Assembly (NCBI GenBank): GCA_003139095.1
Contig: PLHW01000044.1
Span: forward strand, 125,838 to 189,837
Source of the DNA: Acidobacteriaceae bacterium
Lineage (GTDB): Bacteria; Acidobacteriota; Terriglobia; Terriglobales; Acidobacteriaceae
DNA length: 64,000 nt
Direction of reading: 5' to 3'
Shown here: positions 1 to 64,000 of the stretch, piece by piece
Numbering within the stretch: position 1 is the first letter of the stretch
Layout of the letters: each line of letters opens with the position of its first letter
The notes under the pieces: model-generated
Databases searched by the model: none
Seen by the model: the letters and a program-made list of their open reading frames with translations, nothing else
Told to the model about the DNA's origin: nothing
Translations under genes and position numbers: made by a program

Positions 1-65
1 AAGCTCGCGAGGTGTCTGGCAATTTGAGAACGCATTCATGCCCCCTGCGGCATCGGGAAATTGCT

Positions 66-1382
66 CTAACTGGTAAACAGTCCGCCTTGCTTCGAGTTCG
101 GCATGCTTGGAAAGGGATTTCCATCAGCCGGAAGGTTCAATGTGCCGTCGGACAGTTGTGTGTTCTGCTTGAGAAGCGACACCATTGCCCGGAATGCCGC
201 CTTTCCGTCTGCGCCAGCGATTTGCGCCAGGTTCGGGCTGTCGATCAGGAGAGCGGCGTAGGTGTTCCCGAGCGGAGCGCCGCCGGTTGTGGGCATGTGC
301 GCCAGTATGGCGCTCATCGCGAGACCCAGGAAGTCATTCAAAAACAGGAGAAACATCACCCCGGCAGCATTGCCATCTTCTGATTGATCGTCCTGCGAGT
401 TATCGTTCACCCAATCAGGCTGACCATCGCTCCACCATTTTTGGGTTACTTGGCCGTCGAATCCCGGGACGAGGGCAATTTCCGGTGCCAACTTGAAACT
501 GACTACCCGGCTAACTGCTTCCCCGTCGGTCTTTCCGGCATCGCCCTTTCCGGTCAGGAGTTCGAAACTCTCGATAATTTCTGCTGCAAACAGGGCGGTT
601 GAAAGATATTGCCGATTGCCGCTCATCGCGGCGGCAACAGCAGCGAGCGATGATACGTGGTCGTTTGTGCTGGCCAGAAGCGTGGCCAGGTTGCCGGCCT
701 CAACCTTGGTCTTGCCCAGTGCGCCCTCGCTCAGCTTCGTTGGAAGCGCCGACCGACTGTGCGATTCGATGTATTTCGCCAGAGCAGACCGACTTTGAGA
801 GGCGATGGCCAGCGCCTTCTTAAGGGTTTTGGAGTCCGCCGCCTTCATTTCCGGCGCGTCCGCCTCAACCACCGAGAGAAGCCCCTGCGGCCCCCGGTAA
901 AGCGGGAAAAGATGCGGCTTGGTTAACTTCGCTGTGGCTGGTGAAATCGCAGCCAGCCCCGACCCTGTCGAATAGTTGCCCGAGGCGTTCAAGCTGTCGA
1001 CGACGATCTTGTCGAAGTCGGTTTGTGAGGAGGAGAGGTGAAATGCGCCGTATCCGCCTCGGTTTTTCTTGCTTCCGGAGACGAAGATGACCGATTTCAC
1101 ACTTTTTCCGGATGGACTCTGAAGAGCAGGCAGTTGTGGGCCACCATAAAGAGCCGAGACCTGGTTGTAGATATACTCGGCGTTGGCCAGCCCGCCAGTG
1201 TCCGACGAGGGAACAAGTAATTCTTTGGCTGCCGGTTGGGCGTCGATGTCTCCGGCAAGGGTTCCGTTGTAAACATCGATCAATCCCTGGGGCGACGTGC
1301 CCTGAAACTGGCTGCCAGTTGGGGGAATCTTCGCGGCTGAATTGATGCTCGCCGGATCGATGGTTCGCGACTGTTTCGCCAT
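66..1382 (-). CDS. hypothetical protein, 438 aa
   Basis: Long ORF, same strand and tightly spaced with the amine oxidase and haloperoxidase genes; no family recognised. Confidence 0.7.
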   Translation of the reverse strand: MAKQSRTIDPASINSAAKIPPTGSQFQGTSPQGLIDVYNGTLAGDIDAQPAAKELLVPSSDTGGLANAEYIYNQVSALYGGPQLPALQSPSGKSVKSVIFVSGSKKNRGGYGAFHLSSSQTDFDKIVVDSLNASGNYSTGSGLAAISPATAKLTKPHLFPLYRGPQGLLSVVEADAPEMKAADSKTLKKALAIASQSRSALAKYIESHSRSALPTKLSEGALGKTKVEAGNLATLLASTNDHVSSLAAVAAAMSGNRQYLSTALFAAEIIESFELLTGKGDAGKTDGEAVSRVVSFKLAPEIALVPGFDGQVTQKWWSDGQPDWVNDNSQDDQSEDGNAAGVMFLLFLNDFLGLAMSAILAHMPTTGGAPLGNTYAALLIDSPNLAQIAGADGKAAFRAMVSLLKQNTQLSDGTLNLPADGNPFPSMPNSKQGGLFTS

Positions 1383-1422
1383 GTCGAACTCTCCAGTGCA
1401 AGATTTGACTTTATGACCGACC

Positions 1423-3237
1423 TCAGTATCCCAAGTAAGCCGACGGAGGTTGCCACGGCTCCGGCTGCAAGTGGAAGTAATCCCTCAGCACATGTTCGGC
1501 AGTGGTCAGCGCTCCTTCGACCCAACCTTGGCTTCCAGAGTAGGCCTCCCCCACGATGAACAAGTTTTCTTGGGGAAATGGGCGACGAATACCTTGCATC
1601 ACTTTCTGTACGTTGACTCCCGGAGCCCAGAAATTCCATCCGCCCCCGTATGGATCGTGACTCCAATCTTTGTAGGCGGCAAGAAATTCACCCGGTTGTC
1701 CGTGGGGATTCTGCATTGGATCGGGGAGCGGTTGATTGAAATGTAGATAACGCAATTGTTGCTGCGCGTGGCGAACCATTTCAGCGGGAGCTGGCAGAAA
1801 ACCGGGTTCATCCGCTAGCGCCCGGCTCATTTCCATCACGTGGTGCTGGTACGGGTCAAGGCGGGTTTCAGCCTCTGGGTAAAGCGCTTTGACTGCCAGT
1901 TCCAGACGGGATCGGATTTGCGGACGAAGGTCTCTTGGATCTTCCAGGGATTTCCAGAATGATACTGCGCCTAGGTCATCATAAGACGCCATGACCAGGC
2001 CAGGGCCCTTGAGCAGCGGGCTTGCCAGATCCTCGATCGGAGGGAACGAATCCTTTACGGGTGGGAAATAATAGGTTTGTCGGATTGGCAGATCGGAAAC
2101 GCTTCGGCCGGCAGCGATGCTGACTGGTGGCTTTCGCCACCACGGGACGTCGTAAGCGAGAAACAACTTGAAGGCCGGGTAAGGAATCACAGACTGAAGG
2201 TAGTCGACCAGACGTCCAGGGGCAGCCGTGCCCGATACTGCTTTTTCCCAATTCCAGAATGGTGTCTCATCGAGCAACTCCAGAGAACGACGCGGCATGG
2301 CGAGTACGACGCTCTTGCTGCGCATCGGCTCCGTGTTGCGAATCTGAAGTGTATAGGTACCATCGCTTTCGCGATCAATTTTCATGACCGCATGCTCCAG
2401 ACGTACTTCGCCACCAGCCTTTTGTACTTCTTGTTTCAGCAGCCCGGGAAGATAGTCGTAACCTTCCACGAGAGTCTGATAGTCAGGACTTTGTGTGAAG
2501 TCCAGATAAACCGACTGCATGGCTTCGGCAGCATTCCAGTTGTTAGTGAGGCTGTAATAGCCGAAGCCGTCGGTAACGAAATCGTATCCCTCGGGTGACA
2601 GCAGATCCGAAAGCAGATTCCAGAAACCAATGTCCCACAATTTTCTGCTTCCATACTCAAGGTGAGGCTTTACTTCATCCCACTCCTTCCATGTCGTGGG
2701 CTGGGTTTTCCCGCCAAGGATTTTGGCGATGGTCGCACGGTTGACAATCAGGACTGTCTGAATGATGCCTGCGGCGATGTCACCGGGGCCAGCGTAACGG
2801 GAGGAGGCATCAAGCAGATATGGGACCTTCTCGGGATTCGAGAGATCAGCCGATTTCAGGATTCGCTGACGCAAATAGGTCAGGTTGTTATGATTCGGAT
2901 CACCTACAAAAAACTTGATGGGAGGCTGGAGTTGGTTGCGACCGACAAAATACTGAATGAGCGACCAAACCAATTCCTGCTGCTCGAAAAACCGCATGCC
3001 ACCCAACTCAGCGTGAAGCGAACTGTTATTTGTGAAAGGGCGCCACGTAAGCAGTCGCCCGCCGGTCCGTTTGCTCAACTCCAGGACTGTTACTTTTGTG
3101 ATTGGTCCGGAGTTGTCGGTCTGCGCCTTACCGGTGAGAAGTCGCCAAGCCGTGTAGAGTCCAGAAACGCCTCCACCGACGATGACGACATCACGCAGCG
3201 AATTCGAATTAACGTCCACCACTCTCCCAGGAGCCAC
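1423..3237 (-). CDS. FAD-dependent amine oxidase (flavin monoamine oxidase family)
   Basis: N-terminal Rossmann motif VVIVGGGVSGLYTAWRL and C-terminal FIVGEAYSGSQGWVEGAL typical of amine oxidases. Confidence 0.85.
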   Translation of the reverse strand: MAPGRVVDVNSNSLRDVVIVGGGVSGLYTAWRLLTGKAQTDNSGPITKVTVLELSKRTGGRLLTWRPFTNNSSLHAELGGMRFFEQQELVWSLIQYFVGRNQLQPPIKFFVGDPNHNNLTYLRQRILKSADLSNPEKVPYLLDASSRYAGPGDIAAGIIQTVLIVNRATIAKILGGKTQPTTWKEWDEVKPHLEYGSRKLWDIGFWNLLSDLLSPEGYDFVTDGFGYYSLTNNWNAAEAMQSVYLDFTQSPDYQTLVEGYDYLPGLLKQEVQKAGGEVRLEHAVMKIDRESDGTYTLQIRNTEPMRSKSVVLAMPRRSLELLDETPFWNWEKAVSGTAAPGRLVDYLQSVIPYPAFKLFLAYDVPWWRKPPVSIAAGRSVSDLPIRQTYYFPPVKDSFPPIEDLASPLLKGPGLVMASYDDLGAVSFWKSLEDPRDLRPQIRSRLELAVKALYPEAETRLDPYQHHVMEMSRALADEPGFLPAPAEMVRHAQQQLRYLHFNQPLPDPMQNPHGQPGEFLAAYKDWSHDPYGGGWNFWAPGVNVQKVMQGIRRPFPQENLFIVGEAYSGSQGWVEGALTTAEHVLRDYFHLQPEPWQPPSAYLGY

Positions 3238-3252
3238 AGCGCCAAATTTGCC

Positions 3253-4875
3253 CTAAAAGTTCTTAATCGTTGTCGACGTGCCGTCAAGTTTGGTCAGCTT
3301 TACCGCGATGTTCTCTTGGTAAGTGAAAGCCTGATCCTGTAAGAAGCTGAGAGCCACAGCTTCGCCCAGTAGAATCGAGTAATCCGTGTCGCTTCGCCAA
3401 TGGATGCCACCGTGAATGCCGTGTCCGAAGGAAATGTTGTGGGCGAGCTTGTGTAACTCGCCGTTGACCGTCATTTTGCCGGCATCCGTGCCATTGTAGG
3501 GTTCGAGCATCAGGCCGTCGGCCGATGGTTCGAGCGGGTTCACGATGGCGGCGTCACCATCGAAGAAGAATTTCAGGACGGTAATGCAAGCACCCCCGAC
3601 TGTGCCATGACCGGTTGGGTAGGCGGGGTGAGCAGGGGAACCCTCGGGGAAAGCCTGCGAGAGCAGGTAGCTGCCGTTCCGCAGATGACTCAAGTGTAGC
3701 GCCGCGGAATTCAGTACGATCGGATCCACCTGCGCATCGGTGACTCCTGCGCCGGTCTTCTTCAAATGGACTAGGCCGCCACCAGACTCGGGGCGATGGC
3801 GCAAATGCACTAGCCACTTCTGGTACCACACGGCATTGATCGCTACCCGCGCCACCGCTGCCAGTGTGGCGGCGATGTCGGGTCCTCCAAAGGTACCGAA
3901 CGGTTGCTGCTGCTTGAACCCGATATATGGGCTGGTTGGATTGGGACCGACACCCAGCGTGTTCAGCGCCAGATAAGCCACAAAATATGCCTGGTAAAGT
4001 TCGTCCTGATGCGTGAACGTGCCGAGTCCACGGCCGTTATGCATGTAGCGACGCTGCGGGTCCAATGGGATCGGAGCGGTTGTCGTAGGAGTGGAGACGC
4101 CGCTCTGGACATTTTGCCATTCCGCCAGATCCGTCATGTAGTCCATGCCGGCGGCGAAAGTCTGCATTCGCTGATCAATCGGCTGGACGCCGAGGTTGGT
4201 TGGGCGAATGCAGAATTGCGAGATGTAAGGGCCGAACTCTTCCCCAGCAAAATACTTGGCCTTGGCGCCGTTAAAGCCGCCACGAAAAAGCAGATGAGGC
4301 GTGACCTCTCCACCTTCAAGCGGCCCAGCATAATGTGCCTTGAGTTGGGTCAACTCTTTGGCCGCAGCAATGGCAGTCGAGTTCGTCTCATATTCCGTGA
4401 ACGGAACATCCCGCAATAGTGAAGCCCAATAGAGTTCCACCAATTCGGTTGCATACTCTTTGCTGCTTACCGAAGGCGGCTTTGGAACAATGGGGTCGCC
4501 AAAACCCTGAGAATCGGTGCCGCTGAGTGTGAGGGCAAAAGACCCTAAGGGACCGTTCAGTTTGCGAGTGCCGCCAAGCAGACCGGGCTTTTCAAAATCG
4601 GTGGGGTTGCCGCTGGCAAGTGCCGCCTTGAACAAGGCAAACGCGCCAGGATCCACGACTCCAAAGCTCTTCTGCATCAGGCACTTCGTAAAAGTTCCAG
4701 ACTTGTCAGCGAGCCCCTCGTCCCCATTCGTTGGGTGCGTAACGCTGCCGGTCTTGACCGCTTCCACTGTCGCGGTTCCAAAGCGAACCTCAAATGCATT
4801 CTTGCCATGTTGATCGGTCACACCGTTTGGTAAGCAGCCTGCAGCCGGTTGCGGAAGCTTTGTAAGGTCAGCCAT
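3253..4875 (-). CDS. vanadium-dependent haloperoxidase / PAP2-like protein
   Basis: HPAYPTGHGTVGGA and FGHGIHGGIHWRSD resemble the PSGH and AHxxxGxHWxxD phosphate/vanadate-binding motifs. Confidence 0.8.
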   Translation of the reverse strand: MADLTKLPQPAAGCLPNGVTDQHGKNAFEVRFGTATVEAVKTGSVTHPTNGDEGLADKSGTFTKCLMQKSFGVVDPGAFALFKAALASGNPTDFEKPGLLGGTRKLNGPLGSFALTLSGTDSQGFGDPIVPKPPSVSSKEYATELVELYWASLLRDVPFTEYETNSTAIAAAKELTQLKAHYAGPLEGGEVTPHLLFRGGFNGAKAKYFAGEEFGPYISQFCIRPTNLGVQPIDQRMQTFAAGMDYMTDLAEWQNVQSGVSTPTTTAPIPLDPQRRYMHNGRGLGTFTHQDELYQAYFVAYLALNTLGVGPNPTSPYIGFKQQQPFGTFGGPDIAATLAAVARVAINAVWYQKWLVHLRHRPESGGGLVHLKKTGAGVTDAQVDPIVLNSAALHLSHLRNGSYLLSQAFPEGSPAHPAYPTGHGTVGGACITVLKFFFDGDAAIVNPLEPSADGLMLEPYNGTDAGKMTVNGELHKLAHNISFGHGIHGGIHWRSDTDYSILLGEAVALSFLQDQAFTYQENIAVKLTKLDGTSTTIKNF

Positions 4876-5540
4876 CCAACCACCTCCTAGAGTGTTTGTC
4901 CTTTGCGTCTGGATCTTGACGAAGTTTTAATATCAAATGATCCGTACAACTCGAAGAACTGTCGACAAAGACCGATCTTAGTGATCGGCATAGATTGCGC
5001 AGCAGCGCACTGCACAGCTCATGGCTCACTTACCCTCAGTCTGCCCTCTGAGAGAAGAGACACCACTCCGTCCCGAACGGTAGCGCGCTGGAAAAGGTCT
5101 GACGTTAGGAGCGACCCCGGAATTTGGAGGAAACGGTTCGGCAAGAAGCGCAGCGCGCGAGGTGTTATGTTGAGCGAGGGGTGCATAGTTTTCACTTACC
5201 GCAACCTATTGGAGTCTCGCCGAAGGACACGAATGCTATGTCCTACGAGAGACAAACAAAAAGTTTTCCAAGGGAAGCAGCCGGGAGAACCCCCTCGCTG
5301 CGAAGCTTTGCATCGCAGACATCCGCCCAACTGTAGGCCTGACTTATACATTAGGCCCCGGAGGGTGTCAACCGCTCTTTAGTAAATTCATGGAATGTTC
5401 ATCCGGCTTGGATTTCTTAGAGACGCTGTTGATGGAGGCTGGTCACAAATGACGGTGAGTATGCTGCTCGATCACCGACAATCAAGACTCGAACCATAAG
5501 CTGTGGGCGTGCTTTCGTGGTGCTTGTTGTCCAGAGTCTG

Positions 5541-6974
5541 TCAAGCTTGGGACCCAGCTAGATAGCCTGGCTGGCGTTCTAGAATCCGCGCGTAGGCTTG
5601 AAGACAGTAGTGTAGCCATCCTCTGATGTAACCACATGCTGGTCTGCCGCGATGGATCACCTCATGATGACATCCCCCGCCGCATAGGTATCTCGCCCAG
5701 CAAGACCGGCAGGGTTCCTGGCGATGGACATGTCGGTCCGCCAGCCAGGCGTTCCTGCGCATGTCATCGACGCCGGCTGCCAGGGTCCCCATAAAGCCCG
5801 CCTCGTCGTTCACAAAGCGGTGACACGCAGATAACTCGCCGTCAGCCGATACTCCAAGATAGCCTGCTCCCGCACCGCACGGGTACGGCCGGTGCGTCCC
5901 GCGATGGATCTCTTTTAGCGCGGCTACCATGTTGGAGAACGCATATCGTTCGCCCCTGATCACCTTGTTTTCGAATGCTCGGCCACAATCGACCATCTGC
6001 TCGAGCATTATTGCCAACCCTTCGCTCGTGATCTCGCTGTGACCATTCGGCGAACTGAGCATCGGCGAAAATCCTACAGAATGGAAACCTAATTCCAGCA
6101 ACTCGTCCAATGTTCGGCGAAGCTCCAAATTCTCGGACGTTACCGTAACTCGAGCTGATACCTGCATGCGATGCTGCCGCCTGAGAAGCGGTCTTACTCG
6201 CTCCACTATTTTCGAAAAGGTTCCCGCGCCGCTTTTAAACGGCCGCTGTCGATCGTGGGTTGCCCCAATGCCGTCCAGGCTGATCGTGACTGCGAAACCA
6301 TATCGGTCAAAAAAGTCGCCGTCTTCGGCGTTTATTAACGTGCCGTTGGTGGTAATCGAGAAACCAGTTTGAATGTTATGTGCCGCGCCGAGACGCGCCG
6401 CTTTTTCCGTGGCAGCGCGGATTACCTCGCGGGCAAATAAAGGTTCGCCGCCCAAGAACGACAGGTTAGTACTCTGCCCAGACTCAGCATCAGCAAAGAG
6501 CCGGTCCACTGCCGACAGTGCTGTGGCGATCGACATCTGCTTCGAAGGCCCTCCGAAGCTGCCTTCCTGTGCATAGCAATAAGAACAGCCAAGATTACAT
6601 TTCTGCGCGACAGCTAAGGAAAGAGCCCTTATTGGCGGATCGGCAATCGGTACATCGTTTATGGCGGTCGGTGAGTCCAGCCCAAGAGCCGCGAGAACTT
6701 CTCCGACACTCTTAGTGGAGTGCGGTTCGGTAGCCTCCTGGAATCGCGCATAATCTTCCTTATCCAGACGGTAGACCTGCGATGCATTTACGACGAAAAG
6801 ATGTTGGTCTTGCCCACTTTTAAACAGGTGGATATCGGGGTGGATCGGGGCGGAGGGGCGGCCGGCGTCCGCAGCCGCAGCCGATCCGGGGAAAGACAGG
6901 GGCGTGGTTGCTCGCAGATCGGATAGCTTGATCAGACTCACGGCTCGATTGTCTGGCTGGCGATCCATAAACAC
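5541..6974 (-). CDS. radical SAM/SPASM peptide maturase
   Basis: CNLGCSYCYA (CxxxCxxC) radical SAM motif; GGGCHHEVIHRGRPACGYIRGWLHYCL SPASM-type C-terminus. Confidence 0.88.
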   Translation of the reverse strand: MFMDRQPDNRAVSLIKLSDLRATTPLSFPGSAAAADAGRPSAPIHPDIHLFKSGQDQHLFVVNASQVYRLDKEDYARFQEATEPHSTKSVGEVLAALGLDSPTAINDVPIADPPIRALSLAVAQKCNLGCSYCYAQEGSFGGPSKQMSIATALSAVDRLFADAESGQSTNLSFLGGEPLFAREVIRAATEKAARLGAAHNIQTGFSITTNGTLINAEDGDFFDRYGFAVTISLDGIGATHDRQRPFKSGAGTFSKIVERVRPLLRRQHRMQVSARVTVTSENLELRRTLDELLELGFHSVGFSPMLSSPNGHSEITSEGLAIMLEQMVDCGRAFENKVIRGERYAFSNMVAALKEIHRGTHRPYPCGAGAGYLGVSADGELSACHRFVNDEAGFMGTLAAGVDDMRRNAWLADRHVHRQEPCRSCWARYLCGGGCHHEVIHRGRPACGYIRGWLHYCLQAYARILERQPGYLAGSQA

Positions 6975-7039
6975 TAGTTAGAGCTACACGGTAGAGAACA
7001 AACCCAAGGGGCTTCGCCACAAGCACGTCGTCTGCGTTT

Positions 7040-8464
7040 TCAGAACACGCATTCGAGGATGTGATGCTTCACAAGCCAACCCGCGACCCTCGCCGCGCGT
7101 TGAGGAGAGACCCGCGCGGACCAAAGCGTGACTAGTGTTCCAATGTCCACGTTCGCCGGGACGAGCGACAACAAGCATCCCAGTTCGATCCCATCGACAA
7201 AGGCCACAGGTCGGCCGAGAGCGGGATGTAACAGCGCAGTACGCTCGCATACTTCGTTGTCGATGATACATGGCTCCTTCGATAGTTGGGCTGCGCCCGA
7301 GAGACGTACTCGAGTCGTTGCACTGATGTTTTGATCTGGCAAGGAAGCCCTCAAAGGCAATCGCGCATTCTGAATTCCCGTAAGCGGCCGAGAACGTTCT
7401 CGCCAAAACGGGGATACCCCAAAACGCACCACCTTACGATAAGAATCGACAGACCACGCATGGTGCCTCTCTATAGTTTCTCTTTGCCGTGCGCGGTAAA
7501 AGGCCATGGACAACTCTTTACGTTCCGGCCTGGTAATCATGGTGTGCACGGTGGCAGCGGCGACGTAGCCGGTCTGCATCGCCTTTTCTACCCCAGTTGA
7601 TGAGAGCGGATCCAAGGTAAAACTCGATTCTCCAACCCTCACGAAGTTCGGCCCAATCGAGTCGACGGTAAACCCTGTCGTCGCATTCAGGGCAAAAACC
7701 GGTTGAGCAACGGGCAGCTTAGAAACATCCTCGAAGAGGGTGGCCTCCGCAAGTTGCGAACGCCAGAACTCTTCTAACCCCTCTGGTCGTCTTTGACGGA
7801 ATGTGCAGGAATCAATAAAGACCATGGCACTAAACAGCTTGCCCGGAACCGAAGCTCCCCAGCACCAACCGTCGGGGATGGCTTCTATGCGCGTCGCTTG
7901 CGGTGGTCTCGAATCTTGCAAATAACCACATAGCGCGAGAGTGGGAGGCAAGGTCGACACGCGTGCCCCGGGGAGAAATGACTGTCGACCCGCCGCATCA
8001 ATCAAGTAGCTTGCCCGAATATTTCTTATCTGCCTGTCGCTCCGGATATCGAGCTGCCACCCTGATTCGCACGATGTGGCCCGACAGGCTTGGGTCGGCT
8101 GGATCACTTCGACTCCGGCAACATCTGCCGACTTAAGCAATAGACTGTCAAACTCCCCGCGGTTGACCGTCAGCGCCGCAGAGTTATCGGCCTCCGGTAA
8201 TCTTTCTGCTTCAGTTTTGTCCCATCGAACAAGAGTCTCCGGAGCATGAACCAGGTCGAGCTTCGACCATAACTCACGCAACCCTAACATCTCAAACAGT
8301 ATCGGAGTACCTTTGGTGAGCGATTCGCCCACATGGGGCCGGGGGAACCGAGCGCGTTCGATGAGGATCACGCGGTGACCGAGTTGTGCCAAACGCAGAG
8401 CGGTCGTTGATCCCGCAGGACCAGCTCCGACAACACAAGCATCGACCTGATCGTCCTTCAACAA
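7040..8464 (-). CDS. FAD-dependent oxidoreductase (tryptophan-halogenase/LodB/QhpG-like flavoprotein) with a possible C-terminal PqqD-like domain
   Basis: VDACVVGAGPAGSTTALRLAQLGHRVILIERARFPRPHVGES; C-terminus resembles a PqqD winged helix. The ATG-to-stop ORF runs to 8710, but a TTG start near 8461/8464 preceded by GGGGG is likely. Confidence 0.75.
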   Translation of the reverse strand: MLKDDQVDACVVGAGPAGSTTALRLAQLGHRVILIERARFPRPHVGESLTKGTPILFEMLGLRELWSKLDLVHAPETLVRWDKTEAERLPEADNSAALTVNRGEFDSLLLKSADVAGVEVIQPTQACRATSCESGWQLDIRSDRQIRNIRASYLIDAAGRQSFLPGARVSTLPPTLALCGYLQDSRPPQATRIEAIPDGWCWGASVPGKLFSAMVFIDSCTFRQRRPEGLEEFWRSQLAEATLFEDVSKLPVAQPVFALNATTGFTVDSIGPNFVRVGESSFTLDPLSSTGVEKAMQTGYVAAATVHTMITRPERKELSMAFYRARQRETIERHHAWSVDSYRKVVRFGVSPFWRERSRPLTGIQNARLPLRASLPDQNISATTRVRLSGAAQLSKEPCIIDNEVCERTALLHPALGRPVAFVDGIELGCLLSLVPANVDIGTLVTLWSARVSPQRAARVAGWLVKHHILECVF

Positions 8465-8716
8465 CCCAAAGCCCCCTGGTACGACGCCGCACTCACTTGT
8501 TGTGGGAAGTATGATCCTCGAACGCTTGCAGAGTTTAACGCAATTTGCGTTCAGCGCGCACTGTTCTGTATTCGACACAGAATGGTCGAAATGAGTCGTG
8601 ACTCTTGCGCTGGGGTGTAGGTTGTGTTTTTTCGCACGTTCCCGCGAGGACATTGTAGCGAGATCCCTGCAATCTTTGCGGAAAGCCACCTCTCCGCAGA
8701 GATAACACACGCGATC

Positions 8717-9874
8717 TCAGGCGCTACATCGGATTGATATTGGTGGTCCCGCGATGTGGGCGCAATGCCTTACATGTCGGAAATAGACGTTGCCCGCTAT
8801 CTTTCGTCCGCATTTGCAGGCCCTGACGACAAGCGCGTGTTTCTGGGCGCGAGGTAGCAATTTGCTTTCGAATTGATCCGGAACACCATACTCGCAGATC
8901 AACCATTTGCGAGTAGAGGGATCGATGAGCGACATATTGATGGTGCTTCCGTTCTTTCGACAGAACTCCTCAAATGCTCTGTCCGTGACAAAAGTATCAA
9001 CCAATTTAAGTTCACCCGTGGATATGAGTTTTTGCACCTCGGCCACTTCAATGTTCAGAACCTTCGCCGCCCGTTTCCATGAATAGGGGCCTCCAGGGAG
9101 ATCACTAACAGGCGTCGTCTCAAACGCAGATATCGGATCCTGCGCTTGGCAGTTTTTCGTACAGTGAGCGGCTAATGAGGCAGCGGTGATACGCGGATCG
9201 CGAACTCGCAGCGTGCCACTTGCAACAAGCTGCCGCAGTCGCGTGCGGCTCATGCGTAATAATTTCCGCAGCGCGCGCTGGGACCAGCCGTCGGTGACTC
9301 GTGCGCTCATCCCAAGCGCCCCGAGTCGGAAGCGAACGGCGCGCTCCGACCGGCCAAGGCGCTCGGCGATCTTGTCGACCGGTTCGTAACCTGCCAGGTC
9401 CAACAGCGTCGCGTCATCCTCGGGAAGCCAAGGATGTGAAACGGCGCGATGCGATGGGCCATTGTCCGCAGCCTTCTTCACTTCCTGCGGAGCACAGGTA
9501 GCGAGCGCCGATGTTCTGCGCAACTGCCGAATGCGGCGCCAGCAGTCGCCTCGCTTCCATTCGGGAACTAGCTTGAGGATTTTGTTAATGGCCTCGTGTT
9601 TCTTGTTGGGGCCAAGCTTGATACCGGCGATCAGCAACTGATCAATCGCGGGTAGCAGGCGAGGGTTGATCGCCGACTGATTCCGAACGCGCTCGACAAC
9701 GCCCAACATACTTAACACCCACAGCGATCGGGCCAGAGATTGTTCACGAAGGGCGCTGGATCCTGTGCTTCGCGGCATCACCCAGGGACTGACGCAGGCC
9801 GGCAAGGCGGCTTCTGCAGCTGCTCCGCAGACTCGCGGTGGCGCGTCGGCCACGACTGCGTTGAATGTCCCCAC
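8717..9874 (-). CDS. helix-turn-helix/SANT-like DNA-binding protein
   Basis: 385-aa ORF with repeated HTH-like segments (HPWLPEDDATLLDLAGYEPVDKIAERLGRSERAVRFRLGALG; WSQRALRKLLRMSRTRLRQLVASG). Confidence 0.65.
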   Translation of the reverse strand: MGTFNAVVADAPPRVCGAAAEAALPACVSPWVMPRSTGSSALREQSLARSLWVLSMLGVVERVRNQSAINPRLLPAIDQLLIAGIKLGPNKKHEAINKILKLVPEWKRGDCWRRIRQLRRTSALATCAPQEVKKAADNGPSHRAVSHPWLPEDDATLLDLAGYEPVDKIAERLGRSERAVRFRLGALGMSARVTDGWSQRALRKLLRMSRTRLRQLVASGTLRVRDPRITAASLAAHCTKNCQAQDPISAFETTPVSDLPGGPYSWKRAAKVLNIEVAEVQKLISTGELKLVDTFVTDRAFEEFCRKNGSTINMSLIDPSTRKWLICEYGVPDQFESKLLPRAQKHALVVRACKCGRKIAGNVYFRHVRHCAHIAGPPISIRCSA

Positions 9875-10110
9875 GGCATCCTCAGGGATGCGCAGATGGA
9901 AAACATCCTGGCGCGATTCTCTGTTGATCGGTTATTTTTCTCTTGCGTGGTCGGGATTTCGGGCAGAGATTCAAAACAGAGAACTTAAGGTGCGCGAGAG
10001 AGATCCGGATCCGAGTTGCGTTGCCCGGAAACCCGTGCAGATAGCGTGTTTGTGGTTCTTCCTGACCCTAAAGTCAAAGTTCGTGGCGAGTTAGTCTCGA
10101 CGACTCGGAC

Positions 10111-12126
10111 TTAGTTGCTCGTGTGCGGATCGACCTGAGGCAGGTCCTCGGAAACTGCGAGAATGCATGATTGGCCCTCGAACTGGATTCGATCCGCAGA
10201 GTAAGCCGTAACCTTAACCTCTCCAGATTTTGTGCGGAGCCGAGTCATGACGTTTCGAATTGGGCCACCTTTGTCGAGCTGGGCGAGCATCAGGTCTCGA
10301 TCAGCCGGAGCCTCCCAAATCTTCAATTCATGGACGGTGCGACCAAGCACTTCGGCGCGGGAATATCCGTATCTGCATTCGAAGGCGGCATTCACATCGA
10401 GGAACCGTCCTTCCTTCAGCGTCGTGATTGAGAACGGAATCGGACTCGAACGAAACACCTTCTGAAACTTCTCCTCCGAACTCTTACGGCCGCCCTCCGA
10501 TTGCGCTAAAGCAGCTTCGGCTCGTTTGAGATCCCCAATGCGTTTTTCAAGTTCCTCTCCGTAGATGCGTGCGGTTTCGTAGAGCCTGGCGTTCTGGATC
10601 GCCGCTGCGGCGGGAATCGCCAGCAATTCGGCGCGTCGGAGATGGTCCCGGGTATAGAGACCTCGCTGAACGTGGCCCACTGAGAGGCATCCGAGATACT
10701 GGCCGGACGCTACCAGCGGAACCGATAGCCAGGAGCGCAACTGCTTGTGCCCCTTAAAGGTTTGCCATTGCTCTTCCGTCTTCGTGTCCTCAATCAAGAC
10801 GCTCTTTTGTTCCACTAAGACGCGATGCAAGAACGAAGACTCATCGGCGATGAGAGTCAGTGGGGGTCTAGGAGAACTCTTCTCTGGCTCGGGGCATAGT
10901 CTTTCACCGAGCGCCAGCACATGGGGACCACCTTCTGGAACCAAAACCCGGGCACAGGTGTACGGAACCAGTTCTTCAAGAGACCTCAGTAGAGCGTCCA
11001 TGACAAAATCCATCCGCAGGTCTTGGGTCAGCGAGAGGGTCGCTTTTCGCAGGGCCTCAGCTTCCACCCATGCTGATTTCGCCATAGCAAGGTTGGCGGC
11101 GACTTGCTCTTCTGCTTCTTTCTGCGCGGTGATCTCCAGGGCAGTCCCGACCAGCCGGCGAATCTTGCCTCCGGCATCTCGCACGGGAAACCCGCGAACC
11201 CATACCCAGCGTACCTCGCCGCGAGATCTGACAATTCTGAACCTTTCATTGAACTGTCCGCTTCGAGTGGCTTCGTCGAGTTTCGTGAGCACATGGGCGC
11301 GATCTTCGGGGTGGATCAGTTCTTCATAAGAAGAGGGGCTGTCCCGCAGCGACTCGCAGGAGCGGCCCGTGATCGTCTCATAGGACTGGTTCACGAACAG
11401 GGCTTGCTTGGTATCGGCGTCGATCATCCAGAAGATCTCCTGGATGTTCCGCGCCATCTGCTGAAACCGTTCTTCACTTTCAAGGAGCGACAACTGGGTG
11501 CGACGACGCTCGGTGACGTCGCGCAGAATCATTACGTGCTGGCCGGGTAGACAATCAGCCTTGGCTGTGAACTCGACGAAAACCGACGTCTGGTCGGTTC
11601 TTACGAGTTCCGCATCGCTCTGCTGGAACTTCTCGGCGAGAAGCCGGTGCCAGCCTTCCTGGAATTGGTCGGTATTCTTATAGAAACGGTCGATGATTTG
11701 GCCGATCAGTTGCGGACGCCGAATTCCGAAGAGGTGCTCGGCCGCGGGGTTAGCCTCGCGACAGATCGCCTGGTCATCAAGGATCAGAATGGCATCGAGC
11801 GCGTTCTCGAATACGGCTTGAAATTCACGCTCGGTCGTATTGAAGGCGCCCGTGATCTGGCCTTCTTCTTTCTGTGCCCAAAACAGGAACTTCGAGAGGA
11901 GCAGCACAACGGTTGCGAAGGTCGCCAGCAGGCCGAGCAGCAGTACGGCCGGCAGTTCCGCTCCGCGAAGCCGGTACCCAAGAGTCAGCGCGATGAGGGC
12001 GACCGAGACGAGGCTTACGGTGACGGAAGCCACGCGCCAGCCGAACTGCTTGCCCTTGGCGGGAAAGAGTGCACGGCGGAGTCGTTTGGCCGGCTCCATG
12101 GAAATGCCACGCATGGGAGCTCTCAC
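10111..12126 (-). CDS. PAS/GAF domain sensory protein
   Basis: Multiple PAS S-box segments (FQAVFENALDAILILDDQAICREANPAAEHLFG; FRIVRSRGEVRWVWVRGFPVRDAGGKIRRLVGTALEITAQKEAEEQ) and a GAF region. Confidence 0.85.
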   Translation of the reverse strand: MRAPMRGISMEPAKRLRRALFPAKGKQFGWRVASVTVSLVSVALIALTLGYRLRGAELPAVLLLGLLATFATVVLLLSKFLFWAQKEEGQITGAFNTTEREFQAVFENALDAILILDDQAICREANPAAEHLFGIRRPQLIGQIIDRFYKNTDQFQEGWHRLLAEKFQQSDAELVRTDQTSVFVEFTAKADCLPGQHVMILRDVTERRRTQLSLLESEERFQQMARNIQEIFWMIDADTKQALFVNQSYETITGRSCESLRDSPSSYEELIHPEDRAHVLTKLDEATRSGQFNERFRIVRSRGEVRWVWVRGFPVRDAGGKIRRLVGTALEITAQKEAEEQVAANLAMAKSAWVEAEALRKATLSLTQDLRMDFVMDALLRSLEELVPYTCARVLVPEGGPHVLALGERLCPEPEKSSPRPPLTLIADESSFLHRVLVEQKSVLIEDTKTEEQWQTFKGHKQLRSWLSVPLVASGQYLGCLSVGHVQRGLYTRDHLRRAELLAIPAAAAIQNARLYETARIYGEELEKRIGDLKRAEAALAQSEGGRKSSEEKFQKVFRSSPIPFSITTLKEGRFLDVNAAFECRYGYSRAEVLGRTVHELKIWEAPADRDLMLAQLDKGGPIRNVMTRLRTKSGEVKVTAYSADRIQFEGQSCILAVSEDLPQVDPHTSN

Positions 12127-12274
12127 TGCACAAATGACAGGCGTCTGACCCGCGCTTTAGACGGCTCAGCGCATTGTTCCTGTCTCTGGCAGATAGTAGG
12201 CGGGTGGTACGGTGTGGTCAAGTTTCCCTGCCGCCCCCTGTTATTCGGGGGCTACGGAAGCGACACCAGAGGGT

Positions 12275-13267
12275 TCATGGACCGCATTTGGGCTGTTCCA
12301 CCGATGGCGGTACGCCGAGGCTCTGATCGATGAGGAAGGACGGACGAACAAAAGCTCTGTCTTGCAACGGCGAAAGAAACACAACCTTCACAGATTGCCA
12401 GTCGATGGAATCCGGTTTCTTCAGCGGCCAATCCATCTTGCTCGTAATGGTTCCCCCGAACACGAGCGGTGTCAGGCTTTTCTTCTGCGGCAACACAACC
12501 TTTGCTTCGTACGAATATCCTTGAACCAGCTTGTTGTCGACCATTGCTGCGAGTGTTGCTTTGGTGCGGTCTGCCACCAGAAGCAATTGGACGCCTACGA
12601 TCAGGTCAAATCCTTCTGACGTGAAGACGTGATCAGGCGCTTCTAAGACAACGTGGAAGCCATTGCGCCCGCCTTTTTCTCGAACTGTGCGAAGGCTCTG
12701 GTAATCATCGGGACAAAATGTAACAGTCCGGTCCGCGGATCCCACGGTGTAGATCTTGCTGCGCCCATGATTGAGGATGTTTTCCAGGTAAACTCGAAGC
12801 CGCTGTGACTCCCCTTCGCTCTTCCAATTCACGGTGAGAGGGTCGAGATCCACCAAGGTGTGCTCTTCATTCGGTCCGACAACGGTGATGTCGGTGACCT
12901 TGGTTGCGTTTTGTTGTTTCACATATTGCAGCACCCCAAGTACGCATAGTCCGCCACAGAGCAGATAGACAACGAGCACGGTTATAAATTGCTGATTCAG
13001 GACTTTCTTTAATAAGGCGAAGTCCTGCTCGGAAATGACGCGTCTCAGGCTGTCGTCCCTGCGGAGGAGTCGGTCTACGCCGCTCGCGGTGAGCCGTTGG
13101 TCGGGCACCCTCTCGGGCGCTGCCAGGCGGAGTTTCTCTACGATTGCGCTGACGATAGCGTTGGGCTTTCCGAAGTGTTGGAGAATCTGGTAAGCGATAA
13201 ATCCCACGATTCCAAGCAGTGCGGGAAGGCCAGAAAGAAATCCATTTACGTTCATGCGGCGCCTCAA
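12275..13267 (-). CDS. hypothetical membrane protein
   Basis: 330-aa ORF with N-terminal and internal hydrophobic segments. Confidence 0.6.
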   Translation of the reverse strand: MRRRMNVNGFLSGLPALLGIVGFIAYQILQHFGKPNAIVSAIVEKLRLAAPERVPDQRLTASGVDRLLRRDDSLRRVISEQDFALLKKVLNQQFITVLVVYLLCGGLCVLGVLQYVKQQNATKVTDITVVGPNEEHTLVDLDPLTVNWKSEGESQRLRVYLENILNHGRSKIYTVGSADRTVTFCPDDYQSLRTVREKGGRNGFHVVLEAPDHVFTSEGFDLIVGVQLLLVADRTKATLAAMVDNKLVQGYSYEAKVVLPQKKSLTPLVFGGTITSKMDWPLKKPDSIDWQSVKVVFLSPLQDRAFVRPSFLIDQSLGVPPSVEQPKCGP

Positions 13268-13414
13268 CGAAACGACGTACTTCTCGGATCAGCGTAATCC
13301 AGAAGAATACACGCCCCGGTCGGGATGCGCGTTCCACTCCGCTGTTGCGCACAAGGTAGATCAGGTGCTAGGCTGGTTGGCGAACAAAAGGCGAAGCCAC
13401 TTCAGGAGTGCTGC

Positions 13415-15799
13415 ATGCCCCCGTCCCAATCCCTCGCTCCACGATCCGCGACAACCCTCGATACCGTTCACGACATTCTTGGGACTTTGGTCGCGCGCTA
13501 TCGCCAGGACGAAGTGCTGACATCGGTGCGGCAAATTTCAGCTCGAGAGGCTAAGTTTCGTCCGGTGCCCAGCTGGGTGACAAGTACCTTATGTGAGGCG
13601 TATCGGGCAAAGGGAATCCAAGAACTGTACTCGCATCAGGCCGCCACGGCCGAGCTGGTACACGACGGCAGAAACGTTGTCGTAGTGACGCCGACGGCAT
13701 CGGGCAAGACCCTCTGCTACAACCTGCCAGTGTTAAATGCGGTGCTGGAAAATCCCGATACCCGCGCCCTTTACCTGTTTCCCACCAAAGCGTTGGCCCA
13801 GGACCAACTCGCCGAATTGCATGACCTATCGAAGCGGCTCGATGACTGCTTTGGGGTGTTCACCTACGACGGCGATACGCCGAGCGACGCGCGCAAAGCG
13901 ATTCGAGAGCGCGGACATATTGTCCTGACCAATCCAGACATGCTGCACACGGGAATCCTGCCGCACCACACCAAATGGATGCGATTGTTTGAAAACCTGC
14001 GCTACATCGTGATCGATGAATTGCACTCCTATCGCGGGGTGTTCGGAAGCCATCTGGCGAATGTGCTGCGGCGGTTGAGACGGGTCGCGCAGTTCTATGG
14101 TTCCGATCCACAGTTCATCTGCTGTTCCGCCACGATCGCTAATCCCGGCGAACTGGCCGCACAACTCACCGAGAAGAAAGTCGAAGTTGTCGAGGAGAAT
14201 GGCGCCCCGGCCGGGGAGAAGGTTTTCGTTTTCTACAACCCGCCCATGGTGAACCGCAATCTCGGCATCCGGCGCAACTATATCAATGAAGCGACCCGTG
14301 TCGCTAAAGAGGTGCTCGCCCGAAAGCTGCAGACGATCGTCTTCGCCAACAGCCGACTGCATACCGAGATTCTGCTCACCTACCTGCAGCAGGCGAATCC
14401 GCCGAAGCCGGGCCAACCAGAACCGATCCGCGGCTATCGGGGTGGGTATCTACCAGGGGAACGGCGCGAGGTTGAACGCGGATTGCGCGACGGCCGGATT
14501 TTGGGAGTCGTGACCACAAATGCACTTGAGTTGGGAATCGACATAGGCTCGCTCGATGCTTGCGTGATGGTAGGCTATGCGGGCTCGATCGCATCGACCT
14601 GGCAAAGGGCTGGGCGTGCCGGGCGCCGCAGTGGAAGCTCATGCGCAGTATTTGTCGCGTCGTCTGCTCCCCTCGACCAGTTCATCGTGCAGCATCCCGA
14701 TTACTTTTTCGGAAGCTCACCCGAGCACGCACATATTCAACCAGACAACCTCGAAATTCTTGTGAACCACCTGAAGTGCGCTGCGTTCGAGCTGCCACTT
14801 TCGCCCGAGGAACAATTCGGCAATGTCGATCTGCCTGACCTGTGCGAACGGCTTGGCGAAGCTGGGTTTCTGCATAAGAGCGGCGGGAACTGGCATTGGG
14901 TGCAGCAGGCCTATCCGGCAGACACCGTCAGTCTGCGGTCGGTGACGTCCGACAATTTCATCATCATTAAGACAACCGGAGACAGCGATGGAGAGCCGGA
15001 AGTGATCGGTGAGGTCGACTTCTCCTCGGCGCTCACAACCGTTCACCCGAAAGCGATCTATCTCCATCAAGGTCAGCAATACCACGTGGAACGGCTGGAT
15101 TTCGAAAAGCGAAAAGCCTACGTGAAACCGGTAAATGTGGACTACTACACGGATGCCATCCGCTACACGCAAGTACGGGTACTCGAAATCGCGGAGGAGC
15201 AAAGTATTCCTGGTCCTGCAGCCCGGGCCCACGGGGACGTCCTGGTGCGCTCGCAAGTCGTCGGCTTCAAGAAAATCAAGTTCTTCACGAACGAGAACGT
15301 CGGCTCGGGAAAGCTCGAATTGCCGGAGAACGAAATGCACACGACCGCATTCTGGCTCACGCTCGGGCACAGCTTGCTGACGGAATTGCCCTTCACGTTA
15401 TCCGAGCGGCAGAACGGAATCTTTGGATTGCTTTATGCCCTGGGATCGATGGCGACACTCTTGCTGATGTGCGACCGTCGGGATCTTGGCGCAGCTGTGG
15501 GGGAGCGGCCACCAAGCGCGGCTTCCGAAATTAACTGGGAGGATTTTGCGGCACCACGCGCATCGGAGATAACGGAATTCTTTGAACCCAACCTCTATCT
15601 CTACGACGCGTACCCAGGGGGAATTGGATTCAGCGAGCCGCTCTACAGAATCTCGAACGTGCTGCTGGAACGCACGCGTGAGCTCATTTGCGCTTGTCCG
15701 TGCGAGAACGGCTGCCCCTCGTGTGTCGGGCCGGCCGGTGACCGGAGCGAAAGTACGAAGGACGTGGCGCTCGCAATCCTTGGACGCCTGTGTGCATGA
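13415..15799 (+). CDS. mrfA: MrfA/YprA-like DEAD/DEAH-box helicase with DUF1998
   Basis: VTPTASGKTLCYNLPVL (Walker A), IDELHSYRG (DExH-type), C-terminal CACPCENGCPSCVG cysteine cluster; AGGAG before the ATG at 13415; followed by a YprB-like gene. Confidence 0.85.
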   Translation: MPPSQSLAPRSATTLDTVHDILGTLVARYRQDEVLTSVRQISAREAKFRPVPSWVTSTLCEAYRAKGIQELYSHQAATAELVHDGRNVVVVTPTASGKTLCYNLPVLNAVLENPDTRALYLFPTKALAQDQLAELHDLSKRLDDCFGVFTYDGDTPSDARKAIRERGHIVLTNPDMLHTGILPHHTKWMRLFENLRYIVIDELHSYRGVFGSHLANVLRRLRRVAQFYGSDPQFICCSATIANPGELAAQLTEKKVEVVEENGAPAGEKVFVFYNPPMVNRNLGIRRNYINEATRVAKEVLARKLQTIVFANSRLHTEILLTYLQQANPPKPGQPEPIRGYRGGYLPGERREVERGLRDGRILGVVTTNALELGIDIGSLDACVMVGYAGSIASTWQRAGRAGRRSGSSCAVFVASSAPLDQFIVQHPDYFFGSSPEHAHIQPDNLEILVNHLKCAAFELPLSPEEQFGNVDLPDLCERLGEAGFLHKSGGNWHWVQQAYPADTVSLRSVTSDNFIIIKTTGDSDGEPEVIGEVDFSSALTTVHPKAIYLHQGQQYHVERLDFEKRKAYVKPVNVDYYTDAIRYTQVRVLEIAEEQSIPGPAARAHGDVLVRSQVVGFKKIKFFTNENVGSGKLELPENEMHTTAFWLTLGHSLLTELPFTLSERQNGIFGLLYALGSMATLLLMCDRRDLGAAVGERPPSAASEINWEDFAAPRASEITEFFEPNLYLYDAYPGGIGFSEPLYRISNVLLERTRELICACPCENGCPSCVGPAGDRSESTKDVALAILGRLCA

Positions 15800-15851
15800 A
15801 CTCGTACAAGGGATTCGAGGACAGGGAGTCGAAACAAAAGTGAGCCAGGTG

Positions 15852-17162
15852 ATGCAGGACCGATTCCGACGGCTGAAAGCGCTGCAACTCCCTTCTCCCT
15901 CGGTACGCTCGGGGCTTGAATGGGAAGCGGCAGTGCCACACATCCCGGTCCAACTGCGCGACGGGGAGCATACAGGTCCGGGTGGATCGGGCAGGCTGGA
16001 GCAGCTACTGGGGGCGACGGCCAAGGCCAATGAATACGGCGAACATCTTTCCCTGCATTGCTGGTTCGGCGAACCGGCTCGATTTACGCCGTCTATCGAA
16101 GCTCTACGGTTGCTGATGCCCGACGCACCGGAGGAGGTTGCGGATCCCGAGCAGTGGATTTTTCTGGACACGGAAACGACCGGCCTTGCGGGCGGGAGTG
16201 GGACCTATGCGTTTCTTGTTGGCCTCGCGTGGTGGGAGGGTGGCGGACTTGAAGTCGAACAATTGTTCATGCGCGACCACAGCGAAGAGCGGTCGTTGCT
16301 GTTCGCACTGGCGGAGCGGCTCGCCAAGCGCCGGGTGCTGGTCACGTTCAATGGCAAATCGTTCGACTGGCCATTGCTCGAAACCCGCTACCGCATGAGC
16401 CGGAAGATTCCTCTTCCCTGCCCCCGCGCACATCTCGATTTCCTTCATCCGGCGCGAAACCTGTGGCGGCTGCGTCTTGGATCGGTGCGACTATCAGAGC
16501 TCGAACGGCACGTGCTGGGATGGGATCGAGGGCAAGATCTAATGTCGGGTCTGATCCCGCAGATTTACTTGGATTTCATCCGGGGCGGATCGCCCGAGAG
16601 GCTTGTTCCCGTCTTGCACCACAACCAGATGGACCTGCGCGGCCTGGCCGGGCTCTCCAGCCGGATTCTTTCCCTGCTCAGCGATGCTGAAACCCTGGGA
16701 CAAGATGGACTAGAACTGTTTGGAGTGTCCCGAATTTGCGAACGGCAGGGAGATTGCATTCGTGCCCGGAAGCTCTACGAACAATCCATCGCGTCCGTGC
16801 TGCCGGTCGAGACCGACCGGACCGCGCGGCGTTCGCTGGCGCGCCTGGCGAAACGCGATGGCGATTTCGCCTTAGCCTGTGACCTTTGGAGAAGCGCGGT
16901 TGGAAACTCGCGGCCGGGGTATGAGGCCTACGAGCAGCTGGCGATCTACCACGAGCATCGGGCACGCAACCCGCAGGAGGCGCGCGAGGTGGTTCGCCGG
17001 GCACTCGATGAACTCCACCGGGCAAACCACGCCGGCACGCTCGCTCCACGCGCCTATCACGAGATCCGGGCGCGATTCGAGCATCGAATGGCTCGACTGG
17101 AAAGAAAAAGCAGGCGGCCTCTGCTCGAAGGTTTGGGCACGAAATTCTGCCCGGAAGAGTGA
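15852..17162 (+). CDS. mrfB: MrfB/YprB-like RNase H-fold exonuclease
   Basis: FLDTETTGLAGGSGTYAFLVGLAWW exonuclease motif; immediately downstream of the MrfA-like helicase. Start uncertain (ORF open from 15582). Confidence 0.8.
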   Translation: MQDRFRRLKALQLPSPSVRSGLEWEAAVPHIPVQLRDGEHTGPGGSGRLEQLLGATAKANEYGEHLSLHCWFGEPARFTPSIEALRLLMPDAPEEVADPEQWIFLDTETTGLAGGSGTYAFLVGLAWWEGGGLEVEQLFMRDHSEERSLLFALAERLAKRRVLVTFNGKSFDWPLLETRYRMSRKIPLPCPRAHLDFLHPARNLWRLRLGSVRLSELERHVLGWDRGQDLMSGLIPQIYLDFIRGGSPERLVPVLHHNQMDLRGLAGLSSRILSLLSDAETLGQDGLELFGVSRICERQGDCIRARKLYEQSIASVLPVETDRTARRSLARLAKRDGDFALACDLWRSAVGNSRPGYEAYEQLAIYHEHRARNPQEAREVVRRALDELHRANHAGTLAPRAYHEIRARFEHRMARLERKSRRPLLEGLGTKFCPEE

Positions 17163-17374
17163 GTCAGATGGAGGAAGGAAGAAAACGAGTGTTAGGGATT
17201 ATCGCCGGCATCCTCGTCGCGCGTCATCTAAAGACGACAGAGGACCTGCACGACAGCCGGCCGAGTCCGCGGACTGAGGCGCTGGTTGGGTCGGCCGTGC
17301 AGTGGGCCGAGCGAATCATGAGAAGGATCGACGGGACCTTCGCAAATTCCGCCGATGACAAACGATGGCCGTGA
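17159..17374 (+). CDS. small hypothetical protein
   Basis: Overlaps the end of the mrfB-like gene and the start of the next ORF, consistent with an operon. Confidence 0.45.
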   Translation: MSQMEEGRKRVLGIIAGILVARHLKTTEDLHDSRPSPRTEALVGSAVQWAERIMRRIDGTFANSADDKRWP

Positions 17375-17697
17375 GCTTAGAAGAGACTCTGATTTCGGTG
17401 TGGCGCCAGTCCTTCGTGGAAGAGGCCAAAGCCGTCAGTGTCGACGGCCGTAGTTTTCCCGTGCGAAGGACCAGCCGATCCAGATTGCGAGAAGTGAATT
17501 TTAAATTCCAAGGCCAGGAGCTACGTGGGCTCGAGCAGAATCCCAAAACCGCGTCTCGCTGGGCGAAACTTGCACGCGAGGGAAAGAAAGTCATGCAGTT
17601 CCTGGACGCGGGGCGCTACATGGCGGTCGTCGTGGATGGAAAGGTGCAGCTCTATGGCAAAGCCGCGCACGATGATCGAAAGTCAAACGAGACCTAA
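17365..17697 (+). CDS. small hypothetical protein
   Basis: 110-aa ORF overlapping the preceding ORF. Confidence 0.5.
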   Translation: MAVSLEETLISVWRQSFVEEAKAVSVDGRSFPVRRTSRSRLREVNFKFQGQELRGLEQNPKTASRWAKLAREGKKVMQFLDAGRYMAVVVDGKVQLYGKAAHDDRKSNET

Positions 17698-17804
17698 CAA
17701 GAAGATGAATGGAGTGGCTGATGGGAAGCGCTGACGTGTGAACGGATTCTTTAGACATTAAATAACGAGTCGGTAGAATTGAACTACGAGTTGGGTGAGG
17801 TTCT

Positions 17805-18095
17805 GTGATGAGAAACTTAGGTGTTGAAAGCATCCCCGAAAGGGGGCGAGTTCTCAATGCGGTCGCGCTGCAAAACGCCGTCTTGTGCGCCGAATGTGAT
17901 GTTGTCAGCGACAGCCCGAACGACCGGTGTCTGGTGTGCGGAAGCCGCTCCCTGTTCAACATCGCTCGCATGTTCGGCGGGAATCTTCCCAGGGATCGGG
18001 CGGCTCTGGTTCCGTCAGAAACGGTGGAATTGCAACGCGAGATTGTGCTGACCTTCCCAAGGCACCACAGGCAGCGCGCCAAACGAACCGGTTAG
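17805..18095 (+). CDS. small putative zinc-ribbon protein
   Basis: CAECDVVSDSPNDRCLVCGSRSL: two CxxC pairs. Confidence 0.6.
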   Translation: MMRNLGVESIPERGRVLNAVALQNAVLCAECDVVSDSPNDRCLVCGSRSLFNIARMFGGNLPRDRAALVPSETVELQREIVLTFPRHHRQRAKRTG

Positions 18096-18126
18096 TTCGC
18101 GTGGTTGAACTATTGGTCGAACCATC

Positions 18127-19197
18127 GTGCGAAAAATCATCCATGTCGACATGGACGCGTTCTACGCTTCGGTCGAGCAGCGCGATGATCCGCAACTACG
18201 CGGCAAGCCCGTTATCGTCGCATGGCAGGCTAAGCGTTCCGTCGTTTGTGCCGCTTCCTACGAGGCCAGAGCCTTCGGAGTTCATTCGGCAATGCCAGCC
18301 GTGCGGGCCGAACGTTTGTGTCCCGGTGCGGTCTTCATCCCTCCCGATTTCACGCGCTACCGTGCAGTTTCGAAGAGTGTCCGAGAAATCTTCCAGCGTC
18401 ATACAGACTTGATCGAGCCACTGTCTCTCGATGAAGCCTATCTCGACGTCACCGAGAACAAGACGGGCCTGCCGACAGCCACGCTAGTGGCGCGCAAGAT
18501 CCGCGAGCAGATCCGCCAGGAACTGAATCTGACGGCCTCAGCGGGCGCAGCGCCCAACAAGTTTTTGGCGAAACTTGCCTCCGACTGGCGCAAGCCCGAT
18601 GGACTCTTTGTTATCCAACCCGATGATGTCGATGGGTTTCTCCTGCCACTGCCTGTCGGACGCCTGCCAGGGGTCGGCAAAGTTACGGGAGAGAAACTGG
18701 AGAACCTAGGAGTGAAGACGGTGGCGGATCTACGAAAGCTGGAAGTGCCGGTGCTCGAACAACATTTTGGCCGCTATGGTATGCGCCTGCACGAACTCGC
18801 CCGTGGCATCGACGAAAACGAAGTCGTGCCGGACCGGCCTACACAGTCGATCTCCGTCGAGGACACTTTTGAGCAAGATGTTCTGCTAACAGAGACCGAG
18901 CCCATGATCCGTCGCCTGACAGGCAAGCTTTGGTCGGCCTCGCGCAAAGAACCGCGTCTGGCACGCACGGTAGTTCTGAAACTCAAGACCAGCGAGTTCA
19001 AACTACTTACCCGCAGCCACACGCCGGTCTCTGCTCCCTCCTCTTGCGAAGAATTGACGGACATCGCCCTGAAATTACGAGAACGAGTGGAACTTAGTCC
19101 GAAGCAACGTTATCGGCTGGTTGGTGTCGGGTTGAGCAACTTTCGGGACCGCGAAGATGATGCAGCGCAGGCGGATCTCTTCCAACTGCAGGGCTAA
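18127..19197 (+). CDS. dinB: DNA polymerase IV (Y-family)
   Basis: IIHVDMDAFYASVEQRDDPQLRGKPVIV and SLDEAYLDVT motifs. Confidence 0.95.
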   Translation: MRKIIHVDMDAFYASVEQRDDPQLRGKPVIVAWQAKRSVVCAASYEARAFGVHSAMPAVRAERLCPGAVFIPPDFTRYRAVSKSVREIFQRHTDLIEPLSLDEAYLDVTENKTGLPTATLVARKIREQIRQELNLTASAGAAPNKFLAKLASDWRKPDGLFVIQPDDVDGFLLPLPVGRLPGVGKVTGEKLENLGVKTVADLRKLEVPVLEQHFGRYGMRLHELARGIDENEVVPDRPTQSISVEDTFEQDVLLTETEPMIRRLTGKLWSASRKEPRLARTVVLKLKTSEFKLLTRSHTPVSAPSSCEELTDIALKLRERVELSPKQRYRLVGVGLSNFRDREDDAAQADLFQLQG

Positions 19198-19272
19198 AGA
19201 CGTGATCAGCGCGCGTCGCTCACGCTCCATGCTCTATGCCAGATTGCTGATCCCCGTCGGGACGTGTGGCCT

Positions 19273-19974
19273 TTAGAAGAGCGTCGCAGTGGTTTCCTTG
19301 AGGGGAACTTCCCGGATGCATTCCTCATCGTTATTCTCCGATCGATTCACGCGAGGACTGACTGGATACTTCTTCATCAGACCAGAATCAAACGGTTGTA
19401 GACAGTCGAGAACGGCCTTTGCGTCGGTGATGCCAGGATCGAGCCACCTCTCGTAGTCTTCCACTCGCAGGATTGCAGGCATGCGATCATGAACATCGGC
19501 AACGAGCGAGTTCGGCCGGGTCGTCAGAATGCTGCAGGTTTCAAGGATGTTGTTATTCAGATCTCGCCACCGGTCCCACAATCCCGCAAACGCAAACAGC
19601 GATCCGGTCGTCAGACCGAAGTTGTACGGTTGTTTTTCTTTGGGTCCGATTTTCTTCCATTCGAAAAAGCCGTCCGCCGGAATGAGGCAGCGGTGCCGTT
19701 TGATGGCGTCGCGGAAGGCTGGCTTCTCTGCCGCGGTTTCTGACATTGCGTTGATGGTTCTCAAGCCAAAAGACTGGTCTTTGGCCCAGTACGGAATCAG
19801 ACCCCATCGCATGAGGCCAAAGATGCGTACTGGCTCGGCAGGATGCTGGCGGATCGTTGGGACCTGCTGGGTGGGAGCGATGTTCCAGCTCGGCTCCCAG
19901 GGTGGGTCTTCTTCAAGACCGAAGTGGTCCTTCAGGTAGCGTTCTTTGGCCGTGAGCCGATAGCGCCCGCACAT
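19273..19974 (-). CDS. SOS response-associated peptidase, SRAP/YedK (HMCES) family
   Basis: MCGRY N-terminus with catalytic Cys2; PADGFFEWKK; VHDRMPAIL. Confidence 0.93.
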   Translation of the reverse strand: MCGRYRLTAKERYLKDHFGLEEDPPWEPSWNIAPTQQVPTIRQHPAEPVRIFGLMRWGLIPYWAKDQSFGLRTINAMSETAAEKPAFRDAIKRHRCLIPADGFFEWKKIGPKEKQPYNFGLTTGSLFAFAGLWDRWRDLNNNILETCSILTTRPNSLVADVHDRMPAILRVEDYERWLDPGITDAKAVLDCLQPFDSGLMKKYPVSPRVNRSENNDEECIREVPLKETTATLF

Positions 19975-20089
19975 GGAGAATCAGTCTAGCAAACGGCAGC
20001 GAAAATTCTCACACCCTTCGACGGTCGCCGATTCAGTCCCTCGGACTTTGGCATCGCATGGTTGTCACGTTGAGAACGGTTGCCTTCTC

Positions 20090-20374
20090 TCACTTGTTTC
20101 GCCTGGCTACTTTCCATTTTGCCCAACGTGCACGCTGGGCCGCTGCAATCCGCTTGCGTGCCGCCGCTGACATTGTTCTTCGTTTCTTGCCGCCCTTCTG
20201 CCCACTCCCAACCCTTCCTCGCACTCCGCCGAGACTGCCCAGAGCCTTCAGAGCCTCGTCGAGTTGTTCAACCGTCCTCCGCGCTTGTTCCCTTTCCTTC
20301 TGCAACTGCTGGACAACGCTAGCCAGGTTCGACATTGATTTCCCTCGGCAGAATTCTAGCAGCCCCACTCGCAC
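20090..20374 (-). CDS. small hypothetical protein with basic C-terminus
   Basis: Coiled-coil N-half and RRTMSAAARKRIAAAQRARWAKWK tail. Confidence 0.6.
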   Translation of the reverse strand: MRVGLLEFCRGKSMSNLASVVQQLQKEREQARRTVEQLDEALKALGSLGGVRGRVGSGQKGGKKRRTMSAAARKRIAAAQRARWAKWKVARRNK

Positions 20375-20440
20375 TTAGACCTTTCCAGCCCTAGTTCCCG
20401 CGAACCCTGAAGTTTCCCTAGACCCGTCAGGAGGAATGCC

Positions 20441-20803
20441 ATGAGGCTTCGTCGCAATGAATTCTGCCCTATTCACAAATCGCTTTCCTGCTGCGGCCGG
20501 GAGACCCTTCCCAAGCCCCGGCTCGTAAGACTGGGAGTTCAGCGCGTCGAAGATCCGCACCACCCGCGAGGATATCGGGAACTGCGATCACCGGCAGAGA
20601 TGCGAAAACTCCTGAACCGTAAGGTGCGGCAACAGGCCGGAATATGCGCGATCTGCCACGAAGAGTTTACCGACTACAACGACATCGTTCCGGATCACAA
20701 GAGTCCGAAAGGTATGGGAGGAGCGTGGAGAGATGATCATCCTGACAATATTCAAGCAACACATTGGTGGTGCAATGGAGAGAAAGGATCAACCAGGATT
20801 TGA
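20441..20803 (+). CDS. HNH endonuclease-like protein
   Basis: CAICHEEFTDYNDIVPDHKSPKGMGGAWRDDHPDNIQATHWWCN. Confidence 0.7.
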   Translation: MRLRRNEFCPIHKSLSCCGRETLPKPRLVRLGVQRVEDPHHPRGYRELRSPAEMRKLLNRKVRQQAGICAICHEEFTDYNDIVPDHKSPKGMGGAWRDDHPDNIQATHWWCNGEKGSTRI

Positions 20804-20914
20804 ATCTGAGGGCCAATCACTAAACTGTTCTTGATGTTCGACCAAGCAAGTGCAAATTGTGAGGCGTGTGTCCGCTGAGGCTGAATCCCAGTTGTGTCCT
20901 GAAGTGTTACGTAA

Positions 20915-22285
20915 TCATGTAGAGAACGAATTCGATCCAGCGTTGTTCCAAAGCAGCAATTCTGTGCTCGCGATGGCCTGAACAAGTGGGAGCCCACCTT
21001 GTTCAGGTACCGCGACAAGAGCATCGGTGAATCGAATCCTGTCTCCGGCCTGGAATTGTTCCGCAAAGGACGCTGCTATGGTAGGCATGCGGACAAGAGT
21101 TCTCGAACCCGGCTGAAGAATGGTCGAAGCCCAGCATTCGGCTTCCCACGTGATGTCCGTCCGTCGTTGTTGCAGGATTACCTCAATGTCGTCGAAGAGC
21201 GCCTGTTTGCTCGCTGTGTTCGAGACTGTCTTAGCTAGCCATTGATCTCGCCGTTCGGAGAAGAGTTGCGCAGTTCGAACTGGTGCCCCTCTTTCTGGAC
21301 GGTCGACGGGTTTAGGCCCAATTGCGCCCCAATACTCGTTGCAGAGATGGCGCACCTCGCAGGTCCGGCAGTTCTCCTCCGAGACGTTTGCCTTTGGTTC
21401 TGGAGACTGCAGCGCCTGGCGCACAGCGGCGGTCCGAGTTCTCAGGTCGGCTGCTAGAGCGTTTTCCTCCCGGACATCGTCAAGGCACGCAATATCGTGC
21501 TCGCCCTGAGAATATGAAAGGACAAGCCTGGTCGCGCGCCTGCCTGATGGATTCAATTCGTTGTCCCGTGCCCAGAGCAGAGCATAAATACGCACTTGGA
21601 ACTCATGACGTTCGGATCTTTCGCCCGTCTTGAAGTCCGTAATAGCACAATCGTCCTCTGAGATGGATAACAAATCGGCGATGCCTTTCCACCCGAGTTG
21701 CTCGTCCCTGAGTTCGACCTCGAAGTGTGTTCCAAAACCAAGCGGCTTGCGCGTGTTGCCGGGCACGTTGCTGGATGCCATTACGGGCGTGTCGAGAAGA
21801 GGAACAGCTATGGTCTTTTTCTGCCATCTGAGACGCGCGACGAACACCTGCACCTGCTCGCGTATTTGCGCGACGCGTGCTCTCAGGCGAGAGCTTATGT
21901 GCTCCCGAACGGACTCCATTCGAGGGTTACCAACGAGATTGTTCAGAACTGCATCGGTGCTTTGAACAATAAGCTTTGTATACCCCCCAAGGTTCTTCAG
22001 AATTTGAACTGCCTTTGCTTCCTGCAAAGATGCACACCCTCCGCTCGCGAGTTCGAGTGCTATCTTGCGCACGACGAGATGGACAATCTGCCCGGAGAGA
22101 GCAGCAAGGTGGGGTTTGCGAGGATAACCGTTCTTGTTCCAAAGATCGGGGTAATTGCCGTGCCTAAGGGCCGTAGACCGGGGGCACTGCTCGGCTCCGG
22201 TCAGGAAATGAAAACTCATCGACTCAGGTACTTGAGCCAATGTGCGTGGACGGCGTACTGTCCAGATTGCGGGAACTTCTTTCAT
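20915..22285 (-). CDS. PD-(D/E)XK nuclease family (Cas4-like) protein
   Basis: ITDFKTGERSERHEFQVRIYALLW nuclease motif plus C-terminal CRTCEVRHLC cluster; 11 bp downstream of the giant helicase. Confidence 0.8.
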   Translation of the reverse strand: MKEVPAIWTVRRPRTLAQVPESMSFHFLTGAEQCPRSTALRHGNYPDLWNKNGYPRKPHLAALSGQIVHLVVRKIALELASGGCASLQEAKAVQILKNLGGYTKLIVQSTDAVLNNLVGNPRMESVREHISSRLRARVAQIREQVQVFVARLRWQKKTIAVPLLDTPVMASSNVPGNTRKPLGFGTHFEVELRDEQLGWKGIADLLSISEDDCAITDFKTGERSERHEFQVRIYALLWARDNELNPSGRRATRLVLSYSQGEHDIACLDDVREENALAADLRTRTAAVRQALQSPEPKANVSEENCRTCEVRHLCNEYWGAIGPKPVDRPERGAPVRTAQLFSERRDQWLAKTVSNTASKQALFDDIEVILQQRRTDITWEAECWASTILQPGSRTLVRMPTIAASFAEQFQAGDRIRFTDALVAVPEQGGLPLVQAIASTELLLWNNAGSNSFST

Positions 22286-22296
22286 CTCTTATCCAT

Positions 22297-25200
22297 CTAC
22301 AGAACCTTCTCCAGGAGATCGCTGGTGGCACGAGGCAGGTTTCTTCGCACGACCAGTTCCTCGATGAGGTGTATTGGAACAGGTGAAAACTCTTGAAGTT
22401 CCTGTATGTCGCGGTGTGCCGGCTTATCGGGCGTGAGAGCCCCGGAAACATCAAGGATCCGACGCGAACCGTCCTTGCCGGACAACAGAATCGGTGCCTG
22501 GACCAAGCCAATGCCAGGAACATCAAGTTGAACGCGACGCCCGACAGTCAGTCCCTCCGCGCCTTGCCTCTCCAAATCCGTATAGAGGATGTCGAGCGAG
22601 GCTTCAATTCGCTGGGAATCCCATTCCGGTTCGAAACCGGTCAGCAAATAGCTTAGGAGGAATGCGCCGACTTTCCGATCCAGCATGTCGTGTTCGAATT
22701 TATTCTTGTAGCCCCGCAGGCAGCGATAACACGATCTATCACACTTCTCGGGACAGTCCTCCAGAATTGCGAGGGCCCGCTCAAAAACGCTGATCCCGAG
22801 GCCCCCAATCTGACGCGCGAATCCAGCTCCGCCAGGCAAGGTGTCATATAAGTAGATTTCTACCTGTTTTCCTGTCTTTCCAAGAGCAGTCAACGCGGGT
22901 CGATATTCCGCTTGGAGTTCGCTTGCTTCTAGTTCCAGGATGGAGCAGGCGGCCTTGGAGATCGCTTCGCTGAGCGTTCTGAGCGCGATGTCAGTGGCGA
23001 GCAATGAGGGCAAAAGGACTAAAGGGTCTTCCACAGTGAGCGAGATAAGAAGGACATCGGTAATGAAATCCGCACCCAGGACTACCCCACGTGCCGTAGC
23101 ACCTCCATTGCATTTTGGCGAACGCTCATCAGGATAGGGTTTCTGATGTGCTGCTCCGAGCAACGACTCCGACGAGGCCGCTGGCTCAATCAGACCGCAC
23201 TTCGTGCAGTAGTCGTAGCCCTCCTCTGCCGGTCCACGGTTAGTCACTAGCAAGGGCTTCTTCAGGTGGTAAACCCGGAGACGGTGATTGATCCGTGTCC
23301 ATTGAGCGTCATCTGCGGGGGTCGGCGCTACGAGTTTGGCCCTGGTAGCGTAACTCCGGACGGGAGCATCGTCGGGAGATGTGCCCTCCTCAATGAACAC
23401 CGGGTGCGCAAAGCCCGGAGGCCGGAGCCAATGTCGCGCAGGTCCGAGAGTTGCCGCTTCGCCGCATGCCGGGCATTCCCGTCGGTCGCCGCGTTCCACC
23501 TGGCTCCGCTCCAGAGTTTGCGCGTACTTACAAACAGAGCACTCCAGATAGAGTTTGCGCGCCTCCCAAGCTTGATATCGTTCATTCTTGAGCGGTGAAT
23601 AGATTGCACCGGAAGTGTAACGCTTACCAGCAATCCACACCTCTTTCCCCGGAGCATATTGAGACAGGGCAACCGGCAAGCCCTGCGAAGGAGTAAAGCG
23701 ATATTCCGCCCTATATCCCGTTGACTGATCGATGTCGAATACATAAAACGTCGCCACATCAGTCGGAAATGCATATCGGGGCAGAACACCCTTGTAAAGG
23801 AGTCTGTCGAGGAGATAGGTGCGAGTTGGATCCGGCTGTGGCGATTCCTCGTCGGGTTCGGCCGTGATTTCTGGAAGGTCTTCCTCATTGTTTTCATTTG
23901 GGATTGTGAGGGCCCCTTCAGACTCGTATTGAATAGCGCTGTCAATATCCTTGATTGTTTCGACCTCCAGCGACTTGATCAACCGTTCTCTGTCGGTGCC
24001 CGTGATCTCCGCCGGGATCCAGCCAGCCACTTCCGCTTGGAGGTTCGAAAGGTCGTTGATTAGCCAGGCTTTGAAGTCTTCACGATTCAGGACGCTCTCT
24101 TGGTCTTTGAAGTCAGCCACTGTTCCGAGCACCGCGAAGAGGTGCGCCGTCTGAGCGGAGGGCTCCATATCCGGAAGACGAGTCTGATGATACCGCTGCA
24201 GCAGATAGGCAGTTACGTGACGGCGGGTGATCTCGTAGTTGTCGAGCGTCAGCCTGGGATCATCAACCGGCCCACAGATCATTTGGTCAGGGTTCGAAAA
24301 ATAGTGTTCATCGTGGCTGTCGGCGCTGCCGAACGCAGTCACGGTCGCAACTGCGTTTCCGCGCCTGCCAGCGCGGCCTGCCCGTTGCTGATAGTTTGCC
24401 CTTGCGGGCGGCATATTGCGGAGCGAAACACCCGACAGTGTGCCAATATCAATCCCGACCTCCATCGTCGTCGTGCAGGACAAAACGTCAATGGCAGGCC
24501 GCTCGTGCTTACTATCGTCTGGTCCAAGATCCACATCCTGAAAAAGCAGTTCATATTCCTCTGCTCTTGAGAAGACATCTTTCGCCTGGGCCGCATTCAG
24601 TTGTGCAGTGTGTTCAGCCGCGATTAAGCACAAGGGCGGATCTGGAGGGCTACCGAGCGCAGCGATCGTGCTCGAGCGATAGTACCCTTTTCGAGCCACA
24701 AATACCGGGTCGCTGTTCGGATCAATCACCGACACGGTATCTTTCCCGCAGTTGAGGCACCTTGAAAGGTTAGGAAAAGGTCGTTGCGCGGTTTTGCAAG
24801 TTCGGCAGTAGGCCCAGTGGCCTCCAACCAACAACGTCAACTCGCCACCTTTGAGGCGATACTTCCCACCCGGAATGGGACTACAGAACCAATCGCGAAG
24901 ATTCGGTAACCAGGTCTTGTCGAATATCGTTCGCGAGGCCTTGTCCTGCAAGAGCTTTCCCATGCCTTTAAAGTTCCCGGTGTGGGGTCGAACTTGCGGT
25001 TTGCCCTTATTCTGCCACCAATTTGGCGGCATCCGATCCAACCAAAATCCCTGCCTCTGCCACAATCGCAACCAACAGCGCACGAGAGCAATTTTTTGTT
25101 CAGGCGACTCAGCGATGCCAGGAATCGAGGCAAATCCCTTGATGCTCCCGACATGTTTGTCGCGTTCAACCAATGAGGCGAGGGCAAGGGCCTCAAGGCC

Positions 25201-27891
25201 GTAGTACCGATCAAGTAGTGCATCAATGATCCCGGCAAGCAGAGACTCGGGCGGCGTGGCCGACCGAACATCAAAAGCAAGGCCGAGCATATCCTGCGGT
25301 GACTTGAGGACTTCCTTTAGAACAGCATTCTCTACGGCAACCTCTTCATCAAAGTTCTCCCCAGCTTTCAGTTCTGGCCTTAGCCGAACTCGGAGACTCT
25401 TAGCGCTCAGGAGCACTGCCAGATAGACGTCTTCCAGCGAGAGATGCTTATTGAGATTGTCGAATCCCTGGAGAACCGAGAATCCTCCGCAGATGAGTGG
25501 ACGCAATGCATCTTGCGTCGAATATCGTTGCAGGTTCGGCGCTAATCGCGCAGCAGTTTGTCGCGAATCTGAAAAGAGCAGCACCTTGCGCCCACGCAGT
25601 GGCGCCAATCGTGTTTCGGGCAACGGCCCAGGGGGCTGAATCTGGAGTTGCCGGGTAATTAGCGCCTGGAATGGTTGATCGCCCTTGGTCATATGGTCCT
25701 GGACGGAGCTTCGACCCCAGCCCGCAGTTTCGCCGCAGACGGCACATGGACGAAACTCTCCCGGCCGGACGTTAGCGGGCTTTTCGTCGTCCTCTGAGTC
25801 TTCCTCTTGATACGGCTGTTCTCTGTCCTTTCGAAGAAACACGGTCCTCGTTCGAGGACCCAGATGGGAGGGGTTTAAGCGACCGGTCAGCAAATCGTAG
25901 TCTGCCGGCTCCACGCCGCCAAATACCGGCTTCTCCAGGAGTATGTCAATCGGCTCCAGTTCTTGTTTGTCTCCTGTGGAGGCACGAACGATGGATCCTG
26001 GCTCGCTCCATAGGAAGCCAGGTTGTTCGACATTGTCTGTATAGGCGCGAGCGTACGCGGTCCCACAGTTTCGGCACGTGAAGAATTCCAATACGCGACT
26101 GCCACATGAACACAGTTCTCTAGGCTGGGGAAAGAGTCTGCCGCCGGCAGAGTTCTCGGTTGTTGCCACGGCATTACAGTGTGGATCCATGCATATCCAC
26201 AGGCCCGGCAAACCGCGATAGAAGGAATGGACCCTGCACGGCAACAGGCCCGGTTCATCGGGCATTCGACGGGCAGTGCTCCCCAGAGCCGTCAAGGCGG
26301 TAAGAGCGCGGGCAGCAAGCATGGAATCGACATCAGGAAAAATGTCCTGCCCGAGACTGTTGAGCGGGCGCGCCTTCTTCATCGTAATGTTGACTAGTAG
26401 ATTCAGAGGAGGATAGGACTCAAGGGCCTTGAACAACGCTGCCTGCCAATTCATCGAGTTGTATGGAATACCTCGGAACTTAAAAAACGGCGTTAGTTCT
26501 TGATCGCGTAGATCGCGGTCGGCAGAATAGAAGGCGGCCAGGTTAATGTCTGCAAGGTGCTTCGCATCGTCGGCCTTGCCGGCAACTGCGGGGCTGCGGA
26601 GCGCGAGAGTTCCGACTATGGGAATGAAATCGCTCTCTGATTTGCCGGTCAATTGTGCCGCAAACGATGGCGCATGTTTGTGTTCACTAAAACTTGCTGT
26701 CGTGCAAATGACTTGCAGTCGGTCTGGAGAGATACCCAGCCTCTGTCGCAGTCTGCGCACCAAAAGGGCGACTTCAGCTCCCGCAGCACCGCGATACAAA
26801 TGAGCTTCGTCTAGTACCAGCAGGAAAGTCTCATCTGGATTGCTTTTTAACCAATTGCGGGTGTGGTCGAAGATTGGGCCTTCCAGCGGGCGCATCATCA
26901 TGTACTCCAACATCGAGTAGTTGGTCACCAAGACATCTGGCGGTGCGGTCTGCACTTCGTGACGCGTTAACAACTCCTGGTCGTTGGGAAGTGTTATGCA
27001 ACGTTTGAAACTGCGCGTTTTGGAGTCGAGCCACCGGGTACTCGGCTTCCCATACCAAGCGAAGAGGTCAGGCTTGGAGGGCCACTTCCCCCGTTTCTTC
27101 AGCTCATCAATGAGCCTCTTGGAGGCCTCCTGCTCCGGCGAGGGAGCCTCCAAAGACTTCAAAATGTGTTTAATGTAGTACTTTCCGATCGGAGCAAGCC
27201 TGTCGCCGTCTTTCTTCGGATCACGGACTCCAGGATAGAGGGTTCTGCTTGTGTAGCGAGCGAAACGCGCAGGCCGGTCTGCCCATTTCGTGAACTTCTC
27301 GCTGAGGCGACTGTCACCGAAGAGCAACCGTAAACGGCCAAGCTGATCATTGACCAGCGCGTTCATCGGATAAAGGATCATGGCCCGGACCGCTGAGTGC
27401 TGGGCAAAGGACTTCGGCCGATGCACAGCTTCCTTGACGAGCTTTCCGACGATCGGCAGTAAGAAGCTCTCCGTCTTGCCGGAGCCGGTGCCTGTCATCA
27501 CGATAAGACTCTTGCCATGGACGAGGATCTGTTCTATCGAATCAGCCTGATGCTGATACGGAGGGTCGTGCAGGAGTTGCTTGTTTGTCGAAGTTGCGTT
27601 TGCCAATTCAGTCAGAAGAGCCGAGATTGCGGGATCCAGACCGGTGATCTCATTGAACTTCTTGCCCCCAACGTACCGAGGGGTACTCTCAAGGTAAGGG
27701 CGTTGATGAATGACGCCCAAATCATCAAGCAGGGCGCGCCTCTGTGCTATGAGGCCAGGGTCGCCTATGTGATAGGCAGCCTCAATGTATTCGCGCAGTG
27801 ATCGCTGTAACTCAGCGACTGTTTCATTTATTGTGCCGAAATTGCTGTGGGTCGCTTCTGCAGATCGGGTCGTCATTGTTGCTGAAGCCAC
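22297..27891 (-). CDS. giant DEAD/DEAH-box helicase with DUF1998 (DruE-like), 1864 aa
   Basis: VMTGTGSGKTESFLLPI, LVLDEAHLYRG, QQRAGRAGRRGNAVATVT; DUF1998-type C-terminus LYDTLPGGAGFARQ...CPEKCDRSCYRCLRGYKN. Confidence 0.88.
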   Translation of the reverse strand: MASATMTTRSAEATHSNFGTINETVAELQRSLREYIEAAYHIGDPGLIAQRRALLDDLGVIHQRPYLESTPRYVGGKKFNEITGLDPAISALLTELANATSTNKQLLHDPPYQHQADSIEQILVHGKSLIVMTGTGSGKTESFLLPIVGKLVKEAVHRPKSFAQHSAVRAMILYPMNALVNDQLGRLRLLFGDSRLSEKFTKWADRPARFARYTSRTLYPGVRDPKKDGDRLAPIGKYYIKHILKSLEAPSPEQEASKRLIDELKKRGKWPSKPDLFAWYGKPSTRWLDSKTRSFKRCITLPNDQELLTRHEVQTAPPDVLVTNYSMLEYMMMRPLEGPIFDHTRNWLKSNPDETFLLVLDEAHLYRGAAGAEVALLVRRLRQRLGISPDRLQVICTTASFSEHKHAPSFAAQLTGKSESDFIPIVGTLALRSPAVAGKADDAKHLADINLAAFYSADRDLRDQELTPFFKFRGIPYNSMNWQAALFKALESYPPLNLLVNITMKKARPLNSLGQDIFPDVDSMLAARALTALTALGSTARRMPDEPGLLPCRVHSFYRGLPGLWICMDPHCNAVATTENSAGGRLFPQPRELCSCGSRVLEFFTCRNCGTAYARAYTDNVEQPGFLWSEPGSIVRASTGDKQELEPIDILLEKPVFGGVEPADYDLLTGRLNPSHLGPRTRTVFLRKDREQPYQEEDSEDDEKPANVRPGEFRPCAVCGETAGWGRSSVQDHMTKGDQPFQALITRQLQIQPPGPLPETRLAPLRGRKVLLFSDSRQTAARLAPNLQRYSTQDALRPLICGGFSVLQGFDNLNKHLSLEDVYLAVLLSAKSLRVRLRPELKAGENFDEEVAVENAVLKEVLKSPQDMLGLAFDVRSATPPESLLAGIIDALLDRYYGLEALALASLVERDKHVGSIKGFASIPGIAESPEQKIALVRCWLRLWQRQGFWLDRMPPNWWQNKGKPQVRPHTGNFKGMGKLLQDKASRTIFDKTWLPNLRDWFCSPIPGGKYRLKGGELTLLVGGHWAYCRTCKTAQRPFPNLSRCLNCGKDTVSVIDPNSDPVFVARKGYYRSSTIAALGSPPDPPLCLIAAEHTAQLNAAQAKDVFSRAEEYELLFQDVDLGPDDSKHERPAIDVLSCTTTMEVGIDIGTLSGVSLRNMPPARANYQQRAGRAGRRGNAVATVTAFGSADSHDEHYFSNPDQMICGPVDDPRLTLDNYEITRRHVTAYLLQRYHQTRLPDMEPSAQTAHLFAVLGTVADFKDQESVLNREDFKAWLINDLSNLQAEVAGWIPAEITGTDRERLIKSLEVETIKDIDSAIQYESEGALTIPNENNEEDLPEITAEPDEESPQPDPTRTYLLDRLLYKGVLPRYAFPTDVATFYVFDIDQSTGYRAEYRFTPSQGLPVALSQYAPGKEVWIAGKRYTSGAIYSPLKNERYQAWEARKLYLECSVCKYAQTLERSQVERGDRRECPACGEAATLGPARHWLRPPGFAHPVFIEEGTSPDDAPVRSYATRAKLVAPTPADDAQWTRINHRLRVYHLKKPLLVTNRGPAEEGYDYCTKCGLIEPAASSESLLGAAHQKPYPDERSPKCNGGATARGVVLGADFITDVLLISLTVEDPLVLLPSLLATDIALRTLSEAISKAACSILELEASELQAEYRPALTALGKTGKQVEIYLYDTLPGGAGFARQIGGLGISVFERALAILEDCPEKCDRSCYRCLRGYKNKFEHDMLDRKVGAFLLSYLLTGFEPEWDSQRIEASLDILYTDLERQGAEGLTVGRRVQLDVPGIGLVQAPILLSGKDGSRRILDVSGALTPDKPAHRDIQELQEFSPVPIHLIEELVVRRNLPRATSDLLEKVL

Positions 27892-28934
27892 ATCCTTTCC
27901 TGCATAAATCTCAGTTCGCCTTCGAGTTGGTCGTCACCGAACACATATGAAAACAAGCAGCCAGTTGTAACAACGCGTGTTCCAGTGTAGTCCCAACGCC
28001 TGCTCGCCCACTGTGGTACCGGAGAGAAGAAATCGATCGCCGTTGTTCCAGCGGTATGCCCTTTCCTGCGGCGGTAGGTCTGCGGGTGACCCTCGGCGGC
28101 GTCGATTGCTTGCTGCAAGTGCCACGCCTCGTCACAAGCGCGCCAGCGGATCTCCAGCAACGGCAAGTTCAGCAGCCGGGTAGCGACCCCCTCTCTCAAC
28201 TCGACGTAGCACCATAGATCTGCTCCGTACGCTTGAGGGCGCCTCCCTAGATATCGGCCGCTCTGTTTGCTTAGTGCTGCCCATCGTCCGAGGTAGTAGG
28301 TGACTGACCGCTGAGTTTCTAGGATCCTCAATTCATCCATAGCACCTGGAACTCCTGACTGCTGAAGCAAGTCGTCGTAGACTTGTCGATACGAATAGGG
28401 CATCGATTGAGAAGGTGCTTTCAGCCAAGTGTCGGCGCTGACCGCCAAGAAACCGGCTTGCGACAGGGCATCCCTGACTGCCTTAGCGTCCGTAACTCTA
28501 AGTCGACGGTAGTGGGCAACGGGTTCCGCTTGCGCCCGCAGTTCATTGGGGAGTGGGTAGCGGCCATCCGGTCCTGCGCCGATCAGCAAGTAGAGTGTCG
28601 AACTGACCTCGACAAAGCTGGGAGGAGCCAAGTAGATAATCCGGCCTGAGGATTCTCCTGAAATGTCGTTACTTTCTACCAAATCACCATATGCAGTGAG
28701 TGCGTCGAGAGTGTCAGAAATGGTTTCTCGAGGGGATTCTAAGCAATTGAGGGGCTCAACCAAGGAAACCCCGGCCAATACGAGCTTTGAAGGAGAGCAC
28801 GGACAGACGAATGCCGCGATTCGTCTTATGAGTTCGGCGAGGGCTTCCGGGCTTGCAAAATCCAGCGCGGTCGGATCAAGTCCGAGCTGTTCGATCGACG
28901 CGGCTTCCGCTTCTTTTGGCGTCACAACTCGCAC
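27873..28934 (-). CDS. uncharacterised defence-operon protein (DruD-position), 353 aa
   Basis: Overlaps both the helicase and the 976-aa gene; operon context. Confidence 0.75.
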   Translation of the reverse strand: MRVVTPKEAEAASIEQLGLDPTALDFASPEALAELIRRIAAFVCPCSPSKLVLAGVSLVEPLNCLESPRETISDTLDALTAYGDLVESNDISGESSGRIIYLAPPSFVEVSSTLYLLIGAGPDGRYPLPNELRAQAEPVAHYRRLRVTDAKAVRDALSQAGFLAVSADTWLKAPSQSMPYSYRQVYDDLLQQSGVPGAMDELRILETQRSVTYYLGRWAALSKQSGRYLGRRPQAYGADLWCYVELREGVATRLLNLPLLEIRWRACDEAWHLQQAIDAAEGHPQTYRRRKGHTAGTTAIDFFSPVPQWASRRWDYTGTRVVTTGCLFSYVFGDDQLEGELRFMQERMWLQQQ

Positions 28935-31852
28935 GGAATTAATTGCCCCTCATTCTGGAAAACGGCATCCTGTCCTGATGCACTGGCATGGAGTAGCGAC
29001 GCAAGTCGCCCGATCCGCAACAATACGGAATTACGCAGCAAGTATCTGAGGCCGTCTTGAAGATCGTCTCGAGCCCACTCTTGAATCTGTTCCGGTTCAT
29101 TCGCCAATCGAAATGCCAACTCAACCACCCAGTCCTGGCGGGCGACATGGTGGTCCCGGGAAACGGAAAATGTCGGGAGATCAAGGTAACAATTAGTAAG
29201 CTCGCTCAATCTCCGACAAATTTCTAGCGTCCCGCCCTGGCCCAATTCTGCTCGTTGCTCTACCAGACTTCTGCCGATGGCGGAATGATGAATGTTTGAG
29301 GAGATTGCGTTCCGCAGATCGGCGACAGCGATCACGCCCGAACGACCTCTTTCCAGCTTTGCCCAAAGATCGCCGCAGAGCAGTGACACCAGTTGTGCCT
29401 TCAACGACCGTACAATCTGGTCCTTCGTTCTGCGCGTAATGGGATTTCCCGAAATCCGGGCCGTCGACCACAATTCAAGAATGTCTAGGAGGTCTCCCAG
29501 TTCCTGTTCTGTGGCTTTTCGTTGCGAGAGCTGTACATGCGGCTGAAGTTGTGCGAACGACTGAATGTGGTGGGACGGAACAACGATTGCCGAACGGAAG
29601 TTTTCCGTTGATGCGGAATAGAGTCCGCCTTCCTGGAGGACCCTGAAGGATGCTGGTCCGGAGGGAACGGGACATCTGATGTCAGGACGCTCGAATGCAT
29701 ACAGGCTCACGGCAACCGGTAGTTGATCATTCAATTGAAGCAATCTGAGGGAGAAGCCGTGATTCTCTTCCTTAAGTATCCATCTCAATGGTGTTGCCTG
29801 ACGCTCGCATGACAACCTGAATTCTCCGAGTTCATCGCATTGAATCGCGACAACGCACGCGGAACTCTCATCAAATGCGTTCTGGGTCCGCTTGTCGGAT
29901 CTGGCGGCGTCAAGCGCTTCCTGCCACACTTCATTTGTGGCAGGGAGATCAAAGGGTGCGAGTTGTTTTGTGTGTAATAGGCTTTGCGCAGCAGCGTCTT
30001 TGTAGAACCATAGCTCGGACTCTGCTTTTCTCCCTCGTGGACCAAGCACCTCAATGGTTGCGCGGCCATCCCATAGCTCCTCCAAATCAGGCTTCGGGGG
30101 TGAAACCTGGACGGAAAACGGAGTCGACTTCGGAATCTCCTGCTGCCATGTTCGCGGTTCTCGGACAGTGAAACTAAGTGTGCCATCGATTTGGGGCGAC
30201 GGCGATGAGTGCTTGGCCGTGATGACATGCAGCTTATATCTACCCGCTTCCAGTCGGCCGAGATCGATCAATGTCGGTGTCCGTAGTTCATTCCCGCTGA
30301 GTTCTAACATCGCTGGAGAAGGTCCGCGAAGGTTCAATACCAAACCACTCAATTCAAAATCGGAACTGATCGCGAGAACTGGTGAGTCTGTGCTCAACCA
30401 TTCCGCGGATCCCTGATCGTTCCACTTGGCCGCTGGAATTCCGACCGGACGCACACGGAGGCCGCTCGCTGGGTGAAGGCCGATGAAGGCTAGTTGCTCC
30501 GAATACTCATGCGGCAACGAAGCAGGCGCATCCAGTCTGACTGCTGACACGCCCGAACACGTTGTCTCTTGCAACGTACACTGCAGTGCTAGTGCCCCTA
30601 TCCCGGATGACGCGCGCGTCAGAATAATGTAGGAGTTTCCGGGTTGAATCGTGTGGCTCTTGATTTCAACGGCTGTGCCTCCAGCAAGAACCTTAAAAAG
30701 CCACCGCGGTCCGGGTCGCAGCAAGCATTCGGAGGTCAGCAGGAAATCTAACTTCAGAGGTGAGTTCTCAAACTTGAGGAGAACTTCCGCAGGTTCCGGC
30801 CATTGAGTGAGTGTGACATTTTGGCCGCCATGTAACAGGAATTCTCGCGCAAGGGTCCGCCCTTTGGCTCCGGCCACCTTGCACCGTTCGCCGGACAGAA
30901 CGGCCTTGAACTCAGGGAACCGAGTCAGCAAAGGAGAAAGATCGGGCAACTGAAGGCGGACGTCCCATGTCCTGGCATCGACCGGACGAAGAACCAAATC
31001 TGGTTCGATTCCGAGTTCGACGACCGATCGCCGGTTTTGATTCTCGCTCGCTGTGAATTCGGAATCTTCTTCGTTATCGGTGGCGTAGGTATCTCCTCTA
31101 CGTAGCCCCCTCAGACGTATGGTCCTCGCCTGATTCCTGGCGTCCTCCAACCACTCCTGTGAACGCCGGTTGCGGTCAAGATCCGATGCTATCCGCTCCA
31201 GGGTCGAGCGAAGAATGAGTGCGGTTTCTCTTTCCTTCTCATCCAGCAGCAGAGCGGTTGCAATTTGTCCGACCAGTAAGTGCTCCCCGGCCAGGTCGCG
31301 GAATCGAGAATTCGCGTTCCAGCTGTGGGCTTCGATCTGTGTGCCGAGCAATTCGGGGGAGCCAAGGAGTTCCGAGTCAAACAGATACCGGATGTCGTAA
31401 AGAGATTGCGCAAGTTGTCGCTGTAGGTCACGCGGAAGAATCGCGTGGGTGATCGGCCAAGCGATTATGGAGAAGTGATTGGCCCAGCGGCCTTCAGGCT
31501 TTGCTCCGCTGTACTCGCGGTGAAACCGCCAAAATACGGATCTAAGCCAGGATCGATCAACACCAGACTCCACCCAGCCAGGTGTTCTTTCTTCGAACGT
31601 TGTCCAGTACTCGTCGCCGGAGAATTCATACCCGATCTCAGCTGAATAGACGACCCAGACAAGCCAGTGGCGATCGAGTGGCGATGACTCTTGGATGAAC
31701 CCCTCTACTTCGCTGTTGAGGTCAGACAACTCGTCGGTTGTGAGCCCATGTTCGAGTGCATAGAGGACGGGTGGATCCTGCCCGTGAGCTCGATGATCAC
31801 GCAGAGCAGCGAAGCGTTCCTGGAGGTGCCGTTGCCACTGGTCAACAGTCAT
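28922..31852 (-). CDS. uncharacterised large defence-operon protein (DruB/DruC-position), 976 aa
   Basis: Long ORF overlapping the downstream gene; no catalytic motif recognised. Confidence 0.75.
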   Translation of the reverse strand: MTVDQWQRHLQERFAALRDHRAHGQDPPVLYALEHGLTTDELSDLNSEVEGFIQESSPLDRHWLVWVVYSAEIGYEFSGDEYWTTFEERTPGWVESGVDRSWLRSVFWRFHREYSGAKPEGRWANHFSIIAWPITHAILPRDLQRQLAQSLYDIRYLFDSELLGSPELLGTQIEAHSWNANSRFRDLAGEHLLVGQIATALLLDEKERETALILRSTLERIASDLDRNRRSQEWLEDARNQARTIRLRGLRRGDTYATDNEEDSEFTASENQNRRSVVELGIEPDLVLRPVDARTWDVRLQLPDLSPLLTRFPEFKAVLSGERCKVAGAKGRTLAREFLLHGGQNVTLTQWPEPAEVLLKFENSPLKLDFLLTSECLLRPGPRWLFKVLAGGTAVEIKSHTIQPGNSYIILTRASSGIGALALQCTLQETTCSGVSAVRLDAPASLPHEYSEQLAFIGLHPASGLRVRPVGIPAAKWNDQGSAEWLSTDSPVLAISSDFELSGLVLNLRGPSPAMLELSGNELRTPTLIDLGRLEAGRYKLHVITAKHSSPSPQIDGTLSFTVREPRTWQQEIPKSTPFSVQVSPPKPDLEELWDGRATIEVLGPRGRKAESELWFYKDAAAQSLLHTKQLAPFDLPATNEVWQEALDAARSDKRTQNAFDESSACVVAIQCDELGEFRLSCERQATPLRWILKEENHGFSLRLLQLNDQLPVAVSLYAFERPDIRCPVPSGPASFRVLQEGGLYSASTENFRSAIVVPSHHIQSFAQLQPHVQLSQRKATEQELGDLLDILELWSTARISGNPITRRTKDQIVRSLKAQLVSLLCGDLWAKLERGRSGVIAVADLRNAISSNIHHSAIGRSLVEQRAELGQGGTLEICRRLSELTNCYLDLPTFSVSRDHHVARQDWVVELAFRLANEPEQIQEWARDDLQDGLRYLLRNSVLLRIGRLASLLHASASGQDAVFQNEGQLIPCEL

Positions 31853-32229
31853 GAAAAAGCCAGTTCGTCGAACCCTGCCGCGAGTGACTTGGCAAGAAGT
31901 TGCGTCAGGCTCCGTCGAAACAGTTGCACCAAGGGGAGTAGCTGATTCTTCCTTGAAACAAATCAGATGTCAAGATGTAAGTATTTGCAAATTAGGCACT
32001 TATGTGAGCCTGCGAGGCTGGAGGAGCGGCAAGGAGTGACATCTGGGGTTTCGATAGCTCCTATGCCGCCGCGACGTTGGTGCACTGGAATGTGGGCCGG
32101 GAACCATCCCCTTTCGACAACGCCGCCAAGGCCACCACCTTGGGTCGCCGGAATCTTCCACGCCGCACACATCTCCCTAAAACCGTCGCCCGGACAACAG
32201 GCAGATCTCCACCAAAGGAGTTTTTCTAC

Positions 32230-32439
32230 ATGAACGAAATCGAAGAAGCGATCAAGCTACTTGATGCCTATCGCAAACGTCTCGACCGCAGCACTAAGCG
32301 ATGCTTGCTTTGCACAACAGTACACAAGACAAATTGGAAGGAATATCAGCGTTTTGAACAAGTGACCGGCATAATCCAGAAGCTGTCCCGCTGGCTTGTC
32401 GAAGCAAGAGAAGAAAAACGACGATGCACTGAACATTGA
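32230..32439 (+). CDS. small hypothetical protein, about 69 aa
   Basis: AAGGAG about 10 nt before ATG; helical sequence MNEIEEAIKLLDAYRKRLDRSTKRCLLC...; opposite strand to its neighbours. Confidence 0.45.
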   Translation: MNEIEEAIKLLDAYRKRLDRSTKRCLLCTTVHKTNWKEYQRFEQVTGIIQKLSRWLVEAREEKRRCTEH

Positions 32440-32465
32440 AGCGGCGCTCAATCGTATATCATCAA

Positions 32466-34505
32466 CTAATTGGCAGCTTTAGCCCAAAAACGCAGGTTCG
32501 CATCATTTTCGAGGGGCAGCAATTTCACCTGAGCGCCGTGTTGAATCGGATAGGCACAGGAATGACGTTGTACTTCCTCCAATACTCCGAACTTCTGCAG
32601 ACGCTTCAAAAGCCAGCGTTGCCGCCAATAGTCGGCCAGTAACTCCGTCCTGCATCTAAGTTTGGTCATCGGCAAGAGGTATTCCGGCTGAGTTGACAAA
32701 CCGATGAGAACCTCGCGGAAATTCCTGGCAAGCGCAACCCCGTATACGACTCTCTTGTTGCCATGCCTAAGTAGCTGATCCGCAGGCAAGCCGAGGACCG
32801 ATAGACCTTCCCGAATCTTTCGCATCAGCGGGTTGACCCCCTCCCCGAAAATGCTGTTCACCTTCCGGGCGTAGTTCGATCGGCTGAGCAAGATCTCTAT
32901 GAGTCGCAATGTTTCGGCGCTAAAGTGAAATGATCCGAATCCTTCGCTTACGCCGAGTTCACGATACTCGAGAACTTCATTTTGCTGCCCCCCGATGTGC
33001 TGCGCGGGGACCTTGACTCGGCTGTACTGGCTAAGACTAGAACCGTAGAGGCTGGTGGTGCAAAGCAAAGTGAGTTTTGCCTCACGTCTTACGCTCCTCC
33101 CACGCATACTTGAAGCGATCAGGCTTTCTTGCCCGCCATAGCGCCGACGGTACTCGCGAACGACTTCGGGACTGCAAAGCAGCATGCAGACAAGTTTTCC
33201 TCCCAGCAAAGTGTTGTAGGGCGCAATTGCTCCGCACACAGTAATGTCCATCATATTGATGCCCACTCGCTCCGCCTTGAGGAGACGGCACAACTGCACT
33301 ATCGCATTGCGAAAGCGGCCGACAGCCAGTGCGTCTAGGAACGCCCGGGCTGAGCCGTCACACAGCTTGAATTGGAGAAATACCTGACGAATGGTGAGAG
33401 CAGTGGAAAGAATTCGCGCTCTCTTGCTGCGAAACAGGTTCGTCTCAGCTAGCTCTTGCCAATCCACTTCATTGGCGGTAGTTGCATTTTTGTGCTTTGC
33501 AGCGTGCGGATAGAGCCGATGGCGCTTGATCGCCTTCTGCGATTCCCGCCAGAGCTTCTTGATGATCTCATCGGATGGATGGTTAAGATTTGCGCGAGTG
33601 AGAAATCCTTCACGAAGAAAATCTCTTTTGTAGACACCCTTGATAATCGAGTCGAGTTGTCTATCCAGCCAACGGATGAGTCTCCGTGACGGCTTCTCCC
33701 GGAATCTGTTCAATATGATTCCTGCGTCCCATCCGATCCACTTGTCTCGTGCCTTCTGCTGAACAACGGAACTACCCAATGCGGCGATGCCAACGACGGG
33801 GTGAAACGGTGCAGCCGCGTCCCGGACGAGAATCATCATGCTGCGACCGGGAATGCTTTTGTAGGTGTTCGACCATGTATGCCTGAAATACCGCCACACA
33901 TCGCCCAGGCGCAAGCCGGTGTGCTCGCAGATGTCGTTTGGACGAACGAACTGCAGGTAAGGGCGAATGATCCGTCCAATTCCCTCGGTCTGCAAATCAG
34001 AGTCGCTGAGGGCAACGACCCCTTCTAGTTTCTCGGCAAGCTCTCGGCCATCGCGCATGACCGAATAAATTGAATGCCAACCTTTCTTAGTGAGGCGTCT
34101 CTTTTCCATACCCTGAATAAAAGCTCGTACGGAAGCTTCATGCAGTTGAAAATCTCGCTCAATCTGATGTGCGCGCTTCAGTCTTTCCTTTTCCACCTCG
34201 GGGGACGTCGTCGGCCGAAACTCGAGTACCACTTCGGGCAACGCGGCAGCGAACGTCCAGCCCTGGGCGATCAGGTCAATCACGACGCTCAAGGCAGTCA
34301 GCAGCGATAGCTCGTCCCTCAATTGGGCCCGAGTCGGAGATGGCAGCGGACAAAGGAAACGGCGCCGCAGATCAGAGAGCAGCTGTGTCGTAATTGGCTC
34401 ACACCCGAATTCGCCAATGGCCTGATGAATCCCGGCACAGCGTCCCAGGAATGCCTCTTGCAGCACTCCCAACTTCGGTGTAAGCGTGACCTTCGTTAGC
34501 CCCAT
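32466..34505 (-). CDS. DUF4338 / DruA-like protein
   Basis: HPVVGIAALGSSVVQQKARDKWIGWD and ICGAIAPYN-type core (TVCGAIAPYNTLLGGKLVCMLLCSPEVVREY) of DUF4338 proteins. Confidence 0.75.
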   Translation of the reverse strand: MGLTKVTLTPKLGVLQEAFLGRCAGIHQAIGEFGCEPITTQLLSDLRRRFLCPLPSPTRAQLRDELSLLTALSVVIDLIAQGWTFAAALPEVVLEFRPTTSPEVEKERLKRAHQIERDFQLHEASVRAFIQGMEKRRLTKKGWHSIYSVMRDGRELAEKLEGVVALSDSDLQTEGIGRIIRPYLQFVRPNDICEHTGLRLGDVWRYFRHTWSNTYKSIPGRSMMILVRDAAAPFHPVVGIAALGSSVVQQKARDKWIGWDAGIILNRFREKPSRRLIRWLDRQLDSIIKGVYKRDFLREGFLTRANLNHPSDEIIKKLWRESQKAIKRHRLYPHAAKHKNATTANEVDWQELAETNLFRSKRARILSTALTIRQVFLQFKLCDGSARAFLDALAVGRFRNAIVQLCRLLKAERVGINMMDITVCGAIAPYNTLLGGKLVCMLLCSPEVVREYRRRYGGQESLIASSMRGRSVRREAKLTLLCTTSLYGSSLSQYSRVKVPAQHIGGQQNEVLEYRELGVSEGFGSFHFSAETLRLIEILLSRSNYARKVNSIFGEGVNPLMRKIREGLSVLGLPADQLLRHGNKRVVYGVALARNFREVLIGLSTQPEYLLPMTKLRCRTELLADYWRQRWLLKRLQKFGVLEEVQRHSCAYPIQHGAQVKLLPLENDANLRFWAKAAN

Positions 34506-34510
34506 AGCGT

Positions 34511-36028
34511 TTAGTCAAGAAATGCTGTGAGCGCGTTGCTCCACTCCTCGCGGAGCCGCTTCACAGCATCTCGGTCCTGCCTCGACCTTATGTTGCACTC
34601 AGCCCTGGCAACGGATAAGAGGAGAAGTTGGAGATACCCTAGCAATGAGTTTGGAATACCCTGGTTGTCAGCAAAGAGTGGCTCATAGATTTTCGTGAAA
34701 AAACTATGCTCCTGGTTCAACGTGAGCAATAGCTTATCTCTCCTGAGAGCTGGAACATAAAAGCTTACCTCGTCCAACGGTTTATGATCGATCGCATATT
34801 CCACTTTCCGCCACAACGCGCGTCCTTGGGCATGAGAGGCGTGTGCCGATCGACGCAAGGGAAGTGGCTCCATCCGTACATCACGTTGCTCAGCAGCGGC
34901 AATTGCTCTTCCAGAGAACTCAGCGGTTCGGACCTCCGTGTAGCGTTTGCGAACGATGCCGTTCAGTTCCCGCGCCACCCGTTCCAGGTCAGGAACGAGT
35001 ATCTCATTCAGTTCCACTGTGGGGTTGATCTTTTGCTTTGTGTGTGTGACCCCAAACAGTTCGTCAAGCACAGGCTCAAAGCTAACTTCACATCGCCACC
35101 AGTCGTCGTAATTTTCGCGGCGCTTATTGCCCATGAAATACCAGCCATAGTCAATTTCCCGCCCAGCCCTGACGATAGAGACTCCCGCACCGCTCGAAAT
35201 GCCGGCCTGATTTTTTTGTTCGTTGGAAAGGGAGTGCCATTTTTCAACGGGCAGCAGGACGAAGCGGACTTGGATCTTTGAAACTGGGTGCCCGGCGACA
35301 GGCACTGGCGTCCGCACTTGATATTCAAGCGGAGGGCCGTAAGGCTCAGCTGCGCAGAGGCTACCGCTAGGATGAAGGAATATCGGGTCGAGCGGCGCTA
35401 CCGCATCGCCATTCACGAGGATCTGTTTGTCCTGATACAAGCGTTGTCGGAAAATGCGGCCCAAGTCGAGGTTCAGGCGCTTGGCTTGTGCTTTGACAGT
35501 TCGATAGTCGAGTTTGTCGCACTTTGACAGCGCTATTACCGTGCCGCTTGGTGTTTCTGGATAGTCTTTCGCGCTTCCTGGTTTGAACCGGACCGGCCTT
35601 GGAACCCCGTCGAGCACGCCAGAAGCAATTTCGTCAACGTCCAGATAGGTGGACCAGATTTTATGCGGATTCGACCAACTGTAGAGATCCACCCTGCGAG
35701 CCTGGCTCAGGGACCCGTTTGGCAGGCCCATCCCGTAGCGGCCGGCTCCCTGGCGGAAGTTGAAGCGTGTGCTCCCACCGAACTGGAGAGCCAACTGCAT
35801 GATGGTGGGAGCCATGCCATGGCCGTTGTCGCTGACGCTCAACCGCTTCTCGCCCCTGGGATCCTCATTGACCTCCACACGTACACAGGTGGCTTCCGCT
35901 TCAAAAGCGTTGTCGACGAGCTCGGATACGGCCGCTGAGGTGCTCTTGTAACCAGAATCGCGAGTTGCTTGTATAAATGAGCGAATCGCGACCAGGGGGA
36001 AACCTGTGACCACGACGACTCCTTTCAT
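34511..36028 (-). CDS. GHKL (HATPase/MORC-like) ATPase, 505 aa
   Basis: SELVDNAFEAEAT (Bergerat N box) and VSDNGHGMAPTIMQLALQFGGSTRF...GRYGMGLPNGSL. Confidence 0.85.
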   Translation of the reverse strand: MKGVVVVTGFPLVAIRSFIQATRDSGYKSTSAAVSELVDNAFEAEATCVRVEVNEDPRGEKRLSVSDNGHGMAPTIMQLALQFGGSTRFNFRQGAGRYGMGLPNGSLSQARRVDLYSWSNPHKIWSTYLDVDEIASGVLDGVPRPVRFKPGSAKDYPETPSGTVIALSKCDKLDYRTVKAQAKRLNLDLGRIFRQRLYQDKQILVNGDAVAPLDPIFLHPSGSLCAAEPYGPPLEYQVRTPVPVAGHPVSKIQVRFVLLPVEKWHSLSNEQKNQAGISSGAGVSIVRAGREIDYGWYFMGNKRRENYDDWWRCEVSFEPVLDELFGVTHTKQKINPTVELNEILVPDLERVARELNGIVRKRYTEVRTAEFSGRAIAAAEQRDVRMEPLPLRRSAHASHAQGRALWRKVEYAIDHKPLDEVSFYVPALRRDKLLLTLNQEHSFFTKIYEPLFADNQGIPNSLLGYLQLLLLSVARAECNIRSRQDRDAVKRLREEWSNALTAFLD

Positions 36029-36732
36029 GTCCCGACATGTATTTCTCTATATGATTTTGCAAACGCCACCAGTTGCCGTTGCAAAACAAAGCGGTCGATT
36101 TTGAGTTCCGCCGCAACGCGAACACGGGGTTGGTCGTCGAAATAGATTCTCTCAAGGGCGACCCGCATCGTAGGAGGGGCTTTCGCCATCACCTCCTCAA
36201 CCGCAATTCGTCGCTGATACTCCTCTGTAGGATCTTTGGCCGGAATGGTCTCGCTGACTTCATCAAGCGAGACCTGCTGAGGAGTGGGCGTCACCGCGAC
36301 TGCGGTGTCTTGCTCCCGTTTCCGTCGCCGTCCATACATCGATCGAATATTCTTTGCCGCATTCAACGCAAAGCCGTAGATGTAATTCCACGCAGACCCA
36401 CGTGAAGCGTCAAATCGCGCCAAATCAGGCTGCAACAGAAGGAGCAGAGTCTCCCCAATCAGTTCCTCCTGGATGTCATCGGGAAGATCCGGAAGATAGC
36501 GGCGTGCGGTGGTTCTCAGCCGGTGGGATACAGCTTTGACAAATGCTTCAGAAAGTTCGGTTTGTCTCGACTGAAAGCCCAAAAGCAACGAGTCGAGTGC
36601 AGATTCGGCGTCCGCAACCTGGGATGCAGGCATCCATGCTCCTTTCGTGGGCCGCAACGGCCATTCAAAACGTGTCGTCTTGAAGGCTGTCGCAGCACCC
36701 GGGGGCATGGCGGCACTTGGCCGCACCTGCAC
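36025..36732 (-). CDS. sigma-70 family RNA polymerase sigma factor
   Basis: Region 2-like EELIGETLLLLLQPDLARFDASRGSAWNYIYGFALNAAKN; overlaps the GHKL gene by 4 nt. Confidence 0.75.
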   Translation of the reverse strand: MQVRPSAAMPPGAATAFKTTRFEWPLRPTKGAWMPASQVADAESALDSLLLGFQSRQTELSEAFVKAVSHRLRTTARRYLPDLPDDIQEELIGETLLLLLQPDLARFDASRGSAWNYIYGFALNAAKNIRSMYGRRRKREQDTAVAVTPTPQQVSLDEVSETIPAKDPTEEYQRRIAVEEVMAKAPPTMRVALERIYFDDQPRVRVAAELKIDRFVLQRQLVAFAKSYREIHVGT

Positions 36733-36761
36733 TGCCTTCTACTTCGTTAATGTACAACAGA

Positions 36762-36793
36762 ATGGCCGATTCGAGCGAGTTCGAATCGGCCAT
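36762..36793 (-). terminator. putative intrinsic terminator / hairpin between the GHKL ATPase and sigma factor genes
   Basis: Perfect 13-bp inverted repeat ATGGCCGATTCGA-gcgagt-TCGAATCGGCCAT; minus-strand 3' side followed by TCTGTTGT. Confidence 0.6.
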
Positions 36794-36803
36794 CACTGTT
36801 TCT

Positions 36804-38711
36804 TCACGCGGTCGCTTGAACCGCCACGGTCGTCATCTCGTTACCTTCTTCGGGTTCATCGGGGCTCTGGATCTTGCCATCCAGACTTTGCAGCGCTATC
36901 GCCAGGAAAGAAGTCCAGATCTGCTCGCGCTGATACCGGAACTGCTGTGCGGCGGTTTCCTCGTCAATCTCGAGTTCAGCTTTGGCCAAGGCAATCAAGA
37001 GCACATCCAGCGCTTGCTTGGCTTTATACCCGCCCAACAGGCTCACGAGTTCGCCGTAACAAAGAGAATAGAACGGATGCAGACGGTTCACCCAAACAAC
37101 GATCTGCAGGCCCATCCATTCTGGCCGATAGAATGGGCCGTGCGAGTCATCGAAAAAATCGATGCGAAACGGCCTCCGCTTGGCTTCTTGGTCTAGATTT
37201 TTCTTTACCTCTTCAATTGATTGCTGCGTAATTGCTGCCCGTTTCTTGGCCTCTTGTTCTACATGCTCTCGGGCCTCGGGTTTCAGTCGGTCGGGTACGG
37301 TGATTTTCTTACCCACGATGACCGGCACGGCGGCGGCGGCCTCCTCTGCTGGGGTTGGAGAGCTAGAGGTCTGTGCCTTTTCCGTCTTCCGCTTCTCATT
37401 CTCTAGGTGCCGGGTCTGTTCTTGCCAGGCGTTCTCTCTCTGTAGAAGCGAATCGATACCCTCTTGTGTCAGCAGTCGCCAGAAGTCTTCCACCGGACGA
37501 ACGCGTTGTTTGTCATTCGTAATTCCAAATGCCTCGTCGAACTCTGGGCCAAACTTGACTTCGATGCCCCAGTGGTACGCGTAGCTTTGTAACAGCGGCC
37601 AGTTACCCAGCCCACTCGACACATCACGGGAGGATCGCGGAAATGCGTCCAACGTCTCAATCTCGCGGCCAGCCCGCACGAATGACATGCCACGTCGTGA
37701 TTGCCGGATTTCGAACCGGCGACGCGCCTCGTCAGGGGCATCCTTTGCATTCTTGCCTCCGACCACGAAACCGTACGGCAGCCGCGCGACTCGGAGGTGG
37801 AATGATCCCACTGCAAGCAGGTTGGGATCACTGCGGTCAATTTGAACCTCATCCGTAATCTTCTCCAAGTGAAGGCCACCTGTTAGGCCGTCACGGTAGT
37901 ATTTTGCGGAGATTGTCTTCTCCTCCATTTTTGTCGCGCCGCCCTGCTCGGGAGCCATGTAGTAACGCCCACGGGGATCAAGGAAAAGCGGATCGACCGG
38001 TTCCACCTTCGTGCCATCAACCCGTAGTTTCTTGTTGTCGAGGAGGTACCGGTAGGTCACCCCAAAATCATCGACTAGGTGCTCGGCGAGCGTGCGCACG
38101 GTCTTGTACGTTAGGCGGTCTGGATTCCTCCAGACAACAACCGTTCCATGATCAAATGCGCTTCCCTCCTTCTTTAAATGTTTTTTCACAAACGCCGGAA
38201 GTTCTCCCGTTGTGGGCTCTGGGATTGTTTGGTGGGTGTAGTCGTCATATTCGTCCAGATTGAGCCACGCTTTTGTAATCGAGTCGTTTTTCCCGATGCG
38301 GGTGTAGACCTCAACCACCTTGGTCTGGTTGATCGATGCATTCGGGAGGCCAAACCCGAACTTTCCAATAAAGTTAGGGTCGTCGAAATGAGTTCCGCCA
38401 CCCCAACTGAGGGCGAATCGAGCCATCGTAGGCAGCATGCCCGAGCCGTTATCAATGAAGGCCACGGCGGAGACAATCTGACGTGTACCGTTGGCATTCG
38501 TCTCAAAGACGATATCGACCGTTGAGGCGCCGGCTTCGAACGCGTTATCCACGATTTCACGAGCCGCGACCGCCGTGTTCCGATAGCCGTTTTGCCGCTG
38601 AGAGGCAAGGGCCCGCTTTGTATTAAAAAGCGGGAATGTGAACTTCTTGGGAAGTTGGGCGAGGTATTTCTTCTGGCGCTCAATTTCATTGAGCAATTGA
38701 TCGGTGGACAT
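36804..38711 (-). CDS. GHKL (HATPase/MORC-like) ATPase, second paralogue
   Basis: AREIVDNAFEAGASTVDIVF, FIDNGSGMLPTMARFALSWGGGTHFDDPNFIGKFGFGLPNASI; likely start MSTDQLL with RBS AAGGAG (ORF extends to 38870). Confidence 0.85.
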   Translation of the reverse strand: MSTDQLLNEIERQKKYLAQLPKKFTFPLFNTKRALASQRQNGYRNTAVAAREIVDNAFEAGASTVDIVFETNANGTRQIVSAVAFIDNGSGMLPTMARFALSWGGGTHFDDPNFIGKFGFGLPNASINQTKVVEVYTRIGKNDSITKAWLNLDEYDDYTHQTIPEPTTGELPAFVKKHLKKEGSAFDHGTVVVWRNPDRLTYKTVRTLAEHLVDDFGVTYRYLLDNKKLRVDGTKVEPVDPLFLDPRGRYYMAPEQGGATKMEEKTISAKYYRDGLTGGLHLEKITDEVQIDRSDPNLLAVGSFHLRVARLPYGFVVGGKNAKDAPDEARRRFEIRQSRRGMSFVRAGREIETLDAFPRSSRDVSSGLGNWPLLQSYAYHWGIEVKFGPEFDEAFGITNDKQRVRPVEDFWRLLTQEGIDSLLQRENAWQEQTRHLENEKRKTEKAQTSSSPTPAEEAAAAVPVIVGKKITVPDRLKPEAREHVEQEAKKRAAITQQSIEEVKKNLDQEAKRRPFRIDFFDDSHGPFYRPEWMGLQIVVWVNRLHPFYSLCYGELVSLLGGYKAKQALDVLLIALAKAELEIDEETAAQQFRYQREQIWTSFLAIALQSLDGKIQSPDEPEEGNEMTTVAVQATA

Positions 38712-39138
38712 TCTGATTCTCCTTGGCGGCTCTTGGCCGCAGCGATCAAGGCGGCTGTGTTTACCGCCCCTAATAGCATATGTACTCCAAGTTGAGCGTT
38801 CGAGCGGCGCCGAGAACGCGGTGAGCGGGGACACTAAGAATCGTCTATCGGCTAAGCCTAACCGGAACAATGGGGTCCGGTGCCGACTTGCGACCGGCTT
38901 CAGATCGGCGCTTACGCTTAAAACTGCGTTTCAGGGTTGATTTGTAAAAAAGATGACGAACGCTGTATACGCGAGAGGACAATAGCAGTTTGAGCCACCT
39001 GTCTCGAGTGCGTCGGTTTCATAGGAACAAACAGACCGTTTGGGCTCGAAAACAATTATGCTTCCATGGAAAGCGCAAGCCCCATTCGCTGGCATAGCAC
39101 CTTTTGAAAAACGAACTCATTGTTGCTTCAGGAGTGTT

Positions 39139-40653
39139 ATGCCCCGTAGACGCGGTCAACAACGATTGATGGCGATGTCTCTCCATAGCGCCAATGACCC
39201 GGTCGTCAGCGCCTCACAAACGACTTCGCCGCTCACAAAGGTTGTCGCCCTATGGGCACCCCGTCAATTCCTTACTTCAACAGGAATTGATGTGAAGGGA
39301 TTGCTTTCGGACGTGAACCGCAAAGTGGAGCAGAGGGGATTCATCCTGTGGGATGGACAGATTTTGGTCCATCCGATATCGGCAACAGAATGGCTTGACG
39401 AAATCTTTGAAGGTGACCATCCTTTCGAGCCCATAGCCAAGCGGCAGTGGGAATCCGAGCAGAAGGCATACTTCGGACTAGAGAACCCCTACCAGATGTG
39501 CGAAGACCGGGCCATCTATACCCAGTCGCACATTGTGGCACGGGTTCCCGATTCATACCTGGCACCAACTGAGCGAATAGCTGCAATACTCCATGGAGAA
39601 AAGGACGAATACTATTTCTATTGCACTTGCCACCAGGCGGACGTGGTGTATACCACCCATCGACGATTGCTGTGCATGGGTTGTGGTGCACTGCACGTTG
39701 TGCTTCGCGAGCCAGTTCTAATTCCGCCCAAGCAGCTTCTGTCGACGCAGGATTGGATCGACCTGTTTGATGATGGTGGAACCCGCAGAGATGAGCCCGT
39801 CGATCTTTCGATTCTGGATTTCCAGGACGTGGAAAACAGCGAGACGATTTGGACAACAGAACAGTGGGCGGATGCGAAACACAGGTTTATATTCTTCGCG
39901 CGGTCATCGCCGGAGGTAATTGAGGAAGCTATACGCGGCACCGAAGCCGATGCGTCGATATTTCTTGAAGCCGGCTTTCGTCTAGCTGCTACGTCGCCGC
40001 CACCGGCGCATCAGATAGCCCCGGACTCCGTTGACATCAGTCTGATAGAGAATGCATCCCACTGCTTAGAAGACGGCGTTTCATCCTACTTGGAATCTCG
40101 AAAGCGTTCTTCAGAACTGGTGAGTGCTGTACCTTTGATTTATCGCGCCATTGAATTGCTTCTGAAGGCGCGGCTGGAGGAACTAGACCCTGCAGGCCTC
40201 TCAGATCACCCAAATAACCCGACAGTAATTCTGCGTCTTGCTGCGGCAGGTGTTTGCTTGCCAGAGGACGAACGCGGGCACATCAACCAGCTACGCCGAA
40301 TGCGCAACAGTCTGCAGCACGGAACCGCGTCATTAAATCATCGACAAGGATTAACGATGTGCAGAAATGCCCTGCTGTTCGTTGATAGATTTGTTAGCGA
40401 TGAACTGGGTCTCTGGTTGGGAGACGCTCTCGCACCCGATGATTGGTATCAATTGCTTGCGATTCCACAAATAAACCAAAGAGCTGAACGGAATATCGGA
40501 CCGCGGTTGGACGCCATAGGAAAAGATCCTAATGCGTCCATTGCTCGTTGCGAGCGCTGTAAGCGAGACACAGTCGTTCGCCCGCACCCCAAGACTGGGT
40601 CGTCATGTATCTTCTGTGGGCATATTCCTGTCTCATCTGGGAAAGGAGAGTGA
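39139..40653 (+). CDS. HEPN-like domain protein with two zinc ribbons
   Basis: RNSLQH (R-x4-H) in a helical C-terminal region; CxxC pairs CTCHQ...CMGCG and CERC...CIFCG; RBS CAGGAG before the ATG at 39139. Confidence 0.65.
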   Translation: MPRRRGQQRLMAMSLHSANDPVVSASQTTSPLTKVVALWAPRQFLTSTGIDVKGLLSDVNRKVEQRGFILWDGQILVHPISATEWLDEIFEGDHPFEPIAKRQWESEQKAYFGLENPYQMCEDRAIYTQSHIVARVPDSYLAPTERIAAILHGEKDEYYFYCTCHQADVVYTTHRRLLCMGCGALHVVLREPVLIPPKQLLSTQDWIDLFDDGGTRRDEPVDLSILDFQDVENSETIWTTEQWADAKHRFIFFARSSPEVIEEAIRGTEADASIFLEAGFRLAATSPPPAHQIAPDSVDISLIENASHCLEDGVSSYLESRKRSSELVSAVPLIYRAIELLLKARLEELDPAGLSDHPNNPTVILRLAAAGVCLPEDERGHINQLRRMRNSLQHGTASLNHRQGLTMCRNALLFVDRFVSDELGLWLGDALAPDDWYQLLAIPQINQRAERNIGPRLDAIGKDPNASIARCERCKRDTVVRPHPKTGSSCIFCGHIPVSSGKGE

Positions 40654-40800
40654 AGGCTTGGGCCATCGCCGTGGTCCCTCGGGTAGTCAAACGAGATCGA
40701 CGCTAAAGTTGCACGTTCCAGTGTTTGTCCGGATTCTTGAGTTCCCGACGGGATCGTTTGTGCGGCCGCGGCCGCGCGGACCCTTCTGGAGGGGGCGTTC

Positions 40801-41556
40801 ATGAACTTCGGGTTCGCCAAGAGACGTGAACGGCAACTACGATCCTTGCGGCGCATTTACGCGGAGATCGGCGAGTGGAATCGCGATCGCGAGGCAGTAC
40901 CCCGAATCCTGACTGCACTAAATCCTTGTGCTGATCTGGCTATAGTCGCCGAAGCAATTGGCCCGAAGACGGTTCGGCTCTCAGGTGTTAACTATTTCCG
41001 CGCTGATGGACGACTGGGAGGCACGGGCAGATACCTCGACAAAATGCTGCTTCCGCTCGGGTTCACCGTCTACCCCTCTTCGGACGTCAAACTCGCCAGT
41101 GGGGCGGTCATTCAAGCAGCCTTAGGCTCACAAAGACAAACAGCCTACTGCACCGACCTTTGCCCGGAGTTCCCCGGATACGTTTCCTTACAACGAAGCG
41201 ACAAGACCAAGGCGTCGATCAAGCGACCTAGCCTGCGCAGGGTCAAGGAAGCCCTTAAGTGCGCCTTTCTGGAAAGAGAGCTTGAGGTCGTCAAGCCGAA
41301 GGTGATTTTGCTGCTGGGGGCAGCAGCATACACCACTTTTTACACGCACTTCTTGAAGAGATCGAGTTTGCTGACCCTACAAGTGGTTGTTGACGATTTG
41401 GGATCACATCTAGCGAACTATAAAACATCGGTCGTCGTGCCGTTCCTGCACCCGAGTCCTGCGAGTCCTTTGTTTCTGAGATGGTTTACGAACTTCAAAA
41501 ACGCGCCGATGAAAAGCACGCTTGTTCGCTGCATTCGACCGCAACTAAAATCTTAG
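40801..41556 (+). CDS. uracil-DNA glycosylase superfamily-like protein
   Basis: VAEAIGPKTVRLSGVNYFRADGRLGGTGRYLDKMLLPLGF and VVPFLHPSPAS resemble UDG-fold motifs. Confidence 0.6.
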   Translation: MNFGFAKRRERQLRSLRRIYAEIGEWNRDREAVPRILTALNPCADLAIVAEAIGPKTVRLSGVNYFRADGRLGGTGRYLDKMLLPLGFTVYPSSDVKLASGAVIQAALGSQRQTAYCTDLCPEFPGYVSLQRSDKTKASIKRPSLRRVKEALKCAFLERELEVVKPKVILLLGAAAYTTFYTHFLKRSSLLTLQVVVDDLGSHLANYKTSVVVPFLHPSPASPLFLRWFTNFKNAPMKSTLVRCIRPQLKS

Positions 41557-41750
41557 AAGGCGCGTTTACCCATTCCCGCATGTCGACAGCTTTCCGCACT
41601 CCTTAGCATGTCCAACCGCACAGTCCAATTGCTCGAGATGGTGAGGGCAGGCACACTTAGTGTTCAGAGTTCTACCGCCGGGAAGTAGCTGGAATTGTCG
41701 TTCTAGAAGAACCGTGTGTAATGACCTGCCAGCTACGCACGATCCGTTGA

Positions 41751-42119
41751 TTACTCTTCTCGAGAGACGAGCATCAGGCGGTAATACCTTCGCAGCTGTT
41801 TGACATCGTTGGTCTCGGCGAGTCGGTGGACCTTAGCGCGTAGCTGTTCAAGGCTGTCGTCCACGCCTTCGAAGAAGAAAAGGTCACTCATGGACACGTT
41901 TAATGCTTTAGCTAACTTCTTCATTCTTTCCCAGGATGGGGTCTTAATGCGCCCGGTTTCGACGTGTCCGACATACTGGGGACCGGCACCGATCATCTCC
42001 GAGAGCTTGGGTTGGGTGAGTCCCTCTGCCTCACGGAGTCTCGCGAGCTGCCTGCGGAACGATACTCCCAAATCTCGGCTCATCGCAACCCAACCTACTA
42101 GCCCAGAGCACTCAATCAA
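41751..42119 (-). CDS. XRE-family HTH regulator
   Basis: FRRQLARLREAEGLTQPKLSEMIGAGPQYVGHVETGRIKTPSWERMKKLAKAL. Confidence 0.85.
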   Translation of the reverse strand: MIECSGLVGWVAMSRDLGVSFRRQLARLREAEGLTQPKLSEMIGAGPQYVGHVETGRIKTPSWERMKKLAKALNVSMSDLFFFEGVDDSLEQLRAKVHRLAETNDVKQLRRYYRLMLVSREE

Positions 42120-42212
42120 AGGTCATCAGAGATATGCTTGACAGTCACAAATATGCGTATTAGATATATAAAGGGTTGGATTTCATGCGCCAGATGGCAT
42201 CCCGAGCCTTAT

Positions 42213-42518
42213 CTAGCGGCGAGAGTAGAAACGAGAATTTTCCATTCGGCGCATCATTTCGGTTGGACTGACTCGGAACGCCCGTGAAAACCGAACGATT
42301 GTTTTGAGAGTCGGACTTTGCACACCCCGCTCAATAGCGCTCAGTTGAGTTCTATCAATGCCGAACTTGACGTAGACGTCCAATTGGGAGAGTCCCGCCT
42401 CCTTACGAATCTCGCGCAGAACAATTCCGAAGGCTTTTTCAGGGCCTGACCGAGGTTGAATTTGCCGATTGTGCGGCATTGAGGATTCAAGTGTGGTGGG
42501 ATGATGGATAAAAGCCAA
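42213..42518 (-). CDS. XRE-family HTH regulator
   Basis: LREIRKEAGLSQLDVYVKFGIDRTQLSAIERGVQSPTLKTIVRFSRAF. Confidence 0.85.
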   Translation of the reverse strand: MAFIHHPTTLESSMPHNRQIQPRSGPEKAFGIVLREIRKEAGLSQLDVYVKFGIDRTQLSAIERGVQSPTLKTIVRFSRAFRVSPTEMMRRMENSRFYSRR

Positions 42519-42600
42519 CGGGGAAAACCCATCACTTTGAGGAGTTCATAAGATCGGCAAGGCTTGCTGCTGCGGCTCATTAAGCGATTGGAGGAGGAAC

Positions 42601-43284
42601 GTGGATAATTCTGTCGCAGCCCGTTTCCCTTTGCCGCTATCCAACCAGAAAGCGAGGGGCGGCTCTATCGAGGCGGATCAAAAACCGCCTTCAACGGAGG
42701 CCTCCGACGAAGCCCTGATGGCTTTGATCTGCCGGGGCGACAGAGATGCCCTTGCATCCTTGTTCCGCCGCTACGCCCGTATCGTCCGCGGAGTAGCCTA
42801 CCGAGTTTTGCGAGACGTATCCGAGGCAGACGACCTTCTCCAGGACATCTTTCTATTAGTTCACCGTCTCTGCGGAACCTTTGACAGTTCGAAAGGCTCA
42901 GCCCGGTTCTGGATTCTCCAAATGACCTACCGCCGGGCCATCTCGCGACGGCGTTATCTGACTTCCCGTCACTTCTACACCCGCTTGGACCTGGACCAGG
43001 CAGAGAATGAACTGGGCGACCTGCCCTCAAAGTCTGGACGCTACGAGAATTCGAGGGAAGGTGCCCTTGACCGAGAAGAGGCCTTGCAAAGTTGGTGCAA
43101 TGAACTCTCCGAGAGCCAGCAACAAACTCTGCATCTCTTTTTCTTCGAGGGCTACACATTTGAGGAGATCGCTGCCAAACTGGGTCAGACCGTTGGGAAT
43201 GCGAGAAATCACTATTACCGCGGGCTGGACAAGCTGCGGAAGCAGATTTCTGCTGGCAAATTGCCGGGCAAAGAAGCAGTATGA
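42601..43284 (+). CDS. ECF RNA polymerase sigma factor
   Basis: Sigma-70 regions 2 and 4: LASLFRRYARIVRGVAYRVLRDVSEADDLLQDIFL; FFEGYTFEEIAAKLGQTVGNARNHYYRGLDKLRKQI. Confidence 0.92.
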   Translation: MDNSVAARFPLPLSNQKARGGSIEADQKPPSTEASDEALMALICRGDRDALASLFRRYARIVRGVAYRVLRDVSEADDLLQDIFLLVHRLCGTFDSSKGSARFWILQMTYRRAISRRRYLTSRHFYTRLDLDQAENELGDLPSKSGRYENSREGALDREEALQSWCNELSESQQQTLHLFFFEGYTFEEIAAKLGQTVGNARNHYYRGLDKLRKQISAGKLPGKEAV

Positions 43285-43317
43285 TAAAAAGTTCTAGCCA
43301 TCGTAGGAGCGGGTGCG

Positions 43318-44637
43318 TTGTTGCCAAGCGGACCCCATGACGAGTTTTTGGAGCTTTGTGCTGTTTCAACCTCAGGCCAGCTGAGCGAGGAAGAACAGAC
43401 CCGACTCCAGGAACACCTTGCTACTTGCCCCGAGTGCCGTGAGGCTCTCCGGCAGTACGAATCCGTTGTCCACGACGCGATTCCAGCCATCGGAGCCGAG
43501 CAATCATCGCGGATAGACCCTGGTCCTTCCTGGTCCCAGTCGCGCGCGGAGACGGCACTCTTCGAGCGTTTGGCACGGGAAGAAGGCCAACAGCCAGGCG
43601 CCGCCGAACAGAAGAACGGAGTGCCGGCCGCTTTCCGTCGAGTTCTACCGATTGCTCCTGAATCAACATGGCGTCACGTTTGGATGCTGTACGCCGCCGG
43701 AATCCTGCTTTTCATCACGCTTGGACTCTCCGCATACTGGGTCGGCGTGCGGCATGGCACGGATGTTGCAAAAGCTACGCCGCCCGCGACAACGACTCAA
43801 GATAAGCCTGCACTTGCGATTACTCCCTCCCTGGAAGAGCAACTCAGCGACGCAGCTCATGAACGGCAAATTGCCCGTGTCCAGATTACGCAGCGTGATA
43901 AAGCACTCGCAGCTCTCCGCCGGCAACTGGAGCGGCAGTCGGCCGAGATCGACCGCATGAAGGAATCGCAGGACAAGCTGGAGAGTGATTTGCGCACTGG
44001 CGAAGCGGGCAAGCAAGATCTGGTCCAGCAGCGCTCCGAGTTGGGACACAAGCTGGAAGCGGCGCAAGTGGAATCTCACGCACTTCAGCAGCAGGTGGCC
44101 TCACTAACACAGCAGTCGACCGACGAAACTACCCACGCCAAAGCATTGGGGGCCAAAGTCGACGATCTCACTCGTGTGCTTCAGGATCGTGAAGCATCCC
44201 TCGGTCAGCAGGAAGAACTACTGTCCCATGACCGCGACATTCGGGAACTCATGGGTGCCCGTGACCTCTACATCGCAGAGGTCTATGACGTCGGCGACAA
44301 CGGAGCCACGAGAAAACCTTACGGTCGCGTGTTTTGCACGAAGGGAAAGTCCTTGATCTTCTATGCCTACGACCTGGATCAGCAGGAAACGAAGCGTGCG
44401 CAGACTTTTCAGGCATGGGGCCGTCGCGGCCCGGACTTCAAGCAGGCGCTCAATCTCGGCATCTTCTACGAGGACAATGCTGCGAAAAAACGCTGGGTTT
44501 TGAAAATGGACGACCCGAAGACGCTGGCGCAAATCGATGCCGTCTTCGTGACCATTGAACCGCACGGAGGAAGCAATAAGCCGAGCGGGAAACCTCTTCT
44601 GTTCGCCTATCTCCGAGTTAATCCCAACCACCCTTAA
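43318..44637 (+). CDS. anti-sigma factor-like protein with zf-HC2 and coiled coil
   Basis: HLATCPECREAL zinc finger, one TM segment (LYAAGILLFITLGLSAYWVGV), periplasmic coiled coil. Confidence 0.8.
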   Translation: MLPSGPHDEFLELCAVSTSGQLSEEEQTRLQEHLATCPECREALRQYESVVHDAIPAIGAEQSSRIDPGPSWSQSRAETALFERLAREEGQQPGAAEQKNGVPAAFRRVLPIAPESTWRHVWMLYAAGILLFITLGLSAYWVGVRHGTDVAKATPPATTTQDKPALAITPSLEEQLSDAAHERQIARVQITQRDKALAALRRQLERQSAEIDRMKESQDKLESDLRTGEAGKQDLVQQRSELGHKLEAAQVESHALQQQVASLTQQSTDETTHAKALGAKVDDLTRVLQDREASLGQQEELLSHDRDIRELMGARDLYIAEVYDVGDNGATRKPYGRVFCTKGKSLIFYAYDLDQQETKRAQTFQAWGRRGPDFKQALNLGIFYEDNAAKKRWVLKMDDPKTLAQIDAVFVTIEPHGGSNKPSGKPLLFAYLRVNPNHP

Positions 44638-44752
44638 GTCTCAAGTCTTTCTTCGTTGATTCGTTCTAGAATCGATCCAGCTGATAAAAACGGCGGGGCT
44701 TCCTGCGAATAACTGAAGAGCGGCTGAATTTCATTTTTCGCGGAGAACTGAT

Positions 44753-47700
44753 ATGCGCTTCCCCCGGATTGCCTTCCCCCTTCTCGTTTGGTCCGTGCTG
44801 CTGTTGGTTCTCCGCGCCGAGGGGCAGTCGCCCAATGGAAACATCAACGGGCTCGTTCTCGATCCCACCAGCCGAGTAATCGCCGGCGCCGAAATCATTG
44901 CGGTGAACGACTTAACCAGCGTGCAGCTCACCAGCAAAACGAACGACGAGGGAATCTACGTCCTACCCAATCTGCCTCCCGGCCCCTACCGGATCCAGGT
45001 CTCCAAGGTGGGATTCAAGACGATCGTCAAGCCTGACATCGTTCTCAATGTTCAGGACGCGCTTTCCATCAATTTCACTCTGCCAGTCGGCGCGCTGCTT
45101 GAGACCGTGACAGTCACGGGTGGGGCGTCGCTGGTAAACACGGAATCGGCAGCGGTGAGTACAGTTGTGGACCGACAATTTGCCGAAAACCTGCCGATGA
45201 ATGGTCGCAGTTTTCAGACCTTGATTGAACTCACACCAGGGGTAGTCACGGTTCCCACCAATACCCAGGACGGCGGCCAATTCAGCGTGAATGGAGAGCG
45301 AGCTAGCTCAAACTATTGGATGGTGGATGGAGTGAGCGCGAACATCGGCATGAGCGCGACCCCGAATCCGGGCAATGGACTTGGTGGCGGGCTTGGTTCT
45401 TTTAGCGCATCGGGCGGCACGAACAGCCTGGTATCGGTCGATGCCATGCAGGAATTTCGCATTCAGACCTCAACCTACGCGCCGGAATTCGGGCGCACAC
45501 CGGGTGCTCAGATCTCGATTGTGACTCGCTCGGGCACGAATCAATTCCATGGCACAGCGTTCGACTTCCTTCGTAATGACCTCATGAACGCAAACGATTG
45601 GTTCGCGGACTACTCGCATTTAGCGAAGCCCGTGGAGCGCCAGAATGACTTCGGTGGCACTTTCGGCGGCCCGCTCATGAAGGGCCGAACATTCTTCTTC
45701 TTTTCGTACGAAGGCCTTCGCCTTCGGCTGCCGCAGGTCGCGCTTGACACTGTCCCTGATGCGACGGCCAGACAAAATGCGGTGCCGAGTATGCAACCGT
45801 ATTTCGACGCATTTCCTCTTGACCCGAACCAGCCGGACCTCGGGAACGGCGTAGCCCAATACAACGCGAGTTACTCCAACGCGTCCAGCCTCGATGCGTA
45901 CAGCATCCGGCTTGACGAAAAGATCGGCGGCAACTGGAATGTCTTTGGGCGCTACAACTACTCTCCCTCCGACATTATTGATCGTGGCGCAAGCGGCACG
46001 CCTCTCAGCGTTGTCACGCCGATTCGGATCACCACACAAACCATCACGGTCGGAACCACCGGCATGCTGTCCTCCGCGATAACCGACGATGTGCGATTCA
46101 ATTACAGCAGGACAAGCAGCGCGAGCAGCAATTACGTGGACGCTTTCGGGGGCGCTACGCCTTTAACGTCTCTTCCGTTTCCCGACTCCTTCACCGCTGG
46201 CAATTCGTTTCTTTCGCTTGCGTTATTCAGCTTGAAGGGAGATCCCCTCTTGGACGTCGGCAGAATTCAGCGGAACCTGCAGAGGCAGTACAACCTTGTG
46301 AATGGGCTATCCGTGCAGAGAGGTCCACACAGTCTGAAGTTTGGCGTGGACTTTCGCCGCCTTTCCCCCGTTTATGATCCTGCGGTATACGAGCAACTGC
46401 CGGCTTTCTTTGACATGCCTACCGCGGAAACCGGCATTGCTCCCTTCAACACGATCGTGGCAAACGTCGGCTCGACATTTTCATTCCGCAATCTTGGTTC
46501 GTACGCTCAGGATACCTGGCGACTCTCCAAGCGCTTAACCCTGACCTACGGGCTGCGGTGGGACATCGATTTTGCACCGTCGTCGATGAGTGGTCCAAAC
46601 CTCCCAGCAATCACCGGATACAACCTGAACGATCTGTCCCAGGTGGCACTAGCGCCAGCCGGGACGGCGCCTTTCGGCACGCGGTACAACGGATTCGCGC
46701 CGCGGGCGGGCGTTGCCTACGAACTCTCGGATTCTGCCAAATGGCAAACCGTCCTTCGAGGAGGCGTGGGCGTTTTCTATGATCTCGTGACCTCGGTCGC
46801 GGGGACCCTCCTTTCTCTTCCTGGATACCCCTACAGCGCCTCAACAACCAGTACTGGAAGTCCGTTCCCGTTGGACCCATCCGCGGCTGCGCCGCCGGTG
46901 ATTGATCCCGCGAGCCTGGCAAACTGCTGTAGTGCGCTGGCCGCATTCAACCCTCATCTTCAACTTCCTTACAGCCTCCAGTGGAACGTTGCGCTGGAGC
47001 AGGGGTTGGGAGTCCAGCAATCCGTTTCGGCTTCGTATATCGGTTCTCTCGGTCGGAGGCTGCTCCAGTCTGAATATGTGTTCTCTCCGAATCCAAGCTT
47101 TTACGCAGTGCAGGTGCTTGGCAACACGGCAAATTCAAACTACAACGCACTTCAACTTCGGCTTCAACGCCGGTTGTCAAGCGGTCTGCAAGCGCTCGCT
47201 TCCTACACGTGGTCGCACTCGATCGACAACGGCTCGGCAGCCTCGAACTTTGTGGGCTCGAATGAGTTCGTTGCCACGCTCGGGTCCCGGGCCAACAGAG
47301 GTCCATCCGACTTCGATATTCGGAATTCGTTTTCGGCCGGGATAACCTACGAAATCCCCACACCCAAAGGCAACGCGCTGAGGAAAGCCCTCTTGGGTGG
47401 GTGGTCCTCTCAGAATTTTGTCATTGCCTCGTCCGCCCCACCAGTCGACATTTTCTATAGTGCATTTGGAAACGGCGCTCTTCTCAGATCGCAGACTAAT
47501 GTCAGGCCGGATTTGGTGACTGGGGAACCGCTCTATCTCTCTGGATCACAGTGCATTCAGTTGCTGGGCCCGCCATGTGCCGGGGGCAAAGGCTTCAACC
47601 CGGCAGCTTTTGCCTCCCCGCCGCTCGACTCTAAGAGTGGAAACCCAATACGTCAGGGGAACCTCAGCCGAAACGCAGTGAGAGGTTTTGGTGTGATCCA

Positions 47701-47986
47701 GTGGGACTTTGCGATGCATCGCGACTTCCCGATCGGCGACCGCTTGAAACTGCAGTTCCGCGCAGAATTGTTCAATGTCCTGAACCATCCGAATTTTGGA
47801 CCGCCGGTAGGAGATCTCGGCAGTCCACAGACTCTAAATCCTCAATTCGGCCAATCCCAGCTCACGCTGGGCCAGAGCCTCAGCGGTGCCCAATACGCGG
47901 GGAACGTGGGAAGCGGAGCTTTGAGCCCGCTCTACCAGATCGGTGGTCCGCGTACTGTTCAACTGGCGCTCAAGCTGAGCTTTTAA
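44753..47986 (+). CDS. TonB-dependent receptor, Oar-like with carboxypeptidase-regulatory domain
   Basis: Signal peptide, NGNINGLVLDPTSRVIAGAEI domain, plug region, C-terminal beta-barrel ending in LALKLSF. Confidence 0.9.
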   Translation: MRFPRIAFPLLVWSVLLLVLRAEGQSPNGNINGLVLDPTSRVIAGAEIIAVNDLTSVQLTSKTNDEGIYVLPNLPPGPYRIQVSKVGFKTIVKPDIVLNVQDALSINFTLPVGALLETVTVTGGASLVNTESAAVSTVVDRQFAENLPMNGRSFQTLIELTPGVVTVPTNTQDGGQFSVNGERASSNYWMVDGVSANIGMSATPNPGNGLGGGLGSFSASGGTNSLVSVDAMQEFRIQTSTYAPEFGRTPGAQISIVTRSGTNQFHGTAFDFLRNDLMNANDWFADYSHLAKPVERQNDFGGTFGGPLMKGRTFFFFSYEGLRLRLPQVALDTVPDATARQNAVPSMQPYFDAFPLDPNQPDLGNGVAQYNASYSNASSLDAYSIRLDEKIGGNWNVFGRYNYSPSDIIDRGASGTPLSVVTPIRITTQTITVGTTGMLSSAITDDVRFNYSRTSSASSNYVDAFGGATPLTSLPFPDSFTAGNSFLSLALFSLKGDPLLDVGRIQRNLQRQYNLVNGLSVQRGPHSLKFGVDFRRLSPVYDPAVYEQLPAFFDMPTAETGIAPFNTIVANVGSTFSFRNLGSYAQDTWRLSKRLTLTYGLRWDIDFAPSSMSGPNLPAITGYNLNDLSQVALAPAGTAPFGTRYNGFAPRAGVAYELSDSAKWQTVLRGGVGVFYDLVTSVAGTLLSLPGYPYSASTTSTGSPFPLDPSAAAPPVIDPASLANCCSALAAFNPHLQLPYSLQWNVALEQGLGVQQSVSASYIGSLGRRLLQSEYVFSPNPSFYAVQVLGNTANSNYNALQLRLQRRLSSGLQALASYTWSHSIDNGSAASNFVGSNEFVATLGSRANRGPSDFDIRNSFSAGITYEIPTPKGNALRKALLGGWSSQNFVIASSAPPVDIFYSAFGNGALLRSQTNVRPDLVTGEPLYLSGSQCIQLLGPPCAGGKGFNPAAFASPPLDSKSGNPIRQGNLSRNAVRGFGVIQWDFAMHRDFPIGDRLKLQFRAELFNVLNHPNFGPPVGDLGSPQTLNPQFGQSQLTLGQSLSGAQYAGNVGSGALSPLYQIGGPRTVQLALKLSF

Positions 47987-48055
47987 GCCTTGCCGCAACG
48001 CAAGAATCAGGTCGCCATCCAGAAGTGAATCGTCATTTGGGGGAGGACAATCCTT

Positions 48056-49834
48056 GTGACAAAACTGCTCCGCGCTTGTTTGCTTGTCGTATTGGTGGCC
48101 TGCAGCGCTGCCACGCTCGGGCAGCCGCTGCAAGAATCCTGGGTGCCAGGACCCACGACTGTGGTAAGTGACGTGTGGCATCCATGGTATGAAATAAAGT
48201 CAGATCCCGAAAACCCGAACTCACTACTGATTTGTGGCACCAAATGGGATACGAAGATCAATACTCTTCTTGGATTTGTCTATTCCTCTTCTGATGGGGG
48301 AAAAACCTGGCAAACCGCTCTTGAGGATCGACGAAGCCCTTGGGTCTCGGAACATTCCTGCGCCTTCGGGCCGAAGCACAGGGCATATTTTGTGTCTGAA
48401 GCGTCTCACGTGATCGACGGCGAAGCTCATCACGAGTTGGGCACAACGCGGCTCTACGTCTCAACGGACAGCGGCCAGCATTGGACTCAGGGCCTCGACA
48501 CTGGATGGGCCGACTTCTCAACCTCCGCTGTCAGCCGCACCTCCGGCAGGCTCTTCACGTTCTTCCATGATGCTTCTACCCTCGACCCTGTTCGGGAATC
48601 AGGAAGTAACGTCGGCCTCCTGATTTTTCCGGCCGATGGAAAGGCCGTGAATGGACCAATCCTCAGCAGAGCGATTCAGGATCTCAACTACCGCGGCGCG
48701 TATCCGTCGGACGCGGTTGCACTGAAGAGCGGGGCGGTCGTGGCTCTCTATCAGGCCATGAATGTTTCGCAAACCGAGGGTTATCTTGCGCTGATTCATG
48801 CAGATGATTCACCCACGCCAACGCTTGAAACACGCGTAATATCCCGTACGATTCTCGGCAAAAGCTGCGATTCTATCGACAGAGGTTCTATGGCCTATGA
48901 TCCGGACCGAGACAGGTTGTTTGTTGTCTACGGTGATGGCTGTGAGAAGGGCCCGATCATGTTGGCGTCATCTGAAGACGAGGGCCGGACATGGACGAAG
49001 GGTGTCCCTATCGCGAACATCGAAAAGCCAGAGCGCGAGATAGAGTGTCCCTCTCTGGTTGTCGGTCAAAGCGGCACATTGGGCCTTCTCTGGGAGGAGG
49101 GTTGGTTTTCTGGCAAGTGGCTGTTTTCGACAATCCGGGATGGGAAGCTGACGGAGCCGCCGACAGAGCTATCTCACGGCCAGTCCAAGCTTGAGATAGG
49201 CCACGACTCGATATGGCTCCAAATCGCGCAATCGAATACCACCATGAGCGGATACTCCAGGATACGCTCTTCAATCACACTAAATGTGGTCGGAATCCTC
49301 AACGATGTCTGGCGAGAAGAAGGTTTAGTCGCGATTGGTGACAAGCTCCTGGCGATCTGGTCATCCGGGGATAGAAACGGAATGAGATTGTACTCCGCTA
49401 CACTAGCTCACTCGGGTAGCGGAAAGCCGAATGACGACAAGAGTCAGGGCGCCAAAGAAGCTGATGTTACCGACCGGACTGCAATCCTGTTCGGCGGATT
49501 TCAGCGATTCGACAACCGGACCGGCACTCTGGATGTTTGCATGACCCTTCGCAACAATAGCGGCGAGCCACTCAGAGCGCCTGTCAAGCTCGAAGCCACC
49601 GGCATCCGGTCGTCGGTCGGGGCGATCTCGATACTCAACGCCAGCAATCGCGTTCAGGGTGAAGGTGCGACGTGGGATATAAGCACGTCGCTTACAGGGG
49701 ATAGGATTCCTCCACATGCAACGAGCAACCCCTTTTGTTTCTCCTTTCATGTTGAGGTGTCTCCTGAAATGTCCGCCTCGCCGGCGTTACCCAACCTCCT
49801 AACTCTCGGCTTAGCGGTCCTGGCGAACCGATGA
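48056..49834 (+). CDS. BNR-repeat / sialidase-like secreted protein
   Basis: Asp-box-like SSSDGGKTWQ, STDSGQHWTQ, SSEDEGRTWTKG. Confidence 0.75.
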   Translation: MTKLLRACLLVVLVACSAATLGQPLQESWVPGPTTVVSDVWHPWYEIKSDPENPNSLLICGTKWDTKINTLLGFVYSSSDGGKTWQTALEDRRSPWVSEHSCAFGPKHRAYFVSEASHVIDGEAHHELGTTRLYVSTDSGQHWTQGLDTGWADFSTSAVSRTSGRLFTFFHDASTLDPVRESGSNVGLLIFPADGKAVNGPILSRAIQDLNYRGAYPSDAVALKSGAVVALYQAMNVSQTEGYLALIHADDSPTPTLETRVISRTILGKSCDSIDRGSMAYDPDRDRLFVVYGDGCEKGPIMLASSEDEGRTWTKGVPIANIEKPEREIECPSLVVGQSGTLGLLWEEGWFSGKWLFSTIRDGKLTEPPTELSHGQSKLEIGHDSIWLQIAQSNTTMSGYSRIRSSITLNVVGILNDVWREEGLVAIGDKLLAIWSSGDRNGMRLYSATLAHSGSGKPNDDKSQGAKEADVTDRTAILFGGFQRFDNRTGTLDVCMTLRNNSGEPLRAPVKLEATGIRSSVGAISILNASNRVQGEGATWDISTSLTGDRIPPHATSNPFCFSFHVEVSPEMSASPALPNLLTLGLAVLANR

Positions 49835-49849
49835 CCGCTTATACTATGG

Positions 49850-49881
49850 CCGGAGCGCCCGGATAGGACCAGGCGCTCCGG
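49850..49881. terminator. inverted repeat after the lasso-like precursor gene (possible bidirectional terminator or processing hairpin)
   Basis: Perfect 10-bp stem CCGGAGCGCC / GGCGCTCCGG, 12-nt loop; no U-tract on either side. Confidence 0.45.
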
Positions 49882-49889
49882 CGTTCCGC

Positions 49890-50033
49890 CTACTCGTCAG
49901 CTTCGTACGCATTGGGCGTCATGGTTGGGTTATGGCGTGGAATGTCACCCAAGCCAGATTTCGGCTTGTTTACGGCTTGAACAAAGCCGAGAGCCGAGCC
50001 AAGGACGTTAACTTCCGGTTTCTGGTATTTCAT
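49890..50033 (-). CDS. lasso-like RiPP precursor peptide, 47 aa
   Basis: MKYQKPEVNVLGSALGFVQAVNKPKSGLGDIPRHNPTMTPNAYEADE; leader matches YxxPxVxxLG; RBS GAGGAGGTG; lies next to the C/B2/B1 genes; below the ORF-track length cut-off. Confidence 0.75.
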   Translation of the reverse strand: MKYQKPEVNVLGSALGFVQAVNKPKSGLGDIPRHNPTMTPNAYEADE

Positions 50034-50090
50034 TGGTCTTCACCTCCTCTCTTTTGGCGTTTATTGGCGTGGCCGGCGCAGCCAATCTCT

Positions 50091-52013
50091 TCACGACTGT
50101 GAGGCGCATTCCATCTCCCGCTGGAGCCCCGAACTTTCGCTTCGGGCTTCAATTAGGTGGAATACGTTTCGTTCTCGGAGCGTTCGCAGCCACAACTCGA
50201 CACCCAGAGTGCGCATCAGAGTGATGATTGGAACATCGGTCTCCGTGCGGACGTTCCGCAGCGTGTCCCAAAGTCTTGCTTCGTCAGCGATTCCGAACGC
50301 CTCAAGCTCAAGGTGCGCAGCAGTCTCATGCAAGTGCGTCCAGTTCTCGCTCAGACCTAGCATCATTCCGTGTTCAACGTATGCCTTGCGCGGACGGTTC
50401 AAAAGTTCGGCGGGAACGATGCCGCGAAGAGCGCGACGCATGAGAGAGCGGCGCTGACTTGGTCGCACCAACTGCTCTCTTGGTATGGCGTAGAGAAACT
50501 CCATTAGTTGACGATCGAGAAATGGGTAGCGAACCTCGCAGCACGGCTCGGTGGCAACCGGTTCGCTGGATAACTGTCTCCGCAGCACGTCCAGTGTCTC
50601 GATGTTTTCCTGGAAGCTCGGTATTGGACCAAAGAGTTCCAATCTGCGCGGATATCCCAGCAGGGCCTTGACGTTTCTTACTACGAATCCAGGGTCCAGC
50701 CACGGAGCAGAGCGGCGTATCGACGCGCTATCCGAAGCAGTTGGAGAGAATCTTCGCGCGGTCTCCCAGAGAAGCTTCAACCAAGGTTTCCTTTTGTTCA
50801 GTGCCCAAACCTTCAGTTGATGGCAAAGGGCCCTGAAGCGAGCCTGTCTAAGGAGGTCGCCGAGTTCGGGTATCGGGCTCGGGACACCACCCGCGACTTC
50901 ATCGCCCCCTGTTCCGGAGAGAACCACGCGGTTGCCTTGCGATCTGACACAATCTGCAAATCGTTCCCGAACGGAACTGCGGAAGCGAAGCGAGCCGGGC
51001 GTCGCCGAGAAATAGCCACTTTTAAGCTCCAGACGGAAGGGGTCTGATCCGAGGTCGAGATGGCAGCCGGTTCTTCCTCGTTTCTCCTCCACCTTCGTAA
51101 AGTAAGGACGCTCGTTCCAATTGGGTTCTGCGTCGTTGTAGTACGACAATGTGTCCAGTCGCGGACACTCAGTGTTCCCCTCTGCGACGATCAAATCGGC
51201 CATGCAAACGATGGATGGGGAGTCCATGCCACCGCTCAATTCTGCAAGAACAGGGCTGTCTGAACGAAGGCGCCGGCGTACAGACTCGCCGAAAACGTGC
51301 CGAAAGTGCTCCTCGTATTCGGCATCCGTGCGGTAGCGGATCCTAATTGCAGAATCGAAATCCCAATATTTGCTGGTTCTGTGTTCTCCTCGCGCCAGCC
51401 GGACGAAGGAAGATGGTGAGACTGAGTGAAGCCCAATGTAAGGCGTCAGGTGGGTCGCCGGGAAGAAAGCCAGCCATCCCGCAACGTATTCTTCTTCGAG
51501 TTTGAAGGAGTGATCGGCGAACAGAACCAGGGGATCCAGTATGCTGCACCAGGTGACCTGATCTCTTTCGACCGAGTAGTACAGATGGCGAGTGCCTATG
51601 AAATCCTTCGCCAAAATAAGTGACTGGTCTTTGGAATTCCAAACAGAGCACGCCCAATCACCGATCAACTCTCGAAACGCATCGGTTCCCCAGCGTTCGT
51701 AGCCGACGGCAACTATCTCCAAGTCGGTGGAATCGGCCGAAAGTCCGCCAGCTAGCCTTTCAATGAGATCTTGGCGATTGTCGAGTCGTCCTTCCCAAGT
51801 GATGATTGCGCCGGATCTTGAAACATGAGGTTGGGTTTCGCAGCGAGATTCCTTAGTGGTATGGAAGGCCCGATAGAGAATCCCAAGGTTATCTTTGCAG
51901 ATGTACCCTTCCCCATCCGGCCCATAAGGCGCCAGTACAGGGCGAACATGGTCGAAATCCTCGGGGTTCACGGGCTTCCCATCAAAATTGCACCTGCCGA
52001 ATTGAACGCTCAT
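50091..52013 (-). CDS. lasso cyclase-like asparagine synthase homologue (C protein)
   Basis: GATase-II-like N-terminus and LAELSGGMDSPSIVCMAD PP-loop; ORF extends to 52043. Confidence 0.85.
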   Translation of the reverse strand: MSVQFGRCNFDGKPVNPEDFDHVRPVLAPYGPDGEGYICKDNLGILYRAFHTTKESRCETQPHVSRSGAIITWEGRLDNRQDLIERLAGGLSADSTDLEIVAVGYERWGTDAFRELIGDWACSVWNSKDQSLILAKDFIGTRHLYYSVERDQVTWCSILDPLVLFADHSFKLEEEYVAGWLAFFPATHLTPYIGLHSVSPSSFVRLARGEHRTSKYWDFDSAIRIRYRTDAEYEEHFRHVFGESVRRRLRSDSPVLAELSGGMDSPSIVCMADLIVAEGNTECPRLDTLSYYNDAEPNWNERPYFTKVEEKRGRTGCHLDLGSDPFRLELKSGYFSATPGSLRFRSSVRERFADCVRSQGNRVVLSGTGGDEVAGGVPSPIPELGDLLRQARFRALCHQLKVWALNKRKPWLKLLWETARRFSPTASDSASIRRSAPWLDPGFVVRNVKALLGYPRRLELFGPIPSFQENIETLDVLRRQLSSEPVATEPCCEVRYPFLDRQLMEFLYAIPREQLVRPSQRRSLMRRALRGIVPAELLNRPRKAYVEHGMMLGLSENWTHLHETAAHLELEAFGIADEARLWDTLRNVRTETDVPIITLMRTLGVELWLRTLRERNVFHLIEARSESSGLQREMECASQS

Positions 52014-52043
52014 GGTCCTGTTCCTCCCGAAGTGAACGACCAT

Positions 52044-52418
52044 CTAACATCTTTCGAGCACAGCGTACATTTCCCGGATATAAGGCTTGTCATTAACTAC
52101 CCGACCGTCGACTTCGACCCATGCATGGGCTTTGAAGGGCATCTGTTGGGCTCCGATCATCATCTCCGCTGGCACGCCGCGGCGTTTCAGCAAACACGCA
52201 GTTGCCGCTGACCGTTGAAGGCAGCGCACTTCTTTCCAGTACCAGATGCATGCAATATCAACCGCTGCACAGACTCGTTCGGTCGAGTCGGCCACGGCCG
52301 GCGATTTCCGATTCGGGCAGGCACGCACTTTGTTGTACAGCGCCTGAAAGTTTCCGCGGCCCAGATAGAGATCAAACTGAATCAGTCTCAGGTACGCTTG
52401 CAGCACGAGAAGCGACAT
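52044..52418 (-). CDS. lasso peptide B2 protein (transglutaminase-like leader peptidase)
   Basis: Cys...FKAHAWVEVDGRVVNDKP...; Cys/His/Asp arrangement of the Transglut_core3 family; between the C and B1 genes. Confidence 0.85.
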   Translation of the reverse strand: MSLLVLQAYLRLIQFDLYLGRGNFQALYNKVRACPNRKSPAVADSTERVCAAVDIACIWYWKEVRCLQRSAATACLLKRRGVPAEMMIGAQQMPFKAHAWVEVDGRVVNDKPYIREMYAVLERC

Positions 52419-52434
52419 TGGGGGAACCTCCGCG

Positions 52435-54474
52435 TCAGACAGTCAACTGCAACTGGTCGCAAAGAAATGCCATTCGGTCCGTGAGGGCTTCAATCCGCTC
52501 ACTCAAAGGCAACACGGGGGAATGCCCCCGATGTCGGCTGTAGTCGAGAAATATCGGATAACCTGACGCATTTGCGGCTTGCAGACGGGCCGTCATTTTC
52601 CGAGCGTGGAGCGGATTGCAGTTCTGGTCAGAATCCCCGGAGACGATCATTGTGGCCGGGTATGCTGTTTCTTCGTGCACGTTGTGGTATGGGGAATAAT
52701 TGAGGAGCGCTGCGAAGTCTTTAGCGTCATCGGCCGTCCCAAACTCATCCTGCCAGACATACGCGTTGTCGAACAGGTGATACCGCAGCATGTCGAGCAT
52801 GGGGACCATGCAGACAACTGCACGAAACAGATCGGGCCGTTGTGTCATGGCGGCGCCAACCAGCAGTCCAGAATTTGAACCGCCGAAGATGGCGAGGGTA
52901 CGAGATTCGGCGTGTCCGGTCTCAATCAGCCACTCCGCGGCGGCAATGAAGTCGTCAAATGCTAGTTGCCGATTCCGTCGCTTGGCTGCGTTATGCCATT
53001 CCGTCCCGAACTCGGAGCCACCACGAATGTTCGGCAGTGCAAAGAGACAGCCTCGCTCGATGAGAAACGCCACAAACACGCTGAACTGTGGAGTCATCGG
53101 GACTCCATAACCTCCGTACGAAGTCATGATGGTGGGACTTGCACCTCCCTCAAGAACTTCTGGACGGCCAACCAGGAATATGGGAATTTGTTTCCCGTCT
53201 TTCGCCGGGAACCAAGCCTGTGCGTGACGGAAACCCTGGGAGTCAAAGGGGATCTTCCGTTCTGCCCAGAGCGTTATCTTGCATCTTGTATGCAGGTAGC
53301 TACAGGTCTGAACAGGTTTCGTAAAAGACTCTTGTTCGAAGAGGAGCTCGCCCCCATCCTCGGAGCTTCCCAGCACGTGCGCCGTGTCCCACTGGTTGAT
53401 CGGGACTTGGCCGAGTGGTTTGCCAGATAGGTCGAAGATTTGGATCTCTGTTTGAAGCTTTCTCAGATAAGAAACAAAAATCGTGTCCCCACTCACCGTC
53501 CAGTTTTGGATCGGGACGTCGCCACTCGGAACGACTGTGAAGAATTCCGGGTCCGCCGGCTCACGCCGGCGTAGTTCAACAATTCTCAAGTTCGGCGCTT
53601 CCCGATCGGTCACGGCCAGGATGCGGCCGTTCTTCAGTAGCAGTGGCTCGAATTTGTACTGGGCATTCTGAATTACCCGCTCTGCATCATTACTGTTCTC
53701 GAACGCCCAGAGATAAAAGTCAGTGACCGTACCTTCTTCAAACCGAACTACCAGAAAGCCAAGGTGATCGAGGCCAGGAACGATGTGGAGTCGCATCTTA
53801 TCGTCGTCGCCGGCGAAGAAGACTTCCTTATCGTCGGCAAAGCGGGTACCCAAGACGTGCCTGCAAGCGGCGCGACGGTGTGGTCCTCGGCCCCCGAGGG
53901 CCTCGTGAACGTAGTAGAACGCGCGAGAGTCTGGCGCAAATGCGAAGCCACGCAAGTAACCTCGCGGAAGTACATCCGGCAGTGGCTTGCGCGTCTCAAT
54001 ATCCAACAGCTCAAACGTTCCTGTACGCTCTCCGCCTTGCTTAACCTCATACAGGAGCAAGCGACCATCGGGTGAAATGCTAAGCGGTCTTACTGCTGTG
54101 TGTGGCCCAGTGCCCCGAAGCGCAGGGTCGACGAGCAGTTGATCGGGCCCATCCCAGCCTTCGCGGAAGCATACGCAGGGTTGTTCCTGCCCCGGCAGCC
54201 GCTTTCGAAAGAAGTACCGGTCACCGGCTTTCTGAAGTGAGTCATGTGTTTCAACATCAAGAAGTCTGCGCACGCGGTCTCGAATGCCCTCGCGACCGGG
54301 GATCGAGTCGAGATAGGAACGTGCATATCGTGTTTGTGCCGCAAGCCATTCCCGAGTGCGAGGTGAGTCTTGGTCTTCGAGCCAGCGGTAAGGATCAGTG
54401 ACCGGCACGCCATGCAAGAATTCAGTGACGGCTTCGAGCGGGGAGTGTGGCGGGGGTTCCATCAGTGCAGGCAC
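52435..54474 (-). CDS. S9 prolyl oligopeptidase-family serine peptidase
   Basis: IFGGSNSGLLVGAAMTQRPDLF (nucleophile Ser), GGYGVPMTPQFSVFVAFLIERG, C-terminal RHRGHSP. Confidence 0.9.
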   Translation of the reverse strand: MPALMEPPPHSPLEAVTEFLHGVPVTDPYRWLEDQDSPRTREWLAAQTRYARSYLDSIPGREGIRDRVRRLLDVETHDSLQKAGDRYFFRKRLPGQEQPCVCFREGWDGPDQLLVDPALRGTGPHTAVRPLSISPDGRLLLYEVKQGGERTGTFELLDIETRKPLPDVLPRGYLRGFAFAPDSRAFYYVHEALGGRGPHRRAACRHVLGTRFADDKEVFFAGDDDKMRLHIVPGLDHLGFLVVRFEEGTVTDFYLWAFENSNDAERVIQNAQYKFEPLLLKNGRILAVTDREAPNLRIVELRRREPADPEFFTVVPSGDVPIQNWTVSGDTIFVSYLRKLQTEIQIFDLSGKPLGQVPINQWDTAHVLGSSEDGGELLFEQESFTKPVQTCSYLHTRCKITLWAERKIPFDSQGFRHAQAWFPAKDGKQIPIFLVGRPEVLEGGASPTIMTSYGGYGVPMTPQFSVFVAFLIERGCLFALPNIRGGSEFGTEWHNAAKRRNRQLAFDDFIAAAEWLIETGHAESRTLAIFGGSNSGLLVGAAMTQRPDLFRAVVCMVPMLDMLRYHLFDNAYVWQDEFGTADDAKDFAALLNYSPYHNVHEETAYPATMIVSGDSDQNCNPLHARKMTARLQAANASGYPIFLDYSRHRGHSPVLPLSERIEALTDRMAFLCDQLQLTV

Positions 54475-55907
54475 ATTGACCTCCGATCAGACAGTTGATT
54501 CGCCTCCCGATTCATTCGGCGTGTCAGGCTGCGCAAGTATCCAGCAGTGGCTGGCTCACGCGATCTTTCTGGGTTCTCCCAAGCATTGCTTCCGGCTGCG
54601 TAGGCAAAGATCGCCAGGAGCGGAGCGAGTTCCAGAGCTTCGGAAACAGTGACTGGCGGGACTACCTCCTCCCATGGCGCACAGTAGGATTCGATCAGCC
54701 TTGTCTCGACAGCCGAATCTGCCTTCCCGGTGCGACGTAGGTGTTCGAGCAGATATTGAAAGCTGAAGAAGGGATTTCCGACGTACGCTTCGACCCAATC
54801 GAGGAATGAACATCGACTTGGCGAAACAATGATGTTCCCCGGGTTGAGATCGAGATGGCCGAGCGTCTCAGGAATTCCCAGAGCTTCCAAAGCATCAAGC
54901 GCACTCTGTATGCGGTCTCCCAGGAGGAGCAATTCCTCGCGACCGAGAGCCGCTGGCGGCACTTTCGTCTGCTGGTCCATCAGTTGTGCCATGGTCTCCG
55001 TGAAAGGATGAATCAGTTTGGAAAGTGTGGCGGCACCCAGATCGCGCGCACCAGCCCCGAGGATCAGGGCACTATGGTCGAGAGACTCGATCTGCAATCT
55101 GGCCAGAGCAGTTGCTGCTCTGTGCCAGACCGCGTCCTCCTGTACTTCACAGAGAAGCTCTCCTGGGGCCTCCCGCGTAAGCCATCCATTCCACTCTGGA
55201 CGGGTCGCCAATACCCCAGGAAGGTAGTTTGGGAAGAGTTGCGCAAGCATACAGGCAATGGAAAATTCCTTCTGGTTGGGCTCGCCCACAGCTTTGAACC
55301 ATAGCGCTGGGCCATTCGTTTCGAATCGAACCAGGCTGAATGTTGGGCTGGCGTTCAACTGGCGGACATTCCCGTCGAGATGGAAGCCCAGCGGTTCGAT
55401 GACCGTCTGGACCCACTCGCGCAATTCCTTGAAGCAGCCCAGTCGTGCGAATGGGCCAGCCGGTGACTCCTTCCCCTCGGCACTACACCGCGCGATCGAT
55501 TGCTGGATCGCCAGATAGTCAGAAGAGCCAATTAGCGAATCGTGGGATAAAGATGAAAGTGGAGCCCATTGAGTGGGCATCTTAGGATTGCCGCTGACGC
55601 GCCAGTGCTCTGTTGCTTGATATCGGATCCCGGTAGCATCCGTCGACGCCGACGCATCCGGCTCGAAAAGACAGACGACTTCTTCTCCCCAGTCAGTCCT
55701 GACCGCTGCGGTGAGATTCTCTGCCACTCGTTGCCAGCGCGGAATGTTCACGGAAGGTAGCGCGAATCGGTCGCCATCAGGGACTACAAGAACCTCGGTC
55801 CCGCTTTGACCCAGCACGACGACGCGGTAGGTCTCGCACTCGGTTTGTTCTGGAGTTGTCAATTTCCCGCTCACATTCTTAGCGATCGTTCTGCTAGTAG
55901 CCTGCAA
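54462..55907 (-). CDS. APH-like phosphotransferase family protein
   Basis: LGHLDLNPGNIIVSPSRCSFLDWVEAYVGNPFF (HxDxxxxN...DW). Confidence 0.7.
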   Translation of the reverse strand: MQATSRTIAKNVSGKLTTPEQTECETYRVVVLGQSGTEVLVVPDGDRFALPSVNIPRWQRVAENLTAAVRTDWGEEVVCLFEPDASASTDATGIRYQATEHWRVSGNPKMPTQWAPLSSLSHDSLIGSSDYLAIQQSIARCSAEGKESPAGPFARLGCFKELREWVQTVIEPLGFHLDGNVRQLNASPTFSLVRFETNGPALWFKAVGEPNQKEFSIACMLAQLFPNYLPGVLATRPEWNGWLTREAPGELLCEVQEDAVWHRAATALARLQIESLDHSALILGAGARDLGAATLSKLIHPFTETMAQLMDQQTKVPPAALGREELLLLGDRIQSALDALEALGIPETLGHLDLNPGNIIVSPSRCSFLDWVEAYVGNPFFSFQYLLEHLRRTGKADSAVETRLIESYCAPWEEVVPPVTVSEALELAPLLAIFAYAAGSNAWENPERSREPATAGYLRSLTRRMNREANQLSDRRSMCLH

Positions 55908-56196
55908 CTAGCTTGTGCCTTTGCAGCGATTCGATGAATTCACGCACATCACTTTCGACAGCTTCGCGGCTGGCATTGAACTCGCGGCTGATCACATTCA
56001 CGACATCGGGCTCCGCCGACCCTTTTTCAAGAAGCTCGAGAATCCTCGATCCAACGAGATTCAGGTTGAACATTTGGCCCTGCTGGACATCGAGGACGAT
56101 CGCGCCATCTTGTCCGTGCGTGCTGCGAACTCCATCAGAGACTCTGTACATCGGCTCGCCCCACTCGACGCGGCAGACTTTTAGCGCGTGTGGCAC
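55894..56196 (-). CDS. PqqD-family RRE protein (lasso B1)
   Basis: GAIVLDVQQGQMFNLNLVGSRILELLEKGSAEPDVVNVISREFNASREAVESDVREFIESLQRHKLV. Confidence 0.85.
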   Translation of the reverse strand: MPHALKVCRVEWGEPMYRVSDGVRSTHGQDGAIVLDVQQGQMFNLNLVGSRILELLEKGSAEPDVVNVISREFNASREAVESDVREFIESLQRHKLVAGY

Positions 56197-56404
56197 ACCT
56201 TGCCATTTAGAGCAGTGGAAACGCCAGTGATTCCCGAATTCGTTCGCGAAACAATCAGGCGCTTTGCAGTTTGGTTGTCACTTCAACGATATGCGGGGTT
56301 TGCCGCAGGCTCGGCGGAAATGGAATTCGTTCGCTTTTCCGGTCCAATTTCCGGCCACGAGGGGGGTATTGCCTGATGTGTGTACGTGGGAATACTGATT
56401 TCGA

Positions 56405-58945
56405 CTAGTGCGCGGGCAGTCGCGGGGTCCCAATTTGGCGAAGAATTGTCGCGTCGGTGATCTTGCTATCCGCGGCCAGCAACTGCGCTTTGCTCAGAAT
56501 GATGGCCAGTGTCTGGTCGCCATCGAAAGGAAGGTAGAGTGGCCCCTTTTGCCAGGTTGCATGCCCGCGATCAGGGACAATGCACAAGTAATGGCTGCCC
56601 GGCTCCATCAAGACATTGGCGCTACCGAGGTGAATCTTGTAAGTGTGCAGATCGCCACGCACCACCAGAAATTTGCCGTCTAACGTGCATCTGGAAGCAA
56701 TCTTGAGTTGAGGCAAGAGTTTCTCTAAGATCGTGCGCCGCGTTTCGCCACTCTGGCTAAGGTCGGCAAAAGCAAAGCTTCGCCAGTACTGCTGGCCAAA
56801 TGCGTCTTCGCCGCGGTCGACCCACGTCGGATCATTCCCGATGCTGGTGACACCGACAAAAAGGTCGACATCCCGCATGATCTCTGAAAATACCACCGGT
56901 GGAATCTCGGCTAGGCGGACTGGCGCGCTGTCCCGGTAGAAGCGGACCTGGTCGGTAAAGAGATATAGATTGATACCGCTGCCGGACATCTGATCCGTTG
57001 CCTCTCGGGGGTCGGTGCCGGTGTTCACATCGGGTACATCTACCCAGAATTCCGCTTTCATCGAGCGCCGGGCCACCTCGAGAGTGGGGACGTTATGGCC
57101 GTCGAACCCCGATCCCATCAACCGATATTGCCAGCCGCGTTCGCGACAGAGGCTGGCGAATTGATGCTGCCGTATGACATGAGCGGCGAACCGGTTCGAG
57201 TACGTCTCCGTTTGCTCTTCAGCTGGCGTCAGAATATAGACTTCGCGGTGAGCCTGCTTGAAGGGCTGCACGACGTGGTGGTCCTCCAGCCAGCATCGCC
57301 AGCTAAGAATCGTTTGCGGATCGGATTGCAGCGGATGCCATAGCTGAACCCTCGTGCCCTGTCCCAAATCCGCGACTGGCTCATTGTTCCAGCCCACAAT
57401 CTCGCCGTTGAACCATATTCCCAAGGTTTTGTTTGCGCCGCTTTCGAACCTCCAGATCAGGCGCCTGGCGAGGGCACTGAGCAGAGGATGGTCGAGAAAA
57501 TGCTTGCGCCAGTGCTCGTAATTGATCTGGCGTTCGTTGATGAGGAACTGCTCGACGCGCAGTCGTTGCGCGGCTGACATTTTCTGTGCATCGGCTGCGG
57601 TGCGTTTGATCTCTTTCAGCCGGGATGCGTGGTTTTGCTTGACATCGGCGGGAGGAGATTTTAGTGGCTTGCCTGCTGCATTTTGCCAGCGAAGTTCGAT
57701 CTCTCCCGTTCCGGGCACCAACACCAGATCCACGCGACAGTCCCCGAGGTGCTCGGAACGCTGACCGTCTGCGGCCAATCCATACGTTGGAACAGCCATG
57801 TCCTCCAAGTCATCGCGGCTCAATGCGGCTCGCTCGGCCGCGCCGTTCAGCGCCTTCTCGATCAGTTTGAGGGCGACGGCGTACCTCACTTTGGCTCGCA
57901 TCCGGGTGAGTTGTGCTACCGACTCCATTCCTGGCATTTCAGCCAGAGTATTGACACAGGCGAATCCAACGCGCGCGGAAACGGGTCCGATGTTAGGAAT
58001 CTTGCGCAGACATGTCAGTCCCATATCCGCAATCGCCCCGCACAGTCCTCCATCGGAGGTGCCCGCTAGCAGCCAGACAAAACCTTTGAGATAGTCAGCG
58101 TCTTTGTCAGAGATCTGCGCAGCTGGCTTAACAGTTAAAGGCGCGATCTCTCCGTTCAGCCAACGAATGGCAGAGTCTCGGACCTTGGTGGCGCCAACAG
58201 CGACAATCAGTTCTTCCGATCGTTTGCGCCACGCCTTCGAAGGAGTGGATGACTGTGCTCCAAGACAATGAACAAACATCTCCGCCCAGCTACTTCGATC
58301 CGGCTCGGAATGTTTCTCGATTTCGGCAAAGACAAACGAACTCCAGGGACCACCGGCCAAGAGTTGATTTTCTTTCCCGGGCTGGAGGTAAAGGTCAATC
58401 CTTTCCAGGAGTTTCCGATTTTCCCTGGAATTGGACCGGCGCGACAACTGGACGAGGGAATCCTTCAACCCGCGCATCGCCCCTTCAATCTCGCCTGTCC
58501 TTGGGCCTGACTCAACCGCACTGATCAGAGACGCTAAAGGGAAGCAGTAATGGATAACCTGGAGATATCGGGTGAAGGAACGAACCATATCAGACAAGTC
58601 CGCAGGCTGAAGCGGGAGCTTACGGCGCAGAATATTTGAAACCACGCTGCCCAACGCTCTGAATTCCAGCCAGTTGAAACGCTGGCCCACTGGAGTAGAA
58701 CCGAACAAGCTGGAAAACAGTTTGCCTACAATAGTCGTTTCGACGTTGGCAGGTGCGGGCGCAAGAGCACCCGCGCTAGCAAGAACCGTTCGGAGAAAAG
58801 CTATTTGGATTTCGGGAGGTTCCGCCTGAAGATCGTTAACAATCGCCAGCTTGCGGGTCTGTAGGATCGCCCACTGTTTTTCGCGGCACTCCTGCTGGAG
58901 CCTTTCTAGATAACCGGAGATGACCGCTTGGACTTGCGGCGTCAT
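56405..58945 (-). CDS. DUF4132-like protein
   Basis: C-terminal module INLYLFTDQVRFYRD...VFSEIMRDVDLFVGVTSIGNDPTW...IASRCTLDGKFLVVRGDLHTYKIHLGSANVLM. Confidence 0.7.
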   Translation of the reverse strand: MTPQVQAVISGYLERLQQECREKQWAILQTRKLAIVNDLQAEPPEIQIAFLRTVLASAGALAPAPANVETTIVGKLFSSLFGSTPVGQRFNWLEFRALGSVVSNILRRKLPLQPADLSDMVRSFTRYLQVIHYCFPLASLISAVESGPRTGEIEGAMRGLKDSLVQLSRRSNSRENRKLLERIDLYLQPGKENQLLAGGPWSSFVFAEIEKHSEPDRSSWAEMFVHCLGAQSSTPSKAWRKRSEELIVAVGATKVRDSAIRWLNGEIAPLTVKPAAQISDKDADYLKGFVWLLAGTSDGGLCGAIADMGLTCLRKIPNIGPVSARVGFACVNTLAEMPGMESVAQLTRMRAKVRYAVALKLIEKALNGAAERAALSRDDLEDMAVPTYGLAADGQRSEHLGDCRVDLVLVPGTGEIELRWQNAAGKPLKSPPADVKQNHASRLKEIKRTAADAQKMSAAQRLRVEQFLINERQINYEHWRKHFLDHPLLSALARRLIWRFESGANKTLGIWFNGEIVGWNNEPVADLGQGTRVQLWHPLQSDPQTILSWRCWLEDHHVVQPFKQAHREVYILTPAEEQTETYSNRFAAHVIRQHQFASLCRERGWQYRLMGSGFDGHNVPTLEVARRSMKAEFWVDVPDVNTGTDPREATDQMSGSGINLYLFTDQVRFYRDSAPVRLAEIPPVVFSEIMRDVDLFVGVTSIGNDPTWVDRGEDAFGQQYWRSFAFADLSQSGETRRTILEKLLPQLKIASRCTLDGKFLVVRGDLHTYKIHLGSANVLMEPGSHYLCIVPDRGHATWQKGPLYLPFDGDQTLAIILSKAQLLAADSKITDATILRQIGTPRLPAH

Positions 58946-59337
58946 TATCCACCAACGAGCGGCACGAGTTTCAGAAAATGGACTTCGCTGGTTTCTCGTA
59001 GCGGAATGACCTCATCCAGTTCCTCTACCTGCTGGCCGTCCACAATGACAAAAAAGCCGTTCGCCTCGAAGGCTTCGAGAGCCTTGGCGTACTGGTTCTC
59101 CCAGTTGAGTTGGCGGCGCGTCTTGAGGCGATATCCGTTTAGCACTCTCTCAGCGTCCGTCGGCTGGATGAGGCCGCAAAACACATCCGATTGCTCGCGA
59201 TTGAAGTCCTCGACTTCCTCGCGAATACGCTGGCGAATTAACTCCCGCAGAGAGACCTTATCAGCGCGAATCTCAAGCTTGAGCGTCCGGGATTTTTCTC
59301 CCGACGCAGCCTTGTCGAAGATCGTCACAAGTCCCAT
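58945..59337 (-). CDS. ubiquitin-like/MoaD-like beta-grasp protein with C-terminal -GG
   Basis: C-terminus FFVIVDGQQVEELDEVIPLRETSEVHFLKLVPLVGG-stop resembles MoaD/ThiS; likely start MGLVTIF with upstream GGAAGG; stop overlaps the DUF4132 start (TAATG). Confidence 0.6.
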   Translation of the reverse strand: MGLVTIFDKAASGEKSRTLKLEIRADKVSLRELIRQRIREEVEDFNREQSDVFCGLIQPTDAERVLNGYRLKTRRQLNWENQYAKALEAFEANGFFVIVDGQQVEELDEVIPLRETSEVHFLKLVPLVGG

Positions 59338-59469
59338 GCGGCACCTTCCAATGGAGATCATTATTCTAGCTGTCAGCAAATGCACGCCGGAAGTTACTTT
59401 TGTGTCTTCAGGATGATGACGATTGCCCAACAAACGGTGACGTGCGAGACGATAAGTTGCCTCGACTCA

Positions 59470-59498
59470 CGTTACACCACGTAAAAAGCGTGCTATAC
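59470..59498 (+). promoter_or_regulatory. candidate sigma-70 promoter upstream of tRNA block 1
   Basis: GTTACA - 17 bp - TATACT. Confidence 0.5.
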
Positions 59499-59615
59499 TG
59501 AGCTTCGAAAATGACGATACAGACCAAATCCATTATGAGACGGCGCGTCAATCGCGCTCGGCCCTCGGGATTGGTCTGATCATTCGCTAGATTTCCAAGT
59601 TCAGATTCGATTTCC

Positions 59616-59650
59616 GAAGGCCCCGACAAAATCGGGGCCTTCGTGTTTTT
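59616..59650 (+). terminator. intrinsic terminator/attenuator abutting the first tRNA
   Basis: 11-bp perfect stem GAAGGCCCCGA-caaaa-TCGGGGCCTTC followed by GTGTTTTT. Confidence 0.75.
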
Positions 59651-59726
59651 GGCCGGTAGCCAAGCTGGAAAGGCACGTGACTGTTACTCACGCCATGCGC
59701 AGGTTCGAATCCTGCCCGGCCAGCCA
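59650..59726 (+). tRNA. tRNA-Asn(GTT)
   Basis: Acceptor TGGCCGG/CCGGCCA, loop CTGTTAC, T-loop TTCGAAT, encoded CCA. Confidence 0.85.
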
Positions 59727-59744
59727 GATTCCGAGGGTAGTAAC

Positions 59745-59820
59745 GGCTCGCTAGTTCAGTAGGAAGAACGCGGCTCTCATAAAGCCGTCGTGGATGGTTC
59801 GAATCCATCGCGAGCCACCA
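59745..59820 (+). tRNA. tRNA-Met(CAT) (elongator or Ile2; not resolved)
   Basis: Acceptor GGCTCGC/GCGAGCC, loop CTCATAA, CCA. Confidence 0.85.
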
Positions 59821-59822
59821 GT

Positions 59823-59913
59823 GGAGGGGCCTCCGGCGAGGGGCAGTGGCTTATACCCACTTCGGCGCCAGATTAGCGCGGCCAGACAGGTTCGACACCT
59901 GTACCCTCTACCA
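59823..59913 (+). tRNA. class II-like tRNA, anticodon TAT
   Basis: Stem AGTGG/CCACT, loop CTTATAC, about 24-nt variable region, T-arm ACAGG-TTCGACA-CCTGT, CCA; one acceptor mismatch. Confidence 0.65.
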
Positions 59914-59920
59914 ATTTGTC

Positions 59921-59996
59921 GCGCCGGTAGTTCAACGGACCAGAACAGTTGGCCTACACCCAACAGATGCGGGTTCAACTCCCGAACGGCGCACCA
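59921..59996 (+). tRNA. tRNA-Val(TAC)-like, C33
   Basis: GTTGG-CCTACAC-CCAAC; T-loop TTCAACT; CCA; mismatch at acceptor position 7. Confidence 0.75.
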
Positions 59997-59997
59997 G

Positions 59998-60071
59998 GCA
60001 GGATTAGCTCGAAGGTCGAGCCCGCGGTCGATAACCGCGAGGCGTTGGTTCGATTCCAACATCCTGCACCA
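59998..60071 (+). tRNA. tRNA-Ile(GAT), C33
   Basis: Acceptor GCAGGAT/ATCCTGC; CGCGG-TCGATAA-CCGCG; CCA. Confidence 0.8.
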
Positions 60072-60089
60072 AAGCTTGTGGTGAGTAAC

Positions 60090-60166
60090 GGGTGACTGGC
60101 AGAGATGGCTGATGCACTCGCCTCTTAAGCGAGACCAGGCTGGTTCGATTCCAGCGTCACCCACCA
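60090..60166 (+). tRNA. tRNA-Lys(CTT)
   Basis: Acceptor GGGTGAC/GTCACCC; loop CTCTTAA; CCA. Confidence 0.88.
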
Positions 60167-60172
60167 GATTTT

Positions 60173-60248
60173 GCGGGATTGGCAGATAGGGATATGCACT
60201 CGCCTTTTAAGCGAGACGAAGTGGGTTCGATTCCCACATCCCGCACCA
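60173..60248 (+). tRNA. tRNA-Lys(TTT)
   Basis: Acceptor GCGGGAT/ATCCCGC; loop CTTTTAA; CCA. Confidence 0.88.
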
Positions 60249-60265
60249 GAGTTATTTAGCAAAGA

Positions 60266-60342
60266 GGCGGCATAGCATAACGGAACAATGCTCCGAGCTT
60301 CTACCTCGGACGATGAGAGTTCAAATCTCTCTGCCGCCTCCA
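60266..60342 (+). tRNA. tRNA-Arg(TCT)
   Basis: Acceptor GGCGGCA/TGCCGCC; loop CTTCTAC; CCA. Confidence 0.88.
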
Positions 60343-60346
60343 ATGT

Positions 60347-60422
60347 GGGGATGTGGTCCAACGGATGAGGGCGCAAGGCTACGAACCTTGAGATCAGAGT
60401 TCAATTCTCTGCATCCCCTCCA
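60347..60422 (+). tRNA. tRNA-Arg(ACG)
   Basis: Acceptor GGGGATG/CATCCCC; loop CTACGAA; CCA. Confidence 0.88.
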
Positions 60423-60432
60423 CATTAGTTAG

Positions 60433-60508
60433 GCTCGCGTGGTCTAAGGCATGATGACGCTTCGGTCCTAACGAAGAGATCCGGGTTGGATTCCCGGCGC
60501 GAGTTCCA
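60433..60508 (+). tRNA. tRNA-Arg(CCT)
   Basis: Acceptor GCTCGCG/CGCGAGT; loop GTCCTAA; T-loop TTGGATT; CCA. Confidence 0.8.
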
Positions 60509-60510
60509 GA

Positions 60511-60586
60511 GGGTGGGTAGTGTAATCGAACAACACGGCAGCGTCCGAAGCTGCAAATCCGGGTTTGACTCCCGGCCCGCCCTCCA
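60511..60586 (+). tRNA. tRNA-Arg(CCG)
   Basis: Acceptor GGGTGGG/CCCGCCC; loop GTCCGAA; T-loop TTTGACT; CCA. Confidence 0.8.
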
Positions 60587-60633
60587 GTCACTTTTAGTAT
60601 GGATGTTTGCACTCAGACAAACTGGATACTGCA

Positions 60634-61479
60634 ATGATGCGAGCAACAAGACGACTCAGCAAAACGAAACGGTTTCTTCTGGACCATCCTTACTGTTGTT
60701 TCTGCGGTGGCGCCGAGCTAGCTACAACGATTGACCACGTTCCACCAAAGGCATGTTTTCCTGAAGGGCACTCTCCAGAAGAATTCGAGTTTCCGGCCTG
60801 CGAACAATGCAACGGTGAGTCGAGGAGAGATGACCAGCTTTTCGGTTTCTACGCGCAACTGCTGGATTTCAACGAATCGAATCGAACACCTGCGGATGTT
60901 GCGAAGATTACGAAGTTGCGAGATTCGATCTCACACAATTTTCCAGATGCATTGCCTGATGCCTCAACAGCACGACCGGTCTATAACGTCGGCTCAGTCA
61001 TCACGCCAAGTCCACTTGCAATCGAGGTGCGTACCCCTAGCTTATTTCGCGAGCCGATTGAAACTTTGGAAAGAAAACTCACGCACGCCTTGTACTACCG
61101 AGAAACAGGGAGGGCTTTAAGCAAGACCCACTCGTTCCTCAGTGAGTTCTACCAACCTCAAGGCAGCTCCGACGTTCTCACAAAATATCTGGTAGGCCTG
61201 CTTCCAGACAAGACGATTGGCGGTCGATCAAATGTGAAGAATTATGGCGAGAGGTTTGGTTATAGATCCGGCTGGAAGGAGGTAGAGGATTTCTTTATGT
61301 ATATAGCTCAATTCGGCAAAGGGTTGATCGTTTGGGGAATCGTTCTAGGGCCCAACACGAAGATCAGTGAATCGGCCAATTATCTGCGGGCGAGACCTTG
61401 GCGAAAGGCAGGGTGTCGCGAAAAGGTACCGGAGACATGGGGCGAGGACTTCGTTGATTCGCCAAACACTACAGACTAA
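60634..61479 (+). CDS. HNH endonuclease-like protein inserted between tRNA blocks
   Basis: HPYCCFCGGAELATTIDHVPPKACFPEGHSPEEFEFPACEQCNGESRRDD; the ORF runs from 60607 and an internal ATG at 60634 is a plausible start. Confidence 0.75.
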   Translation: MMRATRRLSKTKRFLLDHPYCCFCGGAELATTIDHVPPKACFPEGHSPEEFEFPACEQCNGESRRDDQLFGFYAQLLDFNESNRTPADVAKITKLRDSISHNFPDALPDASTARPVYNVGSVITPSPLAIEVRTPSLFREPIETLERKLTHALYYRETGRALSKTHSFLSEFYQPQGSSDVLTKYLVGLLPDKTIGGRSNVKNYGERFGYRSGWKEVEDFFMYIAQFGKGLIVWGIVLGPNTKISESANYLRARPWRKAGCREKVPETWGEDFVDSPNTTD

Positions 61480-61682
61480 GACGCTCCTATGGAGCCGCAG
61501 TAACAGTCACTTTTGGGTATTGACGAATTTCTGAAATCATGTGAGAGTAAAAACTGAGATACACGCAATGATGCGCAAACCCCATACCGATTGCTTCCCG
61601 ACACCGGCCACGTTTACGTGGCAAGGAGCGGGGGAAGGTACGTTCATGTAACGGGGGCGATCCATAGCGCGTAGTTTTTCTG

Positions 61683-61716
61683 AGCCTCCGATACAAATCG
61701 GGGGCTTTTGGTTTTT
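61683..61716 (+). terminator. intrinsic terminator between the HNH gene and tRNA block 2
   Basis: GCCTCCGAT-acaa-ATCGGGGGC stem (one G-U) followed by TTTTGGTTTTT. Confidence 0.7.
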
Positions 61717-61746
61717 ATGGCGCATTTCATCGATGCGCAGAGAGGA

Positions 61747-61821
61747 GGCAGCGTCGTCTAACGGCCAGGATGCGGCTCTTTCAAGGCTGAGATGGGAGTT
61801 CGACTCTCCTCGGTGCTACCA
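61747..61821 (+). tRNA. tRNA-Glu(TTC)
   Basis: Loop CTTTCAA; T-arm GGGAG-TTCGACT-CTCCT; one acceptor mismatch; CCA. Confidence 0.8.
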
Positions 61822-61826
61822 AAGTT

Positions 61827-62018
61827 ATGAGTACCCAAACAGTTGAACTCGAAGGCTTTGAGATCGAGCTTGCATCGGAGCTTTACTGCGATCGCGGCGG
61901 GGATCATCGCGAATTGGTGGATCGTGCGCGTACGGATCGCAGGAGGCTCGGCCACAACGTAGATGAGTCAGCGGTTTTGTGTGTCCGGTGCATGAAAGCA
62001 ATTCCGCTGAAGGTGTGA
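61827..62018 (+). CDS. small putative Cys-containing protein inside the tRNA array, 63 aa
   Basis: Fills the gap between the Glu and Gln tRNAs exactly; C...CVRC pattern; ends 1 nt before the next tRNA. Confidence 0.4.
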   Translation: MSTQTVELEGFEIELASELYCDRGGDHRELVDRARTDRRRLGHNVDESAVLCVRCMKAIPLKV

Positions 62019-62092
62019 TGCCGGGTCGTCTAGCGGCAGGACTCTGGACTTTGAATCCGGATACGGGCGTTCGAATCGCTCCCCGGCAGCCA
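62019..62092 (+). tRNA. tRNA-Gln(TTG)
   Basis: Acceptor TGCCGGG/CCCGGCA; loop CTTTGAA; CCA. Confidence 0.88.
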
Positions 62093-62144
62093 GTTTGAAA
62101 AGTCAGCGAAAGGAGGAAGTTCACTGCAGGGAATATCGAGGAGT

Positions 62145-62220
62145 TGCGAGGTCATCCAATTGGCTAGGATAACCGGCTCTGACCCGGTTCATGCACGTTC
62201 GACTCGTGCCCTCGCAGCCA
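62145..62220 (+). tRNA. tRNA-Gln(CTG)
   Basis: Acceptor TGCGAGG/CCTCGCA; loop CTCTGAC; CCA. Confidence 0.88.
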
Positions 62221-62232
62221 GGTTTAGAACGC

Positions 62233-62306
62233 GGTCGCAGAGTCTAGCGGCAGGATACCTGACTGTCTATCAGGAGGGACGGGTTCAACTCCCGTTGCGA
62301 CCGCCA
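62233..62306 (+). tRNA. tRNA-Asp(GTC), U37
   Basis: Acceptor GGTCGCA/TGCGACC; loop CTGTCTA; CCA. Confidence 0.85.
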
Positions 62307-62307
62307 C

Positions 62308-62384
62308 AGGGGTGATGACCCGACGGGAAGGGCGCTCGTCTCCAAAACGAGTTCAAGCAGGTTCGAATCCTGTCACCCCTGCCA
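62308..62384 (+). tRNA. tRNA-Trp(CCA)
   Basis: Acceptor AGGGGTG/CACCCCT; loop CTCCAAA; CCA. Confidence 0.88.
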
Positions 62385-62393
62385 GTTTGAAGA

Positions 62394-62468
62394 GCGAGCA
62401 TGGTATAGCGGCTGGTGCCTCGGGCCTCCAACCCGATGACGCGAGTTCAACTCTCGCTGCTCGCTCCA
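62394..62468 (+). tRNA. tRNA-Gly(TCC), C33
   Basis: Acceptor GCGAGCA/TGCTCGC; TCGGG-CCTCCAA-CCCGA; CCA. Confidence 0.82.
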
Positions 62469-62481
62469 TGATTTTGTGAGG

Positions 62482-62557
62482 GCGGAAGTCGTCTAGTGGC
62501 CAAGACGCGACGTTGCCAACGTCGAGAGCGCGGGTTCGAGTCCCGCCTTCCGCTCCA
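62482..62557 (+). tRNA. tRNA-Gly(GCC)
   Basis: Acceptor GCGGAAG/CTTCCGC; loop TTGCCAA; CCA. Confidence 0.88.
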
Positions 62558-62565
62558 AGTTATGA

Positions 62566-62641
62566 GGCGGTGTAGCCAAGACAGCAAGGCGTCTCCCTGC
62601 AAAGGAGATCATCGGGAGTGCAATTCTCCCCACCGCCTCCA
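62566..62641 (+). tRNA. tRNA-Cys(GCA)
   Basis: Acceptor GGCGGTG/CACCGCC; loop CTGCAAA; unusual T-loop TGCAATT; CCA. Confidence 0.82.
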
Positions 62642-62652
62642 GAGTTTTGTTT

Positions 62653-62726
62653 GCTGGTGTAGCTCAGTGGGAAGAGCTCGGGCCTCGTAAGTCCGTGATC
62701 GGCGTTCGAATCGCCGCGCCAGCTCC
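62653..62726 (+). tRNA. tRNA-Thr(CGT), lacks a complete encoded CCA
   Basis: Acceptor GCTGGTG/CGCCAGC; loop CTCGTAA; 3' end reads T-CC and runs into the next tRNA. Confidence 0.85.
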
Positions 62727-62801
62727 GCTGGTATAGCTCAACGGGAAGAGCAGGTGCACGGTAAGCGCCCGACCGCAGTTCGAGGCTGCGTGCCAGCTCC
62801 A
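62727..62801 (+). tRNA. tRNA-Thr(GGT), C33
   Basis: Acceptor GCTGGTA/TGCCAGC; GGTGC-ACGGTAA-GCGCC; CCA. Confidence 0.8.
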
Positions 62802-62808
62802 AAGTTTT

Positions 62809-62882
62809 GCTGGTCTAGCACAGTGGGAGTGCAGAGAGCTTGTACCTCTCCGACGAGTGTTCGATTCACTCGACCAGCTCCA
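62809..62882 (+). tRNA. tRNA-Thr(TGT)
   Basis: Acceptor GCTGGTC/GACCAGC; loop CTTGTAC; CCA. Confidence 0.88.
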
Positions 62883-62891
62883 AGTTTCGAT

Positions 62892-62967
62892 GGCGGGATT
62901 GGCCGAATGGCTTAGGCGCTGGATTGTGGCTCCAGTCACGAGAGTTCGATTCTCTCATCTCGCCCCA
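62892..62967 (+). tRNA. tRNA-His(GTG)
   Basis: Loop TTGTGGC; encoded G-1 opposite C73, the His identity element; CCA. Confidence 0.88.
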
Positions 62968-62970
62968 ATT

Positions 62971-63044
62971 GGGCGGTTCGTATAACGGGATTACTCACGG
63001 CCTGCAACCGTGAAATGCGAGTTCAATTCTCGCACCGTCCACCA
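62971..63044 (+). tRNA. tRNA-Ala(TGC)-like, C33
   Basis: Acceptor GGGCGGT/ACCGTCC; CACGG-CCTGCAA-CCGTG; CCA; identity by anticodon only. Confidence 0.75.
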
Positions 63045-63050
63045 AAGTTT

Positions 63051-63124
63051 GGCTCGGGAACTCGACGGCAGAGTGCTGGTCTGAAAAGCCAGTGGATACG
63101 GTTCAATTCCGTGCCGAGCCACCA
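63051..63124 (+). tRNA. tRNA-Phe(GAA)
   Basis: Acceptor GGCTCGG/CCGAGCC; loop CTGAAAA; CCA. Confidence 0.88.
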
Positions 63125-63202
63125 AGTATGGGAGTGCTCCAGCTGGTCGAGGCGCGTGTCTTGGCAGCTTTCCCGGCCAAGGTAATTTACGAGGAGATGA
63201 TC

Positions 63203-63742
63203 ATGACGAACGAACTGATCTCGATGAGCCATGTTGAAGACCGACTCACCGCGCAAGATGATCCCGGAGCCTGGAAGGAAATTCTCGCCGTGCTGGGTGA
63301 AGAATTCTTACAGCGATATCGCGCCGAGCAAGGCGAGAAGGAATCATGGTTCCTGCGGATTGGGGCATGTTCGCATTGGGTGCGGCCGCACCAAAGCCGC
63401 TGGCTTGCGGCAGGCGAGTTTGCCTTGCCCATCGGATACAAGGGTGCAGCTGGCTGGTCGAACGGACTGCCCGAATTTGATTGGTCGGTAATTCTCTCGT
63501 TCGACGGTGAACGTTGGAAGCGAGTCGATAGATTCTCCGGCAAGAAACAAATCGTGTTGCGCGTTGCTGTCCCGACGCGCACTGCGCGACATAAGCAGGC
63601 GGCGATCCACACAATGTGGTCCACGTCTCACCAAATGACGCTCTATGGCTTTCGGTGCATCGATCAGAAGTGGCTCTGTGTCGCGGCATCTGATGAGCGC
63701 AAGCATGGACGAATTCTTTACGCAGAAGCGACTGCAGGATAG
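63203..63742 (+). CDS. uncharacterised protein between the tRNA array and rtcB, about 179 aa
   Basis: ORF open from 63092; likely start MTNELISMSHVEDRL with upstream GAGGAGATG; 19 nt before the rtcB start. Confidence 0.65.
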   Translation: MTNELISMSHVEDRLTAQDDPGAWKEILAVLGEEFLQRYRAEQGEKESWFLRIGACSHWVRPHQSRWLAAGEFALPIGYKGAAGWSNGLPEFDWSVILSFDGERWKRVDRFSGKKQIVLRVAVPTRTARHKQAAIHTMWSTSHQMTLYGFRCIDQKWLCVAASDERKHGRILYAEATAG

Positions 63743-63761
63743 CTCGATTGGGGGAAAGACG

Positions 63762-64000
63762 ATGACAGAGACAACTTACAACGTGATGATGCCGGACAAG
63801 GGCGTGCCTATCAAGGCCTGGACCAAGGGTGTGCAGCTCGAGGATGCCGCACGCCAGCAACTCTTGAATGTCGCGCAATTGCCGTTCATCTACAAGTGGG
63901 TGGCGGCCATGCCGGACGTGCATTGGGGCATCGGTGCGACCGTGGGCAGCGTGATTCCGACGCGTGGCGCAATCATCCCGGCGGCGGTTGGTGTGGACAT
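63762..64000 (+). CDS. rtcB: RNA-splicing ligase RtcB (5' part, truncated by window end)
   Basis: MTETTYNVMMPDKGVPIKAWTKGVQLEDAARQQLLNVAQLPFIYKWVAAMPDVHWGIGATVGSVIPTRGAIIPAAVGVD, the RtcB signature. Confidence 0.92.
   Translation, partial: MTETTYNVMMPDKGVPIKAWTKGVQLEDAARQQLLNVAQLPFIYKWVAAMPDVHWGIGATVGSVIPTRGAIIPAAVGVD

Follow-up and report, generated by a model that had tools for sequence, protein, structure and literature searches.

What accessory tRNA arrays are for has been asked for a long time, and in the island described here some of the tRNAs also have altered anticodon loops. In the window, the stretch of 64,000 nucleotides that we analysed (all features given coordinates below lie on its plus strand), ARAGORN identified 24 tRNA genes between 59650 and 63044, and Rfam added a tRNA-Phe(GAA) with T33 that ARAGORN had missed (63051–63124; 53.9 bits), giving the 25 window tRNAs of the original prediction. 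The array is larger than that prediction held, as Pro, second Met and Leu/Ser/Ser/Tyr/Leu tRNAs beyond the window also belong to it, one of them with C33. With 25 tRNAs packed into a 3.5-kb part of the window and ∼32 in the whole island, the locus qualifies as a tRNA array unit. The ∼32 tRNAs flank the only RtcB ligase gene of the genome, and the repair genes Hen1 and Pnkp then follow. The tRNAs lie in three blocks that form a near-complete spare set covering all 20 amino acids. ARAGORN and Rfam place Asn, Met, Ile(UAU), Val, Ile(GAU), two Lys and four Arg tRNAs in block 1 (59650–60586), and Glu, two Gln, Asp, Trp, two Gly, Cys, three Thr, His, Ala and Phe tRNAs in block 2 (61747–63124). The Pro and second Met tRNAs of block 2 are found 3′ of rtcB, outside the window, as is block 3 (Leu/Ser/Ser/Tyr/Leu). 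Phage origin of the window was ruled out by its position on a chromosomal contig of a 5.5-Mb bacterial genome, among bacterial neighbour genes; the locus, first framed in terms of phage tRNAs, is a chromosomal island of a bacterium, probably a member of the Acidobacteriota.

Loop sequences from ARAGORN confirmed C33 in five window tRNAs and U37 in tRNA-Asp, and the other 20 window tRNAs, Phe included, have T33. The C33 tRNAs are tRNA-Val(UAC) (59921–59996; CCTACAC), with an identical loop in loci L090 and L109; tRNA-Ile(GAU) (59998–60071; TCGATAA), which is conserved and is found again in L197 and L198 as well as in four phages; tRNA-Gly(UCC) (62394–62468; CCTCCAA), conserved in L090 and L109 and with T33 in L091; tRNA-Thr(GGU) (62727–62801; ACGGTAA); and tRNA-Ala(UGC) (62971–63044; CCTGCAA), which has C33 in each of the five orthologues and also in L197, L198 and L157. 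tRNA-Asp(GUC) (62233–62306; CTGTCTA) shares its U37 with L090, L109, L091, L157 and phage P59. The sixth C33 tRNA, Ser-UGA, lies just beyond the window. The array loops of Val, Gly, Thr, Ser and Asp differ from those of the genome's own housekeeping isoacceptors (Val-UAC, Gly-UCC, Thr-GGU, Ser-UGA and Asp), which all have U33 and A37, and that of Ile differs from the Ile-GAU of relatives, which has U33; the source draft genome yielded no housekeeping Ile-GAU or Ala-UGC. In five bacterial arrays, two of which are related to each other, 21 of 118 tRNAs carry C33, versus none of the 71 distinct non-array tRNAs read (Fisher p 5e-5).

The same array with RtcB is present in four other Acidobacteriota MAGs, and thus in five Acidobacteriota genomes in total. 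Array tRNAs are 89–98% identical between orthologues, RtcB dS is 0.49–0.75, and the spacers are scrambled. The C33 and U37 loops are kept across orthologues despite this divergence, and because they persist while RtcB synonymous sites diverge, the array tRNAs are not decaying genes. They do not show the relaxed constraint expected of degenerate tRNA pseudogenes; strong purifying selection on the tRNAs, with odd loops that are both conserved and recurrent, bears out the proposal that the genes are not decayed. Unusual loops could also come from decayed or misassembled tRNA genes, but the probability of this is close to negligible, as the window's C33 tRNAs encode CCA, score 43–57 bits with Rfam and have paired stems, the anticodon stems being intact in all five as originally claimed. 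Other assemblies and phages carry the same loops, which refutes it for all but Thr-GGU, whose C33 is private to the source genome and rests on one assembly, with ATGGTAA (T33) in all four orthologues.

Unrelated arrays have C33 in the same isotypes, notably Ile-GAU in four phages, and Xanthomonas, Vibrio, Bacillus and Aeromonas phages show the same change. Across ten arrays it clusters in the same anticodons (permutation p 5e-5). Ile-GAU with C33 occurs in 3 of 149 Acidobacteriota genomes, in every case within an array; the 249 genomes searched from the phylum around G397 gave two matches, both of them false. Searches with the array DNA in phages and plasmids returned single-tRNA matches only. 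The RtcB-bearing megaplasmids pBASL58, pMPPla107 and pALVIN01 have no array within 20 kb of the gene, and Pnkp was rejected as an array marker, since no array was found near the eleven other Acidobacteriota Pnkp loci fetched, one of which is itself a partial match.

The distribution of C33 among tRNA classes bears on whether the change is selected or only tolerated. C33 is present in 12 of 84 four-box tRNAs, 6 of 11 Ile tRNAs and 3 of 129 others; with Ile set aside, four-box tRNAs differ from the rest at p 0.0015. The class counts are what would be expected if seldom-used array tRNAs lose U33 where the cost is least, in four-codon boxes and Ile, whose decoding or modification would rely less on it, and keep it where wobble modification requires it, for example for queuosine in Asn, Asp, His and Tyr tRNAs. 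We regard such tolerance as a possible but doubtful explanation: the C33 tRNAs are strongly conserved against a dS of ∼0.5–0.75, the same U-to-C change has arisen in the same anticodons of unrelated phages and bacteria, and no other sign of decay is seen. The enrichment in four-codon boxes would also fit a tuning of decoding, in which a weaker U-turn widens the codon range within a box or lowers use of the tRNA until it is needed. This appears improbable, given that Ile-GAU, Thr-GGU, Val-GAC, Val-CAC and Leu-GAG need no extended wobble and that some boxes are already served by several array anticodons. C-to-U editing of tRNA has a precedent in archaeal C8, and a cytidine-deaminase-like gene lies ∼6 kb 3′ of rtcB. 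Editing of C33 to U33 in the RNA by such a deaminase is nevertheless highly improbable because the gene looks RibD-like and does not accompany the arrays elsewhere, being absent from the other fetched loci that share the same C33 tRNAs.

The company that these tRNAs keep suggests a different role for the loops. The rtcB gene (63765–64000 in the window, which it leaves to end at ∼64991; Pfam RtcB) encodes a full-length domain (PF01139, model 1–426, 439 bits), and divergent RtcBs are embedded in other arrays (65, 51 and 47% identity in L157, L200 and L197). Outside the window, adjoining genes encode the Hen1-Pnkp pair (TIGR04075, 1469 bits; TIGR04074, 743 bits), which is downstream of the array and RtcB in both the source island and L091. 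Since the tRNAs sit with RtcB, Hen1 and Pnkp, which mend cleaved RNA, resistance to anticodon nucleases is the leading reading of the altered loops, and we propose it more tentatively than the regulatory part of the model below; nothing in the analysis points to the decoy tRNAs that were also suggested. A search of the genome for the PrrC/RloC family gave one sub-threshold match and none above the cut-off, and so yielded no cognate nuclease; no known nuclease fits this set of isotypes. Two further ORFs of the island are not conserved in other arrays: one of 290 aa between blocks 1 and 2 (60607–61479), with weak HNH similarity and weak PADLOC matches to PtuB and PDC-M01B, and an uncharacterised one between the Phe tRNA and rtcB (63092–63742), which has no family match and is given as 216 aa in the ORF list, although it probably starts further in.

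The more striking part of the locus, missed by the original prediction, consists of leader peptides and terminators. A conserved leader ORF precedes each of the three tRNA blocks and is built largely from that block's own amino acids, an arrangement that is new here. Block 1 has a consensus-matching promoter (59471–59499; GTTACA-17-TATACT, with TG before the −10), where GTGCTATACT is identical in L090 and L109. The first leader peptide, MTIQTKSIMRRRVNRARPSGLV followed by a stop codon (59511–59579), is a conserved ORF in the same two loci and holds all six block 1 isotypes (N, M, I, V, K, R); its start falls near the expected transcription start, and the message is possibly leaderless. A conserved intrinsic terminator with a 12-bp stem, 9 of them GC, and a T tail (59615–59650) lies directly 5′ of the first tRNA. 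Leader peptide 2, MMRKPHTDCFPTPATFTWQGAGEGTFM and a stop codon (61568–61651), holds all 11 block 2 isotypes and is followed by a second conserved intrinsic terminator before block 2 (61682–61717); the peptide is the same in L090 and has an in-frame 6-nt deletion in L109. The leader of block 3 (Leu/Ser/Tyr) is VKRLLQLRSSLRLSPSRLSY; no U-tract terminator was seen before the first tRNA of this block, whereas blocks 1 and 2 have terminators.

Residues from the leader's own block make up 12 of 21, 22 of 26 and 12 of 19 positions in leaders 1–3 (null 6e-4, 0 of 16,210 windows and 1.2e-4, respectively). A codon for the tRNA is present in its own leader for 27 of 31 tRNAs (8 of 11, 14 of 15 and 5 of 5 by block), compared with 18 of 62 off-block; by strict wobble, Gln-CUG, Lys-CUU, Arg-CCU and Val-UAC are missing. 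Indels between orthologous leaders are in-frame and the reading frame is retained. L109 has no tRNA-Trp and no Trp in its leader, and four changes in its leader 1 move towards block 1 residues; its leader 2 has no Glu although tRNA-Glu is present. The leaders are known from one array lineage only, as none was recognised in other array lineages and no further copy of leader 2 was found in plasmids or in 151 genomes of the class. Equilibrium folding showed no switch: for most stall positions the terminators prevailed. An antiterminator appears mainly in a co-transcriptional calculation, clearly for leader 2 only and weakly for leader 1. In this calculation the 5′ arm of the block 2 terminator is able to pair with upstream sequence while the 3′ arm has yet to be transcribed. 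In three orthologues this upstream pairing is 0.77–0.88 when the ribosome stalls no later than the Glu-Gly codons and 0.34–0.66 when it stalls at the final codons. That the terminators stay formed at equilibrium, and that other array lineages lack such leaders, would fit ORFs that arose by chance or serve another role, such as transcript stabilising, in arrays that are merely a codon supply for mobile elements. We consider this unlikely, since the three leaders match their respective blocks in both residues and codons, the frame is conserved, the Trp codon is missing where tRNA-Trp is missing, and repair enzymes are present.

Taken together, the island is probably, in our judgment, a depletion-sensing, attenuator-controlled tRNA replacement and repair system whose altered loops would resist anticodon nucleases. 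The leaders strongly suggest sensing of tRNA depletion. With cellular tRNAs intact, translation would run the full length of a leader and the terminator would form; if an anticodon nuclease or other stress depleted any listed tRNA, a ribosome would stall in the leader, allowing the antiterminator to form and the spare tRNAs and repair enzymes to be made. The U33C changes (Val, Ile, Gly, Ala and Ser, with Thr in addition in the source genome) and U37 (Asp) may then block cutting by the same nucleases, at a decoding cost that would be tolerable mainly in four-codon-box tRNAs and Ile. We give an even chance to the fuller proposal that the three leaders are a checklist of the 20 amino acids, with each operon having its own list, by which loss of almost any tRNA would call up its own cleavage-resistant replacement along with RtcB and Pnkp/Hen1.

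Amino-acid operon attenuators (trp, his, thr) have a promoter, a short ORF rich in regulatory codons and a terminator before the first gene. In the island, block 1 shares all of these elements and block 2 the ORF and the terminator, but the genes that would be controlled encode tRNAs instead of biosynthetic enzymes, and the leaders list many tRNAs at a time, not one or two amino acids; the literature searched gave no example of a tRNA operon attenuated by such a multi-tRNA leader. Phage tRNAs have been proposed to evade anticodon nucleases through loop mutations (van den Berg et al. 2023, PMC10264068). They resemble the island in forming an extra tRNA cluster with intact stems and loop changes relative to host isoacceptors; however, they are phage-encoded, position 33 does not figure in the text of that paper, and only the island has repair enzymes and putative tRNA-sensing leaders attached. 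Dense tRNA clusters are shared with the array units of Mycobacterium, Acidithiobacillus and plasmids, among which the M. avium array has been described as a putative antidefense system (PMC5966550, PMC12803027); unlike these, the island has conserved C33/U37 loops, an embedded RtcB and block-specific leader peptides. The Anabaena trn operon (TrcR regulon), a spare operon of 26 tRNA genes that is silent until translational stress and is co-regulated with rtcB (PMC10272220), likewise associates spare tRNAs with rtcB, but there a protein repressor controls both, whereas the island has leader ORFs and terminators in the operon and rtcB within the array; ARAGORN found no tRNAs in the first 50 kb of the Anabaena delta plasmid. 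The jumbo phage XacN1 carries tRNAs for all 20 amino acids and Pnkp/Hen1 on one genome (PMC5852040) and, like the island, an Ile-GAU with C33; it differs in being a phage with repair genes apart from its tRNAs, and RtcB is not mentioned in the paper.

This locus makes the role of accessory tRNA arrays directly testable. It can serve as a guide in which the leaders indicate the watched tRNAs, the loops the possible targets and the repair genes the type of damage, and it points to a possible role for position 33 in escape from anticodon nucleases.

Twenty-four tRNAs were called by ARAGORN at window 59650-63044, and Rfam added a tRNA-Phe at 63051-63124. Reading of the tRNA loops bore out the original prediction: Val-UAC, Ile-GAU, Gly-UCC, Thr-GGU and Ala-UGC carry C33, the remaining 20 tRNAs carry T33, and tRNA-Asp carries T37 (U37 in the RNA). 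The anticodon stems are paired, as had been claimed, most T loops are of the normal type, and a CCA end is encoded in every array tRNA except Thr-CGU as called by ARAGORN. A comparison with chromosomal isoacceptors had been proposed as a check; the genome's own non-array copies of Val-UAC, Gly-UCC, Thr-GGU, Ser-UGA and Asp all have U33 and A37. No housekeeping Ile-GAU or Ala-UGC was recovered from the draft genome. We also observed a class swap, in which tRNA-Ile(UAU) (window 59820-59913, 94 nt) has a long variable arm and the array tRNA-Leu genes are short (77-78 nt; L010:3239-3315 and 3621-3698, in the same genome beyond the window). A second, shorter tRNA-Asp(GUC), with the loop CTGTCAT as read by eye, lies outside the array (L037:318-389, contig G000:C20) and differs from the housekeeping copy.

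The window is part of contig C28 in a 5.5 Mb draft genome, and the array continues past its end. The sole rtcB of the genome, from window 63765 onward, is followed by Pro-UGG, another Met-CAU and a gene for HNH_5; the repair genes Hen1 (TIGR04074, 743 bits) and Pnkp (TIGR04075, 1469 bits) come next, and Leu-CAA, Ser-GCU, Ser-UGA, Tyr and Leu-UAG lie ∼10 kb further on, on the opposite strand. Ser-UGA (loop CCTGAAA) is the sixth C33 tRNA of the island, whose tRNAs cover all 20 amino acids. On the far side, an integrase-like ORF (L010:16059-17375) adjoins tRNA-Pro(CGG) (L010:17430-17506), which suggests, without proving it, that the island is integrated and may have one of its ends here. A RibD/TadA-like cytidine deaminase gene of the island lies near Pnkp (L009:13644-14660) and is not conserved with the arrays. 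Genes for a Pepco-domain protein, a 411-aa protein that by eye looks trypsin-like, and a VWA protein stand in a row at L009:15538-18648 and look like a conflict system. Upstream of the array are a DUF4132/DUF7737 protein on the opposite strand (window 56405-58945) and DruA of a Druantia-type defence system (window 32466-34505; PADLOC DruA, E 2e-176), the latter near two HATPase genes and large helicase-like genes.

A search with RtcB brought up four further MAG contigs of Acidobacteriota (L089, L090, L091 and L109) in which array and RtcB are arranged in this way. The gene order in L091 is array-RtcB-Hen1-Pnkp-phosphoesterase-array, and the repair pair is thus common to at least two members; the 290-aa ORF, 216-aa ORF, HNH_5, deaminase and Xth of the window's island were not conserved in the relatives' array loci. 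C33 is present in Ala in all five arrays, in Val and Ile in 3/3 of the arrays extending that far, in Gly-UCC in three of four and in Ser-UGA in both copies in which this tRNA is recognised; among these related arrays, Thr-GGU has C33 only in the window's genome. Wherever tRNA-Asp is seen, in four of the five arrays, it has U37; this holds even in L091, with a tRNA-Asp that differs at 16 of 74 positions. Across the four relatives the tRNAs are 98%, 98%, 93% and 89% identical to the window's array despite a synonymous divergence of 0.49-0.75 in RtcB and the replacement of most of the spacers between tRNAs. By these comparisons, purifying selection on the array is strong and the odd loops are among what is kept, in agreement with the earlier view that these are not decayed genes.

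A pattern for C33 Ile-GAU matched in 3 of 149 Acidobacteriota genomes, each time within a tRNA array, and the corresponding T33 pattern matched at 38 places in 33 genomes; in the phylum around G397, 249 genomes gave no true match to the C33 pattern. Two of the arrays were new (L197 and L198); they are mutually related (tRNA-Ile 91% alike), and their Val-UAC (CCTACAA) and Ala-UGC (CCTGCAA) tRNAs are C33 as well. A planctomycete array (L157) combines Ala C33 with Asp U37, and the C33 tRNAs of the bacterial array L200 are Leu-GAG, Gly-GCC, Val-CAC, Val-GAC and Leu-CAA. Phages XacN1, JSF10, P59 and AS4 carry C33 Ile-GAU (loop CCGATAA), and the P59 tRNA-Asp loop, CTGTCTA, is that of the window; phages T5 and Yaboi have T33. 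The array of Yaboi, a Streptomyces phage (L188), is all T33 and is accompanied by a Band-7 protein and an RNA-binding protein of the Ro-like type. C33 Ile tRNAs outside the window's lineage are 53-74% identical to the window's. Position 37 of tRNA-Asp is repeatedly not A, with U37 in three lineages (window 62233-62306 and L091; L157; phage P59, L186) and G37 in a fourth (L197, L198). The divergent RtcBs inside the L157, L200 and L197 arrays (65%, 51% and 47% identity) make it seem that the array-RtcB pairing arose more than once.

Different arrays share the anticodons in which C33 occurs more than expected (p 5e-5), a result that holds with L198 removed. Most likely, the C33 and U37 loops would make the spare tRNAs poor substrates for anticodon nucleases. 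This is the weakest step of the proposed mechanism, because no cognate nuclease was identified, a PrrC-family search giving one sub-threshold match, and because a rival reading is still live, in which four-codon boxes simply tolerate C33; it is favoured by C33 being commoner in four-codon boxes and Ile than in two-codon boxes. Nuclease escape by phage tRNAs is an idea already published (PMC10264068), in a text where a search for U33 or position 33 gave no hit.

Each tRNA block of the island is preceded by a short leader ORF. In block 1 this ORF has 22 codons (window 59511-59579) and lies between a promoter and a terminator ending at the first tRNA; in block 2 it has 27 codons (window 61568-61651) and is followed by a terminator; in block 3 it has 20 codons (L010:3723-3785, minus strand). 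Leader 1 encodes MTIQTKSIMRRRVNRARPSGLV and is followed by tRNAs for Asn, Met, Ile, Val, Lys and Arg; leader 2 encodes MMRKPHTDCFPTPATFTWQGAGEGTFM, before Glu, Gln, Asp, Trp, Gly, Cys, Thr, His, Ala and Phe (and Pro past rtcB); leader 3 encodes VKRLLQLRSSLRLSPSRLSY, before Leu, Ser, Ser, Tyr and Leu. Past the start codon, 12/21, 22/26 and 12/19 residues of leaders 1, 2 and 3 belong to their own block, every isotype of which is represented, and this match was reached by fractions of 6e-4, 0 and 1.2e-4 of ∼16,000 in-frame windows of neighbouring genes. Leader 2 contains no block 3 residues. The cognate codon occurs in the own leader for 8/11, 14/15 and 5/5 tRNAs of blocks 1, 2 and 3, and in other blocks' leaders for 18/62; tRNAs matched by their own leader include the unusual Ile-UAU (codon ATA), Arg-UCU (AGA), the three Thr tRNAs (ACC, ACA and ACG) and the two Ser tRNAs (AGT and TCN). 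The leader ORFs are kept in orthologues, with in-frame indels. L109 lacks both tRNA-Trp and the Trp codon of leader 2, and four substitutions in its leader 1 relative to the window's (T to M, Q to R, T to I and A to V) each bring in a residue of block 1; as a mismatch, its leader 2 has no Glu, yet tRNA-Glu is present.

In equilibrium folding, the terminators remained formed at most ribosome positions. The co-transcriptional case was computed with the terminator 3' arm not yet made. In all three orthologues, the 5' arm of the leader 2 terminator then paired upstream: with the ribosome stalled anywhere between the start and the Glu-Gly codons the probability was 0.77-0.88, and it dropped to 0.34-0.66 for stalls in the final three codons or at the stop. 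Its partner is likely CGGGGGC at the leader 2 stop codon, a repeat of the terminator 3' arm. An attenuator terminating only once the whole list is read would be expected to behave like this modelled pairing. In leader 1 the stall-dependent upstream pairing was weak, and block 3 showed no clear terminator; given these two results and the persistence of the terminators at equilibrium, we only infer an attenuator switch in the leaders.

A stress-induced operon of spare tRNAs in Anabaena is co-regulated with rtcB and resembles the island in this combination, whereas its control is by a protein repressor (PMC10272220). In phage XacN1, a tRNA set covering all amino acids occurs together with Pnkp/Hen1 (PMC5852040). 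Our literature search, mostly outside subscription papers, found no paper in which a leader peptide controls a tRNA operon. The spare tRNAs, the two kinds of enzyme acting on cleaved RNA and the leaders, which would read tRNA supply, fit one purpose, that of surviving tRNA depletion, most likely depletion caused by anticodon nucleases.
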